Assembly (NCBI RefSeq): GCF_014359565.1
Contig: NZ_JACIZD010000001.1
Span: 558,001-622,000, forward strand
Reading direction: 5' to 3'
Source: Immundisolibacter sp.
Lineage (GTDB): Bacteria > Pseudomonadota > Gammaproteobacteria > Immundisolibacterales > Immundisolibacteraceae
DNA: 64,000 bases
A program made the translations under genes and the position numbers. Under the pieces are notes generated by a model, which had not been told where the DNA came from, made no database searches, and saw only the letters and a program-made list of their open reading frames with translations. How positions within the stretch are numbered: position 1 is the stretch's first letter; each line of letters begins with the position of its first letter. Positions 1 to 64,000 of this stretch are shown here, one piece after another.

Positions 1-574
1 TGGGCGTGGCGCCCTGCTGCGCGAGCCAGTCCAGGTTGACCATGATGTGCTTCGGGTAGAGGCAGTTGTGCTCAAGATGCATGGCGTGCAGGCGCCGGAC
101 CACGGTGGCCACCGCCTGCAGTACGCGCTGACGCTGCCGTCGCTGCGGCCAGCCGGCCTCTTGCCACTGCGCGGTCAGCGCATCGAGCGGCCGGTAACCG
201 GCCAGCTCGCGCGTCACCAGAACGCCGCGCTGGTGTCCATCGACCGGCTGCGTCGCGAAAAGCACCGGTTCCGCCACCGGGATACCGGCGGCCCGACAGC
301 GCAGCAGAATGCGAAACTCGCGCTCGGCGGTGAGTCGGCCGCGCAGCGGATGCCATGCGCTGCGAAATACATGGTCCTGCTGGCGCTTGACGAATACCCC
401 GATGTCCGGCGCCAGCTGGTAGCGACACACCGAACTCCAGCCCCCGCGTTGCCGGTTGCCGGCTTCCACCTCGTCCAGGCGCAGTGTCCACCAGGCCTGG
501 AACTGGTCCAGCCCCGCGGCGGCGAGCATGGGCGCCCAGGGCGGCAAGCTTTCGAATCGGGATGCCTTGGTCAC
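1..574 (-). CDS. InaA-type lipopolysaccharide kinase (3' end outside window)
   Basis: About 191 residues are visible before the reading frame leaves the window. The fold is that of the Kdo/InaA small-molecule kinases, which phosphorylate sugars of the LPS core at the inner membrane. Visible hallmarks are the N-terminal AWWTLRLDEVEAGNRQRGGW-type region, the FVKRQQDHVFRSAW nucleotide-binding strand with its lysine, and a catalytic loop reading HNCLYPKHIMVN near residue 180, typical of InaA. I chose the GTG at 574 because an in-frame TAA lies just upstream. No strong ribosome-binding site is seen. The kinase family is secure, but whether the substrate is Kdo, heptose or something else cannot be told from this fragment. 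Confidence 0.8.
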   Translation of the reverse strand, partial: MTKASRFESLPPWAPMLAAAGLDQFQAWWTLRLDEVEAGNRQRGGWSSVCRYQLAPDIGVFVKRQQDHVFRSAWHPLRGRLTAEREFRILLRCRAAGIPVAEPVLFATQPVDGHQRGVLVTRELAGYRPLDALTAQWQEAGWPQRRQRQRVLQAVATVVRRLHAMHLEHNCLYPKHIMVNLDWLAQQGATP

Positions 575-702
575 GTCGGTTTATCGGTCACCGGGCATGG
601 TTCTGGTGAGGCGCTCGCGCCTTCATCGGTGGGCCAGCCGTTTTGAACGTTCTTGTTGGGCCGATACCCATCGAGACTGCGGGTCTGCGTGGCGGGGCGC
701 AC

Positions 703-736
703 AAAAAAGCCCGGGCGGCGAGCCGTCCGGGCTTTT
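703..736 (-). terminator. Rho-independent terminator of the tRNA-Ser/tRNA-Arg transcript
   Basis: A 14-base-pair stem (one G-U pair) at 705-718 and 723-736 closes a CGAG tetraloop. On the minus strand it is followed by six T. It begins 14 bases after the encoded CCA of tRNA-Arg, so it most likely ends the tRNA transcript. Confidence 0.85.
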
Positions 737-749
737 CGTGTCTTCTGAG

Positions 750-826
750 TGGCGCGCCCGGAGAGATTCGAACTCCCGACCGCCTGGTTCGTAGCCAGGT
801 ACTCTATCCAACTGAGCTACGGGCGC
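750..826 (-). tRNA. tRNA-Arg (anticodon ACG)
   Basis: The 77-base gene folds as a complete cloverleaf. The acceptor stem GCGCCCG pairs with CGGGCGC, the D-loop has AGCTCAGTTGGATAGAG, the anticodon stem CCTGG/CCAGG encloses CTACGAA (anticodon ACG), and the T arm contains GGTTCGAATC-like sequence. CCA is encoded. The wobble A34 would be deaminated to inosine by TadA to read CGU, CGC and CGA. It lies 52 bases downstream of tRNA-Ser. Confidence 0.97.
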
Positions 827-878
827 GCGAAGCGAGCAATTATCGCGATTTGCAGCCTGCGCTGTCAACCAGAAACGA

Positions 879-972
879 TGGCGGAGAGAGAGGGATTCGA
901 ACCCTCGATGGGGCTTTTGACCCCATACTCCCTTAGCAGGGGAGCGCCTTCAGCCGACTCGGCCATCTCTCC
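879..972 (-). tRNA. tRNA-Ser (anticodon GCT)
   Basis: A 94-base gene with the long variable arm of a type II tRNA. The acceptor stem GGAGAGA pairs with TCTCTCC, the anticodon stem CTCCC/GGGAG encloses CTGCTAA (anticodon GCT), and CCA is encoded. It reads AGC and AGU codons. Its 5' end is 46 bases after the csrA stop, the conserved csrA-serV-argV type arrangement of gammaproteobacteria. Confidence 0.97.
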
Positions 973-1018
973 GGGAGGGCGGGCAGAATACCCGCTTCCC
1001 CGGTCCGGCGCAAAGCGT

Positions 1019-1219
1019 TCAGTCCTGTTCGGTCAGTTCGGTCGTCGACTCGACGCGTTCCTGCTGGATGCGCTCGTAGATTTCCGCCCGATGCACCGGC
1101 ACGTCGCGCGGCGCCTTGACCCCCAGGCGCACCTGGTTGCCCTTGGTGCCCAGTACCGTGATTTCGATGCCGTCGCCGATCATCAGCGTTTCGCCGGCCC
1201 GGCGCGTAAGAATCAGCAT
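1019..1219 (-). CDS. csrA: carbon storage regulator CsrA
   Basis: The 66-residue RNA-binding homodimer CsrA/RsmA represses or stabilises mRNAs by binding GGA motifs near ribosome-binding sites. The start [16 protein letters not shown] contains the Arg-rich beta-1 strand, and [19 protein letters not shown] carries the RNA-contacting beta-5 strand with the key Arg and the Val-Pro-Val-His-Arg segment. Length is normal. It follows lysC after 111 bases and precedes the two tRNA genes. The ATG at 1219 is preceded by a G-rich GGGGGTAATC ribosome-binding site. It could bind the candidate RNA upstream of recA, but that is only a possibility. Confidence 0.97.
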
Positions 1220-1330
1220 GATTACCCCCTATCGGTTCCCGACGGTCACGGGTCATCCCATCGACCCTACGGCCTGAGTTCGGCGCAGGCAGCCCCGTCG
1301 TGGGGCATTGCAACACAAACGTTTGGTTTT

Positions 1331-2554
1331 TCAAACCGCGGGACTGGCCAGGCCAAAGGCCTCATGCAAGGTGCGCACGGCCAGCTCGACGTATTTCTCG
1401 TCCACGATGACCGAAATCTTGATCTCGGAGGTCGAGATCATGCGGATGTTGATGCCCTCGGCGGCCAGCGCGTCGAACATGGTCGCCGCCACCCCGGCGT
1501 GCGAACGCATGCCGACGCCGACCAGTGAGATCTTGGCGATCTGGTCATCGCCGCCGACGCTGCGCGCGCCCAGCTCGGCGGCGATTCCGCCCAGCAGGGA
1601 CATGGCCGCCGGGTAGTCGTTGCGGTGCACGGTGAAGCTCATCGTGGTCAGGCCGTCCTGACCGATGCTCTGCACGATGACGTCCACTTCGATGTTGGCC
1701 CTGGCGATCGGACCGAAGATGGCCGAGGCCACGCCCGGCCGGTCGGGGATGCCGGCCACGGTGATCTGCGCCTCGTCGCGGTTGAAGGCGATTCCGGAAA
1801 TGAGCGGGTCTTCCACGCCGTGGTCCTCCAGGGTGATCAGGGTGCCGGGGCCGTCCTCGAAGCTCGACAGCACGCGCAGCGGAACCTTGTATTTGCCGGC
1901 GAATTCGACCGAGCGAATCTGCAGCACCTTGGCTCCCAGACTGGCCATTTCGAGCATCTCCTCGAAGGTGATGCGATCCAGGCGCCGGGCGCGCGGCTCG
2001 ACGCGCGGGTCGGTGGTGTAGACGCCGTCGACGTCGGTGTAGATCTGGCACTCGTCGGCCTTGAGCGCCGCCGCCAGCGCCACCGCCGTGGTGTCCGAGC
2101 CGCCGCGGCCCAGGGTGGTGATGCTGCCGTCCTGATCCACGCCCTGAAAGCCGGCCACCACCGCCACTTCGCCGGCGTCGAGGCTGGCGCGCAGGCGGCG
2201 GTCGTCGATGTCCAGGATGCGCGCCTTGCTGTGCGCGCTGTCGGTCAGGATGTGCACCTGCGTGCCGGTGAACGACCGCGCCGGCACGCCGCGCTCGGCC
2301 AGCGCCATGGCCAGCAGCGCGATCGACGCCTGCTCGCCGGTGGCCAGCAGCACGTCCATTTCACGCGCCGGCGGGCGGGCGCTGATGGATTTGGCGAGTT
2401 TGATCAGGCGGTCGGTCTCGCCGGACATGGCGGACACCACCACCACCACCTGGTGGCCTTCGGCGCGCGCCCGCCCGACGCGGTCCGCCACGGCGCCGAT
2501 GCGCTCGGGGCTGCCCATGGACGTCCCGCCGTACTTTTGCACGATCAGGGCCAT
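1331..2554 (-). CDS. lysC: aspartate kinase
   Basis: This 407-residue monofunctional aspartokinase phosphorylates aspartate, the first step towards lysine, threonine and methionine. The N-terminal kinase domain starts with the family motif VQKYGGTSMGS and contains TTLGRGGSDTTAVALAAALK (active-site Gly-rich loop). Two C-terminal ACT domains (from about residue 260, around IPDRPGVASAIFG and KISLVGVGMRSHAGVAATMF) should bind the feedback amino acid. The class with this length is normally made as alpha and beta subunits from one gene. It sits 40 bases downstream of alaS and upstream of csrA, probably in the same transcription unit. Confidence 0.96.
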   Translation of the reverse strand: MALIVQKYGGTSMGSPERIGAVADRVGRARAEGHQVVVVVSAMSGETDRLIKLAKSISARPPAREMDVLLATGEQASIALLAMALAERGVPARSFTGTQVHILTDSAHSKARILDIDDRRLRASLDAGEVAVVAGFQGVDQDGSITTLGRGGSDTTAVALAAALKADECQIYTDVDGVYTTDPRVEPRARRLDRITFEEMLEMASLGAKVLQIRSVEFAGKYKVPLRVLSSFEDGPGTLITLEDHGVEDPLISGIAFNRDEAQITVAGIPDRPGVASAIFGPIARANIEVDVIVQSIGQDGLTTMSFTVHRNDYPAAMSLLGGIAAELGARSVGGDDQIAKISLVGVGMRSHAGVAATMFDALAAEGINIRMISTSEIKISVIVDEKYVELAVRTLHEAFGLASPAV

Positions 2555-2594
2555 TGCCTGTCTTGCTCCTCGAATTGGGTTGAAAAAAGTCGCT

Positions 2595-5206
<2,612 letters not shown>

Positions 5207-5210
<4 letters not shown>

Positions 5211-5668
5211 GCGTCGTCGTCGGTGACGTTTGTCAGGGCTGCGCGAATCTGCGAACTGGTGAAACCGCGGGCCTGCAGCTGGCGCTGCTGGCGGGCGCGT
5301 TCTGCCAGGCTTGCCGTCGTTTGGCGACCGGCTTTCTGCGCATGCGCCGCGCGGCAAGCCGCATACCAGTCAGGGTGTTCTGTGTCGACCACACGGTCGA
5401 TCACTTCACTGTCCACGCCGTGACTGCGCAAGTCGGCCTGGGCGCGCAGCGGCCCGTAGCGGCGCCGCAGCAGTTCGGTTACCCGCGCTTGCGCATACCG
5501 TGTATCGGACAGGTAACCGGCATCCACGAGGCGTTGCAGGGCGGTGTCGGCATGCTGCCGGTCGATGCCCCGCTGGGCGAGCTTCAGAGCCAGTTCACTG
5601 CGGGTGTGCTCGCGCCGGGCGAGCAACTTCAGCGCCTGCGCGTGGGCCGCTTCAGCCGGATCGTCCAC
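5207..5668 (-). CDS. recX: RecA regulatory protein RecX
   Basis: At 153 residues this is a normal RecX, which binds RecA filaments and limits their extension. It is built of three-helix repeats: [20 protein letters not shown] near the N-terminus, [15 protein letters not shown] in the middle, and a C-terminal repeat ending near [13 protein letters not shown]. It lies 16 bases downstream of recA and overlaps alaS by four bases, so it is almost certainly co-transcribed with recA at a lower level. Confidence 0.93.
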
Positions 5669-5684
5669 GCCCCGTCACGAAGGC

Positions 5685-6710
<1,026 letters not shown>

Positions 6711-6907
6711 GCCGTTCCCGTGCCCTGCAGGCGGATGCAATGAGTCGGCGGGCATTATTCCACAGGGCGCCGCGGCTGGCCTAACACAAGGCCCACGGCG
6801 CTTGCCCTGGATGGCGATAGCGCAAGAGGCCCCGCCGCGTCGCCGTCCATGGCGACTTTGCCCTCCGTAGCACGGGCAGGAACCGGGAAATCGACAGGCG
6901 GCGGTGG

Positions 6908-6943
6908 AAAAAAAACCGGGCCGGGGTGACCCCGCGGCCCGGT
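6908..6943 (-). terminator. Rho-independent terminator pointing towards recA
   Basis: Reading the minus strand, an eight-pair stem ACCGGGCC/GGCCCGGT plus an inner GGGG/CCCC stem (two-base GC bulge) closes a three-base loop, followed directly by eight T. It ends about 200 bases before the recA start with no protein gene upstream of it. It should therefore stop either a small RNA or a leader transcript. Confidence 0.75.
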
Positions 6944-7076
6944 AACGCCGATGAGGCAAACCGATTGTCGGCCGACTCCCTGTGCAAGGGGGAAGCCAGG
7001 GTGGCCGGGCCGACCGTCGATTCGCCGATGAGCGGTGTCAGCAGCCATGCCATCCGTGGCTGACTGCGCAGACCCA

Positions 7077-7106
7077 TCAGGACACGCCCGCCGAGGCGTG
7101 TCCTGA
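7077..7106. repeat. perfect 12-bp inverted repeat
   Basis: TCAGGACACGCC and its exact complement GGCGTGTCCTGA flank a six-base CGCCGA spacer. There is no T run on either side, so it is not a terminator. It could be an RNA stem in the candidate minus-strand transcript or a protein-binding site. Confidence 0.8.
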
Positions 7107-7334
7107 CGATCGACGCGCTGCCGCCTTCGTGGCGACGGCCTGACGACCGCTCAGGCAGTGCGGTGTTAAGCAGCGAGCGTGCCGTATACCGCCAAAGTTA
7201 ATGTTCAAGCCGTTTTGCTGATCTGCTGGCCTGGTCGGGGTACGCCCTTCCGCAAGGATCGGCCGCTTTCAATGGACGAAATTGTCACCCCGGCCTAGAC
7301 TTCAAGCCATCTTGTAACAATTTTGTCGGAATTC

Positions 7335-9116
7335 ATGAGCAAGCCCGCATCGGATCTTCCGCCCGGTTCCGCCAGCCTCGTCTACCAATGGCAGGGCGAT
7401 ACCAAACATTTCCCCGACATCGAGGATCTGGCCCGGCGCTTGCGCTTCGCGCCCGCGGAGGGCCGGATCTGGCTCGACGACCAGCGGTCGATCCTGATGC
7501 GCGACAGCGCCTTTGGCTCCCTGCGGCGGGAACTGATCGAGTCGATCGGCTTCACGCGCGCGCGGACCGTGCTCAAGCGCGTCGGCTATGCCGAGGGCAC
7601 ACGAGACGCCGCCCTGGCGCGCCGGGTGCGGCCCGAGGGCGACCTGTTCGACGCCTTCGCGGTTGGCCCGCAGGTACACGCGCTCAGCGGTTTCGGTTGG
7701 CTGGAGGTACAGGAACTGCGCGTCGATCCGGTCACCAATGCGTTCTATGGCGCGTTTCTGCTGCGCGATTCGATCGAGGCAGACACCCACGTGAACACGC
7801 TTGGCGTCAGCGCCGAGGCGGTGTGCTGGACTGCCGTCGGTTATGGTAGCGGTTACAGCAGCGCCTTCGCCGGCCGGCCGATCATCGTGGACGAAGTGGA
7901 ATGCCGCGCCATGGGCCACGACCACTGCCGCCTGATCGGTCGCACGGTCGAGGAATGGGACCGCCGCCGCCGCAAGGCGCCGTACTTTCGGCCGCAGGAG
8001 TTCGTCAACCGCTTCGGCAAGCCGGATGAAGACAGTGGCCAGGCACCCGCCTCGACCGGACCGGCCGTGGACGTCGTGGGCATTTCAGCCGGCTTTGGTG
8101 CCGCCATACACCTTCTGGGCAAGGCGGCGCCGACCGACGTCACCGTCCTGTTCCTGGGCGAAACCGGCGTCGGCAAGGAAATCTTCGCGCGCATGTTGCA
8201 CCGCATGGGCCGTCGCAGCGAGCAGCCTTTCGTGGCGGTCAACTGCGCGGCCCTGCCGGAGAACCTGATCGAGGCCGAGCTGTTCGGCGTGGTCAAGGGC
8301 GCGTACACCGGCGCGACGGATTCACGCCCCGGTCGCTTCGAGCGCGCCCACGGCGGCACGCTGTTTCTGGACGAGATCGGCACCCTGACCCTGAGCGCGC
8401 AGGCCAAACTGCTGCGCGCGCTACAGGAGGGTGAGATCGAGCGCGTCGGCGACAGCCAGACCCGCAAGGTCGACGTGCGCCTGCTGGCGGCCACCAATGT
8501 CGACCTCAAGGACGCGGTCGCGCGGGGCACATTTCGGGAAGACCTATACTTTCGCCTGACCACGTTTCCGGTGCGCATCCCGCCGCTGCGCGAGCGGCGC
8601 GACGACATTCCGCTCCTGATGCGCCACTTCCTGCATCGGTTCAGCCAGCGTCACGGCAAGACCGCGGGCAGCTTTGCGCCGGAAGCCGTGGAAGCACTCC
8701 TGAGCTACGCCTTTCCCGGCAACATCCGGGAGCTCGAGAACATGATCGAGCGCGGCGTGCTGCTGGCGGACGACGGCGAGCCGATCGGCATCTCACACCT
8801 GTTCACCGCGCAGCAGGGAGCGCTGCCGGCCACCTTCGGCATCGACGCCCGCGGCCAGTTGGCCGAGCGATCCCGGGCCACGCAGGCAGACGACGGCAGC
8901 GAGAACCTGCGCGAGCGACTGGCGCCGCTGCTGGACACGCACAGCGGCCCGCTGGACGCCGCCGAACAGACCCTGATCGACCTGGCAATCGAACAGGCGG
9001 AAGGCAACCTCGCCCGGGCCGCAAGGCAACTGGGCATCAGCCGCCGCCAGCTTGCATACCGCCTGGAAAAACGCAGCGCCGGTCAGGCGCAGGGCCAGGC
9101 GTCGATCGACGAATAG
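7335..9116 (+). CDS. XylR/DmpR-family sigma-54-dependent aromatic-responsive activator
   Basis: A 593-residue activator in three parts. Residues about 15-125 form the XylR_N region and about 130-205 the V4R effector-binding domain (ending near AMGHDHCRLIGR), which bind phenols, toluenes or similar aromatics in relatives. Residues about 245-480 are the AAA+ domain with Walker A GETGVGKE (275-282), the sigma-54 contact loop as GAYTGA (322-327, Tyr replacing the usual Phe) and Walker B GGTLFLDEIG. A Fis-type helix-turn-helix (LARAARQLGISRRQLAYRL) ends the protein. ATG 7335 has a GGA just upstream; a TTG at 7323 is an alternative. No catabolic operon adjoins it, so its target lies elsewhere. The 3' end overlaps thpR by 34 bases, tail to tail. 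Confidence 0.9.
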   Translation: MSKPASDLPPGSASLVYQWQGDTKHFPDIEDLARRLRFAPAEGRIWLDDQRSILMRDSAFGSLRRELIESIGFTRARTVLKRVGYAEGTRDAALARRVRPEGDLFDAFAVGPQVHALSGFGWLEVQELRVDPVTNAFYGAFLLRDSIEADTHVNTLGVSAEAVCWTAVGYGSGYSSAFAGRPIIVDEVECRAMGHDHCRLIGRTVEEWDRRRRKAPYFRPQEFVNRFGKPDEDSGQAPASTGPAVDVVGISAGFGAAIHLLGKAAPTDVTVLFLGETGVGKEIFARMLHRMGRRSEQPFVAVNCAALPENLIEAELFGVVKGAYTGATDSRPGRFERAHGGTLFLDEIGTLTLSAQAKLLRALQEGEIERVGDSQTRKVDVRLLAATNVDLKDAVARGTFREDLYFRLTTFPVRIPPLRERRDDIPLLMRHFLHRFSQRHGKTAGSFAPEAVEALLSYAFPGNIRELENMIERGVLLADDGEPIGISHLFTAQQGALPATFGIDARGQLAERSRATQADDGSENLRERLAPLLDTHSGPLDAAEQTLIDLAIEQAEGNLARAARQLGISRRQLAYRLEKRSAGQAQGQASIDE

Positions 9117-9598
9117 CGCACGTCCCGGCCGACCGGCTGCGAACGCAGCAGGCAGAACTCGGTCGCCGACCAGGCCAGCGGCAGCATCGAGACCTCGCCC
9201 AGGCGCCGCAGCCGACGCAGCATGGTGACGTGCGCTGCGAACGGCCGCGGCGGCACCACCACGGTGTCGCGCACCGCCTCGCGCAGGGCCGCCGCCAGCG
9301 CCGTGGCCGCCGGCAGCGGCTGACTGGGCACTGCGCACAACAGCCGTGGGCCGGGCCAGTATTCGATTCGGTCGAGCGACATCCTGAACGATGCGCAGCG
9401 CACACCGGCCGCCGCCCGCCGCACCGCATCGAGCTGGCCCGGTAAAAGCTCGCCCAGAAACAGCAGCGTCAGGTGGATGTTTTCCGGTGCCACCGCGAAG
9501 CCGCCGCAGCGGCGCTGGCACCAGACAGCCAACCGGCCAAGCTCGGCCTGCAGCGCCGGCGGTGGCAGCAGGGCAAAAAACAGCCGCTCGCCGGCCAT
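9083..9598 (-). CDS. thpR: RNA 2',3'-cyclic phosphodiesterase (LigT/ThpR family)
   Basis: A 171-residue member of the 2H phosphoesterase superfamily, which opens 2',3'-cyclic phosphates on RNA ends and can join 2'-5' ends in vitro. It begins MAGERLFFALLPPP, and both signature motifs are visible: HLTLLFLGEL (about residue 45) and HVTMLRRLRR (about 128), each giving the H-x-T pair. The start ATG overlaps the pgpA stop by one base (TGATG), so it is the last gene of the riboflavin/thiamine/pgpA row. Confidence 0.9.
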   Translation of the reverse strand: MAGERLFFALLPPPALQAELGRLAVWCQRRCGGFAVAPENIHLTLLFLGELLPGQLDAVRRAAAGVRCASFRMSLDRIEYWPGPRLLCAVPSQPLPAATALAAALREAVRDTVVVPPRPFAAHVTMLRRLRRLGEVSMLPLAWSATEFCLLRSQPVGRDVRYSSIDAWPCA

Positions 9599-10104
9599 CA
9601 GGCCAGTCGCGCCGCCGCCAGCAGGGCCAGTTGCAGGGTGGCGCCGGCCAGCAGGCCGGCCGCCAGGTCGTCCAGCATCACGCCCAGACCCCCGCCGACC
9701 TGGCGGTCCAGCGCCCCGACCGGCCAGGGCTTGAGGATGTCGAAGGCGCGAAACAGCGCGAATCCCGCCAGGTAATGGGGCCAGGCCAGCGGCACCGCCA
9801 GCAGCGTCAGGGCCATGCCCACCACCTCGTCCCAGACGATGGCGGAGTGGTCCGATACCCCCAGGCGCCGCCCGGCAATGTCGCAGCACCACACACCGAC
9901 CAGACTGAGCAGCGCCAGCACAATTGCGGCCACGGGCAGCGAAACCTGCGTCAGTGCGGCGGCCAGGGGCAGGCCCAGCAAGGCGCCGAAGGTTCCCGGC
10001 GCCCGCGGCGCCAGACCGGCGCCAAAGCCGAGTGCCAGTGCGCAGGCCGGCTGACGCAGCAGCGCCGCAGGCGGGCGGCGCGGTCGCTCAGCGGAAGTGG
10101 TCAT
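9598..10104 (-). CDS. pgpA: phosphatidylglycerophosphatase A
   Basis: The 168-residue membrane enzyme removes phosphate from phosphatidylglycerophosphate to give phosphatidylglycerol. Typical features are LALGFGAGLAPRAPGTFGAL near the N-terminus, the acidic WDEVVGMALTL motif and GVMLDDLAAGLLAG, with about four hydrophobic segments. I chose the ATG at 10104 (MTTSAERP), which has an AGG upstream and overlaps the thiL stop by 17 bases; ATGs at 10143 and 10146 are possible but less like homologues. The thiL-pgpA-nusB-rib order is standard for the class. Confidence 0.92.
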   Translation of the reverse strand: MTTSAERPRRPPAALLRQPACALALGFGAGLAPRAPGTFGALLGLPLAAALTQVSLPVAAIVLALLSLVGVWCCDIAGRRLGVSDHSAIVWDEVVGMALTLLAVPLAWPHYLAGFALFRAFDILKPWPVGALDRQVGGGLGVMLDDLAAGLLAGATLQLALLAAARLA

Positions 10105-11041
10105 GACCAGCCTGCGTTGCCGGCCGGGTTTGGCCGGCTTCATCAATCAGCCACAGTTCGGGCGCGGCCTCGATCTGGCCGACGCGGGTGAGCGCACAAC
10201 CGACCTTCGCTGCCAACACGCCCAGGGCCGGCTCGTAGCGCGGGGGCACGGTGAAGCAAAGCTCGTAGTCATCGCCGGAACCGATCAGGCTTTCGTCAAA
10301 AGCCACACCAAGGGCACCCTCAGGCAGCGGCAAACGGGCCAGTTCGAGCCGGGCGCCGACACCGCTGCTGGCGCAGATGTGGCCCAGATCCGCCAGCAGG
10401 CCGTCGGAGACGTCGATGGCCGCGCTGGCCAGGCCGCGCAGGGCCAGGCCGAGCGCCACCCGCGGCTGCGGATAGTCGAGCCGCTGCGCGGCATGGGTGG
10501 CGAGCGCTGCCGGCAGCGTGATTTCGCCCCGCCGCGCCCGGACCGCCAGACCCGCCGCGCCAATCTCGCCGCTCACGTACACGCCATCGCCAGGTCGGGC
10601 GCCGCTGCGGCGCAGCGCCTGTCCACGCGGCACGTGGCCAAGGGCGGTGATCGTGACGGCCAGCGGCCCCCGGCAGGTATCGCCGCCGACCAGGGACACG
10701 TCGTACGTGCGCGCGAGCGCCGCGAAACCGGCCGCGAACGGTGTCAGCCAGGCGTCATCGGCCGCCGGCAGGGTTAGCGCCAGCAAGGCCCAGGCCGGCT
10801 CCGCGCCCATCGCAGCCAAGTCGGACAGATTTACCGCCAGAGCCTTGTGGCCGAGCGCCGCAGGCGGGCAATCGGCAAAGAAGTGCACACCGGCGACCAG
10901 CGTGTCGACCGTGACCACCAGCTCGTGTCCTGGTGGCGGGTCGAGCAGGGCGGCGTCGTCGCCGATGCCCAGCACGACGTCGGCGCGCTGCTGCGTCAGG
11001 GCGGCGAAATGGCGGGCGATCAGTTCGAATTCACCGGGCAT
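10088..11041 (-). CDS. thiL: thiamine-monophosphate kinase
   Basis: A 317-residue enzyme that converts thiamine phosphate to the coenzyme thiamine diphosphate with ATP. The family start GEFELIARHF, the Mg-binding VLGIGDDAALL and VTVDTLVAGVHF motifs, NLSDLAAMGAEPAWALLAL and LVGGDTCRGP are all present, and GSGDDYELCFTVP occurs in the C-terminal domain. It lies 30 bases after nusB and overlaps pgpA. Confidence 0.95.
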   Translation of the reverse strand: MPGEFELIARHFAALTQQRADVVLGIGDDAALLDPPPGHELVVTVDTLVAGVHFFADCPPAALGHKALAVNLSDLAAMGAEPAWALLALTLPAADDAWLTPFAAGFAALARTYDVSLVGGDTCRGPLAVTITALGHVPRGQALRRSGARPGDGVYVSGEIGAAGLAVRARRGEITLPAALATHAAQRLDYPQPRVALGLALRGLASAAIDVSDGLLADLGHICASSGVGARLELARLPLPEGALGVAFDESLIGSGDDYELCFTVPPRYEPALGVLAAKVGCALTRVGQIEAAPELWLIDEAGQTRPATQAGHDHFR

Positions 11042-11071
11042 TACGGCGGCGATCCGAGCGGGAGGGGCGCG

Positions 11072-11506
11072 TCAGGTCGGCAGCGCGCGCTCGGCGGCAC
11101 GCAACTCGCGTGCCAGGCGATCGAGGATGGCGTTCACGTAGCGGTGGGCATTGTCGCCGCCGAACTGCTTGGTCAGCTCCATCGCCTCGGCGATGACGAC
11201 CCGGAACGGAATGTCCCAGCGGGCTTCCAGCTCGTAGCTGCCCAGCCACAGGATGGCGTGTTCGACCGGGTCGAGCTGCTCCAGTGGGCGATCCAGCAGC
11301 GGCGCGATGCGCTGGTCGTACTCGGCGTGCCGGCGGCCGACCTCGGTCAGCAGCTCGTGGAAATATTCGGCGTCGATGTCGCCGAGTTCGCGCTCGGCCA
11401 GGAACTGGCTCTCGATGCTGGCCAGGCTGTCATCGCCGCCGGCCAACTGCCATTGATACAGGGCCTGCAGCGCGCCGCGGCGCGCCTTGGAACGGGCTCG
11501 GGACAT
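11072..11506 (-). CDS. nusB: transcription antitermination factor NusB
   Basis: The 144-residue all-helical factor binds boxA RNA with ribosomal protein S10 and supports antitermination of rRNA operons. The Arg-rich start MSRARSKARRGALQALYQWQ, the central DRPLEQLDPVEHAILWLG and IAEAMELTKQFGGDNAHRYV near the end are typical. It follows ribH after 16 bases. Confidence 0.96.
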   Translation of the reverse strand: MSRARSKARRGALQALYQWQLAGGDDSLASIESQFLAERELGDIDAEYFHELLTEVGRRHAEYDQRIAPLLDRPLEQLDPVEHAILWLGSYELEARWDIPFRVVIAEAMELTKQFGGDNAHRYVNAILDRLARELRAAERALPT

Positions 11507-11522
11507 GGGTTCACGCGCTCCG

Positions 11523-12010
11523 TCAGCCGATGGCGGCCAGCAGGTTGACCATTTCGAGCGCCGACAGGGCGGCGTCGGCGCCCTTGTTGCCGGCCTTGGT
11601 GCCGGCCCGCTCGATGGCCTGTTCGATGCTGTCCACGGTCAGCACGCCAAAGGCCACCGGCAGGCCGCTGCCCAGCGCCACCGACGACAGGCCCTTGGCG
11701 CACTCGCCGGCCACGTAGTCGAAGTGCGGCGTGGCGCCGCGGATGACGCAGCCGAGCGCGATCAGCGCGTCGACGCGGCCGGACGCGGCCAGGCGCTTGG
11801 CAGCCAGCGGTAGCTCGAAGGCGCCGGGCGCCCAGGCAACGGTGATGTCCGATTCCGCCACGCCGTGACGGCGCAGCGTGTCGATGGCGGCGGCCAGCAG
11901 GCGCTCGCTGATGAAGTCGTTGAAACGCCCGACGACGATGCCAAAACGGCTGCCGGCACGCGCCGTGAGGCCGCCGGAAAGCAGGGTGTGGGACGCACTC
12001 ATGACCGGAA

Positions 12011-12014
<4 letters not shown>
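11523..12014 (-). CDS. ribH: 6,7-dimethyl-8-ribityllumazine synthase
   Basis: A 163-residue enzyme that condenses the ribityl-pyrimidine with dihydroxybutanone phosphate, the penultimate step to riboflavin; homologues form 60-subunit capsids. Motifs include [50 protein letters not shown] (active-site His) and the PVAFGVLT strand. The ATG at 12014 overlaps the ribBX stop (ATGA). A second ATG at 12002 would give 159 residues and cannot be excluded. Confidence 0.95.
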
Positions 12015-13152
<1,138 letters not shown>

Positions 13153-13156
<4 letters not shown>

Positions 13157-13794
13157 CGGTTCAGGAATCCATGTTCGGCCAGCAGGGCCATGTCGACATC
13201 GCCGCCCGTATCGCGCCCCAGCAGGCGCTCCAGGTAGCGGGCCAACAGGTCGACTTCGAGGTTGACGCGGCTGCCGGCGCGCAGCGCGTCGAGGCTGGTG
13301 TGGGTCAGTGTGTGCGGCACGATGTTGACACCAAACTGGGCGCCGCTGACGGTGTTGACGGTCAGGCTCACGCCATCCACGGTGATCGAGCCCTTGGCGG
13401 CGATGTAGCGGGCCAGCGCCGCGGGGGCACGCAGGGTAAAGCGCTGCGAGCGGCCGTCGGTTTGGCGCGACACGACCTCGCCGACGCCATCCACGTGGCC
13501 ACTGACGATATGTCCGCCGAGGCGCTCGCCCACCGCCAGCGCGCGTTCCAGGTTCACGCGCTGGCCGACCGACCAGGCGCCCAGCGTGGTGCAGGCCAGT
13601 GTCTCGGCCGACACGTCGGCCACGAAGCCGTCGCCGCTGAACTCGACCGCCGTCAGGCACACGCCGCTGACGGCGATGCTCTCGCCAAGCGCGCCGTCGA
13701 GTAGCGGCAGGCCCGCGATGCGCAGGCGCGCGTCGGCGCCGCGCCGGTCGATGGCGGCGACCTGGCCGACGGTCTGGATGATGCCGGTGAACAT
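13153..13794 (-). CDS. ribE: riboflavin synthase alpha chain
   Basis: A 213-residue enzyme that dismutates two lumazines to riboflavin. The fold is an internal duplication: MFTGIIQTVGQV opens the first barrel with ESIAVSGVCLTAV, and GHIVSGHVDGVGEV plus KGSITVDGVSLTVN mark the second. Length is normal. It sits 21 bases after ribD and overlaps ribBX. Confidence 0.96.
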
Positions 13795-13815
13795 GGCGTG
13801 GTGGGCTTCCGGGGG

Positions 13816-14907
13816 TCAGGCGCGAGCGGCCGGGCGCAGGCGCAGCCGAAGATCGGGGCCGAACGATAGAACGTCCAGCGGTTCCAGGTCGAGCCGCGCG
13901 TCCATATGCGGCACCGGCGGCAACTCGAACACCGGCCGGGCGTCGTGCCCGAGCAGGTGCGGTGCAATGTAGACGATCAGTTCGTCGACCAGAGCCGCCG
14001 CCAGGAACGCGCCGGCCAGGCGCGGTCCGGCTTCGACCAGCACCTCGTTGCACTGGCGCCGGCCAAGCTCATCGAGCAGCGCGCCAAGGTCGATGCGGCC
14101 CGCGCCCGCGGGCAGGGTCACGATCTGCGCCCCGGCCGCGGTCAGCGCGGCGGCTTGCGGTGCGTCCACTTGGCAGGTTGCCACCAGCGTGTTGCCCGGT
14201 TCGCGAAGCAGGCGCGCCGTCGGCGGCAACTTCAGCGCGCTGTCGAGCACTACCCGCAGTGGCTGGCTGGCGACGTCCGGCAGGCGCACGGTCAGTTGCG
14301 GGTCGTCCGCCAGCACGGTGCCGATGCCGGTGACGATGGCCTGCGAGCGCGCGCGCCAGCGCTGCACATCGGCACGCGCCGCCGGTCCGGTGATCCAGCG
14401 CGCGGCGCCATCCGCCAGCGCGCTGCGCCCGTCCAGGCTCTGCGCCATCTTCACCCGCACATACGGCCGCCCGGTCGCCATGCGCTTGATGAACCCCGGG
14501 TTCAGCGCCGCGGCCTCATCGGCGAGCAGGCCGCATTCGACATCGATACCGGCCTCGCGCAGCAGCGCAAGCCCCTTGCCGGCCACCTGCGGGTTCGGAT
14601 CCTGCATGGCCGCCACCACGCGGGCGACGCCGGCGCCGATCAGCGCCTCGGTGCAGGGCGGCGTGCGGCCGTGGTGGGCGCACGGTTCGAGCGTCACATA
14701 GGCCGTGGCGCCGCCGGCCCGCGGGCCGGCTTCCAGCAGTGCGTTGACCTCGGCATGCCCCTCGCCGGCGCGGCGGTGGTAGCCCTCGCCAACCACCGCG
14801 CCATCACGCACCAGCACGCAGCCGACCAGCGGATTGGGCGCCGCGGTGTAACGCCCGCCCTCGGCCAGGGCCAGGGCGCGGCGCATCCAGTGGGCGTCGT
14901 CGGTCAC
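13816..14907 (-). CDS. ribD: bifunctional riboflavin deaminase/reductase RibD
   Basis: A 363-residue enzyme for the second and third steps of riboflavin synthesis. The N-terminal cytidine-deaminase-like domain carries the zinc motifs [10 protein letters not shown] (His-Ala-Glu) and [14 protein letters not shown], plus [10 protein letters not shown]. The C-terminal reductase starts near [14 protein letters not shown] and includes [16 protein letters not shown]. The start is GTG, giving a GTGA overlap with the nrdR stop. Confidence 0.96.
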
Positions 14908-15386
14908 GGCTCAGGCGGCCGACCAGTGGGCAGGCCGGCCTGCTCCAGGCGCTCCACTTCGTCCCGAAACGCGCGCAGGTCCTCGAAGCTGCGGTACACG
15001 GACGCAAAGCGCACGTAAGCGACCGGGTCCAGCACCCGCAGCTCGTCCATCACCCACTCGCCAAGCTGCAGCGACGGGCACTCGCGCTCACCCAGGCTGA
15101 GCAGCTTGCGCTTGATGCGCACCAGCACCGCGTCCACCTGATCGCTGCGCACCGGGCGTTTTTCGAGCGCCCGCTCCATGCCGGCGCGCAGCTTGGCCTC
15201 GTCGAAGGGCACCCGGCCGCCGTCGCGCTTGACGATGCGCGGCCAGGACAGCTCGGCCTGCTCGAAGGTGGTGAAGCGCGCGCCGCAGGTCAGGCATTCG
15301 CGCCGGCGGCGCACTCGATCGCCTTCTTCGGCCAGGCGCGAATCCACCACGCGGGTGTCGGGCGCGGCGCAGAATGGGCAGCGCAC
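14904..15386 (-). CDS. nrdR: transcriptional repressor NrdR
   Basis: The 160-residue regulator represses ribonucleotide reductase genes when dATP is high. An N-terminal zinc ribbon (CPFC at residues 3-6, ECLTCGARF near 30) is followed by the ATP-cone domain with [20 protein letters not shown] and [16 protein letters not shown]. The GTG at 15386 starts the conserved V/M-R-C-P-F-C sequence, 10 bases after glyA. A glyA-nrdR-ribD order is standard. Confidence 0.96.
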
Positions 15387-15396
15387 GACGGCAGGC

Positions 15397-16662
15397 CTAG
15401 TCGCCGTAGACCGGGAAGCGCTGGCACAGCGCCAGCACCTGCGCCTTGACGCGCTGCTGCACGGCCGTGTTTTCGAGATCATCGAGCAGGTCGCAGATCC
15501 AGCCAGCCAGCTCGCGCACTTCCGCCACGCCAAAGCCACGGGTGGTCGACGCTGGCGTGCCGATGCGGATACCGCTGGTCACGAACGGGCTTTGCGGGTC
15601 GCCCGGCACGGCATTCTTGTTGACCGTGATGTTGGCCGCGCCCAGCGCCGCCTCGGCCGCCTTGCCGGTCAGGCCCTGGTCGATCAGGTCGACCAGGAAC
15701 AGGTGATTGTCGGTGCCGCCAGAGACCACCTTGTAGCCGCGATTGACGATCACATCGGCCATCGCCCGGGCGTTGTCCACCACCGCGCGCTGATAGTCCT
15801 TGAAGTCAGGTTGCAGCGCCTCCAGGAAGGACACCGCCTTGGCCGCGATGACGTGCATCAACGGCCCGCCCTGGCCGCCCGGAAACACGGCGGAATTAAG
15901 CTTTTTCTCGATGTCCGGGTTGGCGCGGGCCAGGATCAGCCCGCCGCGCGGCCCGCGCAGGGTCTTGTGGGTGGTGGAGGTGGTGACGTCGGCGATTTGA
16001 ACCGGATTCGGATACAGCCCGGCCGCCACCAGGCCGGCCACGTGCGCCATGTCGACCACCAGGTAGGCGCCGACCGCATCGGCGATGGCCCGGAAGCGAT
16101 GCCAGTCCATGGCCCGCGAGTAGGCGCTGAAGCCGGCGACGATGACCTTGGGCCGGCACTCGCGCGCCAAGTGCTCGACCTGATCGTAATCGACCAAGCC
16201 GGTGGCGATGTCGATGCCGTACTGCACGCCCCGATAGATCTTGCCCGAGAAGCTGACCGAGGCACCGTGCGTCAGATGCCCGCCGTGGGCGAGGCTCATG
16301 CCCAGCAGCGTGTCGCCCGGCTCCATCAGCGCCATGAACACCGCGGCGTTGGCCTGCGAGCCCGAATGCGGCTGCACGTTCGCGTAATCGGCGCCGAACA
16401 GCTCACGCGCCCGCTCGATGGCCAGCCGCTCGGCCACGTCCACGTACTCGCAGCCGCCGTAGTAGCGGCGCCCCGGATAGCCCTCGGCGTACTTGTTGGT
16501 CAGCTGCGAGCCCTGCGCCGCCAGCACGCGCGGGCTGGCGTAGTTCTCAGACGCGATCAGCTCGATGTGCTCTTCCTGGCGGCGCACCTCGTCCTGCATG
16601 GACTGCCACAGCTGGGGGTCGAAATCGGCAATGGTCAGGGCGCGGCTGAACACGGGCTTCAC
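15397..16662 (-). CDS. glyA: serine hydroxymethyltransferase
   Basis: A 421-residue PLP enzyme that interconverts serine and glycine and supplies methylene-tetrahydrofolate. Motifs: [39 protein letters not shown] and the PLP-lysine segment [15 protein letters not shown]. Full length. The start is GTG at 16662 and the gene probably leads the long operon that ends at thpR. The 152 bases between it and the divergent glycosylase gene hold no riboswitch I recognise. Confidence 0.97.
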
Positions 16663-16814
16663 TCCGGAAGAGGCGTCGGCAGGAACGCGGCGTCACGCGC
16701 CGGGTCGACAGCGGGGGCGGGCGGACTAGTTTATCAGGCCGCCCCCGATCATCCGGGCACCCCACGGGCGGTTTGTTACCATCCGCCAGCCCCTGAATCT
16801 GCCCTGCCCACGCC

Positions 16815-17591
16815 GTGAAGCTGACCGATACCGCACAGCTCGCCGACCTGCACGCCCGCATCGACGCCGCCTGCCAGCGCCTGGAGATAGACGGCGCGCA
16901 GGGCCTGCCCGATCCGGCCGAATGGGCCATCCTGCCGCGTCACGACGACGACCGGGCGCTGTTCGAGGAGCTGTGCTTCCATATGTTCGCGGCCGGTTTC
17001 TCGCGCGAGGTGGTGCGCCAGAAATGGCCGGCCACGCGCAGCGCCTTTGCCGATTTCGACATCGCCGAACTGGCCGGCTGGGATGGCGCTCGGCTGGAAC
17101 CGCTGGTCACCGACCGGGCGCTGATCCGCAACCGGCGCAAGATCGAATCGGTGGTGCACAACGCCGGCGTGGTGCAGGCGCTGGCCGCCGAACACGGCTC
17201 GTTCAGGGCCTGGCTGGGCAGTTATGCGGCCGGGCAACTGCATGTGCTGCACAAGGAGATTGCGCGCCGCTTCGCCAGCGTGGGACCGAGTGCCGGCGAG
17301 TGGTTTCTGCTCACGGCCGGCTTCGCATACTACTTTCGCACCGACCACGCGCAGCGCCTGTTGCAGCGGCTGGGCCTGCTGCCGGCGCGGGTGCGGCCCG
17401 AGGATTTCAACACCGTGATGGAATCGGTGCATCAGGCCAGCGGCGCCAGTCGCTGGGCGGTCAGCGCGCAGATGTTTCGCTTCGCCAGCGGTTTTCACCT
17501 GCGCGAGGGCATTTGCCAGGAATCGCCGCGCTGCCCCAAATGCCCGCTATGGGATTACTGCGACCACTTCAATCAGGCCGGGACTGGCTGA
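16815..17591 (+). CDS. Tag-like (3-methyladenine glycosylase I superfamily) DNA glycosylase with C-terminal four-cysteine cluster
   Basis: A 258-residue protein whose middle (about residues 50-215) matches the helix-hairpin-helix fold of DNA-3-methyladenine glycosylase I: LFEELCFHMFAAGFSREVVR aligns with the LFE...QAGLSW region, and DRALIRNRRKIESVVHNA with the IIRHRGKIQAIIGNA region. The zinc-binding termini of classical Tag are absent. Instead residues 234-249 give C-x5-C-x2-C-x5-C, close to the C-x6-C-x2-C-x5-C iron-sulfur loop of Nth/MutY. A repair glycosylase is likely, but the damaged base is unknown. Start is GTG; the 3' end overlaps the adaptor gene by 23 bases. Confidence 0.75.
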   Translation: MKLTDTAQLADLHARIDAACQRLEIDGAQGLPDPAEWAILPRHDDDRALFEELCFHMFAAGFSREVVRQKWPATRSAFADFDIAELAGWDGARLEPLVTDRALIRNRRKIESVVHNAGVVQALAAEHGSFRAWLGSYAAGQLHVLHKEIARRFASVGPSAGEWFLLTAGFAYYFRTDHAQRLLQRLGLLPARVRPEDFNTVMESVHQASGASRWAVSAQMFRFASGFHLREGICQESPRCPKCPLWDYCDHFNQAGTG

Positions 17592-18708
17592 TGCGTACCT
17601 GCATGCCCGGTTGCAGCAAAACGTTGGGGCTGAGCACCACCCTGGCGTCGCGCTCGAGGCCGGTGACAACCTCGATCTTGGCGCCCAGATTGCGCCCCAC
17701 GGTAACCGGCAGCAGTGCGTAGCGCTGATCGGTGCCGATCACGCCTACCACGCTGCGCCCGGCCTGGTTGCCCACGGCCCTGGCCGGCACCAGCAGCGCA
17801 GCGGGCCGGCGCAGCAGCAATTCCGCTTCGCCCACCAGGCCGGCCGGCAGGCGCAAGCCCGGATTGGCCATCGAAAGCTCCACCCGCAGGGTGCCCAGCT
17901 GCGGATCGATGGCACCGGAGCGGCGTGTCAGGTGCGCCTCGAACACCTCGCCTGGCATCTCCTCGAAGCGCAGCCTGGCGCTGCCTTGCGCCGGCAGGTG
18001 CACGGCGGCGGCCTGGGGCACGTCCAGCTCCACGCGCAGTTCATCGAGCCGGACCAGGCGGAACAGCGGACGGTCATCGCCTGTGCTGCTGCCGGAAACG
18101 TAGTCGCCGCGCTCGATGTGGCGCTCGGCAATGGTGCCGGAAAACGGCGCCCGCACGGTCTGGAACGACTGCAACTGGCGCAGGTGTGCCAGTTCGGCCT
18201 GGGCGGCGTCGCGGTCGGCAAGCGCCTTGGCCAGCGCGGCCTCGCGCTCGTCCAGCAGCTGCTGCGACAGCCAGCCGCGCTGCGCCAGGGGCCGGCTGCG
18301 CTCGACGCTGGTGCGCGCCAACTGCAGGGAGGCCCGCGTTTGCGCCAGCAAAGCCGCGGCCCGTTGCGCCTGGCGGTCGATCTCGGGCGCCGAGATCACC
18401 GCCAGCACCTCACCTTTCTGGACCCGGTCGCCGATGTCGACGCGCCGCTCGGCGATGAAGCCGGTGGCACGCGCGCGAATCAGCGCCTGCTCGACCGGCG
18501 CCGTGCGCGCCGGCAGGCGTATCAACTCGGCAGCCGCGGTCGGTTCGGGAAGCACGGTGCGCACCAGCGGTATCGCCACGGGCGGTGCCTCGGGCCCGGT
18601 CGCCCCGGCGGAGGGCTGGCCGCAGGCGGCGAGCGTCAGCAGCGCCAGCAACAGGCCGCCGGCGCGCAGTGCGCGGCCGGCAAGTCCGGTCGGTCGAGGG
18701 TGCGTCAT
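17569..18708 (-). CDS. RND efflux periplasmic adaptor lipoprotein (MFP/HlyD family)
   Basis: A 379-residue membrane-fusion protein. The N-terminus LALLTLAACG has a lipobox with Cys29, so it is anchored as a lipoprotein. The lipoyl-like half motif RRVDIGDRVQKGEVLAVIS (about 90) and its partner FSGTIAERHIERGDYVSG (about 195) flank a helical hairpin rich in Ala, Gln and Arg. A beta-barrel domain and a membrane-proximal domain follow. It overlaps the upstream transporter by four bases (ATGA), so the pair is translated together. No outer-membrane channel gene is adjacent. Confidence 0.9.
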   Translation of the reverse strand: MTHPRPTGLAGRALRAGGLLLALLTLAACGQPSAGATGPEAPPVAIPLVRTVLPEPTAAAELIRLPARTAPVEQALIRARATGFIAERRVDIGDRVQKGEVLAVISAPEIDRQAQRAAALLAQTRASLQLARTSVERSRPLAQRGWLSQQLLDEREAALAKALADRDAAQAELAHLRQLQSFQTVRAPFSGTIAERHIERGDYVSGSSTGDDRPLFRLVRLDELRVELDVPQAAAVHLPAQGSARLRFEEMPGEVFEAHLTRRSGAIDPQLGTLRVELSMANPGLRLPAGLVGEAELLLRRPAALLVPARAVGNQAGRSVVGVIGTDQRYALLPVTVGRNLGAKIEVVTGLERDARVVLSPNVLLQPGMQVRISQSRPD

Positions 18709-21700
18709 GGGTGGTCCTGCGCCGGTTGCATCAATTGAGCCTGGTGGTGCCGCGCCACGGCGCCGCGACCGGCGAAGCGCGCATACAGCAGCGGCACGAT
18801 CAGCAGCGTGGCCACCGTACCCAGCAACAGGCCGCCGACTACCGCGCGCCCGAGCGGCGCGTTCTGCTCGCCGCCTTCACCCAGGCCAAGCGCCATCGGC
18901 AAGGTGCCGACGATCATGGCCAGTGCGGTCATCAACACCGGCCGCAGGCGGGTGGTGGCGGCCTCGGTCGCGGCAGCCAGAGCGCTTTGACCGGCGGCCA
19001 GGCAGTCGCGGGCGAAGCTGCCGACCAGCACGCTGTTGGCGGTGGAGACGCCAACCACCATGATCACGCCCATCAGGGCGGGCACCGAGACCGGCGTGCC
19101 GGTCAGCCACAGCGCGAAAACCGCGCCGGACAGCGCAAACGGCAGCCCGCCCAGGGTCAGCAGCGGCAGGCGCCAGGACTGGAAATTCACCGCCAGCACC
19201 AGAAACACCAGCACGGCGGCGATCGCCAGCCCGCCGGCGAGCTGCGCATAGGCTTGCGCCATCAGCCGGGCCTGGCCGGCGACCTCGATCCGGTTGTCGG
19301 GCTGTTGCTGGGTGCGCAAGGTCTCGAGCAGGCGCTCGACGTCGTCGTTGACCGCCCCCAGGTCGCGGCCGGCGACATTGGCCAGCACGTCGATCGTCGG
19401 CGCTAGCGTGGTGCGGCTGATCAGCGCCGGCATCCGGCGCGCCTCGACGCTGGCGATGGTCCGCAGGCTGACGGTGCCCCCGCTGCTGCCGCGCACCCGG
19501 ATGTTGAGCAGGTCCTCGATGCCCGGCAAACGGGCGGGCGGGGCCTGCACCTGAACCGTGTAGGAACTGCCGGCGGCATCGTCGGCCCAATAGCTGGGGC
19601 TGACCGTCCCTGCCGACCCCAACAAGCCCAGCAGCGCGTCGCCCACATCGCGCTGGCTCACGCCCAGTTGCAGCGCGCGCACGCGATCGATCCGGATGAA
19701 GTACTCGGGCAGATTCGGCACCTGGCGCTGGATCACGTCGACCACGCCGGGTATCTCCCGCAAGCGTTCCATCAAGGTGCCGGCGAGCGCCAGGTTGCCG
19801 GCCACGTCGCGCCCGAGCAGGCGAATGTCGAGCAGGCTCGGCCAGCGGCCCGACAGGGTCTGCGCGGTGGCATCGGCAGCCAGCGCATGCAGCGCGAGGG
19901 ATGGAAAGCGCGTGGCCAGGCGCTGGCGGATTGCGGACAGGTAATGCGCCGCCGGCGCATGCTCGGGGGTGAGCTGTATCAGCAGCTCGCCGTCGAAGCT
20001 GCCGATCACCGGGCTCGTCACCCAGGCCAGATTGACCGGGTCCGGCGCGCCCAGGTTCTCGGCGATGCCGGCGATCTCCTCGGCCGGGATGATGCGGCGA
20101 ATCTCGCGCTGCACGTCGGCAAACAGGCGCGCCGTGTCCTCCAGGCGCGTGCCGGGGGGTGCCCGCAGGTAGAGGCGGATGAGCCCGGCGTCGGTGCTTG
20201 GAAAAAACTCGCGCCCCAGGTTCACGGCGGCGGCCAGGCCCAGCAACAGGACCAGCAGCGCCGCGGCCGAGACCGGCCAGAAACGCGGCAGCAGCCGATC
20301 CAGCAGCCGCCGGTAAGCCGCCTGCAGCGCCTCCAGGCCGTGTTCCAGCGCCGCGTGCAAGCGCGAGAGGCCCCGCCCGGGCGCGCCTGCCGTGGCCCGG
20401 CGCCCGAGCTCCGGCGCGAGCATCAGATAGGCCAGCGTCGGCACCAGCGTGCGCGACAGGACGAAGGAGGCGATCAAGGCAAAGATCACCGCCAGCGCCA
20501 GCGGCGCGAAGATGTAGCGCGCCACCCCGCTGAGCATGAACATCGGCGTGAAGACGATGCAGATGCTCGTGGTCGACACGAACTCGGCAAATACCACTTG
20601 CTGCGCGCTGCGCAAAATCGCCTCGCGTAACGGCCAGCCCGCTGCGGCGTTGCGGTTGATGTTTTCGATCTCCACCAGCGCGTTGTCGACCAGCAGGCCG
20701 ATGGCCAGCGCCAGCCCGCCCAGGGTCATCAGGTTGAAGCTGTGGCCACTGGCCAGCAGGCCGCATACCGACGCCAGCAAGGCCAGGGGTATCGAGGTCA
20801 GGACGATCAGCGTAGAGCGCCAGGAGCCCAGAAACAGCAGCACCACGCTGGCCACCAGCAGCGCCACCACGACGCCCTCCTTGACCACGCCGCCGATTGC
20901 CGCGCGCACGAACTGCGACTGATCGAACAGCGGCTCGATCCGCATGCCCGCCGGGGCGGCGGCCCGGATCTGCGGCAGGCGCGCGAGCAAGGCATCGACG
21001 ATATCCACGGTCGAGGCATTGCCAAGCTTGAGCAGTTGCACGATGACCGCGTTGTTGCCGTCCAGGCGCGCGATGTTGGTCTGTAGCGCCGCGCCATCGC
21101 GTACGTTGGCCACATCGCGCAGCAGGATCACCCGCTCGCCGACGGTGCGCAGCGGCAGGTTCTCGAACGCCGCGACCTGGGTCGGGCTGGCGTTGACGGT
21201 CACCTGCAGTTCGCGCCCGCCTTCGCGCAGCACCCCGGAGGGCAGGGTCAGGTTTTGCGCGTTGACGGCCTGGATGACATCGCTGGGGGCCAGCGCGTGC
21301 GCCCGCAGCGCCGCCGGATCGAGGTCGATCATCACCTGCCTTTGCGCGCCGCCGTAGGGCAAGGTCATGCGCACGCCGGGAATGGTCTGGATGAGTCCGC
21401 GCAGTCGCAGCCTGGCAAAATCGAAAATCTGCGCATCGTCGAGCGTGTCCGACGACAGCGCCAGCTGCACGATGGGCACGCTGGACTGCGAATAGCGCAC
21501 GATGATCGGCGGCGTGGCGCCCGGCGGCAGACGGCGCAAGATGGTCTGCGAGATCGCCGTGACCTGGGCGATCGCCAGCTCGACGTCGACGTAGGGCTGA
21601 AAGTCCACGGCGATGATGCTGGCGCCGCTGAAGGTCTCGGCCCGCACCTCGCGCACGTCGTCGACGTTGTTGAGAATGGAGACCTCGCTGAACGAGGCGA

Positions 21701-21887
21701 CCTTGGTCGCCATCTCGCGGGCATTGAGCCCGCTGTAGGTCCAGATGACCGTCACCGCCGGAATGTCGACCCGCGGCAGGATGTCGGTGGACATGCGCCG
21801 CGCCGCCAGCACCCCGAACAGCAGGATCGCGATCACCAGCACGCCGACGCTGTAGCGGTGGTCCAAGGCGTAACGGACTATCCACAT
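18705..21887 (-). CDS. RND multidrug/solute efflux transporter (AcrB/HAE-like)
   Basis: A 1060-residue inner-membrane proton antiporter of the RND superfamily, with 12 predicted membrane segments and two large periplasmic loops. The start MWIVRYALDHRYSVGVLVI is the usual cytoplasmic lead into TM1; ATG 21887 fits, although the frame is open a little further upstream. TM4 reads GGLALAIGLLVDNALVEIEN, with Asp-Asn rather than the Asp-Asp pair common in the HAE group. Substrate is unknown. It lies head to head with the QseB-like regulator, whose candidate operator (22011-22027) is in the shared intergenic space. Confidence 0.9.
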   Translation of the reverse strand: MWIVRYALDHRYSVGVLVIAILLFGVLAARRMSTDILPRVDIPAVTVIWTYSGLNAREMATKVASFSEVSILNNVDDVREVRAETFSGASIIAVDFQPYVDVELAIAQVTAISQTILRRLPPGATPPIIVRYSQSSVPIVQLALSSDTLDDAQIFDFARLRLRGLIQTIPGVRMTLPYGGAQRQVMIDLDPAALRAHALAPSDVIQAVNAQNLTLPSGVLREGGRELQVTVNASPTQVAAFENLPLRTVGERVILLRDVANVRDGAALQTNIARLDGNNAVIVQLLKLGNASTVDIVDALLARLPQIRAAAPAGMRIEPLFDQSQFVRAAIGGVVKEGVVVALLVASVVLLFLGSWRSTLIVLTSIPLALLASVCGLLASGHSFNLMTLGGLALAIGLLVDNALVEIENINRNAAAGWPLREAILRSAQQVVFAEFVSTTSICIVFTPMFMLSGVARYIFAPLALAVIFALIASFVLSRTLVPTLAYLMLAPELGRRATAGAPGRGLSRLHAALEHGLEALQAAYRRLLDRLLPRFWPVSAAALLVLLLGLAAAVNLGREFFPSTDAGLIRLYLRAPPGTRLEDTARLFADVQREIRRIIPAEEIAGIAENLGAPDPVNLAWVTSPVIGSFDGELLIQLTPEHAPAAHYLSAIRQRLATRFPSLALHALAADATAQTLSGRWPSLLDIRLLGRDVAGNLALAGTLMERLREIPGVVDVIQRQVPNLPEYFIRIDRVRALQLGVSQRDVGDALLGLLGSAGTVSPSYWADDAAGSSYTVQVQAPPARLPGIEDLLNIRVRGSSGGTVSLRTIASVEARRMPALISRTTLAPTIDVLANVAGRDLGAVNDDVERLLETLRTQQQPDNRIEVAGQARLMAQAYAQLAGGLAIAAVLVFLVLAVNFQSWRLPLLTLGGLPFALSGAVFALWLTGTPVSVPALMGVIMVVGVSTANSVLVGSFARDCLAAGQSALAAATEAATTRLRPVLMTALAMIVGTLPMALGLGEGGEQNAPLGRAVVGGLLLGTVATLLIVPLLYARFAGRGAVARHHQAQLMQPAQDHP

Positions 21888-22010
21888 GGCGGCCGCCGCC
21901 GTGGATACACCCGCGCAGCGATCGCCGGGCCGGGCTGCCAAAAAACGGGTCGAGCAGGATGCATGGGGGCGTCTGGGGCGTGGCGGGTGCGTTGATCCTT
22001 GGCCACCGGC

Positions 22011-22027
22011 ATTAAGGCAGCGTTAAC
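22011..22027. promoter_or_regulatory. PmrA/QseB-box-like direct repeat
   Basis: ATTAAG-GCAGC-GTTAAC: two TTAA half-sites 11 bases apart, about one helical turn, in the 268-base intergenic space between the RND transporter and the response regulator. It resembles the known PmrA box (YTTAAK-N5-YTTAAK). The adjacent regulator belongs to that subfamily, which supports the assignment. By inference it could control both divergent operons. Confidence 0.45.
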
Positions 22028-22155
22028 GCCCGGGTCGGCAGCCAACCGTCCGGCAGCCGTGGGGATGCGCCGGCGCTGCCGGGCCGCTGGGCAGCGGCGA
22101 TCGGCGCGCCAGGAGCGCGCTGGCCGCCCCGGGCCCATTTTTGCGAGGTGTGACG

Positions 22156-22845
22156 ATGCACGTGTTGTTGATCGAGGACGACGCCCTGGTGGGCGCCGGC
22201 ATCGAGGCCGGGCTGCGCCTGCACGGCCTTGCGGTCGATCGCCTAAGCACCGTGACTGAAGCCGACGCGGCCCTGCAGGCGTTTCACACCGATGTAGTGA
22301 TCCTCGACCTCGGACTGCCCGACGGCAGCGGCATGACGCTGCTGGCGCGCCTGCGCCAGCGCGGCGACAGCGTCCCGGTGCTGGTGCTCACCGCCCGCGA
22401 TGCGGTGAAGGACCGGGTCGCCGGTCTGCGGGCCGGGGCCGACGACTACCTGCTCAAGCCTTTCGATCTCGATGAGCTGGTGGCGCGGCTGCAGGCGCTG
22501 CTGCGGCGGGCCGGCGGGCACAGCCAGCCGATGCTGGTGCACGGTCCGCTGCGCCTGGACCCGGTGAGCCGGCAGGTATGGCTGCACGACGCGCCGGTCA
22601 GCCTGTCGCGCCGCGAGCTGGCCTTGCTCGAGGTCTTGCTGCACTCACGGCGCGCGGTTTTGAGCGCCGAGCAGCTCAAGGACAGCCTGTACGGCTTCGA
22701 GGCGGAAGTGGAGAGCAACGCCGTCAACGTGCACATCCACCATCTGCGCCGCAAGCTCGGCAGCGGCATCGTCAAGACGGTGCGCGGCCTCGGTTACCAG
22801 CTGGGCGAGCCGGCGCCGCTGCCCACCGACCAGGTGCCGACATGA
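22156..22845 (+). CDS. OmpR-family response regulator (QseB/PmrA-like)
   Basis: A 229-residue regulator. The receiver domain has the acidic pair D8-D9, phospho-acceptor D51 (VVILDLGLPDGSG), T79 and K101 (DDYLLKPFD). The winged-helix output domain contains LSRRELALLEVLL and the subfamily signature EVESNAVNVHIHHLRRKLG. ATG 22156 is preceded by GAGGTG at good spacing. The stop overlaps the sensor kinase start (ATGA). It probably controls the RND pump to its left and perhaps itself, through the TTAA repeat at 22011-22027. Confidence 0.93.
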   Translation: MHVLLIEDDALVGAGIEAGLRLHGLAVDRLSTVTEADAALQAFHTDVVILDLGLPDGSGMTLLARLRQRGDSVPVLVLTARDAVKDRVAGLRAGADDYLLKPFDLDELVARLQALLRRAGGHSQPMLVHGPLRLDPVSRQVWLHDAPVSLSRRELALLEVLLHSRRAVLSAEQLKDSLYGFEAEVESNAVNVHIHHLRRKLGSGIVKTVRGLGYQLGEPAPLPTDQVPT

Positions 22846-24206
22846 GCCTGCAGCGCCGGCTGCTGGCCACGCTGGGCCTGTCGCTGTGCCTGCTGTGGGG
22901 CGCCGCCGCGGCCTGGCTGCTGCGCGACCTGCACCGACAATGGGCCACGACGCTGGATCAGCGCCTGGCGGCATCGGCACGCATGGTCGCCGCTTTGGTG
23001 GCGCAACTGCCGGCCGATGTCTGGGAGCGCGGCAGCGGGCCGGCGCTGTCGATTCCCTCCAGCACCGGCCTGGCCTGCCAGGTCAGCTCCCCGCGCGGCC
23101 AGATCATCGCCCGCACGCACGGTGCGCTGCCCGGCGTACTGGACGGGAACGCGCCCGGCTTCGGCGAGCGCACGGTCGACGGCGAGCGCTGGCGGGTCTT
23201 CACCTACCTGCACGGCCGCCTGCGCATCACCACCGCCGATCGGCTCGTCGAGCGCGAAGCCCTGCTGCGCAACGTCGTGCTGGTGGCGGTGCTGCCGTTT
23301 GCCGTGGCGTTGGTCGGCAGCATGGGCTCGCTGTGGTGGGGGGTGCGGTCGGGCCTGCGGCCGCTGCAGCAGTTGCGGCGCACGCTCGGGCGCCGCCATC
23401 CGGAAGCGCTGGCCCCGGTCGAGGCAGCAGCCCTGCCGGCCGAGCTGCAGCCGCTGGTGACGACCCTCAACCACCTGTTGGCGCGCATTCGCGAAACGCT
23501 GGCTCGCGAGCAGCGCTTCACCAGCGATGCGGCGCATGAGCTGCGCACGCCGCTGACTGCCATCAAGACCCACCTGCAGGTGGCACGCCGCGTCGATGGC
23601 GCGGCCGCGGCGGTGGCCCTGGGCCACGCCGAAGAAGGCGTAGCCCGGTTGCAGCGCACCCTGGAGCAGTTATTGACCTTGGCGCGCCTGGAAGGCGGCC
23701 AGCCGTGGCAAGAAGGCGCGCCCGCATTGGCCGAGGACGTGGCGCGCCTGGCGCTGAGCGATCTGTCGGCGCCGCAGCGGCTGCTGCGCAGCGGGCCGGC
23801 CATCCACGCGCGGCTGGCGATACCGCGGGAGCTGGCCGCCACGGCGCTGCGCAACCTCCTCGAAAACGCCCTGCGTCACACCCCGCCGCCGTCGACCGTC
23901 ACGCTGCAGCTGAGCCGGGATGCCGAAGGCGTGCATTTTCGTGTCATCGACCAGGGACCGGGGGTCAGCGACGATCAACTGCCGTACCTGACCCAACGCT
24001 TCTGGCGTCAGGGTACAGGCGCGGGCAGTGGCCTCGGGCTGGCCGTTGTCGCAGCCATCGCCGCACGCTTTGGCGGGCGACTGTCATTCGGCCGGCGACC
24101 CGGCGGCGGGCTGGACGTCCGACTGACCCTGCCCGAGCGCACGTGCCGCGGCTCAGCGCCCCCACCACCCGACGGCGCTGCGCCGTGCGACACCCGCGCC
24201 GGATGA
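22842..24206 (+). CDS. sensor histidine kinase (QseC/PmrB-like)
   Basis: A 454-residue membrane kinase, partner of the preceding regulator. TM1 lies at about residues 8-28 and TM2 at about 144-167, enclosing a periplasmic sensor of about 115 residues. A HAMP-like linker follows, then the H box SDAAHELRTPL with His232, the N box LRNLLENALRHT and G boxes IDQGPGV and GAGSGLGLAVV. The Pro-rich tail after about residue 435 is unusual but looks unstructured. The signal is unknown. Confidence 0.92.
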   Translation: MSLQRRLLATLGLSLCLLWGAAAAWLLRDLHRQWATTLDQRLAASARMVAALVAQLPADVWERGSGPALSIPSSTGLACQVSSPRGQIIARTHGALPGVLDGNAPGFGERTVDGERWRVFTYLHGRLRITTADRLVEREALLRNVVLVAVLPFAVALVGSMGSLWWGVRSGLRPLQQLRRTLGRRHPEALAPVEAAALPAELQPLVTTLNHLLARIRETLAREQRFTSDAAHELRTPLTAIKTHLQVARRVDGAAAAVALGHAEEGVARLQRTLEQLLTLARLEGGQPWQEGAPALAEDVARLALSDLSAPQRLLRSGPAIHARLAIPRELAATALRNLLENALRHTPPPSTVTLQLSRDAEGVHFRVIDQGPGVSDDQLPYLTQRFWRQGTGAGSGLGLAVVAAIAARFGGRLSFGRRPGGGLDVRLTLPERTCRGSAPPPPDGAAPCDTRAG

Positions 24207-24222
24207 CGACACCGCCCGTGGA

Positions 24223-24891
24223 TCAGCGCCCATCCTGGCCGAGCAGACCATCGAACAAGCCCGGCTCATCACCGGCCCCGTCCTGCGGGTCGCTAGACGG
24301 CGCAGACGGGATGGTGGCGGTGGCCTCGGCTGTGCCTTCGACGGTTTCGTACTGACGGGCTTCCTCGGTCTCGACGAAACGGGCCAGATCGCGGCGGCCG
24401 GGTTTTTTCCCGTCTTCCGAACCGACGCCGCCGATCAGGCGCGCCAGGCGGCTACCGGACTGCTCGGCCTGCGCCGGCACGTCGACCGTGGTGCGCGTGC
24501 TGGCGGTCAGCAGATTCTTTTCACGCGCCCCGGCAACCGGCAGCACGTCGCCTTCCACACGCGCCAGGCGGTCGCCCTCGAACAGCAGCGTCACGGTGCG
24601 CTGCGCGCGCATCTCATAGCCCTTGCGCTCGGTGTAGGTGTAGTCCCAGCGCTCGGGCCGGAACGGGTCGCGCAACTGTGGCGTACCCAGCAGGGCGCGC
24701 ACGCGCTCGCGGTCCATGCCCGGCTGCAGGCGCGCCAGCATGGCCGCATCGACCACGTTGCCCTGGCGAATGTCCATGCGATAGGGCGCCAGCGCCGGAA
24801 TCAGCGGCCGCGCATCGGCGGCATCCGGCTGGCGACCGGCGCAACCGGTCAGCAAGAGCGCAAGGGCCACAGCCGGCAGTAGACGTTGCAT
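24223..24891 (-). CDS. bamE: outer membrane assembly lipoprotein BamE (extended)
   Basis: A component of the BAM complex that inserts beta-barrel proteins. The lipobox LLLTGC (Cys17) is followed by the SmpA/BamE domain: YRMDIRQGNVVDAAMLARLQ and PGMDRERVRALLGTPQLRDP (about 40-85), then WDYTYTERKG. At 222 residues it is about twice the size of the E. coli protein. Residues about 125-222 are a charged, Ala/Glu-rich tail of unknown role. ATG 24891 starts MQRLLPAV. It is divergent from fur, an arrangement common in the class. Confidence 0.9.
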   Translation of the reverse strand: MQRLLPAVALALLLTGCAGRQPDAADARPLIPALAPYRMDIRQGNVVDAAMLARLQPGMDRERVRALLGTPQLRDPFRPERWDYTYTERKGYEMRAQRTVTLLFEGDRLARVEGDVLPVAGAREKNLLTASTRTTVDVPAQAEQSGSRLARLIGGVGSEDGKKPGRRDLARFVETEEARQYETVEGTAEATATIPSAPSSDPQDGAGDEPGLFDGLLGQDGR

Positions 24892-25059
24892 CGGGATGAG
24901 TTCCGGGCGGGGCGGCATGCCCGGCGGACAGGCCGGGAAGACAGGACGAAGGCTAGTTTACAATGCCGCCAGGCCCCGGCAGGGATGTTCGGCGCCCGGC
25001 CCGCATGCGTTTGCGGCTTGCGCCCGTGCCTTGCCCCCGCAGCTTTCCCGAGAATACCC

Positions 25060-25503
25060 ATGGCCAACAGCAATGTCCTGCGCAAGGCCGGCCTGAAGGT
25101 CACCACGCCGCGCCTGCGCATCCTGGAGTTTCTGGAGACCAGCGACCAGCGGCATGTCACCGCCGAGGACGTGTACCGCGCCCTGCTGGGCACCGACGAG
25201 GAAGTGGGCCTGGCCACCATCTACCGCGTGCTGACGCAGTTCGAGCAGGCCGGCATGGTGGTGCGCCATCACTTCGAGAGCGAACGGTCGGTGTTCGAGC
25301 TGGGTACCGGCGTCGGCCCCTGCCACCACGACCACCTGGTGTGCGAGCGCTGCGGCGCGGTGCTGGAGTTTCGGGACGATGCCATCGAGGCCGCCCAGCA
25401 GCGCATCGCGGCGGAACGCGGCTTCAAGGTGACCGACCACAGTCTGTACATCCACGGCGTCTGTGACGCCTGCCAGCGCGAGGCGGCCGAGCGCGGTCGC
25501 TGA
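25060..25503 (+). CDS. fur: ferric uptake regulator Fur
   Basis: A 147-residue Fe(II)-dependent repressor. The winged helix includes GLKVTTPRLRILEFLE and GLATIYRVLTQFEQAGMV. The dimerisation/metal domain has HHDHLVCERCG (His cluster and Cys pair) and a second Cys pair CDAC near the end. ATG 25060 gives the conserved start, though the frame stays open upstream. Length is normal. No Fur box was identified upstream. Confidence 0.96.
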   Translation: MANSNVLRKAGLKVTTPRLRILEFLETSDQRHVTAEDVYRALLGTDEEVGLATIYRVLTQFEQAGMVVRHHFESERSVFELGTGVGPCHHDHLVCERCGAVLEFRDDAIEAAQQRIAAERGFKVTDHSLYIHGVCDACQREAAERGR

Positions 25504-25512
25504 CCGGCTTCG

Positions 25513-26016
25513 TCACCCGCCGGCCGAAACCTTGGCACCGGCCGGCGCATCCAGGCGCAGCATCACTGCGATCTCGTCGCAGCGGTTGAATTTGTAGCAT
25601 TTCACGCACACCTGCCAGACCTTCTCCGGCAGGTCGTCCTTGCTGACCACCTCGAAGCCCAGGCGGGCGAAGAAGCCCGGCACGTAGGTCAGCGCCATCA
25701 GGCGCTTCAGGCCCACTGCTCTGGCCTGCGCCATCAGCGCCCGTGTCAGCTGCTCGCCGATACCCTGGCGGTGAAAGGCCGGCGCCACCGCCAGGCTGCG
25801 CACCTCGCCCAGGTCCGGGCCCATGATTTCCAGTGCCCCAACGCCGGCCAGGGCGCCATCCCGTTCGGCGACGATGAAGTCACGCACGTGTCGCACCAGG
25901 TTTTCCTGCGTGCGCGGCAGCAGGTTGCCGGCTGCGGCCTGCGCGCGCAGCAGGGCGTGTATGGCCGGCACATCGGCCAGCCGGGCCGGGCGCACGGAAA
26001 ATTCGCGATCGGACAT
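25513..26016 (-). CDS. GNAT acetyltransferase, probable short-form N-acetylglutamate synthase
   Basis: A 167-residue GNAT domain. The acetyl-CoA loop is VAPAFHRQGIGEQLTRAL, preceded by the ArgA-like LLPRTQENLVRHVRDFIVAE and EVRSLAV, and followed by LTYVPGFFARLGFEVVSKDD and LPEKVWQVCVKCYKFNRCDE. This whole pattern is that of the GNAT half of N-acetylglutamate synthase without the kinase-like domain (S-NAGS type). It could start arginine synthesis. Substrate is inferred, not proven. It lies three bases downstream of recN. Confidence 0.78.
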   Translation of the reverse strand: MSDREFSVRPARLADVPAIHALLRAQAAAGNLLPRTQENLVRHVRDFIVAERDGALAGVGALEIMGPDLGEVRSLAVAPAFHRQGIGEQLTRALMAQARAVGLKRLMALTYVPGFFARLGFEVVSKDDLPEKVWQVCVKCYKFNRCDEIAVMLRLDAPAGAKVSAGG

Positions 26017-26019
26017 GGC

Positions 26020-27693
26020 TCAGGACTGCTGCGCAGCGTTCAGCATTTCGGCCGCGTGGGCGCGCGTGCGCTCGGTGATGTTCAGGCCGCCCAGCATGCG
26101 CGCGATTTCGTCCACCCGCGCGCCGGCCGGCAGGCGCTCGACCGCCGTGGCCGTGCGCGCTTCGCCTGCCTGCTTGCTCACGCGCAGGTGGTGGTGCGCC
26201 TGCGCGGCCACCTGCGGCAGGTGGGTGATGCACAGCACCTGCCGCTTGGCGCCCAAGCTGCGCAGCAATCGGCCGACGGTTTCGGCCACCGCGCCGCCGA
26301 TGCCCACGTCCACCTCGTCGAAGATCAGGGTCGGGATTTCGCCCTGCGCGAGGGTGGCGGCCTGAACGGCCAAGCTGATCCGCGACAGCTCGCCACCGGA
26401 GGCGACCCGCGCCAGCGGCCGCCAGGTGTCGCCGGCATTGGCCAGGATGCGAAATTCCACACGCTCGGCGCCGGCCGCACTGGCGTTGCCATCCTCGAGC
26501 GGCAGCAGCGCAACCTCGAAACGCGCGCCGGGCATGCCAAGGCCACCGATGCACTCGCTGACCTCGCCGGCCAGGCGCGCGGCGGCGGCGCGGCGGGCAG
26601 CCGTCAAGGCGGCCGCGGCTGTCTCATAGTTCGCGAAGGCGGCGCGCTGTGCCTGCTCCAGCGCCGCGCGGGGCAGGCCGGCCTCTTCCAGCGCCGCCCG
26701 TTCATCGCGCAGGGCGCCGTGCAGCACGGCCAGCTCGGCCGGGGCCACCTGATGCTTGCGCGCCAGCGTCATGGCGGCGGCAACGCGGTCTTCCAGCCAG
26801 CGCAAACGGGCCGGATCGAGGTCCAGTTTTTCCAGGTAATGGCGCAGCGCCGATACGGCCTCGGACAGCTGCGCCAGCGCGCCGTCGAGCAATCCGACGA
26901 CACCGGCAAGGCGCTCATCGAAGCCTGCCAGACGCTGCAACTGGCCGGCTGCCTGCGCCATCTGGCCGTAGGCGCCGGCGCCATCGTCGTCCAGGGCGCG
27001 CAGCGCGGCGCCACCGCCTTCGACCAGCGTCTGGGCGTGCCCGGCACGGCGCAGCTCGGCATCGATCTGTGGCCACTCGTCGGCGCCCAGCGCCAGCGCG
27101 TCCAGTTCGTCCAGCTGGTAAGCGAGCTGCTCCAGGCGCTGCGCGCGGCCGGCGGCGCTCGCCTCTGCTTCGTCCAGTGCGCGGCTGGCCGCCTGCCAGC
27201 GGGCGTGGGTATCGGCGACGGTATCCAGCAGCGGCCCGGCGCCGGCGTAGCGGTCCAGCAGCGCCCGCTGCGCGGCCGGTCGCAGCAGGGCCTGATAGGC
27301 GTGCTGGCCGTGGATGTCTACCAGCAACTGCCCGAGCTCGCGCAGCAGGCCGGCCGCCACCGGGCGGCCATTGACGTAAGACCGCGAGCGGCCGTCGGCG
27401 CGCACGGTGCGGCGCAGGATGCAGTCACTGCCGTCGGCCAGGTCGTTGGCATCCAGCCAGGTTAGCGCGGCGGGTACCCCTGCGACGTCGAACACGGCCG
27501 TCACCTCGGCCTGCTCGGCGCCGACCCGGATCGAATCGGCGCCCGCGCGTTCGCCCAGGGCCAGCAGCAGCGCGTCCACCACCAGCGATTTGCCGGCGCC
27601 GGTCTCGCCGGTCAGCGCGGTGAGGCCGGTTTCGAACTCGAGCTCGGCCGCCTCGACGATGGCGAAATTTTCGATGCGCAGTCCGACCAGCAC
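26020..27693 (-). CDS. recN: DNA repair protein RecN
   Basis: A 557-residue SMC-like ATPase for double-strand-break repair. Walker A is LTGETGAGKSLVVDALLLA (about residue 30), a long Ala/Leu/Glu coiled coil fills the middle, and the ABC signature VASGGELSRISLA and Walker B PTLIFDEVDVGIGG lie near residues 430-480. The start is GTG at 27693 (VLVGLRIENFAIVEAA), with a GGAGG site upstream, two bases after nadK. Longer upstream open frame is nadK sequence in another frame. Confidence 0.95.
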   Translation of the reverse strand: MLVGLRIENFAIVEAAELEFETGLTALTGETGAGKSLVVDALLLALGERAGADSIRVGAEQAEVTAVFDVAGVPAALTWLDANDLADGSDCILRRTVRADGRSRSYVNGRPVAAGLLRELGQLLVDIHGQHAYQALLRPAAQRALLDRYAGAGPLLDTVADTHARWQAASRALDEAEASAAGRAQRLEQLAYQLDELDALALGADEWPQIDAELRRAGHAQTLVEGGGAALRALDDDGAGAYGQMAQAAGQLQRLAGFDERLAGVVGLLDGALAQLSEAVSALRHYLEKLDLDPARLRWLEDRVAAAMTLARKHQVAPAELAVLHGALRDERAALEEAGLPRAALEQAQRAAFANYETAAAALTAARRAAAARLAGEVSECIGGLGMPGARFEVALLPLEDGNASAAGAERVEFRILANAGDTWRPLARVASGGELSRISLAVQAATLAQGEIPTLIFDEVDVGIGGAVAETVGRLLRSLGAKRQVLCITHLPQVAAQAHHHLRVSKQAGEARTATAVERLPAGARVDEIARMLGGLNITERTRAHAAEMLNAAQQS

Positions 27694-27695
27694 CC

Positions 27696-28565
27696 TCAGC
27701 CTCCCCAGTGCATTTTGGTGCGCAGCAGCTCGAAATAGTCGTAGCCGGCCGGATGGATCAGGCGCAGCGGGCGCTCGCGGGCGCGGATCAGCACCCGGTC
27801 GCCGATTTCCAGCGGCAGGCTTTGCTGGCCGTCGCAGACCACCCGCGCCCGGGACCAGCTGTCGTTGGTCAATTCGATTTCGATTGCTTGCTGGGCACCC
27901 AGCACCATCGGCCGGATGGCCATCGTGTGCTGGCAGATCGGCACCACCACCAGCGCCAGCAGGTCCGGATACAGGATCGGCCCGCCGGCCGACAGCGCGT
28001 ACGCGGTCGAACCGGTCGGCGTGGCCACGATCAGGCCGTCGGCGCGCTGGCGGTTCAGCAGCCGGCCGCCGGCGCGGGTCTCGAATTCGATCATCTTGAG
28101 GCTGTCCCACTTGTGCAGGGCCACCTCGTTCAGGGCAATGCCGGTGCCCAGCACCTGCCCGCTGCGGTGGATTTGAACCTCCAGCAGCAGGCGTTCCTCG
28201 GCAAAGAATTCGCCGCGCAGGATGCTCGGCAGCACGTCGAAGGTTTCGGCCGGCGAGATGTCCGCCAGAAAGCCCAGACGGCCCAGGTTCACGCACAGCA
28301 GCGGAATGTCGAGTGCCGCCAGGATGCGCGCCGCGGCCAGCAGGGTGCCGTCGCCGCCCAGCACGATGCCAAGATCTGTGCCTTCGGCCGCCAGGCGGCC
28401 GCGAACCCGCGCATCGGCGGCGGCGTCCGAGTCGGGCCGCACCTGCGCACCGCCGACCCGGCAGCCCAGCTGCGGCAATGCCGCGCGCAGGCGATCGGCC
28501 AGGCCACTGACGACGGCATCGTCACGGTGCCACAGCAGGGCGGGCTGGCGAAAAGCGAGCGGCAT
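27696..28565 (-). CDS. nadK: NAD kinase
   Basis: A 289-residue enzyme that phosphorylates NAD to NADP with ATP or polyphosphate. The GGDGTLL motif (IVLGGDGTLLAAAR), the NLGRLGFLADI segment, TPTGSTAYALSAGGPI and the MAIRPM region are diagnostic. ATG 28565 starts MPLAFRQPALLWH. A further 75 codons are open upstream but carry no homology. It is divergent from hrcA, as in many relatives. Confidence 0.95.
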   Translation of the reverse strand: MPLAFRQPALLWHRDDAVVSGLADRLRAALPQLGCRVGGAQVRPDSDAAADARVRGRLAAEGTDLGIVLGGDGTLLAAARILAALDIPLLCVNLGRLGFLADISPAETFDVLPSILRGEFFAEERLLLEVQIHRSGQVLGTGIALNEVALHKWDSLKMIEFETRAGGRLLNRQRADGLIVATPTGSTAYALSAGGPILYPDLLALVVVPICQHTMAIRPMVLGAQQAIEIELTNDSWSRARVVCDGQQSLPLEIGDRVLIRARERPLRLIHPAGYDYFELLRTKMHWGG

Positions 28566-28728
28566 GGTGGCACGGGCGGCGAGCGGGGCGCGCGCGACTC
28601 TAGCACGCGCCGCCGGCGCGTCAGCGGCCGGGTCGGGCGACAGATTCGGGGGCGGGCGGCCGGAGCGTTCGGTCATTTGTTTATAGTATGGCCAGACCGC
28701 GTATCCAGTCGGCAAACCCGAGTTCGCC

Positions 28729-29811
28729 GTGCCCGCGCCCAGAAGCACTACCTCCGACGAGCTGAACGACCGTGCCCTGAGGCTGCTCAAGGGGCTGGTG
28801 GAGCATTACGTCGCCGACGGCCGGCCGGTTGGATCCAAGACCTTGGCACGCGATCTGGATCTGGGTCTGAGCCCTGCCACGCTGCGCAACGTCATGGCCG
28901 ACCTGGAGCGGCTGGGCCTGATCGCCGCGCCGCACACCTCGGCCGGGCGCATCCCGACGGCCAAGGGCCTGCGGATGTTTGTCGACACCCTGTTGCGCGC
29001 CACGCCCATCGACGACACCGAAGAAGGCATGCTGCGCCAGCAGCTGGGCGCCAGCACCGACCCCGGCGGGCTGGTGGAGACGGCCGGCCGGCTGCTGGCG
29101 GATCTGAGCCAGCAGGCCGGCGTGGTGTTGTTGCCGCGGCGTGACGTGGCACGCCTGCGGCAGGTGGATTTCGTCAGCCTGTCGGACGGCCGGCTGCTGG
29201 TGATCCTGGTCACCGACGACGGTGACGTGCACAACTGGGTGGTCCGCCAGCCGCGCAGCTACAGCGAGGCAGCCCTGACGCAGGCAGCCAACTACCTGAC
29301 CGAGCACCACGCCGGCCAGACCCTGGCGCAGATGCGCGGCGCCATCCTGAAGGAGCTGCAACGGGCGCAGGCGGCGGTCGGCGCGTTCATGGAAACCATG
29401 CTCGACCTGGCCGAGCGACTGGTGCCGCCACCGGCCGGCGGCGATGTCGCCGGCGACTACCTGATTCGCGGCGAGTCGAACTTGCTGGTCGGCGCCGACC
29501 CGGCACCGGATCTTGGCAAGCTGCAGGCGCTGTTTCGCGCCTTTGGCGAGAAACGCGAGCTGCTGCACGTGCTCGACGAATGCCTGCACGGACAGGGCGT
29601 GCAGATTTTCCTGGGCGCCGAGTCGGGCTACCAGTTCCTGGGCGATTACAGCCTGGTGACCGCGCCTTACGAGGTCGATGGCCAGGTCGTCGGCGCGCTG
29701 GGCGTCATCGGTCCGTCGCGCATGCCCTACGAGCGGGTGGTGTCGGTGGTGGATGTGACCGCCCGCCTGCTGGGCGCGGCCTTGAATCGGCGTCTGCCCG
29801 CCCCCAGCTGA
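28729..29811 (+). CDS. hrcA: heat-inducible transcription repressor HrcA
   Basis: A 360-residue repressor of class I heat-shock genes that needs GroE for activity. The N-terminal winged helix reads LVEHYVADGRPVGSKTLARD and LSPATLRNVMADLERLGLI, followed by SAGRIPTAKGLRMFVD; the C-terminal GAF-like core follows. Start is GTG at 28729. No CIRCE operator (TTAGCACTC-N9-GAGTGCTAA) was found in the 163 bases upstream. A TTTATAGTAT element at 28680-28689 is the only -10-like sequence there. Confidence 0.94.
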   Translation: MPAPRSTTSDELNDRALRLLKGLVEHYVADGRPVGSKTLARDLDLGLSPATLRNVMADLERLGLIAAPHTSAGRIPTAKGLRMFVDTLLRATPIDDTEEGMLRQQLGASTDPGGLVETAGRLLADLSQQAGVVLLPRRDVARLRQVDFVSLSDGRLLVILVTDDGDVHNWVVRQPRSYSEAALTQAANYLTEHHAGQTLAQMRGAILKELQRAQAAVGAFMETMLDLAERLVPPPAGGDVAGDYLIRGESNLLVGADPAPDLGKLQALFRAFGEKRELLHVLDECLHGQGVQIFLGAESGYQFLGDYSLVTAPYEVDGQVVGALGVIGPSRMPYERVVSVVDVTARLLGAALNRRLPAPS

Positions 29812-29888
29812 GCGCACACGTCCTGAATGCAGGGCCGATGAGGATGGGCCCGCTGGCCCCAATCGCACCTTTTTTCGAGAGTTTGCCC

Positions 29889-30431
29889 ATGACCGACCCG
29901 ACCGATCCGCCGGTGGCCGATGAGCCGGCGGCCGAGCCGCAAACCGACGCCACCACCGCCCCGCCGCCGGAAACCCTGGAGCAGGCGCAGGCCCGCGCCG
30001 ACAGCGCGCGCGACCAGATGCTGCGCGCCCATGCCGACATGGAAAACCTGCGGCGGCGCTACGAGCGCGAGCTGCAGAACGCCGTCCGCTATGGCGTGGA
30101 GACCCTGGTGGCTGAACTGCTGCCGGTCCGGGACAGCCTGCAGGAGGGTCTCAAGGCCGCCGAGGCGCAAGGTATCGACCCCGCTGTGGCGCTCGACAAG
30201 ATCCTCGAAGGCACGCGCATGACGCTGGGCATCCTCGACAAGGTGCTGACCAAGGCCGGCCTGAGCGAGGTCCACCCGCAGGGCGAACCGTTCAATCCCG
30301 AGCTGCACCAGGCCCTGAGCCTGGCCGACTCTGCCGAGCTGCCGCCCAACCACGTCGTGCACGTGGTGCAGACCGGCTATCGCCTGCACGACCGGCTGGT
30401 GCGTCCGGCCATGGTCATAGTTTCGAAATAG
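29889..30431 (+). CDS. grpE: nucleotide exchange factor GrpE
   Basis: The 180-residue DnaK co-chaperone releases ADP. A disordered acidic N-terminus (MTDPTDPPVADEP) leads into a long helix (AHADMENLRRRYERELQNAV) and the C-terminal beta domain with GEPFNPELHQAL and the HVVHVVQTGYRLHDRLVRPA segment. The ATG at 29889 follows a GAGAG. It lies between hrcA and dnaK. Confidence 0.96.
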   Translation: MTDPTDPPVADEPAAEPQTDATTAPPPETLEQAQARADSARDQMLRAHADMENLRRRYERELQNAVRYGVETLVAELLPVRDSLQEGLKAAEAQGIDPAVALDKILEGTRMTLGILDKVLTKAGLSEVHPQGEPFNPELHQALSLADSAELPPNHVVHVVQTGYRLHDRLVRPAMVIVSK

Positions 30432-30434
30432 ACG

Positions 30435-30463
30435 CTTGAAACCGGGCGCTGGCGACACCACCT
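30435..30463 (+). promoter_or_regulatory. sigma-32-like heat-shock promoter for dnaK
   Basis: CTTGAAA at 30435-30441 is an exact match to the sigma-32 -35 element. After 14 bases, CACCACCT at 30456-30463 partly matches the CCCCATNT -10 element. It is just upstream of dnaK, which would let dnaK be induced separately from hrcA-grpE. Confidence 0.45.
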
Positions 30464-30504
30464 GACCGACAACGCCCAATCCCCCGTTCACGGAGACCCT
30501 GCAC

Positions 30505-32418
30505 ATGGCCAGAATCATCGGCATCGACCTTGGCACCACCAATTCCTGCGTGGCGGTCATGGAAGGCGGCAAGCCGCGCGTGATCGAAAATTCCGAGGGT
30601 GACCGCACCACCCCGTCCATCATTGCCTTCACCAAGGACGGCGAGGTGCTGGTCGGCCAGTCGGCCAAGCGCCAGGCAGTCACCAATCCGCACAACACGC
30701 TGTACGCGATCAAGCGCCTGATCGGCCGCCGCTTCGACGACCCGGTGGTCAAGAAAGACATCGGCATGGTGCCGTACAAGATCATCAAGGCCGACAACAA
30801 CGACGCCTGGGTGGAGGTCGACGGCAAGAAGATGGCGCCGCCGGAGATCTCCGCCCGCGTGCTGCAGAAGATGAAAAAGACCGCCGAGGATTACCTGGGC
30901 GAGCCGGTCACCGAAGCCGTCATCACCGTGCCGGCCTATTTCAACGACTCCCAGCGCCAGGCCACCAAGGATGCCGGCCGCATCGCCGGGCTGGACGTCA
31001 AGCGCATCATCAACGAGCCGACCGCGGCCGCGCTGGCCTACGGCCTGGACAAGAAGCGCGGCGACCAGAAGGTGGCCGTGTATGACCTGGGCGGCGGCAC
31101 CTTCGACATCTCCATCATCGAGATCGCCGAAGTCGACGGCGAGCACCAGTTCGAGGTGCTGGCCACCAACGGCGACACCTTCCTGGGTGGCGAAGACTTC
31201 GACATGCGCCTGATGAACTACCTGGCCGACACCTTCAAGAAGGACAGCGGCGTCGACCTGCGCAACGACCCGCTGGCCCTGCAACGCCTCAAGGAAGGCG
31301 CCGAGAAGGCCAAGATCGAGCTGTCCTCCGCGCAGCAGACCGAGATCAATCTGCCCTACATCACCGCCGACGCCAGCGGTCCGAAGCACCTGAACATCAA
31401 GCTGACCCGCGCCAAGCTCGAATCCCTGGTCGAGGACCTGATCACGCGCACGCTCGAGCCGTGCCGGATCGCGCTCAAGGACGCCGGTCTGTCGGCCAGC
31501 CAGATCGACGAGGTGATCCTGGTCGGCGGCCAGACGCGCATGCCCAAGGTGCAGGAGGCGGTCAAGGATTTCTTCGGCAAGGAGCCGCGCAAGGACGTGA
31601 ACCCGGACGAAGCCGTCGCCGTGGGCGCCGCCATTCAGGCCGCGGTGCTGGCCGGCGAGGTCAAGGACGTGCTGTTGCTGGACGTGACGCCGCTGTCGCT
31701 GGGCATCGAGACCCTGGGCGGCGTCATGACCAAGCTGATCGAGAAGAACACCACCATCCCGACCCGCGCCGCGCAGACTTTCTCGACCGCCGACGACAAC
31801 CAGACCGCGGTCACCGTGCACGTGCTGCAGGGTGAGCGCGAAATGGCGGCCGGCAACAAGTCGCTGGGCAAGTTCGACCTGACCGACATCCCGCCGGCGC
31901 CGCGTGGCATGCCGCAGATCGAGGTCACCTTCGACATCGACGCCAACGGCATCCTGCACGTGTCGGCCAAGGACAAGGCCACCGGCAAGGAGCAGAAGAT
32001 CGTCATCAAGGCCTCCAGCGGCCTGTCCGACGAGGAGGTGCAGCGCATGATCCGCGACGCCGAGCTGCACGCCGAGGAAGACCACAAGGCCGCCGCGCTG
32101 GTGCACGCCCGCAACCAGGCCGACAACCTGGTGCATCAGGTGCGAAAGACTCTTGCCGACCTGGGCGACAAGCTGGGCAGTGACGAGAAGGCCCGCGTCG
32201 AGGAAGCCATCAAGGCCACCGAGGAAGCCGCCAAGGGCGACGACCAGGCTGCCATCGAGGCCGCGACAGCCGCGCTGACCGCCGCCTCGCATGGCCTGGC
32301 CGAGAAGATGTACGGCGGCGGCGACCAGAGTGAGCCGCCGGCCGGCGCGGCAGCCGGCGGCCGGGCCGGCGACGACGTAGTCGATGCCGAGTTCAAGGAA
32401 GTGCACGACGACAAGTAA
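30505..32418 (+). CDS. dnaK: chaperone DnaK (Hsp70)
   Basis: A 637-residue ATP-driven chaperone. It starts [20 protein letters not shown], with the other two Hsp70 signatures [16 protein letters not shown] and [14 protein letters not shown], the interdomain linker [13 protein letters not shown], and a substrate domain with a C-terminal lid ending in [15 protein letters not shown], the usual acidic tail. A sigma-32-like promoter lies upstream and a strong terminator downstream. Confidence 0.98.
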
Positions 32419-32437
32419 GCGCGGCCACAGCCGCCAT

Positions 32438-32470
32438 ACCCCGGACCGGCTTGCCCGGTCCGGGGTTTTT
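32438..32470 (+). terminator. Rho-independent terminator after dnaK
   Basis: A perfect 12-base-pair stem, ACCCCGGACCGG with CCGGTCCGGGGT, encloses CTTGC and is followed by TTTTT. It lies between dnaK and dnaJ, so dnaJ must depend on read-through or on its own promoter. Confidence 0.9.
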
Positions 32471-32503
32471 GTTCATCTGGACCGATAGCAACAACCCTCA
32501 GTC

Positions 32504-33598
32504 ATGGCCTCACAGGACCTCTACGAAGTGCTCGGCGTGGCGCAGACCGCGCACGAGGGCGAAATCAAGAAGGCCTACCGACGCCTGGCGATGAAGTACC
32601 ACCCGGACCGCAATCAGGGTGATGCCGAGGCCGAGGAGCGCTTCAAGCAGGTGCAGGCCGCCTACGAGGTGCTGTCCGACCCGCAGAAGCGTGCCGCCTA
32701 CGACCGCTTCGGCCCCGCCGGCATCGACCCGCAGGCGGGCGGCGGCGGGTTCGGCGACATCTTCGGCGACGTGTTTGCCGACATCTTCGGTGGCGGCGGC
32801 GGTCGCGGCGGGCGGGGCGGGGCGGGGCGGGGTGCCGACCTGCGTTATGAGCTCGAAATCAGCCTCGAGGACGCCTTCCGCGGCACCGTCTCCACGCTCG
32901 ACATCCCGGTGCTGAGCACCTGCGAGACCTGCAACGGCAGCGGCGCCCGGCCGGGCACCGCGCCGGTCAATTGCAAGACCTGCGGCGGACATGGCCAAGT
33001 GCGCATCCAGCAGGGCTTTTTCTCGCTGCAGCAGACCTGCCCCACCTGCCGTGGCGCTGGCCAGGTGATCAGCGACCCGTGCACCGACTGCCGTGGTGCC
33101 GGACGCGTGCAAAAGTCCAAGAAGCTCGAAGTCAAGATTCCGCCCGGTGTCGACACCGGCGACCGCATCCGCCTGGCCGGCGAGGGTGAGGGCGGCCGTC
33201 GCGGTGGCCCGCCGGGGGACCTTTACGTCGACATCCACCTGCGTCCGCACCCGCTGTTCGAGCGCGACGGTGGCGACCTGTATACCGAGGTGCCGATCAG
33301 CGTGGTGACGGCAGCGCTCGGGGGCGAGCTGGAGGTGCCCAGCCTGGAAGGGCGGCTCAACCTGACCGTGCCCGCCGGCACCCAGACCGGGCGGGTGTTT
33401 CGCCTGCGTGGCAAGGGCATGCCGTCGGTGCGCGGGCGCGAGGTGGGCGACCTGATGGTGCGCGTCACCGTGGAGACACCGGTCAATCTGGACGATCGGC
33501 AGGAACGCCTACTGCGCGAACTGGGCGAAACCATGGGCGAGCGCCACCGGCCGCGCGAACAATCCTGGCTGGATCGGGTGAAACGCTTTTTCGAATAG
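32504..33598 (+). CDS. dnaJ: chaperone DnaJ (Hsp40, type I)
   Basis: The 364-residue co-chaperone stimulates DnaK ATPase. The J domain is at residues 1-70 with HPD in MKYHPDRNQ, followed by a Gly/Phe-rich linker. Four zinc-binding CxxCxGxG repeats follow ([32 protein letters not shown]), then the substrate-binding C-terminal domains. Length is normal. It is separated from dnaK by a terminator and 85 bases, and no strong ribosome-binding site precedes its ATG. Confidence 0.97.
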
Positions 33599-34495
<897 letters not shown>

Positions 34496-34580
34496 ACTGA
34501 GGCGCCGGAGGTCTTGCCACCGCCCCCCATCGACGGCCAGCGCGTGGCGGCCGGGCGAAGCGAGCGAGTAGCGGCGGGAC

Positions 34581-34898
34581 TCAGCAGGGAACTGGGTACC
34601 ACTTGCCGTTGAAATAGATCCATATGACGCATGGGCTTGCGAGCTTGAGCACCGTTCCCGGACTCAAGTTGCGAAGATTCCGGGCGATTTCCGGTGGCGA
34701 GTCGCTGGGCTGGATGGGCGCGCCGTCTGCGGTCCGTGGCTCGAGGTTGCCGTCCTTGTCGGGCACCAGCACGAACGGCAGGCCGGCAAAGGGATTGGCC
34801 TTCGGCTCCGCGGGCGGCTCCCCCTTGCCGCAGCCGGACAGGCCGGCACCGACCAGGCACATCGCCGCAGCGAGACTTGCCAGAGTGCGCTTTTTCAT
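34581..34898 (-). CDS. small lipoprotein of unknown function
   Basis: A 105-residue protein. MKKRTLASLAAAMCLVGAG is a lipoprotein signal ending in LSGC with Cys23. The mature part is short and Pro-rich, with no recognised domain. Two further cysteines near the end (SPCVIWIYFNGKWYPVPC) could form a disulfide. It lies 41 bases after the FecR-TPR-barrel gene on the same strand, so it may be co-transcribed with the cyclase system. Retention in the inner or outer membrane is not clear, as position +2 is Gly. Confidence 0.7.
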   Translation of the reverse strand: MKKRTLASLAAAMCLVGAGLSGCGKGEPPAEPKANPFAGLPFVLVPDKDGNLEPRTADGAPIQPSDSPPEIARNLRNLSPGTVLKLASPCVIWIYFNGKWYPVPC

Positions 34899-34939
34899 CG
34901 TCGCGTCGTCTCTCGGGTATGGGTTGATGGGTTGACGGG

Positions 34940-37900
34940 TCAGTCCAGCATCAGGCTGACGCTGGCATAGATCTGACGCCGGGGCTGCAGCTGCGGATTT
35001 TTTGGGTCGGTGTCCTGAAACTGCACCCGGGTATCGAACAGGTTTTGCACGCCCACGCTCACCAGCCCCAATCGACGCGGCAGGCGGTAGGCCAGGCGCG
35101 CGTCGCTCAGCCAGAAGCTGTCCTGCGCGTGACGGCGCTCGCCGCGGGTAGTGAACAAGAAATCGCCGCTTTGCCGATAGCCGGTGACAGCGAAATCGGC
35201 CAACCACCCCGACGGGTGACTGTAGCGCACCGCCAGCGGCAGGCTGTGGGTGCGCAGGTCAAGGATGCCCCAGTTGCCGGACTCGACGATCAGCGGGAAA
35301 TCTTCTCGGTACCTGTCCTTCTGGTAGAGGTACTCGGCGCGCAGCGCCCAGCGCGGGGCGGCTGCCCAGTACGCGTACAGCCGGTGCAGTTGCTGATGGG
35401 CGTCGCTGAGTTGCCGACCGGCCAGAAAATCCAGATAAGGCATCCTCAAATCACGCCAGGTCGCCTCCATGCCGACGTCGAGTCCATCGGCCAACCGCCG
35501 GTCGAGACCCAGCGCATAGCGGTCGCTGCGCGTGCCGATCACGTCGTCGAAGAACTGCACGAAGCCGGCCACCTGCACCGGCTCGATGGTGCCCTTGCCG
35601 ATCAGCGCCCGGTCGACCGACCGCAGTACCGCGGCCCGCAGCGTGGTGCGCTCGTCGAGCGTCCAGACCAGCCCAAGCTTGGGGCTGATGCGGGTCTTGT
35701 CGATGACGTCTGCGTCCACCGCATCCACCGCCAGCCCCAAGGTCCATCGCATGCCGGCGGGCCCGCCCAGATAGCCGTAGGCGTAACCGGTGTGGTAACG
35801 CGTGCGTTGATCGAGCACGAGGCCGTTGATGTCGATGTTGCCGTTCTCGCGGTAATAGCCACCGCCCAGCAGCAGACGGCTGTCAGTACCGCGGATCAGC
35901 TGCTGCGCCTCGGCCAACAAGGGCTCAGTGGCGCCGCGGTTTTTGACCGGGAGCGTGATCGGCCCGACCGGCAGCACGATGTCGACATCGAAATCCTGCC
36001 CCTCATCCACGCGCTCGCGCTGCACCGACACCAGCGTGCTGTTGCCGGGCGCCCAGTCGTGCCGCAGGCCCAGGCGATAGGTGTCGCGATCCCGGAACTG
36101 GCGCAGCGTTGGCGAAGCCACATCGTCGAACGGGTACAGGCCGATGTCGCCGCGCTCCTCGCGGCTGCGTCGCGCCTCGACCTGCACGCTGGTATCCGGC
36201 GTCACGCGCCAGTGGGCGAACAGGTCGTATAGGTCGATCTTCTGGTCGGCGTTGTCCCGAAAGCCGTCGGTTTCGTAATGAAACTGCGCCGCCGAAATCG
36301 ACAGCGGCCCGGCCAGCACGGTGGCCATCAGATCGTCGCTGAACAGGTCATCGCCGCCGCCGACGGCGCTTGCCAGCGCCGTTACCCCATCGCGCACGAA
36401 CAGCGGCGTGTACTCGTTCAGGCCGCTTTGCAGCGACACCGCGCCCTGGCGGATGGCCAGATCCTCGGCGCGCGCCTGCGGTTGCAGCGGCAGCACGCTT
36501 TGTGGCTGCCACAGCTGGGCCTGCAGGAGCTCCGACAGGCGGCCGGTTTCGTGATCGGGCACGCCCAGATAACTGTCGGCCAGCAGGCGATGGGCGGAAA
36601 AATCGGCAGGATCGGCGGCCAGCGATTCCGCGCCGCGCCGCTGCGCCAGCTGGCTGAAACCGAGAGCCTCGTAGACACGGCCGGCGCCCGCCTGACGCGC
36701 CGCGAGGTCCTCGTCCAGCTGCAGCTGCGAGCGGTAGACGGCGCGGTTGTCATTGCGTTTCACGGATTCTTCGAGCGAGGCCAGGGCCTCGACCGGCCGG
36801 TTGTCGGCCAGCAGGCCGAGCGCCTCGTAGAACCACGGCGTCGGGTCGGCCGGGTCGAGGGCCTTGGCGCGGCCCAGTTCGGCCTGTGCCGGATGGCTGC
36901 GCTGCTCCGACAGGTAGGCCTTGGCCAGATAGCTGCGCAGCAGGGACTGGCCCGGATCGAGACTGACCGCGATCTCCATCTGCCGGCGTCCGGCGGCCAG
37001 CCGGTTCTGGCGGATCAGCGCCAGGCCCAGGCCCAGACGCGACAGCGGGTCCAGCGGATCGAGCGCTGCCGCCTGCTCGAAACTCGCCTGCGCGGACGCC
37101 GCGTCATCGGCTGCCAGATCGGCGAAGCCGAGCGTGCGCAGCGCCAGCGCTGCCTGCGGTCCGCGCACGGCCGGCTGCGCCAAGCGGCGCGCTGCCCGGT
37201 AATTGCCGCTGGCCAGCTCCAGTTCGGCCAGGCGCAGGGTAGGCAGCTCATCGCCCTTCGCTAACTCGGCGGCGCGCGCCGCCGAGCGCCGGGCCGCCGG
37301 CAGGTCGAACAGCGCCTGCTGGGCATATGAGCGTGCCAGCCAGGCATTGGGCTGATCGCCGGCCAGCGTGACCGCCTCGGCACTGAACCGGTCGGCGGCG
37401 GCCGTATCGCCCTGGGCAATCGCGATCACCGTCTGCAAGGCCCGCGCCTGCGCCCGTTCGGCCGGCCCGGCCTCGCTCGCCGCCGTCTCGGCAAGTTGCG
37501 CCGCGGCCCCGGCATCGCCCGCGGCCAGCCGCGCCTGTGCCTCGCGCAGGGCAGCCGTCGTGGCCAGCGGCGGGTAATGGAGCGCCCACTCCAGGCCCTC
37601 GCGGCTGCGGACTGCCAGGCGCAGCTCACTGCCGCCGGGGCTCACACGCAGGCTCTGGCCGGGCACCAGTTGCCGGCCCTCGACCGTCACCCGGCCCTCG
37701 AACAGCGCCAGCTCGTCGGCTGCGGGCGCCGCAACGAGCAGGAACTCCGTGCCGTCGATGGCGGCATTCAGGTACGGCGTCGAGGCATCGAAACGCTGGC
37801 GGGTGCGGCTCAGAAAGTGCCCGCGGCCGCGCTCGATGCGTACCGTCGGCGTGGCTGCGTTGGGGTGCCGGCGAATGGACACGGCGCTCAGGCCGCCCAG

Positions 37901-38164
37901 GCGCAGGAGGGTGTCGTTCGCCAGTTCGAGCGCCGCGCTGCCGCCGTCGCCGACGCGTACCGACACATCCTCACAGAAGGTCTCGCCGACGGCTGCCGGG
38001 CGCCAGTCGGCGTGTGCCACCCGCTGCGCCTCGACCTGGCCGTGGGCGCTGGCCAGCCGGGCCAGCTGATGCTCGCAGGCCTGCGCCGTCGCCACACCCA
38101 GCAGGTACAGCAGCACGCCGGCAGCTGCGGCCGGGCGCCGGAAATTCCCAGTCAATACCGCCAT
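34940..38164 (-). CDS. FecR-TPR-outer-membrane beta-barrel fusion protein
   Basis: A 1074-residue exported protein with three visible parts. A signal peptide (residues 1-28, AAAAGVLLYLLGVATAQA) leads into a FecR-like domain (about 45-165) containing VRVGDGGSAALELANDTLLR and TPYLNAAIDGTEFLLV. Tetratricopeptide-like Ala/Leu-rich repeats fill about 205-480. From about 540 to the end, alternating aromatic beta strands resemble a TonB-dependent-receptor barrel, ending GLVSVGVQNLFDTRVQFQD and YASVSLMLD. No plug domain or TonB box is seen. ATG 38164 has an AGGG site close upstream; an ATG/GTG further up is possible. Function is inferred as an outer-membrane sensor, scaffold or exporter. It is 77 bases after the cyclase gene. 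Confidence 0.8.
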   Translation of the reverse strand: MAVLTGNFRRPAAAAGVLLYLLGVATAQACEHQLARLASAHGQVEAQRVAHADWRPAAVGETFCEDVSVRVGDGGSAALELANDTLLRLGGLSAVSIRRHPNAATPTVRIERGRGHFLSRTRQRFDASTPYLNAAIDGTEFLLVAAPAADELALFEGRVTVEGRQLVPGQSLRVSPGGSELRLAVRSREGLEWALHYPPLATTAALREAQARLAAGDAGAAAQLAETAASEAGPAERAQARALQTVIAIAQGDTAAADRFSAEAVTLAGDQPNAWLARSYAQQALFDLPAARRSAARAAELAKGDELPTLRLAELELASGNYRAARRLAQPAVRGPQAALALRTLGFADLAADDAASAQASFEQAAALDPLDPLSRLGLGLALIRQNRLAAGRRQMEIAVSLDPGQSLLRSYLAKAYLSEQRSHPAQAELGRAKALDPADPTPWFYEALGLLADNRPVEALASLEESVKRNDNRAVYRSQLQLDEDLAARQAGAGRVYEALGFSQLAQRRGAESLAADPADFSAHRLLADSYLGVPDHETGRLSELLQAQLWQPQSVLPLQPQARAEDLAIRQGAVSLQSGLNEYTPLFVRDGVTALASAVGGGDDLFSDDLMATVLAGPLSISAAQFHYETDGFRDNADQKIDLYDLFAHWRVTPDTSVQVEARRSREERGDIGLYPFDDVASPTLRQFRDRDTYRLGLRHDWAPGNSTLVSVQRERVDEGQDFDVDIVLPVGPITLPVKNRGATEPLLAEAQQLIRGTDSRLLLGGGYYRENGNIDINGLVLDQRTRYHTGYAYGYLGGPAGMRWTLGLAVDAVDADVIDKTRISPKLGLVWTLDERTTLRAAVLRSVDRALIGKGTIEPVQVAGFVQFFDDVIGTRSDRYALGLDRRLADGLDVGMEATWRDLRMPYLDFLAGRQLSDAHQQLHRLYAYWAAAPRWALRAEYLYQKDRYREDFPLIVESGNWGILDLRTHSLPLAVRYSHPSGWLADFAVTGYRQSGDFLFTTRGERRHAQDSFWLSDARLAYRLPRRLGLVSVGVQNLFDTRVQFQDTDPKNPQLQPRRQIYASVSLMLD

Positions 38165-38241
38165 CTCCCTGAAATTTATTCTTGTGGGATGAGCGCTGGC
38201 GGGCTGTCCGCCGCGCGTCACGGCGATCGGTCGCAGCCCGG

Positions 38242-40338
38242 CTACTTGGGCACCACGATCACGCCGTCCTTGGGCAGCTTATCACCCAGCCCCTGCAGCA
38301 GCCCATGCAGGATTTTGAGGTAGAAGGCGGCCACCGTGTCACCCGGGTCGATCGCCAGCGCCGCCTGAAAGTCACGCCGCGCGCTGACGGCATCGCCGGC
38401 CTGGAAGGCGCCCAGCGCCGCCGCAAACGGCGCTCGCGCAGCGGCCTGCGCAGCGCTGGGTACGGGCAGCAGCTCATGGATATCGAGGGCCTGCGCCTTG
38501 CCGGCCAGCTGGAAGCGCCCGAGGCGCCGATGGTCGATTCCCGGCAGCCCGCTGATGGTCGCCGCGCTGGCCAGTATCCGGGTGCCCAGATGCTTGTTCA
38601 GGCCCTCGATGCGACTGGCGGTGTTCACCGCGTCGCCGATGGCGCGGTACTCGAAGTGATCGAGCGCACCGACCGGACCGAGCATCAGCTCGCCGACGTG
38701 CAGGCCGATGCGGGTGGGCAGCCCGCCGCCGCCGGGCACCTCGAACGCCGTCAAAACCGCCTGAATGTCCAGTGCGGCCCGGCATGCCCGCAGCCGCTGC
38801 GCGAGGTTCGCGCGCTTGATCGGCCACAGCGCCAGCGCCGAATCACCCACGATGTCGGTCACCATGCCGCCGTGGGCGCTGATGGGCGCCAGCAGGGTCG
38901 CGTAGTAGCGGTTCATCAGCTCGCGCAGCTGGCCGGGCGGCAGGTGTTCTGCCAGCGTCGCGTAGCCAGCAGCGTCGCTGACCAGACATACCGCCTGTTG
39001 TTGGGTGGCTGCCGGGCGGGCCGGCGCATCGGCGCTGGCTCGCGCGATCTGACGCACGACGTGGGCCGGCAGATAGTGGCGAAACTCGGCCGCCACCTGC
39101 GCCCGCTCGCGGCCGCTGTGGCGGGCACGCAGGGCCAGCGCGCCCAGCAGCGCGACCACGATCTGCGCCAGCCAGGGCGCCAGTGGCAGCCACAGATGGA
39201 GGTGACCGAAGGCAGTCAGCACCGCCATGCCGGCGCCGCCGGCCAGCCCCAGCGCCAGGGCGCCGGCGGCTGGCGGGCGCAAGGGCATGAACGCGCCGGC
39301 CAGCCCCAGCGCGGTGAGCAGCAAGCCGGCAGTCACGGCGAGCGGCGAGGCCGGCACCAGAAACTCGTTCCGCAGCGCATTCAGGTACGCCGTCGCGGCA
39401 ATCTCGACCCCCGACAGATCAAGCCCGTCGGGGCGGCTGACGGCGGTCAGGAAGCTGTCGGTCTGGTTCGGAAAATACGGCTCGACGTGGCCGACGAATA
39501 CCGCCCGGCCGGCCAGATCGGGCGCCTCGCCCGCCAAGACATCGGCCGCCGACACGATGCGCACACTGCGCGGCGGCCCGTAGAAATTGAGCATCCGTTC
39601 CTGCGGGCCGCGCGCGAGCTCACAGGCTGCCCGCTGCACGGGCGTTGCCGCTGCGCCGACTGGACAATCGATGTCGCCGGCCTGCACCCGCAGCGCGGCG
39701 GCCGGCAGCGTGGCCAGGCCAGGCGCCGCCGGGTGCTGGACCCAGACCGTATCCACGCGCGCCGGGGACTTGGGCAGCACGAAGGGCGCCACCGCCGCCG
39801 CGGCATCGGCAAAGGCACTGTACGGTCGGTGCAGGGTGTCGATTTGCAACTGCGCGTCGGCTCCGGCACCGGGCAGGGCCTGCACCTGGCGCTTCATCTG
39901 CCCGAACAGCACCACGTTGCCGGCCTCGGCGATGGCGGAGGCCAGCGCCGCATCGCCATCACCCAGGCGTGCCCGGGCGAAGAACACGTCGATCGCAATC
40001 ACGCTGGCCCCGCCCGCGGCTGCGCGCCGGATCAGCTCGGCGTAAATACGCCGCGGCCAGTCGGCAAAGCGCGACGGCAGCCCAAGACGCGCTGCCGACG
40101 AACTGTCGATGGCGAAGATCACCGCTTCGGCCGGCTCAGGCAGCGGACCGCGACTGGCAAACAGCCACGGCAGGGTCAATTCACGCTCCAGTCGGTCGGC
40201 GCCGGGCAGTTGCCAGGCCGCAAGCCCGGCCACCCATGCCGCCGTCGCCAACAACAGACCCTGCCGCAATACGCGGCGGCGCCCTGCGCCGCGGGTTTGC
40301 GTCGCGCCAACTTCGGGCCAGATAATCGCGCGATTCAC
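38242..40338 (-). CDS. CHASE2-domain class III adenylate/guanylate cyclase
   Basis: A 698-residue membrane protein. TM1 is near residues 25-40, a periplasmic CHASE2 sensor at about 45-340, then three predicted membrane segments (about 345-430). The class III cyclase domain is at about 440-620: the first metal Asp is in VCLVSDAAGY, the second in DIVGDSALALW, and the Asn/Arg pair in GDAVNTASRIE. The usual substrate Lys four residues before the second Asp is Asp here. Helical C-terminal residues follow. The start GTG at 40338 has GGGAG five bases upstream. The CRP-type gene begins 33 bases away, divergently. Confidence 0.88.
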   Translation of the reverse strand: MNRAIIWPEVGATQTRGAGRRRVLRQGLLLATAAWVAGLAAWQLPGADRLERELTLPWLFASRGPLPEPAEAVIFAIDSSSAARLGLPSRFADWPRRIYAELIRRAAAGGASVIAIDVFFARARLGDGDAALASAIAEAGNVVLFGQMKRQVQALPGAGADAQLQIDTLHRPYSAFADAAAAVAPFVLPKSPARVDTVWVQHPAAPGLATLPAAALRVQAGDIDCPVGAAATPVQRAACELARGPQERMLNFYGPPRSVRIVSAADVLAGEAPDLAGRAVFVGHVEPYFPNQTDSFLTAVSRPDGLDLSGVEIAATAYLNALRNEFLVPASPLAVTAGLLLTALGLAGAFMPLRPPAAGALALGLAGGAGMAVLTAFGHLHLWLPLAPWLAQIVVALLGALALRARHSGRERAQVAAEFRHYLPAHVVRQIARASADAPARPAATQQQAVCLVSDAAGYATLAEHLPPGQLRELMNRYYATLLAPISAHGGMVTDIVGDSALALWPIKRANLAQRLRACRAALDIQAVLTAFEVPGGGGLPTRIGLHVGELMLGPVGALDHFEYRAIGDAVNTASRIEGLNKHLGTRILASAATISGLPGIDHRRLGRFQLAGKAQALDIHELLPVPSAAQAAARAPFAAALGAFQAGDAVSARRDFQAALAIDPGDTVAAFYLKILHGLLQGLGDKLPKDGVIVVPK

Positions 40339-40371
40339 ACCATCTCCCGCTTTGGCGCCAGCGCACGGTCC

Positions 40372-41025
40372 ATGTTGTCGCAACTGGCACAGTTTTCCAT
40401 TCTGCAGCCCCTGTCGGATGCCGACCTGCAACGCCTGCTGCAACTTGGTCAGGTGCGCACGGCGCCCGCCGGCCACCTCCTGATCGGCGAGAACGAGGCC
40501 AGCACGGCAGTGTATTTCCTGCTCTCGGGCGAGGCGCGGGTGTTCATCACCGGCGCCGACGGCCGGGAAGCGACGGTCAATACCCTCAAGGCCGGCAGCT
40601 GGTTCGGCGAGCTGGCCATCCTGGGCGACGGGCTACGCTCGGCATCGGTCATCGCTACTGCTCCTTCGCGCCTGCTGAGCGTGCCAGGCCCGCTGCTGCG
40701 CGGCATCCTGGTGCGTTATCCGGAAGCGACCGAGCGTCTGCTCGAAACCCTCGGGCGGCGCATCCGCGGCTTGACCGAGACCGTGCGCGGCTTCGCGCTG
40801 GGCGATGTCTATCAGCGCCTGGCGCAGCTGTTTGGCGAGCTGGCGGTTGAGCGGGACGGCGAGCGCTTCATCCCCGATCCGCCGCCGCAGCGCGAGCTGG
40901 CGGCGCGCTGCGGCGCCTCGCGGGAGATGGTGGCACGGGTGCTGCGCGAGCTGCGCAAGGGCGGCTATGTCCAGACCAGCCGGCAGCGGATCGTGCTGAA
41001 AAAACCTTTGCCGGCGCGGTTTTGA
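40372..41025 (+). CDS. CRP/FNR-family cyclic-nucleotide-responsive regulator
   Basis: A 217-residue regulator. The N-terminal cNMP-binding domain has the phosphate-binding cassette FGELAILGDGLRSAS (78-92), with Arg89 and Ser90 matching the cAMP-contacting Arg-Ser of E. coli CRP. A long C-helix follows, then a helix-turn-helix ELAARCGASREMVARVLREL in which R184, E185 and R189 match the DNA-reading residues of CRP. It lacks FNR cysteines. Its cAMP may come from the divergent cyclase. A CRP-like site TGTGA-N6-TCACA was not found in the short shared promoter. Confidence 0.88.
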   Translation: MLSQLAQFSILQPLSDADLQRLLQLGQVRTAPAGHLLIGENEASTAVYFLLSGEARVFITGADGREATVNTLKAGSWFGELAILGDGLRSASVIATAPSRLLSVPGPLLRGILVRYPEATERLLETLGRRIRGLTETVRGFALGDVYQRLAQLFGELAVERDGERFIPDPPPQRELAARCGASREMVARVLRELRKGGYVQTSRQRIVLKKPLPARF

Positions 41026-41039
41026 ACGCCCGCGCCGGC
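41010..41039. terminator. possible terminator hairpin across the crp-like stop codon
   Basis: A perfect 10-base-pair inverted repeat GCCGGCGCGG/CCGCGCCGGC with a 10-base loop spans the stop codon, between converging genes. On the minus strand it is followed by AAAGGTTTTTT, so it could end the Rieske transcript. There is no T run on the plus strand. Confidence 0.35.
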
Positions 41040-41046
41040 CGGTAGA

Positions 41047-41535
41047 TCAAAGCGGATAAATGATGTAGCGCGGCGGCACCGCCGTATCCATCACGGCCCG
41101 CTTGGAGGCAAAGCGCAGCGCGCCGCCCTCGTCGACGATGAGGTCCTCGTAATGCCCCACCGCCAGCAGCGCCGATTTACCCTCGGAATTCGTGTAGAAC
41201 ACCGAGAAATTGGTGCTGGCGGCGATAGCGCCGTCGTCGCCCCAGGCGCACAGGTCGCGCGACAGCAGGTGCCGCGCCTGGTAATGCTCGACGACCGAGT
41301 TCCAGACCTCGTTCACGTACTTGACCCGATCGCGCAGGCGCTCGTGGCAGTCGTCCAGCATCATGCCGACCGGCAGCCCCATCCGCACGTTCTCGGCCGA
41401 GGTCAGTTCGTAGCGGCCGGTGCCGGCAAAGCAGGCCAGCCAGCCTTGCATGTCGCGCCGGTCGAGCGCATGCGCATAGGCCTGCTGCAGGGCATCCACC
41501 CGCGCCAGCAGGCCGGGATCGGTAATCACGGTCAT
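41047..41535 (-). CDS. aromatic-ring-hydroxylating dioxygenase, small (beta) subunit
   Basis: A 162-residue protein of the cystatin-like beta-subunit family that packs under the alpha-subunit trimer and lacks cofactors. Family features are the N-terminal helix (VDALQQAYAHALDRRDMQGW), FAGTGRYELTS, and the C-terminal strand pair with LLAVGHYEDLIVDEG and KRAVMDTAVPPRYIIYPL. ATG 41535 is two bases after the alpha stop. Substrate is unknown. Confidence 0.88.
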   Translation of the reverse strand: MTVITDPGLLARVDALQQAYAHALDRRDMQGWLACFAGTGRYELTSAENVRMGLPVGMMLDDCHERLRDRVKYVNEVWNSVVEHYQARHLLSRDLCAWGDDGAIAASTNFSVFYTNSEGKSALLAVGHYEDLIVDEGGALRFASKRAVMDTAVPPRYIIYPL

Positions 41536-41537
41536 GC

Positions 41538-42707
41538 TCACAGCCCCATCACCTGCTTGTAGTAAGCCCACCAGGGCGTGTTGCCGGCCTCGTCGTTCTG
41601 CAGGCTGCGGTGGCCATCCGGGCTGTCCTTGAGGCCCTTCAGGAAGTTGATCTCGCCGCCCGGCGCGCCCATGGCCTTTTGCACCCGCTCGAACATCGAG
41701 CCGTCCTCGATGCTCACGAAGCCGCTCGGGCCCAGCAGGTTGGCCGACTGGCGAATGCGGTGCTGCAGCAGTTCCGGCGGGTCGTCGGCAAAGCCGAGAT
41801 AGGTGTAATGCACCTCGGTCTTGGTCGGCCCGAGCGGGCGGCCGAAGCGAAAATTGATGGCATTCAGGTGCTTGACCACCTGCGTCACCGGGCGCAGCAA
41901 GTTGACGGCAGCGGTTTTCTCGTCGCCCTCGGTGAACACCAGCGTCGGGTCGGCGAGGTAACCGTTGTCGACCATGCGCTGGGCGCCGTAGTGCGCCCCC
42001 CAGTGCCCGGCGAAGCCGTCGGCCACCAGCGGCGCCGTGCCGCCCTGGTAGTTCAGCATGCGAAAGGCGGTATGGAGCAGGCCGGCGTGGTAGCCGTCGT
42101 TGTCCATGTATACCTTCCAGTTGCAGTTGAAGATGATCTTCTGGTAGCCGAGCAGCTTGAGTTTGCGCTCGCCGCCGCCGAGCGCGGCGCGGATGGAATC
42201 GGCCACCTCACCGAAGAACTCGTCGATCGGCGGCGTGGCCTCGTCGAAGGTCGCCCATACCACCTGGTTCCACAGCACCGCGCGCAGCCGGCGCAGGCCG
42301 TAGTGGCGCTTGTCGAAGTTCTCGGGGAAGCGCTCCTCGCCGGGTACCTTGCGCAGATTGCCGCAGTTGTCATAAGCCCATGCGTGGTACGGACAGCTGA
42401 AGTCGGTCGCCGTGCCCTTGAAGTCGGTGGTGATCTGCACCCCGCGGTGAGCGCAGGCGTTGACCATGACCGCGAATTCGTCGGCGCCGGTGCGGGTGAC
42501 GATCAGCGGTGTCTCACCAACCACGATGGTCTTGTAGTCATTGACGGCCGGCAGTTCCGCCTCCAACGCCACCGGCTGCCAGAACGGCCCGTAGAAGATC
42601 CGCTCCAGTTCCTGGCGATAAATCGCCTCGTCCGTGTAGAGGGCGTAGGGAATGCGCGTGTGGTCGGTCCATGCCCGGATCGGCAGGTCGCGGCTGGGTG
42701 CGTTCAT
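41538..42707 (-). CDS. Rieske aromatic-ring-hydroxylating oxygenase, alpha subunit
   Basis: A 389-residue catalytic subunit. The Rieske [2Fe-2S] motif is CAH (85-87) and CPYHAW (105-110), 17 residues apart. The mononuclear iron site is NWKVYMDNDGYHAGLLHTAF, giving H207 and H212 and the bridging Asp204. It would hydroxylate an aromatic or related ring with O2. No ferredoxin or reductase gene is adjacent, so electrons must come from a partner encoded elsewhere. ATG 42707 has a GGAG upstream. It is divergent from a phosphodiesterase-family gene. Confidence 0.92.
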   Translation of the reverse strand: MNAPSRDLPIRAWTDHTRIPYALYTDEAIYRQELERIFYGPFWQPVALEAELPAVNDYKTIVVGETPLIVTRTGADEFAVMVNACAHRGVQITTDFKGTATDFSCPYHAWAYDNCGNLRKVPGEERFPENFDKRHYGLRRLRAVLWNQVVWATFDEATPPIDEFFGEVADSIRAALGGGERKLKLLGYQKIIFNCNWKVYMDNDGYHAGLLHTAFRMLNYQGGTAPLVADGFAGHWGAHYGAQRMVDNGYLADPTLVFTEGDEKTAAVNLLRPVTQVVKHLNAINFRFGRPLGPTKTEVHYTYLGFADDPPELLQHRIRQSANLLGPSGFVSIEDGSMFERVQKAMGAPGGEINFLKGLKDSPDGHRSLQNDEAGNTPWWAYYKQVMGL

Positions 42708-42773
42708 AATCGGTGCTCCGCAATCGTTGACAGGGCTCGGCGTGCCCGTCTGCGCTTTATATAACAGCTTCGC

Positions 42774-43988
42774 TTGAACACACCAGAACGTTCGTTGACC
42801 ATCGTCAGGCCGACTCGCATCAATGCCGGCACCCCGCTTCTGATACCACCGGACTATGCCCACAGCACCCTCGGCCTGACGGCATCGATCGAGGTGGCCT
42901 GTGGCGGTCCGGGCGCGGGCACGGCGCCGCTGTCCGAACTGCCGTCCGGCGCACTCGCCGCAAAACGCAGCGTGGTGCAGCTGATCATCGACGGGCTGGG
43001 CCTGGATTACCTGCGTCAGGCGAGCCCCGATGGAGTGCTTGCAAACAGCATCCTGTGCGGTCTGAGCAGCGTGTGTCCGGCCACCACCTCGGCCGCCATC
43101 ACCAGCTTTTTCACCGGCCTGGCGCCGGCCAGCCACGGCCTGCTGGGCTGGTTCACGCCATTCGAGGCGCGCGACCAGGTCGTGCTGCCGCTGCTGGCGC
43201 GGGTGCGCAACGGGCCGGGCCTTCCGGCAACGGATCTGGCCACGCTCTATCGCAGCCCGCCGTTGGCCGCCCGCCTGGCGCGGGACTGCCATGTGGTCAC
43301 CGGCCGGCGCATTGCCGGCTCGGCCTACTCGCGCTTCCACGCCGGCCCGGCGCAGGTACACGGCTACCGCTCACTCAGTGGCCTGTTCGGGCAGCTCGAG
43401 CGCCTGGTGCGTGCCGACGGCCCGCCCCGCTACGTGCACGCCTACTGGTCGGAACTGGATCACCTGGCGCACGAGCACGGGGTTGCGAGTCGCCGCACAC
43501 GCGAGCACCTGCGCCAGATCGAGGCTCAGCTGGGGCGGTTCCTGAAAGCCATCGCCGGCAGCGACACGCTGCTGCTGGTGACGGCCGATCACGGCTTCAT
43601 CGACACCGCGCCCGAGCGCAGCCTGCTGCTGAACGATCACCCGGACCTGGCGCAGCAATTACGCCTGCCGTTGGCCGGCGAATCGCGCCTGGCCTTCGTG
43701 CACGCCAAACCGGAGCAGCGCGAGACGCTGGGGCTGGACCTCGCGGAATTTCTGGGCGATCGGGCCACGGTGCTGAGCGGTGCGCAGTTCATCGCGGCCG
43801 GTTTTCTGGGGCCAGGCGAGCACCACCCGGCACTCGCGCAGCGGGTCGGCGACTGGGTGGTTGCGATGGCCGACGGCTGGACCCTGCGCGATCGCCTGCC
43901 CGGCGAGAAGCCCTTCATGCCGATTGGTGTTCACGGCGGCCTGAGCGCCGCCGAACTGAACGTGCCTGTGGCGGTGTTCGAGGCCTGA
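42774..43988 (+). CDS. alkaline-phosphatase-superfamily phosphodiesterase (nucleotide pyrophosphatase-like)
   Basis: A 404-residue metalloenzyme of the type I phosphodiesterase/nucleotide pyrophosphatase family. Metal and nucleophile motifs are all visible: LIIDGLGLDYL with D73, CPATTSAAITSFFTG with the Thr nucleophile (104/105), YWSELDHLAHEHG, LVTADHGFID, and IGVHGGLS near the end. No signal peptide is seen. The start is uncertain: TTG at 42774 keeps the Pro-rich N-terminus, but it has no clear ribosome-binding site. The substrate cannot be told from sequence. Confidence 0.78.
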   Translation: MNTPERSLTIVRPTRINAGTPLLIPPDYAHSTLGLTASIEVACGGPGAGTAPLSELPSGALAAKRSVVQLIIDGLGLDYLRQASPDGVLANSILCGLSSVCPATTSAAITSFFTGLAPASHGLLGWFTPFEARDQVVLPLLARVRNGPGLPATDLATLYRSPPLAARLARDCHVVTGRRIAGSAYSRFHAGPAQVHGYRSLSGLFGQLERLVRADGPPRYVHAYWSELDHLAHEHGVASRRTREHLRQIEAQLGRFLKAIAGSDTLLLVTADHGFIDTAPERSLLLNDHPDLAQQLRLPLAGESRLAFVHAKPEQRETLGLDLAEFLGDRATVLSGAQFIAAGFLGPGEHHPALAQRVGDWVVAMADGWTLRDRLPGEKPFMPIGVHGGLSAAELNVPVAVFEA

Positions 43989-44000
43989 GACGGGCCTGTT

Positions 44001-44450
44001 TCAGGCTGCCTCGTCACCGGGCGGCGGCGGCAAGGGCGGCGGCGGGCACTGCTCGCGCAGCAGCCGCGCCAACTCACGGCAGGCGTCGGTGACCGTGAAC
44101 ACGCCGGCCAGGCGGCCCTTGCGGGTGACCAGGGCCGAGCCGATGCGCCGCGCCACCAGCGTGTCGAGCACCTGATCCAGCGGCGCATTAAGGTCCACGA
44201 CGTACACATCCGTGGCCATCGCATCGCGCACCTTGAGACCGCTGCGCTGCGCATAATCCGGATCCAGGCCCAGCAGCAGCTTCAGGTCGCGATCGCTGAT
44301 GATGCCGACCAGGCGCTCGCCGTCCATGACCGGCAGATGGTGCAGCCGGTGCCGGTTCAGGAACTCGCGCGCTTCGGACACCGGCGCATCGGCCGCGATG
44401 GCGTGCGGAAACGGCGTCATGATGCGGCGAATTTCGGGCATCCGTTTCAC
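44001..44450 (-). CDS. CBS-domain protein
   Basis: A pair of CBS domains (about 149 residues from the GTG at 44450). The first contains MTPFPHAIAADAPVSEARE and HHLPVMDGERLVGIISDRDL, the second VRDAMATDVYVVDLNAPLDQ and SALVTRKGRLAGVFTVTD. CBS pairs bind adenine nucleotides and regulate partner proteins. The C-terminus is a Pro-rich tail. The GTG has CAGGG seven bases upstream; ATG 44441 and ATG 44483/44501 are alternatives. It is 57 bases after the ACR3 gene, which suggests co-transcription, but a role in arsenic export is speculative. Confidence 0.8.
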   Translation of the reverse strand: MKRMPEIRRIMTPFPHAIAADAPVSEAREFLNRHRLHHLPVMDGERLVGIISDRDLKLLLGLDPDYAQRSGLKVRDAMATDVYVVDLNAPLDQVLDTLVARRIGSALVTRKGRLAGVFTVTDACRELARLLREQCPPPPLPPPPGDEAA

Positions 44451-44507
44451 GACAAAACCCTGTGCAATAGCTTCGGCCAGCATGCCACAGGACGGCCGCA
44501 ACGGCCT

Positions 44508-45581
44508 TCAGGCGACCTCCGGCGCGCCGCGCCGGTACCAGTCGCGACTGCGATTGACCAGGGCGACCAGGGCCAGCATGGCCGGCACCTCCACCAGCAC
44601 GCCGACCACCGTGGCCAGCGCCGCTCCAGAATGCAGGCCAAACAGGCTGATTGCCACCGCCACCGCCAGCTCGAAGAAATTCGACGTGCCGATCAGCGCC
44701 GCCGGGGCGCCCACCGCCAGCGGCACCCGCCAGGCACGCGCCCACAGGTACGCGATGCCGAAAATAAGCGCCGTCTGCACCAGCAGCGGCACCGCAATCA
44801 GCACGATGTCCAGGGGCCGCTCGACCAGCGTGCGCGCCTGAAACGCGAACAGCAGCCCGACGGTGGCGATCAGCGCCACCACGGTCAGCGGCTTGATGCG
44901 CGCGGTGAATGCCGTCACCGCCGCCACGCCACCGCGGCGCTCCAGCCGCCGGCGCGTGAGGTTGCCCGCCACCAGCGGTATCACCACGTACAGCAACACC
45001 GACAGCAGCAGCGTGCCCCACGGCACGGTCACCTGCGTGACGCCCAGCAGCAGCGCCACGATGGGCGCAAAGGCGAACACCATGATCAGGTCGTTCACCG
45101 CCACCTGCACCAGGGTGTAATTCGGATCGCCGCGCGTCAGGTTGCTCCACACGAACACCATCGCCGTGCACGGCGCGGCGCCCAGCAGGATCATGCCGGC
45201 GATATAGGCCTGCGCCAGCTCCGGCCCGACCCGCTCACCCCAGATCGGACCGAAGAACAGCAGCGCGATGCCGGCCATGGTGAACGGCTTGATCAGCCAG
45301 TTGACCACCAGCGTGATGACGAGGCCGCGCGGGCGGTCGCCGACCCGGCGCACGGCGGCGAAATCGATGCTGACCATCATCGGGAAGATCATGGCCCAGA
45401 TCAGCACCGCCACCGGCAGGTTCACGTGGGCGTATTCCAGCCGCGCCAGGGTGGCAAACGGCGCGGGCGCCAGATTGCCCAGCAGCGTGCCGACCAGCAT
45501 GGCCAGCGCCACCCACACACTCAGATAACGCTCGAATACACCCAGCGGCGAAGCCTTCGTCGCAGAGCACACTGTCTTCAT
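44508..45581 (-). CDS. ACR3-family arsenite efflux transporter
   Basis: A 357-residue membrane protein with about ten hydrophobic segments. Hallmarks of ACR3 are [20 protein letters not shown], the cysteine-containing [20 protein letters not shown] and [19 protein letters not shown]. It exports arsenite using the proton motive force. No arsR regulator is adjacent; an arsC gene lies about 6 kb to the right. The ACR3 type is often named acr3 or arsB. Confidence 0.93.
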
Positions 45582-45756
45582 CGCAAACTCCGAAGCGCGG
45601 GGATGAGGTCGCCGACCCTATCATCGGGCCGGCACGCGCGAGTCTACTGGCCGCCGTCGGTTTTTTTGTCGCATGCGTCAACCCGACCGGCGTCAGAACC
45701 GTGATGGGCATCGGTCTGGCCGGCGGCACAGCGCTGGCCGAACAGGACCGTGGCGC

Positions 45757-45861
45757 ATGAGCAGCGCCAGCACCCTCTCGCCCGAGCAACGGGCAGAGCG
45801 TCTGGACCGCTGGCGAAGTGCCCCGGACGCGGCCCCCCGGCGACCGGACGCCGATCGCTAG
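45757..45861 (+). CDS. possible 34-residue small ORF
   Basis: A short frame starting MSSASTLSPEQRAERLDRWR, with AGGA nine bases upstream. Its start overlaps (ATGA) the end of another open frame encoding a hydrophobic stretch LLAAVGFFVACVNPTGVR and GIGLAGGTALAEQDRGA, which lacks a good start codon. This lies in the 276-base gap between the ACR3 gene and rsmJ. It may be a real mini-pair or chance; no homology is recognised. Confidence 0.2.
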   Translation: MSSASTLSPEQRAERLDRWRSAPDAAPRRPDADR

Positions 45862-46634
45862 TCGTTCTGGTCGGCCATGGTGCTGCTGGCCTCGGCGGGG
45901 TTGGCAGCGCTCAGGTACACGTCGAAACGCACTGCGCGGCCCTTGAAGCACAGGTCCACGTCGGCTGCCAGGGCCGGCGCGTGCAGGGGCCGCTTGACCA
46001 CCACGCGCCGCCGCGCCCGCGTGCGCGCCAGCGCCAGCAACTGGGCACCACCCTCGTCGTCGCCGGTCAGCTCGCGCAGCAGTTGCAGCTCGCGCCTGGG
46101 CAGGGCGGTGCGGCCCTCGCCGGGGAACATCGGATCAAGATAGATCACGTCCACCGGCCCGAGGTCCGCGGCGCCCAGCATCGCCCGCGCATCGGTGTGA
46201 ACCAGCCTGAGGCTGCCTGGAGGCGGCAGGCGCGGGGCGCGCTGCAGGGCATCCTGCACCAGCGCATGGATGACCGGCTGGCGCTCGCAGGCGATCACGT
46301 CGAAGCCGGCCCGCGCCAGACGCCAGGCGTCCGTGGCAAGACCGGCCGTCAGGTCCAGCAGCCGCGCCGGGCGGTTTTTCATGCGCGTGGCGCGCAGCAG
46401 TTCCCCGCCACCGTGGGTGCCAATCCGGTCGAAATCGACTCGCAATGGTGTCAGGCGCCGGCCCGGTGCACGCAGCTCAAGTCCAGTCGGGCCATACACC
46501 AGCGCCAACCGCGCGATCTCCTGCCGGTCAACCAGTGGCAGCCCGTGTTCGGCCGCGAGCCGCGCCGGGCGCTCGTCATCTGCCGCTGCCAGTACGGCGA
46601 CCGCCAGCAGCACGTCAGCTGTGCCGCCGCTCAC
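45858..46634 (-). CDS. rsmJ: 16S rRNA m2G1516 methyltransferase RsmJ
   Basis: A 258-residue SAM-dependent methyltransferase for guanine 1516 of 16S rRNA. The family run is visible: LLDLTAGLATDAWRLARAGF (SAM site), ACERQPVIHALVQDAL, DVIYLDPMFPGEGRTAL and RRVVVKRPLHAPAL near the end. The start GTG at 46634 overlaps zapE by 20 bases. A GTG at 46613 is an alternative. Confidence 0.9.
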   Translation of the reverse strand: MSGGTADVLLAVAVLAAADDERPARLAAEHGLPLVDRQEIARLALVYGPTGLELRAPGRRLTPLRVDFDRIGTHGGGELLRATRMKNRPARLLDLTAGLATDAWRLARAGFDVIACERQPVIHALVQDALQRAPRLPPPGSLRLVHTDARAMLGAADLGPVDVIYLDPMFPGEGRTALPRRELQLLRELTGDDEGGAQLLALARTRARRRVVVKRPLHAPALAADVDLCFKGRAVRFDVYLSAANPAEASSTMADQND

Positions 46635-47712
46635 CGGGCCAGGCTGCGGACTGCATCTCGATGAGGCGACTGACCGTGCGCTGGAACTCGAACGCCATCC
46701 GCTCGCCGCGATATAGCTCGCCCGGCGGCGCCGCGGCGGACACGATGAGGTTCACGCCCCGGTCGTAGAACACATCGACCAGATTGGTAAACCGGTGCGC
46801 GACGTCGTACTCGTCGGCGTCCAGCCGCGGCACGCCCGACAGCAGTACGGTGTGGAAGCGCTCGGCGATTTCCAGGTAATCCATGGCGCTGCGCGGCGTG
46901 CGGCACAGGGCTTCGAAATCGAACCAGGCCACATCGCTGCCCCGGCGGCGCACGGCGACAGGGCGGCCGTTGACGCTCAGCGGCGCCGATTTTTCGTGCT
47001 CCGGTACCAGACGGGTGAAGGCCGCTTCCATGCCGGCCTCGGCATCCGCCCCGAGCGGGCTCATGTAACGGCGCAGGTCGTGCAGGGCGCGGCGCCGGTA
47101 ATCGACTGGTCCGTTCAGCTCGATGACGTCGAGCCGCTCCTTGAGCAGCGCGATGGTCGGCAGAAAACGCGCCCGCTGCAGGCCATGCAGGTACAGATCT
47201 TCCGGCCGGCGATTGGAGGTGACCACCAGATACACGCCACGCGCCAGCAGCTCGCGCAGCAGGCCGCCCAGCAGCATGGCATCGGCGATGTCATGGACCT
47301 GGAACTCGTCGAAGCACAGCACCTGCGCCTGGCTCGCCCAACCGTCCGCGATGCGCGGCAGCGGGTCCGCGATGTCGCCCAGGCGCCGCCGCTCCTCATG
47401 CACGGCCAGCATGAACTGGTGGAAATGCAGCCGGCGCTTGCGCTCGCCCGGCACGCAGTCGAAGAACAGGTCCAGCAGGTAGCTCTTGCCGCGCCCGACA
47501 TCACCCCATAGGTAGGCGCCAGACAGCGGCGGTTGGACGGGGCGGCGGATGAAGCTGGGTAGCCAGGCGCGGCGCGGCGGGTTGACTAGCGTGTGCCACA
47601 GGACATCGAGCCGGGCGGCGGCGGCCTCTTGCAGCGGATCGGCCACGAAATCCGGCTGCGTGGTGTCCCAGCGGTAGCGGGCCAGCGGCGTGGTCGGAAC
47701 CGCCTGCAACAT
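46615..47712 (-). CDS. zapE: cell division protein ZapE (AFG1-like ATPase)
   Basis: A 365-residue AAA-type ATPase associated with the division ring under stress. Walker A is YLWGDVGRGKSYLLDLFF (about residue 70), Walker B is VLCFDEFQVHDIADAML, and the C-terminal LCRTPRSAMDYLEIAERFHT and FTNLVDVFYDRGVNLIVSA are typical of the AFG1/YhcM family. It follows sdhB after 16 bases. Confidence 0.93.
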   Translation of the reverse strand: MLQAVPTTPLARYRWDTTQPDFVADPLQEAAAARLDVLWHTLVNPPRRAWLPSFIRRPVQPPLSGAYLWGDVGRGKSYLLDLFFDCVPGERKRRLHFHQFMLAVHEERRRLGDIADPLPRIADGWASQAQVLCFDEFQVHDIADAMLLGGLLRELLARGVYLVVTSNRRPEDLYLHGLQRARFLPTIALLKERLDVIELNGPVDYRRRALHDLRRYMSPLGADAEAGMEAAFTRLVPEHEKSAPLSVNGRPVAVRRRGSDVAWFDFEALCRTPRSAMDYLEIAERFHTVLLSGVPRLDADEYDVAHRFTNLVDVFYDRGVNLIVSAAAPPGELYRGERMAFEFQRTVSRLIEMQSAAWPGERRHS

Positions 47713-47728
47713 GGGGCCGCCGCCGCGC

Positions 47729-48520
47729 CTACAGGTGGCGCTGCACCAGCCGCTTCTTGATGTCGGCGATGGCCTTGGCCGGGTTCAGGCCCTTCGGGCA
47801 GGCGCTGGTGCAGTTCATGATGGTGTGGCAGCGGTACAGCCGGAACGGGTCCTCGAGCTGGTCGAGCCGCTCGCCGGTGGACTCGTCACGGCTGTCGATG
47901 ATCCAGCGGTGCGCCGCCAGCAGCGTGGCTGGGCCGAAGAAGCGGTCCGAGTTCCACCAGTAGGACGGACAGGATGTCGAACAGCAGGCGCACAGGATGC
48001 ACTCGTAATGGCCGTCGAGCTGGTTGCGGTCTTTCTTGGACTGCCGATGCTCGCGCCCGGACGGCGGCGGCGTTTCGGTCTTCAGCCACGGCTCCAGCGC
48101 CGCGTACTGGGCATAGAAGTGCGTCAGGTCCGGCACCAGATCCTTGATGACTTCCTGGTGCGGCAGCGGAAAGATGCGCACGTGCGTGCTGCGGCAGTCG
48201 GCGGTGGCCTTGGTACAGGCCAGCGTGTTCACGCCGTCGATATTCATGGCGCAGGAGCCGCACACGCCCTCGCGGCAGGAGCGGCGGAACGTCAGGCCAC
48301 CGTCCATGCGATTCTTGATGTGCAGCAGGGCGTCCAGCACCATCGGCCCGCACTCGGCGGTATCGACCTCGTAGGTCTGCGTGCGCGGCGCCTGGTCAGA
48401 GTCTGGATCGTAGCGGTAGATCTCGAACTGCACCGTGGTCCCCAGGGTGGGAACTGCCGCCGGCTCTGAGCGGGGCGGTGTGGCCAGCAGGTCGCGTTCG
48501 ACGCGGGCTTTTTCAGCCAT
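47729..48520 (-). CDS. sdhB: succinate dehydrogenase iron-sulfur subunit
   Basis: A 263-residue subunit carrying three iron-sulfur clusters between SdhA and the membrane. The [2Fe-2S] cluster is bound by [15 protein letters not shown] and a later Cys; the [4Fe-4S]/[3Fe-4S] set by [16 protein letters not shown] and [17 protein letters not shown]. An N-terminal extension of about 25 residues precedes the core. Last gene of sdhCDAB. Confidence 0.96.
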
Positions 48521-48539
48521 CTTGCTCGTTCCTCTGTGC

Positions 48540-50345
48540 TCAGTAGACGCGTTTCATGGGCGGGATCGGGGCGACCTCATCGGTCAGGGTGTGGGCGGTC
48601 ACGCTCCGGTAACCCAGGCGCACCTGCCCGCTGACCACGTCCGGCACCCAGGCCAGACTGTGCTTCATCCAGTTCACGTCGTCGCGCTCGGGGTAGTCGT
48701 CGCGGGCATGGGCGCCGCGCGATTCCTTGCGCTCGGCGGCGCAGTCCATGGTGGCCAGCGCCACCGTGAGCAGGTTCTCCAGCTCCAGCGCCTCGACCAG
48801 GTCCGTGTTGAACACCATGCCGTGATCGGTCAGGCCGATGTCGGGCAGCATGGCCGCCGCCTCGCGGATTTCCTTGACGCCGGCCTGCAGCGTTTCTTCC
48901 TTGCGGAACACCGCGCAGCGCTGCTGCATGGTGCGCTGCATGCGCTCGCGGATGTCCACCGGCGCATGGCGGCCCCGGGCCTGGCGCATGCGGTCGAAGC
49001 GCTCAATGCCGCCGCGGCCGGCCGCTGCCGTGACCTTGGGCTGCGGCAGTGTCGGCAGGGTGTCCTTCAGACGCAGCGCTGCGGCGCGACCGAACACGAT
49101 GATGTCCAGCAGGCTGTTGGCGCCCAGGCGGTTGGCGCCGTGCACCGACACGCAGGCCGCCTCGCCGATGGCAAACAGCCCCGGCACCACCACGTCGTTG
49201 CCGTTGGCATCCTGGTTGATGACCTCGCCGTGGTAGTTGGTCGGGATGCCGCCCATGTTGTAGTGCACGGTCGGCAGCACCGGGATCGGCTCGCGCGTCA
49301 CGTCTACGCCGGCGAAGATGCGCGCCGTCTCGGAGATGCCCGGCAGGCGCTCGTGCAGGGTGTCGGCACCCAGGTGTTCCAGGTGCAGCAGGATGTGGTC
49401 CTTTTTCGGGCCGCAGCCGCGGCCTTCCAGGATTTCCACCGTCATGGCGCGCGACACCACGTCGCGCGAGGCCAGATCCTTGGCGCTGGGCGCGTAGCGC
49501 TCCATGAAGCGCTCGCCGTTGACGTTGGTCAGGTAGCCGCCTTCGCCGCGCGCGCCTTCGGTGATCAGACAGCCGGCCGGGTAGATGCCGGTGGGGTGGA
49601 ACTGCACCATTTCCATGTCCTGCAGCGGCACGCCGATGCGCGCCGCCAGCGCCATGCCGTCGCCGGTGCAGATGTGCGCCGCGGTGCAGGACTGATAGGC
49701 GCGCCCGTAGCCGCCGGTGGCCAGCACCACGGCGCGGGCGAAGAAGCGGTGCAGGCGGCCCTCGACCATGTCGTAGGCGACCACGCCGATAACCCGGCCG
49801 CTGTCGTCGGTCATCAGGTCGACGGCGAAATACTCGACGAAAAACTGCGCCTTGTGCTTGAGCGACTGCTGATACAGCGTGTGCAGCATGGCGTGGCCGG
49901 TGCGGTCGGCGGCGGCGCAGGTGCGCTGGGCCGGTGTCTTGTGGTCGGCCTGGTACTGGCCGCCGAACGGGCGCTGGTAGATCTTGCCGTCGTCGGTGCG
50001 CGAGAACGGCATGCCGGCGTTTTCCAGCTCGATCACCGCCGGGATGGCATGCTGGCACATGTACTGGATGGCGTCCTGGTCGCCCAGCCAGTCCGAGCCC
50101 TTGACCGTGTCGTAGAAGTGATCGCGCCAGTCGTCCTCGACCATGTTGCCCAGCGCGGCATTGATGCCGCCCTGCGCCGCCACCGTGTGCGAACGGGTCG
50201 GGAACACCTTGGTGATGCAGGCCACCGACATGTGCTCGGCCGCCATGCCGAAAGTGGCGCGCAGGCCGGCGCCGCCGGCGCCCACCACCACCACGTCGAA
50301 CTGGTGGTCGGTGATCGTGTAATCGCTGGTCATTCCGCTGTTCAT
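48540..50345 (-). CDS. sdhA: succinate dehydrogenase flavoprotein subunit
   Basis: A 601-residue subunit that oxidises succinate to fumarate. The FAD-binding motif [17 protein letters not shown] is followed by [17 protein letters not shown] (the His that covalently holds FAD), [20 protein letters not shown] and [18 protein letters not shown] 50345 has GGAG immediately before it; ATG 50333 ([11 protein letters not shown]) is an alternative. Order sdhC-sdhD-sdhA-sdhB is canonical. Confidence 0.97.
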
Positions 50346-50362
50346 CTCCGGGGCCTGCTCCG

Positions 50363-50752
50363 TCACTGTCCGAACATCACGCGCAGCACCGACACCGTGG
50401 CCACGCTGCCGAGCCCCACTGCCACGACCAGCAGCCCGATCAGCGCCAGCAGGCTCTGCGCCGGCACGTGGATGTAGTCCTCGATCAGCACCCGGCTGCA
50501 CAGATAGGCGTTGATCATCGCGATCAGGAAAAACACCAGCATCAGGCCACCGGTAGTCGGCGCCGCCAGCCAGGCGCGGGCCTCGTCCAGCGACACGCCG
50601 CCGGCGCTCAGGCACACCAGCTGCACCAGCAGGACCGCACCCAACCCGATCAGCGCCGCGGCCGTCAGGCGCTCCCAGAAAAATGCACCGGTGCCGGCGC
50701 CGCTGGCGCCATAGCCCCGCGCCAGCGCACGCGGCGAGCGAAACTGCGTCAT
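50363..50752 (-). CDS. sdhD: succinate dehydrogenase membrane anchor subunit
   Basis: A 129-residue protein with three hydrophobic helices (about 28-48, 63-85, 98-122). [15 protein letters not shown] and the [13 protein letters not shown] stretch, with its quinone/heme-side Tyr and Asp, are typical. The start overlaps the sdhC stop by one base (TGATG). Confidence 0.9.
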
Positions 50753-51138
50753 CAGCCGGCCCTCATGGCGATGTAAAGCCACACCAGCACGCTGGCCACG
50801 GCCGAGCCGATCAGCGCCAGCCGGCCGGTAAGCCGGGCGGTGTCGAGATCGAAGCCGTAACCCATGTCCCATGCGAAATGGCGAATCCATTGCGCGGCGT
50901 AGAAGAACGCGCAGAAGGTCCAGCCAAACAGCATGACCTTGCCGACGATGCTGCCCCATAGCGCGCTGAAGGCATCGAACAGCGCGCCGCCCTGCGCGAT
51001 CGCCAGCAGCCACGCGGCCAGAAAACCGAGTCCGCCGAGCAGGGCGGCGCTCACGGCGCGGTGCAGAATGGACGTGTAACTACCGATCAGCGGACGGTAG
51101 ATGGTCAGGTGAGGCGACAACGGCCGCGGTTTGCCCAT
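50752..51138 (-). CDS. sdhC: succinate dehydrogenase cytochrome b556 subunit
   Basis: A 128-residue heme-b subunit. It starts [20 protein letters not shown], with [14 protein letters not shown] containing the quinone-pocket Ser/Arg, and [20 protein letters not shown] carrying the heme His. Three membrane helices. ATG 51138 has AAGGGAG eight bases upstream. First gene of the operon, divergent from dksA. Confidence 0.94.
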
Positions 51139-51276
51139 GGGGCAGACTCCCTTGCTGGATACATTTTGTTTTGCATCGCGGCAGGACCGGGCCGGCGGAT
51201 GCAAGCCCGCGTCGGTTCCGACGGCGCGTAGCAGGCGGGCGAGTTTAACATGCAGGCCCGCCGCGCTGATGGTCGG

Positions 51277-51305
51277 TTGGTGGCGCGCCGGGTATGCATT
51301 AGAAT
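51277..51305 (+). promoter_or_regulatory. candidate sigma-70 promoter of dksA
   Basis: TTGGTG at 51277-51282 and TAGAAT at 51300-51305 are separated by 17 bases, upstream of dksA. A near-identical TAGAAT -10 (53995-54000) lies upstream of apbC, but without a good -35. Confidence 0.4.
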
Positions 51306-51373
51306 TCCGCGCCCCCGAAAACCCCATGCCGGCCGTCGAGCCAGACGCCGGCAGCGCACCTGGAGTCCCGCCA

Positions 51374-51799
51374 ATGGGGATGACCGAATCGCCACTGAGC
51401 GGCTTCACGCCCTACCAGCCCAAGAAGGGCGAGGCCTACATGGGCGAGCCGCAGAAAGAGCACTTCCGCCAGATCCTGCGTGCCTGGCGCGACGAGCTGA
51501 GCGCCGAGATGGAGCGCGCCCGGCACCGCATGCAGGACGAGACCGTCAACTACCCGGACCCGACCGATCGGGCCACGCAGGAATCCGAGATGACGCTCGA
51601 ACTGCGCACGCGCGACCGCGAGCGCAAGCTGATCCGCAAGATCGAGGAAACGCTTGACCAGATCGACAGCGGCGAGTACGGCTACTGCGAATCCTGCGGC
51701 GCCGAGATCGGCCTGCGCCGGCTGGAAGCCCGCCCGACCGCCACGCTGTGCATCGACTGCAAGTCGCTGGCGGAGATTCGCGAGCGCCAAATGGGCTGA
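51374..51799 (+). CDS. dksA: RNA polymerase-binding transcription factor DksA
   Basis: The 141-residue factor acts with ppGpp in the secondary channel of RNA polymerase to tune rRNA and amino-acid promoters. A coiled coil (KEHFRQILRAWRDELSAEME, with the tip around DPTDRATQE) precedes the zinc finger CESCGAEIGLRR and CIDC near the end. ATG 51374 has GGAG eight bases upstream; an upstream ATG at 51326 lacks one. Confidence 0.95.
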   Translation: MGMTESPLSGFTPYQPKKGEAYMGEPQKEHFRQILRAWRDELSAEMERARHRMQDETVNYPDPTDRATQESEMTLELRTRDRERKLIRKIEETLDQIDSGEYGYCESCGAEIGLRRLEARPTATLCIDCKSLAEIRERQMG

Positions 51800-51854
51800 A
51801 CCGCCGCGGTCACAGTCCCGGCGGACCGATATTCAGCGACGCGAACGCCGCCCG

Positions 51855-52208
51855 ATGCCGATCCAACTGTTTCACAACCCGCGCTGTTCCAAATCACGTG
51901 TGGCGCTGGCGCTGCTGCGCGAGCGCGGCGTGCAGCCGGAAATCGTCGAATACCTGAAACAGCCGCCCACGGCGGCCCAGATCGATCGCCTGCTGACCCA
52001 GCTGGGCCTGGAGCCGCGACAGTTGATGCGGCGCGGCGAGGCGGTTTATCGGGAGCTTGGCCTGGACGACCCGGGTCTGACCCGCGCGGCCTTGATCGCG
52101 GCGATGGCCGACAATCCGATCCTGATCGAGCGGCCGATCGCGGTCCGTGGCGAGCGCGCCGTGCTCGGCCGCCCGCCGGAAAAGGTGCTGGCACTGCTCG
52201 ACGACTGA
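51855..52208 (+). CDS. arsC: arsenate reductase (glutaredoxin type)
   Basis: A 117-residue thioredoxin-fold protein that reduces arsenate to arsenite using glutaredoxin. The active site is HNPRCSKSRVALALL, with the single catalytic Cys11. LIERPIAVRGERAVLGRPPE near the end is the ArsC hallmark that separates it from YffB/Spx. ATG 55 bases after dksA. No arsenic genes are adjacent, but the ACR3 exporter is about 6 kb away. Confidence 0.88.
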   Translation: MPIQLFHNPRCSKSRVALALLRERGVQPEIVEYLKQPPTAAQIDRLLTQLGLEPRQLMRRGEAVYRELGLDDPGLTRAALIAAMADNPILIERPIAVRGERAVLGRPPEKVLALLDD

Positions 52209-52273
52209 AGCCGCGGCTAAGCGCGCTGTGGCTGCGTGTGCGGCGCCCCCGCCGACAGGCTCCGGAGCTTGGC

Positions 52274-53920
52274 TCAGGCCGCCCGACTGGCCTCGATCAG
52301 GGCGGTGATCGCCTTGGGGTCGATGCGCGTGGCGAGCGCCACATACGGCGCGATGGGATGGTTCAGCAGCGGTTGCCGGCGTTCGGCCCAGGCGAGCGGA
52401 GCACCGAACATCGCCTCCACCTGCGCCGCCATGCGCGGCAGCACGGGCTGCAGGTACAGCATCAGCAGCCGGAACAGATTCAGCGCCTGACTGCACACGG
52501 CGTGCGCGTCGGCCAGGCGCGCCGGGTCCTTGACCAGCGACCACGGCGCCTGCTGGGCGATGTACTCGTTCGCCTTGTCGGCCAGGGCCATCACCTCCCG
52601 CATGGCGCGGCCGTATTCGCGGGCCTCGTAGGCGGCGGCGATGTCCTCACCGGCCGCGGCGAATTCGGCATACATCTGCGGCTCGGGAAGCGCCGCGGAC
52701 AGGCGGCCGTCGAAGCGCTTTTCGATGAAGCCGGCCGTGCGCGAGGCGATGTTGACCAGCTTGCCGACCAGGTCGGAGTTCACGCGCGCCACGAAATCGT
52801 CCAGGTTCAAATCGATGTCGTCGATGCCCGCGCCCAGCTTGGCGGCGAAGTAGTAGCGCAGCGGTTCCGGTGGCAGATGGTCCAGCCAGCTGCGGGCCTG
52901 GATGAAGGTGCCGCGCGACTTGGACATCTTCTGCCCGTCGACAGTCAAAAAGCCGTGGGCATTTACCGCCGCCGGCTTGGCGTAGCCGGCGCCGTGCAGC
53001 ATGGCCGGCCAGAACAGGGCGTGGAAATAGAGGATGTCCTTGCCGATGAAGTGGCGCACCTCGCGCTGGGCCCAGAAGGCGCGCACCTCGTCCAGCGTCA
53101 CGCTGCGACCGTGCCGGCGGTTCAGCCAGTCCCACAGGCTTGCCAGATAGCCGATCGGCGCGTCCAGCCAGACATAGAAATATTGGTCGTGCGAGCCGGG
53201 CACCTTGAAGCCGAAATACGGCGCGTCGCGCGAGATGTCCCAGTCGGCCAGGCCGGCCTCGAACCACTCGGCGATCTTGTTGGCGACTTCCTCCTGCAGA
53301 TGCCCGGCGCGGGTCCAGTGGGTCAGCAGGTCCGAGAAATCGCTCAGGCGAAAGAAGTAGTGCTCGGATTCCTTGAGCACCGGTTCGGCCCCCGACAGGG
53401 CCGAACGCGGGTTTTTAAGATCGGTCGGCGCGTAGGTGGCGCCGCACACCTCGCAGGAGTCGCCGTACTGATCGGCGGCGCCGCAGCGCGGGCACTCGCC
53501 GCGGATGAAGCGGTCGGCCAGGAACATGCCCTTGACCGGGTCGAAATGGCGCGTCACGCCATAACGCACGATGTGCCCGGCGGCCGACAGGCGCCCGAAG
53601 ATGTCCTCGGCCAGCTGCCGGTTCTCGTCGCTGTGGGTGGTGTAGTAGTTGTCGAAGCCGATGCCGAACTCGGCAAAGTCGGCGCGGTGCTCGGCGCCGA
53701 TGCGCGCCACCAGGGCCTCCGGCGTGATGCCTTCGGCCTGCGCCCGCAGCATGATCGGCGCGCCGTGGGCGTCGTCGGCGCACAGGTAGAGGACATCGTG
53801 CCCGAACAGGCGCATGGCGCGTACCCACACGTCGGTCTGGATGTACTCCACCAGGTGGCCGATGTGGATGGGGCCGTTGGCATACGGGAGGGCGCTGGTG
53901 ACCAGGATCTGGCGCGGCAT
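52274..53920 (-). CDS. metG: methionyl-tRNA synthetase (without C-terminal domain)
   Basis: A 548-residue class I synthetase that charges tRNA-Met. The HIGH motif is in [18 protein letters not shown] in [12 protein letters not shown], and a zinc-binding region has CPRC and CEVC pairs (about 140-160). The anticodon-binding helices follow. The C-terminal tRNA-binding/dimerisation domain of E. coli MetG (677 residues) is missing. ATG 53920 ([16 protein letters not shown]) is preferred over TTG 53932. Confidence 0.95.
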
Positions 53921-54085
53921 GGCAGGCGGCAAAAGCAGTGGCGGTGGGGCTGAGCGGGCCGGCAGGATAGCACGGCGCCCATAGGCCTCCGTGCTAGAAT
54001 CGGCGCCCTTTTGCGCCGGATTGGTGGGTCGTTCAGGGCCCTGTCCGAACCACGCCGGCGCCTCGTGTCACAGACCCGGAGCAGC

Positions 54086-55177
54086 ATGAGCGACACCCTG
54101 CACAGCGCCGCCCAGGCCGCCCTGGATACTGTCATCGATCCCTGGAACGGCGCCAGCCTGAAGCCGGCGCTGCGCACGGTGGCCTTGGATCAGGGCCGCC
54201 TGAGCGTCGAGCTGGTGCTCGGCTACCCGAGCGCCGGCCTGGCAAGCGAACTGCTGCCGGCGGTGCAGGCCGCGCTGGCTACCTTGCCGGGCGTGCAGTC
54301 GGTGCAGGTCAAGCTCAGCCACGCTATCGTCGCCCACGCCGTGCAGCAGGGTGTACAGGCGGTGCCGGGGGTCAAGAACGTGATCGCCGTCGGCTCCGGC
54401 AAGGGCGGCGTCGGCAAGTCCACCACCGCCGTGAACCTGGCGCTGGCCCTGGCCCGCGAGGGCGCCAGCGTGGCCTTGCTGGATGCCGACGTCTATGGCC
54501 CCAGCCTGCCGACCATGCTCGGCGTGACCGACAAGCCGCGCCTGGTCGAGGGCGATCAGCGGCGCATCGCGCCGCTGATCGGCCACGGCGTGCAGTGCAT
54601 GTCGATCGGTTTCCTGATCGACCCGGACGCGCCCATGGTCTGGCGCGGGCCGATGGCCACGCAGGCGCTCGAACAGCTGATCCGCGACACCGCCTGGCAG
54701 GATGTCGACTATCTGGTCGTGGACCTGCCGCCGGGCACCGGCGACATCCAGCTCACGCTCGCCCAGCGGGTGCCGGTCAGCGGCGCCATCATCGTCACCA
54801 CGCCGCAGGACATCGCCCTGCTGGACGCGGTCAAGGGCCTGAAGATGTTCGAGAAGGTCAAGGTGCCGATCCTTGGCATCGTCGAGAACATGAGCACCCA
54901 CATCTGCAGCCAGTGCGGGCACGAGGAACACATCTTCGGCGCCGGCGGCGGCGGTCGCATGGCCGAAAAATACGGCGTGCCGCTGCTGGGCTCCCTGCCG
55001 CTGAATGTGCATATCCGCGAACAGGCTGACGGCGGTCAGCCCACGGTGGCCGCCGATCCCGACGGACCGATCGCCCGCGCGTATCGGGAAATCGCCCTGC
55101 GCGCTGCGGCCAGCCTGGCCAGGCGCGGCAAGGATTACGCCCGCCATTTCCCCAAGATCACCGTCGTCAACGACTGA
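54086..55177 (+). CDS. apbC: iron-sulfur cluster carrier ApbC (Mrp/NBP35 family)
   Basis: A 363-residue P-loop ATPase that carries [4Fe-4S] clusters. The N-terminal MIP18-like region (residues about 5-90) is followed by Walker [18 protein letters not shown] (about 105), [27 protein letters not shown] and the cluster-binding CSQC near residue 275. ATG 54086 has GGAG five bases upstream. Divergent from metG, a conserved neighbour pair. Confidence 0.94.
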
Positions 55178-55200
55178 ACCGCCCGGCCTGGAAGCACCGC

Positions 55201-55767
55201 ATGAGCATCAAATCCGACCGTTGGATCCGCTGCATGGCCGAGCAGCAGGGCATGATCGAGCCGTTCGAACCGCGTCAGGTGCGCGAAGTCGACGGCCAGC
55301 GGGTCATCTCCTACGGGCTGTCGAGCTACGGCTACGACATCCGCGTGGCGCGCGAATTCAAGATATTCACCAATGTGCATTCGGCGGTGGTGGACCCCAA
55401 GAACTTCGACGCCGCCAGCCTGGTCGATGTCGAATCGGACGTGTGCGTGATTCCGCCCAACTCCTTCGCGCTGGCGCGCACCGTGGAGTACTTCCGCATC
55501 CCGCGCAGCGTGCTGACGGTGTGTCTGGGCAAGTCCACGTACGCCCGCTGCGGCATCATCGTCAACGTGACGCCGTTCGAGCCGGAGTGGGAGGGCTACG
55601 CCACGCTGGAGTTCTCCAACACCACGACGCTGCCGGCAAAGATTTATGCCGGGGAAGGCTGCGCGCAGGTGGTGTTCTTCGAGTCCGACGAGACCTGCGA
55701 GGTTTCGTACAGGGACCGCGGCGGCAAATACCAGGGCCAGGTCGGCGTGGTGGTGCCGCGGCTGTGA
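55201..55767 (+). CDS. dcd: dCTP deaminase
   Basis: A 188-residue trimeric enzyme that makes dUTP from dCTP for thymidylate synthesis. The motifs [31 protein letters not shown] and [20 protein letters not shown], with the catalytic Glu, are clear. It begins 23 bases after apbC. Confidence 0.96.
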
Positions 55768-55882
55768 GCGTGGCCCGCGGCGGGGCATAATCGGCCCGGT
55801 ACCGCGCCGACTCATGCTCAAGCCGTCGGGCCTTGCGGCGATAACCCAAAAATCAGTCAACGATTGCCGAGGAATACTCCAG

Positions 55883-56713
55883 ATGAACAAGAAAGTCGCT
55901 GCACTCATGCTGACCGGCGGCCTGAGTGCCGCGCTGGGCGGTGGCGCCATGGCAGCCGGGGGTGACAACTTCGAGCGGCCGCAAGACGCGGTGACGACCA
56001 GCACGACGGCGACCAACGCGGGCAGCGGGGCGGACGACGGCTTCGATGAGTGGGAGCAGGAAACCACGCCCGAGGTCAGCGATCCGCTGGAGAAAATCAA
56101 CCGCGGCGTGTTCTGGTTCAACGAACAGGCCGACCGCTTCGTCATCAAGCCGGTTGCCAAGGGCTACGACTGGGCGCTGCCCAAGCCCGTCAAGCGCGGC
56201 GTGAGCAACGTGTTCGACAACCTGTTCACGCCGGTGGTGGCGGTCAGCGACCTGCTGCAGGGCAATTTCCAGGAAAGCGCCGAGGATGTCGGCCGCTTCG
56301 TGGTCAACAGCACGGTCGGCGTGGTCGGCATCTTCGACGTCGCCACCGGCTGGGGCCTGGAAAAGCGCCGCGAGGACATCGGCCAGGCCTTCGGCGCCTG
56401 GGGTATTGGCTCAGGGCCGTACCTGGTGCTGCCGATTCTTGGGCCGAGCAGCGTGCGCGATGGCGTCGGCCTGGTCGGCAACTACTTCCTGTTGCCGCAA
56501 AATTACATCGAGGACGACGGCACGCGCTGGGGTGTCACCATTCTGGGCGGCATCGACACCCGCTACCGGCTGCTCGACGCCAGCACGGTGCTGGAACAGG
56601 CGGCGCTGGACCGCTACGCCTTCGTGCGCTCGTCTTACACGCAGCATCGGCAGAATCTGGTCGAGAACAAGGACGGCGGCAAGCCCGTGCCGGCCGCGAG
56701 CTTCGGCCAGTAG
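55883..56713 (+). CDS. mlaA: phospholipid-binding protein MlaA (VacJ family), non-lipoprotein form
   Basis: A 276-residue protein of the Mla system that removes misplaced phospholipids from the outer membrane. The family core runs from DPLEKINRGVFWFNEQADRF through KPVKRGVSNVFDNLFTPVVA, REDIGQAFGAWGIGSGPYLV and LPILGPSSVRDGVG. The N-terminus MNKKVAALMLTGGLSAALGG is a signal peptide cleaved around AMAA, with no lipobox Cys, unlike the E. coli lipoprotein. ATG 55883 has GAGGA nine bases upstream. A CATAAT -10-like element is at 55786-55791. Confidence 0.92.
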   Translation: MNKKVAALMLTGGLSAALGGGAMAAGGDNFERPQDAVTTSTTATNAGSGADDGFDEWEQETTPEVSDPLEKINRGVFWFNEQADRFVIKPVAKGYDWALPKPVKRGVSNVFDNLFTPVVAVSDLLQGNFQESAEDVGRFVVNSTVGVVGIFDVATGWGLEKRREDIGQAFGAWGIGSGPYLVLPILGPSSVRDGVGLVGNYFLLPQNYIEDDGTRWGVTILGGIDTRYRLLDASTVLEQAALDRYAFVRSSYTQHRQNLVENKDGGKPVPAASFGQ

Positions 56714-56757
56714 TATCCCGCCGCCCGCATGGCGGGCGATCCGGACCGCCAATCAAC

Positions 56758-56788
56758 AAAAAGGCCGCGGAGCATCCGCGGCCTTTTT
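56758..56788. terminator. bidirectional Rho-independent terminator
   Basis: A perfect 14-base-pair inverted repeat AAAAAGGCCGCGGA/TCCGCGGCCTTTTT with a three-base loop lies between the convergent mlaA and ggt genes. T runs are present on both strands. Confidence 0.9.
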
Positions 56789-56836
56789 GCTTGACCGGCC
56801 TGAGAACGGCGAGCGGATTCCGAGCGATCTTCTTTC

Positions 56837-58492
56837 TTAACGCACCTGCGCGCTGCCCTGGCGACGTGGGTCGCTGGCTGCCTGCATGGCGCCGCTGCGG
56901 GTGTTCCAGGCGATGGCCTGCATGTTTCCGAAGCGGCGGTCGACTTGCTTTAGCGTATGACCGAGCTTCTGCAGGCCGGCGATGTCGGTTTCGCTGAGGC
57001 CCTGCGGCTCGTACTCGACCACGTCCGGCAGGAACTGGTGGTGGTAGCGCCCGGTGCCCACCCAGGCGGCCGGGTCGTCATTGCCCTGCGCAAACGTGAG
57101 CGTGCCCAGCAGCACCATGCTGATGATGCGGCTGCCGCCGGGCGTGCCCAGCACGGCCACCGTGTCGCCGCGACGCAGGATGGTCGGGGTCATGCTCGAC
57201 AGCGGCCGCTTGCCCGGCGCGATGGCGTTGGCGTGGTTGCCCACCAGGCCGTAGGCGTTGGGGCTGCCCTCCTTGGCCGAGAAATCGTCCATTTCGTCGT
57301 TCAGCAGAATGCCGGTGCCCGGCGGCACGAAGCCGGAGCCGAACGGGATGTTCACGCTCAGCGTCGCCGACACCACGTTGCCGCGGGTGTCCACCACCGA
57401 AAAATGCGTGGTGTCGGTGCCTTCCGCCGCCGCCGGGGCGCCCGGCAGGAAGGCGCTTGGCGTGGCCCGGTCCGGCCGGATGCCGGTACGCAGGCCGGCG
57501 GCATAGTCCTTACTGACGAGCTGGGCGATCGGCATGGCCACGAAGTCCGGATCGCCCAGATACTCGGCGCGGTCGCGGTAGGCGCGGCGCATGGCCTCGA
57601 TGATCAGGTGCTTGCCGGTTACCGCATCGCGCAGGTTCAGCGCATAGCCTTCCAGGATGTTCAGTGCCGTGATGAGGGCGACGCCGCCCGACGAGGGCGG
57701 TGGCGCGGTCAGGATGTCCGTGTCGCGATAGCGACCGCGCAGCGGCGTGCGTTCGACGGCCTTGTAGTCGCGAAGATCGGCCTCGGTCCAGGCGCCACCG
57801 GCAGCGTTGACGCCGTCGATGATCAGCCGCGCCGTCTCACCGTCGTAAAAGCCCGCCTTGCCCTTGCGGGCCAGGCGCTGCAGCACCGCGGCCAGATCCT
57901 TCTGCACCAGCCGAAAACCGGGCTTGGGCGGTTCGCCCTGGTCCAGAAAGATGGCCGCCGCGGCCGGTGAGGCGGCCAGCGCGCTTTTTCGCATGGCCGT
58001 CATCTGCAGGTGGAATGCGTCCGGCTCGAAGCCCTCGGCCGCCAGGCGGATGGCCGGGGCGAGGTTGCGGGCCAGGTCGAGGCGGCCGCAGCGGCGGGTC
58101 AGGTGCACCAGCGCCGCCGGTTCGCCGGGGATGCCGGCCGCCTGCGGGCCGTCGAGGGACTTTTGCCGCACCGGCTGGCCGTCCGCGCCCAGGTACATGT
58201 CGCGCGTGGCGCTGCGCGGCGCGGTCTCGCGCGCATCGACGAACAGCGCCTCGGTGTCGCGGCGCTGGATCAGATAAAACGCGCCGCCGCCGATGCCGGA
58301 GCTGACCGGTTCCACCACCGCCAGCGCGGCGCTGATCGCCACCGCCGCATCGCAGGCGTTGCCACCGGCTGCCAGCACCTCGAAGCCGGCCTCGGTGGCC
58401 AGCGGATGGGCACTGGCGATGGCGCCCAGGCGCGGGGTGGCGGTGGCCGGCAGGGCGCACAGCCAGACAAGGACAAAAAACAGGCGACGCAC
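56837..58492 (-). CDS. ggt: gamma-glutamyltransferase
   Basis: A 551-residue exported Ntn-hydrolase that cleaves glutathione and other gamma-glutamyl peptides. A short signal peptide (MRRLFFVLVWLCALPATA) precedes IASAHPLATEAGFEVLAAGG and EPVSSGIGGGAFYLI. The self-processing nucleophile Thr is in GTDTTHFSVVD (about residue 359). PLSSMTPTILRRGDTVAVLG marks the small subunit. Converges on mlaA. Confidence 0.93.
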   Translation of the reverse strand: MRRLFFVLVWLCALPATATPRLGAIASAHPLATEAGFEVLAAGGNACDAAVAISAALAVVEPVSSGIGGGAFYLIQRRDTEALFVDARETAPRSATRDMYLGADGQPVRQKSLDGPQAAGIPGEPAALVHLTRRCGRLDLARNLAPAIRLAAEGFEPDAFHLQMTAMRKSALAASPAAAAIFLDQGEPPKPGFRLVQKDLAAVLQRLARKGKAGFYDGETARLIIDGVNAAGGAWTEADLRDYKAVERTPLRGRYRDTDILTAPPPSSGGVALITALNILEGYALNLRDAVTGKHLIIEAMRRAYRDRAEYLGDPDFVAMPIAQLVSKDYAAGLRTGIRPDRATPSAFLPGAPAAAEGTDTTHFSVVDTRGNVVSATLSVNIPFGSGFVPPGTGILLNDEMDDFSAKEGSPNAYGLVGNHANAIAPGKRPLSSMTPTILRRGDTVAVLGTPGGSRIISMVLLGTLTFAQGNDDPAAWVGTGRYHHQFLPDVVEYEPQGLSETDIAGLQKLGHTLKQVDRRFGNMQAIAWNTRSGAMQAASDPRRQGSAQVR

Positions 58493-58520
58493 GTTGATCT
58501 CCTGGGTTGATACGACCGGC

Positions 58521-59303
58521 TTACATGCCGGTAAAGCAGGCGCCGCCGTCGACGGAAATCATCTGCCCGGACACGAAATCCGACAACGCCGACTGCAAAT
58601 ACACGGCCGTGCCGACCAGATCGTCCGCGTACTGCTCGCGACCGAGCGAGCAGATCGACTTCATGGCGCCGGTGATGCCCTCGGCGTGGTTCTCGCGCAT
58701 GATGTCGAGGCTGGCCTGGCTCTGGATGAAGCCCGGCACCAGGGTGTTGACGCGGATGCCGGCGGGCCCGAGTTCGCGCGCCAGGCAGCGGGTCATGGTG
58801 GCCACTGCGCCCTTGCTGACCACGTAATGCAGCAGGTTCGGATTGCCCAGCTGGATGGTGTTGGACGAGATGTTGACGATCTTGCCGTAGCCCTGCCGGC
58901 GCATGGCCGGCACCACCGCCTTGCAGGCGTGCCAGGTGCCGGTGACATTGATGTTCATCATGCGCTGCCAGGCATCTTCGGTGATTTCGTCGAAGGGCAA
59001 CATGCGCGCGCCCTCGGTCACGGCGCTGGGGCCGAACATGGCGGCATTGTTGATGATGCCGTCGATGCGGCCGAAGGCGGCGAGCGTGGCGTCGGCCATG
59101 GCCGTGCAACTGGTCATGTCGGTGATGTCGACTTTCACGCCCAGGCCGCGCCCGCCGAGCAGGCCGACCGTCTCGGCACAGTCCAGGATGTCCGCCGCCA
59201 CCACCGTGGCGCCGGCTTCGTGCAGCGCCTTGGCGTAGGCCTGACCGATGCCGCGCGCCGCGCCGGTGACGATCACCACCCGTCCGTCCAGTAATCCGCT
59301 CAT
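58521..59303 (-). CDS. short-chain dehydrogenase/reductase
   Basis: A 260-residue classical SDR. The nucleotide site is TGAARGIG (13-20) with an Asp after the second strand (AADIL), favouring NAD. The catalytic set is N119, S147, Y160 and K164 (HYVVSK). Substrate is unknown; some SDRs of this type act on cis-dihydrodiols or alcohols in aromatic pathways, but nothing here proves that. It lies 28 bases upstream of ggt on the same strand. Confidence 0.88.
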   Translation of the reverse strand: MSGLLDGRVVIVTGAARGIGQAYAKALHEAGATVVAADILDCAETVGLLGGRGLGVKVDITDMTSCTAMADATLAAFGRIDGIINNAAMFGPSAVTEGARMLPFDEITEDAWQRMMNINVTGTWHACKAVVPAMRRQGYGKIVNISSNTIQLGNPNLLHYVVSKGAVATMTRCLARELGPAGIRVNTLVPGFIQSQASLDIMRENHAEGITGAMKSICSLGREQYADDLVGTAVYLQSALSDFVSGQMISVDGGACFTGM

Positions 59304-59439
59304 GGTTCGCTCCTCCCGGTCGTGTGTGAAAGCTGCGCCCGGAGTCTAACCGCCGTTGCCGGCACGTTGGCGCTGCAGTCGGCCCGGCGGTACGCTTGCT
59401 GGCCCACCTCGGCCGTGTCCATCCAATGCGGAGCCCTGC

Positions 59440-62400
59440 ATGAGCCTGTTGCCGGTCACCCTCGACGACAAATACGCGCAGCCCCACGGACGGGTGCTGG
59501 TGTCCGCCACGCAGGCCCTGACACGCCTGCTGATGGAGCAACGCGTGCGGGATCAGGCGGCGGGCCTGAACACCGCCGGCTACGTGTCCGGCTACCGCGG
59601 CTCGCCGCTGGGTACGCTGGACAAGGCGCTGTGGGACGCCGGCAAGCATCTGGCCGCACACCACGTGGTGTTTCGGCCCGGCGTCAACGAGGACCTGGCC
59701 GCCACCGCCATCTGGGGCACGCAGCAGCTGAAGGTCTTCGAAGGCGCCCGCTACGACGGCGTATATGCCATGTGGTACGGCAAGGGCCCGGGCGTTGAGC
59801 GCAGCGGCGATGCCCTGCACCACGCCAACCTGGCCGGCACGGCGCCGCAGGGCGGCGTGCTGATGGCGGTCGGCGACGATCCGGTGTGTCACTCCTCCAC
59901 CGTGCCGCAGCAAAGCGAGTTCGCGCTGATGGCCGCCGGCATTCCGGTGCTGGCCGCCGGCAGCGTGCAGGAGGTTTACGACTACGGCCTGGCGGGCCTT
60001 GCCATCTCGCGCTTCTCGGGCGTGTGGGTGGCGCTCAAGCTGGTCACCGACATCGCCGAATCGACGGCGGTGGTCGATCTGGATTCGCCCGGCAGCCATG
60101 TCGTCATCCCGGCCGATTTCGTCATGCCGCCGGATGGCGTGCACCTGCGCGTGCCGGACTGGCCGACCTTTCAGGAAGAACGCCTGATGCGCTACCGACT
60201 GCCGGCGGTGCTGGCGGCGGTGCGGGCCAGTGGCCTGGATCGGATCACGCTGGCCAGTCCGCGGCCGCGGCTGGGCATCGTGGCCTTTGGCAAGGCGCAC
60301 GAGGATCTGCGCCAGGCGCTGCTCGACCTGGGCCTGGACGACCGCACGGCCGGCGAGCTTGGCATCAGCATCTACAAGCCGGCGCTGATCTGGCCGCTGG
60401 AGCCGCAGGGCATGAGCGATTTCGCAGCCGGCCTGGAAGAACTGCTGGTGGTGGAAGAAGGCCGGCCGATGCTGGAGGGCCAGATCAAGGACCTGCTGTT
60501 TGGCCTGCCGGACAGCCGCCGGCCGCGCGTGCTGGGCAAGCGCGACCTTGACGGTCGGGTGCTGTTTGCGGACCACGGCGAGCTGTCGCCACGACCCATC
60601 GCCCGCGTGCTGGCGGCGCGCCTTGCCCTGCTGGCGCCACAGTCCGGCATGGACAGCCGCATCGCGCTGCTGGAGGGCCAGCGCGAGCGCGCCAGCGCCT
60701 ATCAGGCCAAGTTCCAGCGCACGCCGTATTTCTGCTCCGGCTGCCCGCACAACACCGGCACGCGCATTCCGGACGGCAGCGTGGCGCTGGCCGGCATCGG
60801 CTGTCATTTCCTGGCCCAGCGCATGGAGCGCAACACCAAGACCTGGACCCACATGGGCGCCGAGGGCGTCAGCTGGGTCGGCATGGCGCCGTTCACGGAC
60901 CTGAAGCACGTGTTCGTCAACCTCGGTGACGGCACCTACTACCACTCCGGCCTGCTGGCGATCCGTCAGGCGGTGGCCGCCGGCGTCAACGTCACCTACA
61001 AGATTCTCTACAACGACGCCACCGCCATGACCGGCGGCCAGCCCATCGACGGCCCGATCAGCGTGGCGCAGATCACCCACCAGATGCATGGCGAGAGCGT
61101 GCAGCGCATCGCCGTGGTCAGCGACGCGCCGGAAAAATTCAACCGCCGCGAGTTTGCCGAGGGGACCACGCTCGACCACCGCGACCGGCTCGACGCCGTG
61201 CAGCGCGAGCTGCGCGAATACCCCGGCGTGTCGGTGCTGATCTACGAGCAGACCTGCGGCACCGAGAAGCGCCGTCGGCGCAAGCGCGGCACGCTGGCCG
61301 AGCCGGACAAGCGGGTGTTCATCAACGACCGCGTGTGCGAGGGCTGCGGCGACTGTTCGGTGAAATCGAACTGCCTGTCGGTGCTGCCGCTGGAGACCGA
61401 ATTCGGCCGCAAGCGCGCCATAGACCAGTCCGCCTGCAACAAGGATTACTCCTGCGTGAAGGGCTTTTGCCCGAGCTTCGTCACCGTGCACGGCGGCAGC
61501 CTGGCGCGGCGCAGTGGCAGCGCCGTGCCGCAGGACCTGCTGGCAGGCCTGCCGGAACCTGCAGCGCCGGCACTCGATGGCGCGTTCGGCATGCTGGTGG
61601 CGGGCATCGGCGGCACCGGCGTGGTCACCATCAGCCAGCTGCTGGCCACCGCCGCGCACATGCAGGGCCTGCACGTGCAGACGCTGGACGACACCGGCCT
61701 GTCGCAGAAATTCGGCTCCGTGTTCAGCCACGTCCAGATCGGCGTCAGCGCCGATGCGCTGCACGCGGCGCGCGTGGGCGACGGCAACGCCAATCTGCTG
61801 CTGGGCCCGGACCTTGTGACCTGCGCCAGCGAGAAGGTGCTGGCCAAGGCGCGCGCCGGCGGCACGCACGCCGTGGTCAACACTTACGAGCAGATGACTG
61901 GCGACTTCACCCGCCGGCCCGATCTCACGCTGCCCGGGCAGGATCTGAAGCACGCCGTCAGCGAGTTTTGCGGCGACGGACGGGTGCATTTCGTGGATGC
62001 CACGCGCCTGTCGCGCCAGCTGATCGGCGACGCCATCGGTGCCAACCTGTTCCTGCTCGGCTACGCCTGCCAGCGCGGCCTGCTGCCGGTATCGCCGGCC
62101 GCTCTGGAGCGCGCCATCGTGCTCAACGGCGTGTTCGTCGACGGCAACACCACCATCTTCCGCTGGGGCCGGCTGTATGCCGCGCAGCCGCGGCAGGTGG
62201 AGGACATCGCCGCCGCCGGCCACCAAGCGGGCCGGGCCGAGGCGTTCTCGCATGATCTGCCGAGCCTGATCGCCCGCCGGGTCGAGGACCTGACGGCCTA
62301 TCAAAGCGCCCGCTACGCCGAGCGCTTCCGCAAGCTCGTGCAGCGCGTGCAGGAGGCCGAGACGACCCGCGCCAGGGGCATGACCGGTCTGACCGAAGCG

Positions 62401-62910
62401 GTGGCGCGCAACTTCTACAAGCTGCTGGCCTACAAGGACGAGTACGAGGTGGCCCGCCTGTACACGGACGGCGAGTTCCTGGCCAAGCTGCGCGAGACCT
62501 TTGCCGGCGACACGCGCCTGCGCTTCCATCTGGCGCCGCCGCTGCTGGCGCGGCGCGATCCGACCAGCGGCGAACTGCAAAAGCGGGAGTACGGTGCCTG
62601 GATGCTGCCGGTGCTGAAGGTGCTGGCCAGGCTGAAATTCCTGCGCGGCAGCCTGCTCGACCCCTTCGGACACACCGCCGAGCGGCGCATGGAGCGGCGC
62701 CTGATCGGCGAGTACGAGCGCACCGTCGACACGCTGCTGGCCGGGCTCGATCACGACAGCCACGCGCTGGCGTTGCAGATCGCAGAACTGCCGCAGCAGA
62801 TGCGCGGCTTCGGCCACATCAAGGAAGCCAACGTGGCGCAGGCCAAGGCCCTGGAGGCGCAGTTGCTGGAGCGCTACCGGGCGCCACGCGAGCAACGCGC
62901 CGCCGCCTGA
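59440..62910 (+). CDS. indolepyruvate ferredoxin oxidoreductase family protein (fused alpha/beta)
   Basis: A 1156-residue fused 2-oxoacid oxidoreductase. The N-terminal half has the TPP-enzyme fold: GYRGSPLGTLDKALWDAG near residue 45, CSGCPHNTGTR near 430, and the TPP/Mg site VNLGDGTYYHSGLLA. A ferredoxin-like segment CEGCGDC (about 632) with further Cys at CSVKSNC, CNKDYSC and GFCPSF binds iron-sulfur clusters. The POR gamma-type domain begins at VAGIGGTGVVTISQLLATAA (about 718), and a C-terminal helical domain follows. It should convert arylpyruvates to aryl-acetyl-CoA, passing electrons to ferredoxin. ATG 59440 follows a weak site. Confidence 0.9.
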   Translation: MSLLPVTLDDKYAQPHGRVLVSATQALTRLLMEQRVRDQAAGLNTAGYVSGYRGSPLGTLDKALWDAGKHLAAHHVVFRPGVNEDLAATAIWGTQQLKVFEGARYDGVYAMWYGKGPGVERSGDALHHANLAGTAPQGGVLMAVGDDPVCHSSTVPQQSEFALMAAGIPVLAAGSVQEVYDYGLAGLAISRFSGVWVALKLVTDIAESTAVVDLDSPGSHVVIPADFVMPPDGVHLRVPDWPTFQEERLMRYRLPAVLAAVRASGLDRITLASPRPRLGIVAFGKAHEDLRQALLDLGLDDRTAGELGISIYKPALIWPLEPQGMSDFAAGLEELLVVEEGRPMLEGQIKDLLFGLPDSRRPRVLGKRDLDGRVLFADHGELSPRPIARVLAARLALLAPQSGMDSRIALLEGQRERASAYQAKFQRTPYFCSGCPHNTGTRIPDGSVALAGIGCHFLAQRMERNTKTWTHMGAEGVSWVGMAPFTDLKHVFVNLGDGTYYHSGLLAIRQAVAAGVNVTYKILYNDATAMTGGQPIDGPISVAQITHQMHGESVQRIAVVSDAPEKFNRREFAEGTTLDHRDRLDAVQRELREYPGVSVLIYEQTCGTEKRRRRKRGTLAEPDKRVFINDRVCEGCGDCSVKSNCLSVLPLETEFGRKRAIDQSACNKDYSCVKGFCPSFVTVHGGSLARRSGSAVPQDLLAGLPEPAAPALDGAFGMLVAGIGGTGVVTISQLLATAAHMQGLHVQTLDDTGLSQKFGSVFSHVQIGVSADALHAARVGDGNANLLLGPDLVTCASEKVLAKARAGGTHAVVNTYEQMTGDFTRRPDLTLPGQDLKHAVSEFCGDGRVHFVDATRLSRQLIGDAIGANLFLLGYACQRGLLPVSPAALERAIVLNGVFVDGNTTIFRWGRLYAAQPRQVEDIAAAGHQAGRAEAFSHDLPSLIARRVEDLTAYQSARYAERFRKLVQRVQEAETTRARGMTGLTEAVARNFYKLLAYKDEYEVARLYTDGEFLAKLRETFAGDTRLRFHLAPPLLARRDPTSGELQKREYGAWMLPVLKVLARLKFLRGSLLDPFGHTAERRMERRLIGEYERTVDTLLAGLDHDSHALALQIAELPQQMRGFGHIKEANVAQAKALEAQLLERYRAPREQRAAA

Positions 62911-63004
62911 ACGGCATTGCCCAAACGTCCGTTCTGCAGTAGATTCCGGCACCTGCCACGACCTCTGCACGGTCGGTCGGCACCCGGTTACGGAGGAGAA
63001 AAAA

Positions 63005-64000
63005 ATGGCAGCCAGTGCCGCCGGCCAAGGCCGGTTAGTGATGGGGTTGGGTGCGGCGGCGGTGCTTTTGATGCCCGCCGCCGCCCTGGCCACCGAAGGG
63101 CAGGTCATCGACGCCTCCGGCAAGCCGGTGGCGCAGGCGATGGTGACACTGCAGCCGGCCGAGCTGGCGCTGGGCGCCTCCATCTATACCGTCTTCACCG
63201 ACGCCGACGGCCGCTACACACTGCCGGCCAAGGCGGTCGGTACGCAGCTGTCGGTGCGCAAGCTCGGCTACGCGCCGGTCACGCTGGACCCGACCCAGGC
63301 GACGAAAATCACCTTGACCCAGGCGCAGAACGTGGCCGACAGCGCGCCGCCGTCGGCCTGGCTGCCGCGCACCGGTGCCGACGACCTGGCGCGCGCCAAT
63401 ACCGTCCTGCAATGCACCAGCTGCCACCAGTTCCCGTCGCAGAAGGTGCGTCATTACTCGGAAATGCTGGACGGCAAGTCCGAGGCGGAAAAGCAGGCCG
63501 CCTGGAAGGCCATGATCAACTACATGCGCGTCAAGTTCGTGCAGATCGGCCCGGACCAGAGCCTGTACGACCCGGCCAAGATGGACTTCAAGGCCATCCT
63601 GGACCCGACCCTCGGATCGTTCGATGCGCACGACGAGGAGCAGATATCGGCCTTCCTGGCCAAGCATCTGCCGACCCGTTTCGATCAACTGAAAAGTTAT
63701 GACTACGGCGCGCCGCTGGGCGTGACCGCAAAAACGGTGATGCGCGAAATCCAGCTACCACAGGATTCCTTCGTGCGCGAGGTGGGCCTGACGCCCGATT
63801 CACCGTACCTGTGGGGCGCCGACCTGCAGCACAACCGGCTGCTGCGCGTGGATCCGGAAACCGGCGACCAGAAGCCGTATCCGATCCCTTACCCCGGCCC
63901 CACCGGACCGCACACCATCGTCGACACCCCGGACGGCAAGTTCTGGGTGACCATGCTGGAGCAGGGCGTGGTCGGTCGCTTCGACCCGAAAACCGAGCAG
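63005..64000 (+). CDS. secreted carboxypeptidase-regulatory-like/c-type-heme/Vgb-propeller protein (3' end outside window)
   Basis: 332 residues are visible. A signal peptide (LVMGLGAAAVLLMPAAALA, cleaved near residue 29) is followed by a carboxypeptidase-regulatory-like beta-sandwich (about 31-105, with DADGRYTLPAKA). CTSCH at 137-141 is a c-type heme motif, then a helical region of about 90 residues. From about 245 onward, QLPQDSFVREVGLTPD, LWGADLQHNRLLRVDPETGD and TPDGKFWVTMLEQGVVGRFD are blades of a virginiamycin-B-lyase-like propeller. A strong GGAGGAG ribosome-binding site precedes ATG 63005. Likely periplasmic; function unknown. Confidence 0.85.
   Translation, partial: MAASAAGQGRLVMGLGAAAVLLMPAAALATEGQVIDASGKPVAQAMVTLQPAELALGASIYTVFTDADGRYTLPAKAVGTQLSVRKLGYAPVTLDPTQATKITLTQAQNVADSAPPSAWLPRTGADDLARANTVLQCTSCHQFPSQKVRHYSEMLDGKSEAEKQAAWKAMINYMRVKFVQIGPDQSLYDPAKMDFKAILDPTLGSFDAHDEEQISAFLAKHLPTRFDQLKSYDYGAPLGVTAKTVMREIQLPQDSFVREVGLTPDSPYLWGADLQHNRLLRVDPETGDQKPYPIPYPGPTGPHTIVDTPDGKFWVTMLEQGVVGRFDPKTEQ

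Follow-up and report, generated by a model that had tools for sequence, protein, structure and literature searches.

A putative trans-envelope receptor-cyclase-regulator module of the NsrA/CHASE2-cyclase/Clr kind in Immundisolibacter

Four adjacent genes in a 64,000-nucleotide stretch of an Immundisolibacter sp. genome (hereafter the window) probably encode a trans-envelope receptor-cyclase-regulator module of the NsrA/CHASE2-cyclase/Clr kind, a reading to which we give a probability of roughly 0.7. A signal would be taken at the outer membrane by an NsrA-like barrel, whose periplasmic FecR-TPR arm, perhaps gated by a small lipoprotein or binding it, would act on the CHASE2 domain of an inner-membrane cyclase. 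As a dimer, the cyclase is predicted to make a 3',5'-cyclic nucleotide, and a divergently encoded CRP-type regulator would bind this nucleotide and switch target promoters, probably including those of its own locus. Only tentatively do we propose the fuller version: a widespread NsrA-type module with a messenger other than cAMP (cGMP most likely), which is made by an Asp-Arg CHASE2 cyclase and read by its own divergent CRP, while the lipoprotein serves the plugless receptor barrel as ligand, gate or plug.

Gene content and conservation of the locus

The minus strand of the window holds, in one direction and with gaps of 77 and 41 nt, the genes for a CHASE2 class III nucleotide cyclase (38242..40339), an NsrA-family receptor of 1074 aa (34940..38164) and a small lipoprotein of 105 aa (34581..34898). 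On the plus strand a CRP-family regulator of 217 aa (40372..41025) is encoded divergently. The cyclase likely starts with the GTG at 40339 and the CRP starts at 40372. Given that only 32 nt (40340..40371) separate the divergent start codons, the promoters and any operator of both genes must overlap coding sequence. The sequence confirms the row of three genes with a divergent CRP described in the first-pass annotation, and the domains named there are all present, as identified by Pfam or, for the lipoprotein, by signal peptide and lipobox. Just within the cyclase start, at 40323-40334, lies a perfect 12-base palindrome, AATCGCGCGATT, for which relatives gave no common motif.

An orthologue search over 369 genomes of the class found cyclases of ~35-47% identity in ~35 genomes, and a scan of genome contigs gave at least 322 relatives, the best 80 of which were used. 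These best 80 of at least 322 span Chromatiales, Sedimenticola, Thiodiazotropha, Nitrosomonas, Nitrosospira, Skermanella and Deltaproteobacteria, together with a few MAGs labelled Nitrospirota, Nitrospinota or Rokubacteria, for which binning errors are possible. The 103 distinct loci compared come mostly from Gammaproteobacteria and also from Beta-, Alpha- and Deltaproteobacteria. In this sample, which is not random, 79 of the 90 loci whose sequence reaches far enough downstream have the receptor gene along with the cyclase, 71 of them downstream of the cyclase and in the same orientation. Upstream of the cyclase, 50 of 82 loci carry an orthologous CRP, which is divergent in 47. As the loci were picked via the cyclase, the linkage is not built in; over the 103 loci it is far above chance. 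Clustering of the neighbours revealed no further gene family common to more than 10 loci, and in the loci read the flanking DnaK, DnaJ, DapB and Rieske oxygenase genes adjoin the module in the same genus only. A lack of conservation outside close relatives had been named beforehand as grounds for abandoning the idea; the neighbourhood is widely conserved and the idea survives. Indeed, all four genes belong together, and the observation is hence stronger than first claimed. At four loci (L049, L064, L140 and L141) two receptor genes stand beside one cyclase gene, which suggests two inputs to one enzyme.

The cyclase, the regulator and the nature of the messenger

In the cyclase, Pfam identifies CHASE2 (E 2.6e-25) and Guanylate_cyc (E 3.4e-12). 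A first TM helix lies within residues 14-44 and is followed by a periplasmic CHASE2 domain (41-345), three further predicted TM helices (within 333-420), the catalytic domain (446-624) and C-terminal helical hairpins (630-684). The AlphaFold2 model (pLDDT 87.1) displays these same parts, namely a TM helix, CHASE2, three membrane-type helices, the catalytic domain and the hairpins. The two metal-binding aspartates (Asp456 and Asp500) and the transition-state Asn573 and Arg577, by which a class III cyclase is recognised, are present, and all catalytic residues are kept in the family.

The base-selecting pair of the window cyclase is Asp496/Arg566. Among 117 family sequences, some of which represent the same genome from two collections, 111 have Asp at position 496, 4 have Asn, 2 have Glu and none has Lys. 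Position 566 is Arg in 107 of the 114 that could be scored, and Asp and Arg occur together in 104 of 114. Among 29 other cyclases, CyaD1 included, 28 have Lys-Thr and one Arg-Arg; CyaD1 itself reads Lys-Thr and CyaK Lys-Ser. Considering these 28 of 29 controls and CyaK, the Asp-Arg change is, at the level of the sequences compared, specific to this cyclase family. A quick tree of the catalytic domains, informative for this split and not for the inner order, separates the Lys-Thr controls from the family with a support of 100; it suggests repeated changes of Asp-Arg in the delta/Nitrospirota lines. Two Skermanella members (L116 and L137) carry Asp-Ser at the base-selecting positions, and a different CRP-type gene immediately precedes them in the same orientation.

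Class III cyclases choose adenine by Lys with Asp or Thr, and guanylyl cyclases have Glu and Cys (PMC4886424). The window cyclase thus lacks the adenylyl combination of Lys with Thr or Asp; compared to the guanylyl pattern, an acidic residue (usually Glu) with Cys, the acid is present as Asp and its partner is Arg rather than Cys. A Glu-Lys/Arg pair at these positions has been predicted to be guanylyl-type, the basic residue bonding O6 (PMC4886424), and Asp accepting from N1-H/N2-H with Arg donating to O6/N7 would likewise suit guanine. Counting against cGMP, the proven bacterial guanylyl cyclase XC_0250 has a different residue set (PMC3770947). Given the guanylyl-like acid at the Lys position, and a pair that is Asp-Arg instead of Lys-Thr/Asp, the cAMP assumed in the first-pass annotation is doubtful. 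Our leading guess for the product, at slightly better than even odds, is cGMP; cAMP is unlikely, and a product that is neither of the two more unlikely still. In the window genome, 100% complete according to its tag, this enzyme is the single class III cyclase found, and no class I cyclase was found. Hence, if it makes cGMP, no cAMP-making cyclase of class I or III is left in the genome.

The regulator matches cNMP_binding (2.2e-20) and HTH_Crp_2 (5.1e-12) in Pfam, with a nucleotide pocket formed by G79-E80 and R89/S90 and the recognition helix SREMVARV. Its orthologues keep the pocket motifs FGEL and RSAS, and GEL/RSA is near-invariant. The Arg-Ser pair that was described at first as cAMP-contacting is present, but in E. 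coli CRP this pair contacts the cyclic phosphate, so by itself it is not cAMP-specific and does not tell cAMP from cGMP. While GEL/RSA agrees with cAMP-binding CRPs, the C-helix pair is L134/T135, at the positions of E. coli T127/S128, versus Thr-Ser/Thr; the family reads Leu-Thr there. The Thr at the S128 position would fit cAMP as well as cGMP. The window CRP has neither the Asn by which PycTIR reads uracil of cUMP nor the Glu with which XC_0249 binds cGMP (PMC11224242). Clr, with Thr140-Thr141, is activated by both cAMP and cGMP, and cAMP alone activates E. coli CRP (PMC10127613). The genome contains seven cNMP-domain matches, six of them over the cut-off and one being the window CRP; the other proteins could also read the messenger.

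A plain cAMP circuit as in the alfalfa symbiont Sinorhizobium meliloti, with an adenylyl cyclase in which Asp-Arg exchanges the two members of the ion pair without consequence, would agree with the Thr kept by the CRP at the S128 position and with the homologous CyaD1/CyaK pathway, reported to work via cAMP (PMC13001267). However, neither homologue has made such a swap, and the complete absence of Lys at position 496 from the family speaks against it; we regard this explanation as rather unlikely.

It is less probable again that the receptor-cyclase module and the CRP are separate, the latter being a local regulator that does not read the messenger. The CRP/FNR family does include members that do not bind a nucleotide. 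Each of the 59 scored loci with an orthologous CRP has an Asp-Arg cyclase, a count confounded by phylogeny, and the ten members departing from Asp-Arg have no orthologous CRP. Over the scorable loci the association (59:24 with Asp-Arg vs 0:5, Fisher p 0.003) follows lineage and is weak evidence. The 24 Asp-Arg loci without an orthologous CRP nearby indicate that the CRP is not obligatory, and they favour separation. So does the operator search: no shared operator was found with CRP-type palindromes and symmetric-motif EM in 54 divergent regions (46 once near-copies were taken out), where the signal was AT-rich and promoter-like only. On the other hand, the near-invariance of the GEL/RSA pocket and the recurrent, mostly divergent position of the CRP upstream of the cyclase argue for a regulator that belongs to the module.

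The receptor and its lipoprotein neighbour

The receptor consists of a signal peptide (1-29), a FecR domain (35-182), a TPR solenoid (187-565) and a barrel (593-1073), with Pfam matches to FecR (6.7e-9), TPR and the TonB-dependent barrel (3e-10) and none to a Plug domain. The AlphaFold2 model (pLDDT 83.5, pTM 0.81) displays a beta FecR domain and a long TPR solenoid, which forms an arm directly N-terminal of the C-terminal barrel. The barrel is modelled as a plugless beta barrel of the TonB-receptor type with ~22 strands, and its top Foldseek matches are the TonB-dependent receptors FpvA, FptA and OprC. Judged by profile comparison, the window receptor is homologous to NsrA over its full length: its family aligns with the S. 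meliloti NsrA family with an hhalign E of 3.2e-44 over 1005 columns, and hmmsearch gives an E of 1.1e-55. The window receptor as tblastn query on plasmids gave no match, and a Skermanella homologue was needed as a bridge to reach NsrA. NsrA is missing from the S. meliloti Ak57 chromosome record because nsrA sits on pSymB.

The FecR domain and the TonB-receptor-like barrel are reminiscent of iron-type surface signalling (FecA/FecR/FecI), with the cyclase as an accidental neighbour. That system uses a plug-bearing TonB receptor with an ECF sigma partner. In the window, however, the FecR domain is fused to the barrel protein, Pfam detects no Plug, the cyclase linkage is strict and no shared sigma-factor neighbour was seen in the neighbour clusters; this explanation was rejected as very improbable. 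A Pycsar-like defence system, in which a pyrimidine cyclase works with a cNMP-binding effector, was rejected as the least credible of all: the catalytic domain is matched by PADLOC PycC models (E 2.1e-20) and the CRP nucleotide domain by PycTIR models (E 1.1e-16), but both matches reflect shared folds. In place of a TIR or TM effector, the partner is a DNA-binding CRP with an HTH; the window CRP has Thr where PycTIR has the Asn that reads uracil (PMC11224242), and sensor and receptor are envelope proteins.

The small lipoprotein has a clear signal peptide, the lipobox LSGC and a C-terminal end of the form SPC-VIWIYFNGKWYPVP-C. It is probably located in the outer membrane and matches no Pfam or NCBIfam family above cut-off. 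With tblastn, matches were obtained in the genus only, and a genus-specific protein was considered; a lipobox scan and a profile search overturned this. Indeed, the scan found a small lipoprotein ORF directly after the receptor in 21 of 62 loci versus 1 of 535 control windows. When a profile built from 17 scan-found lipoproteins was run on the small six-frame ORFs of all loci (16,363 in number), 37 matched at E<1e-3, each of the 37 just after an NsrA-like receptor and 18 of them not seeds. The profile thereby places the family in 32 of 62 loci. Its members, mostly 100-150 aa long, are fast-diverging and unnamed, and the profile matches them only beside an NsrA-like receptor; as its ligand, gate or plug, the lipoprotein would be a partner of that receptor. 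They share a C-terminal motif with Cys...Cys or His...His, e.g. GSCYY...PLPxxC and GSHYY...LPH. This pairwise swap would be in line with a site that binds a metal or haem, or that forms a disulfide in part of the family. Behind the receptor of four loci (L060, L069, L100 and L120), the lipoprotein gene is present in two consecutive copies.

At a single locus (L063), an exported small protein (L063:2448-2822) ends in ...LSTAEMGEIKGG-ACYYLMYIAGRYYQISLPNSYCS, a double-glycine-like site and then a peptide. About 16 of 22 peptide residues are identical to the end of the receptor-adjacent lipoprotein on the same contig, where an ORF for a C39-like peptidase is also found (L063:3936-4646). Possibly a secreted peptide is mimicked by the lipoprotein here; being based on one locus, this double-glycine peptide reading is kept as a lead.

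To our knowledge, very few systems of cGMP signalling in bacteria are known. Should the Asp-Arg cyclases produce cGMP, a dedicated cGMP circuit with an outer-membrane receptor would exist in dozens of lineages, sulfur-oxidising symbionts, ammonia oxidisers and hydrocarbon-site bacteria among them. Furthermore, NsrA is no longer a lone symbiosis gene but belongs to a broad family of receptors. A putative lipoprotein partner can now be named for this family, and its role in a trans-envelope signal becomes directly testable.

Comparison with known systems

In S. meliloti, the perception of plant signals requires NsrA, which acts upstream of the CHASE2 cyclases CyaK and CyaD1/D2; the messenger is read by Clr (PMC7529298, PMC13001267). 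Like the window receptor, NsrA has FecR and TPR domains by Pfam and a published C-terminal barrel at residues 600-1200 (PMC7529298). On pSymB, nsrA is annotated directly upstream of cyaK with a one-base overlap, and the nsrA-cyaK order recurs in S. terangae, S. fredii and Neorhizobium. A chromosomal cluster of S. meliloti contains clr, cyaD1, a FecR gene, a gene for a small exported protein and a phosphodiesterase gene (PMC5498481). The window shares with this system a receptor next to a CHASE2 cyclase and a CRP-type output, and it encodes the parts that characterise the kind, that is an NsrA-homologous receptor, an adjacent CHASE2 cyclase and a Crp-type regulator with a predicted nucleotide pocket; in such a pathway the receptor would raise the cyclic nucleotide in response to a signal. 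As genetics places the homologous S. meliloti proteins in the order NsrA, CHASE2 cyclases, Clr, the closed envelope-to-CRP circuit of the first-pass annotation is plausible as one conserved module, whereas its cAMP part is doubtful given the Asp-Arg pair. The window differs in having cyclase, receptor, lipoprotein and divergent CRP at one locus, in Asp-Arg versus Lys-Thr/Ser in the cyclase and in Leu-Thr versus Thr-Thr in the regulator. In the Sinorhizobium loci, the profile search detected no member of the lipoprotein family. One record, CP090106.1 (L156, L162 and L163), labelled S. meliloti pSymB and 3.7 Mb in size, has rpsA, lepA, cmk and pgi; it looks like the chromosome under the wrong name.

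In Campylobacterota, a CHASE2 cyclase is likewise linked to a FecR-domain outer-membrane protein; that cluster differs by a separate TPR protein and a phosphodiesterase, and neither CRP nor lipoprotein is reported in it (PMC9239204). XC_0250/XC_0249 of Xanthomonas resemble the window in linking a class III cyclase to a cNMP-domain protein, but the cGMP pathways of Xanthomonas and R. centenum differ in domain make-up and active-site residues, and no envelope receptor is described for them (PMC3770947). With the NsrA-CyaK/CyaD1/D2-Clr pathway already published and the Campylobacterota CHASE2-FecR cluster noted (PMC9239204), the initial description of the locus as an undescribed system does not hold. 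The kind of system is known; what is new, to the extent of the open literature searched, is the Asp-Arg class of cyclases, the divergent CRP linked to them and the family of the lipoprotein.
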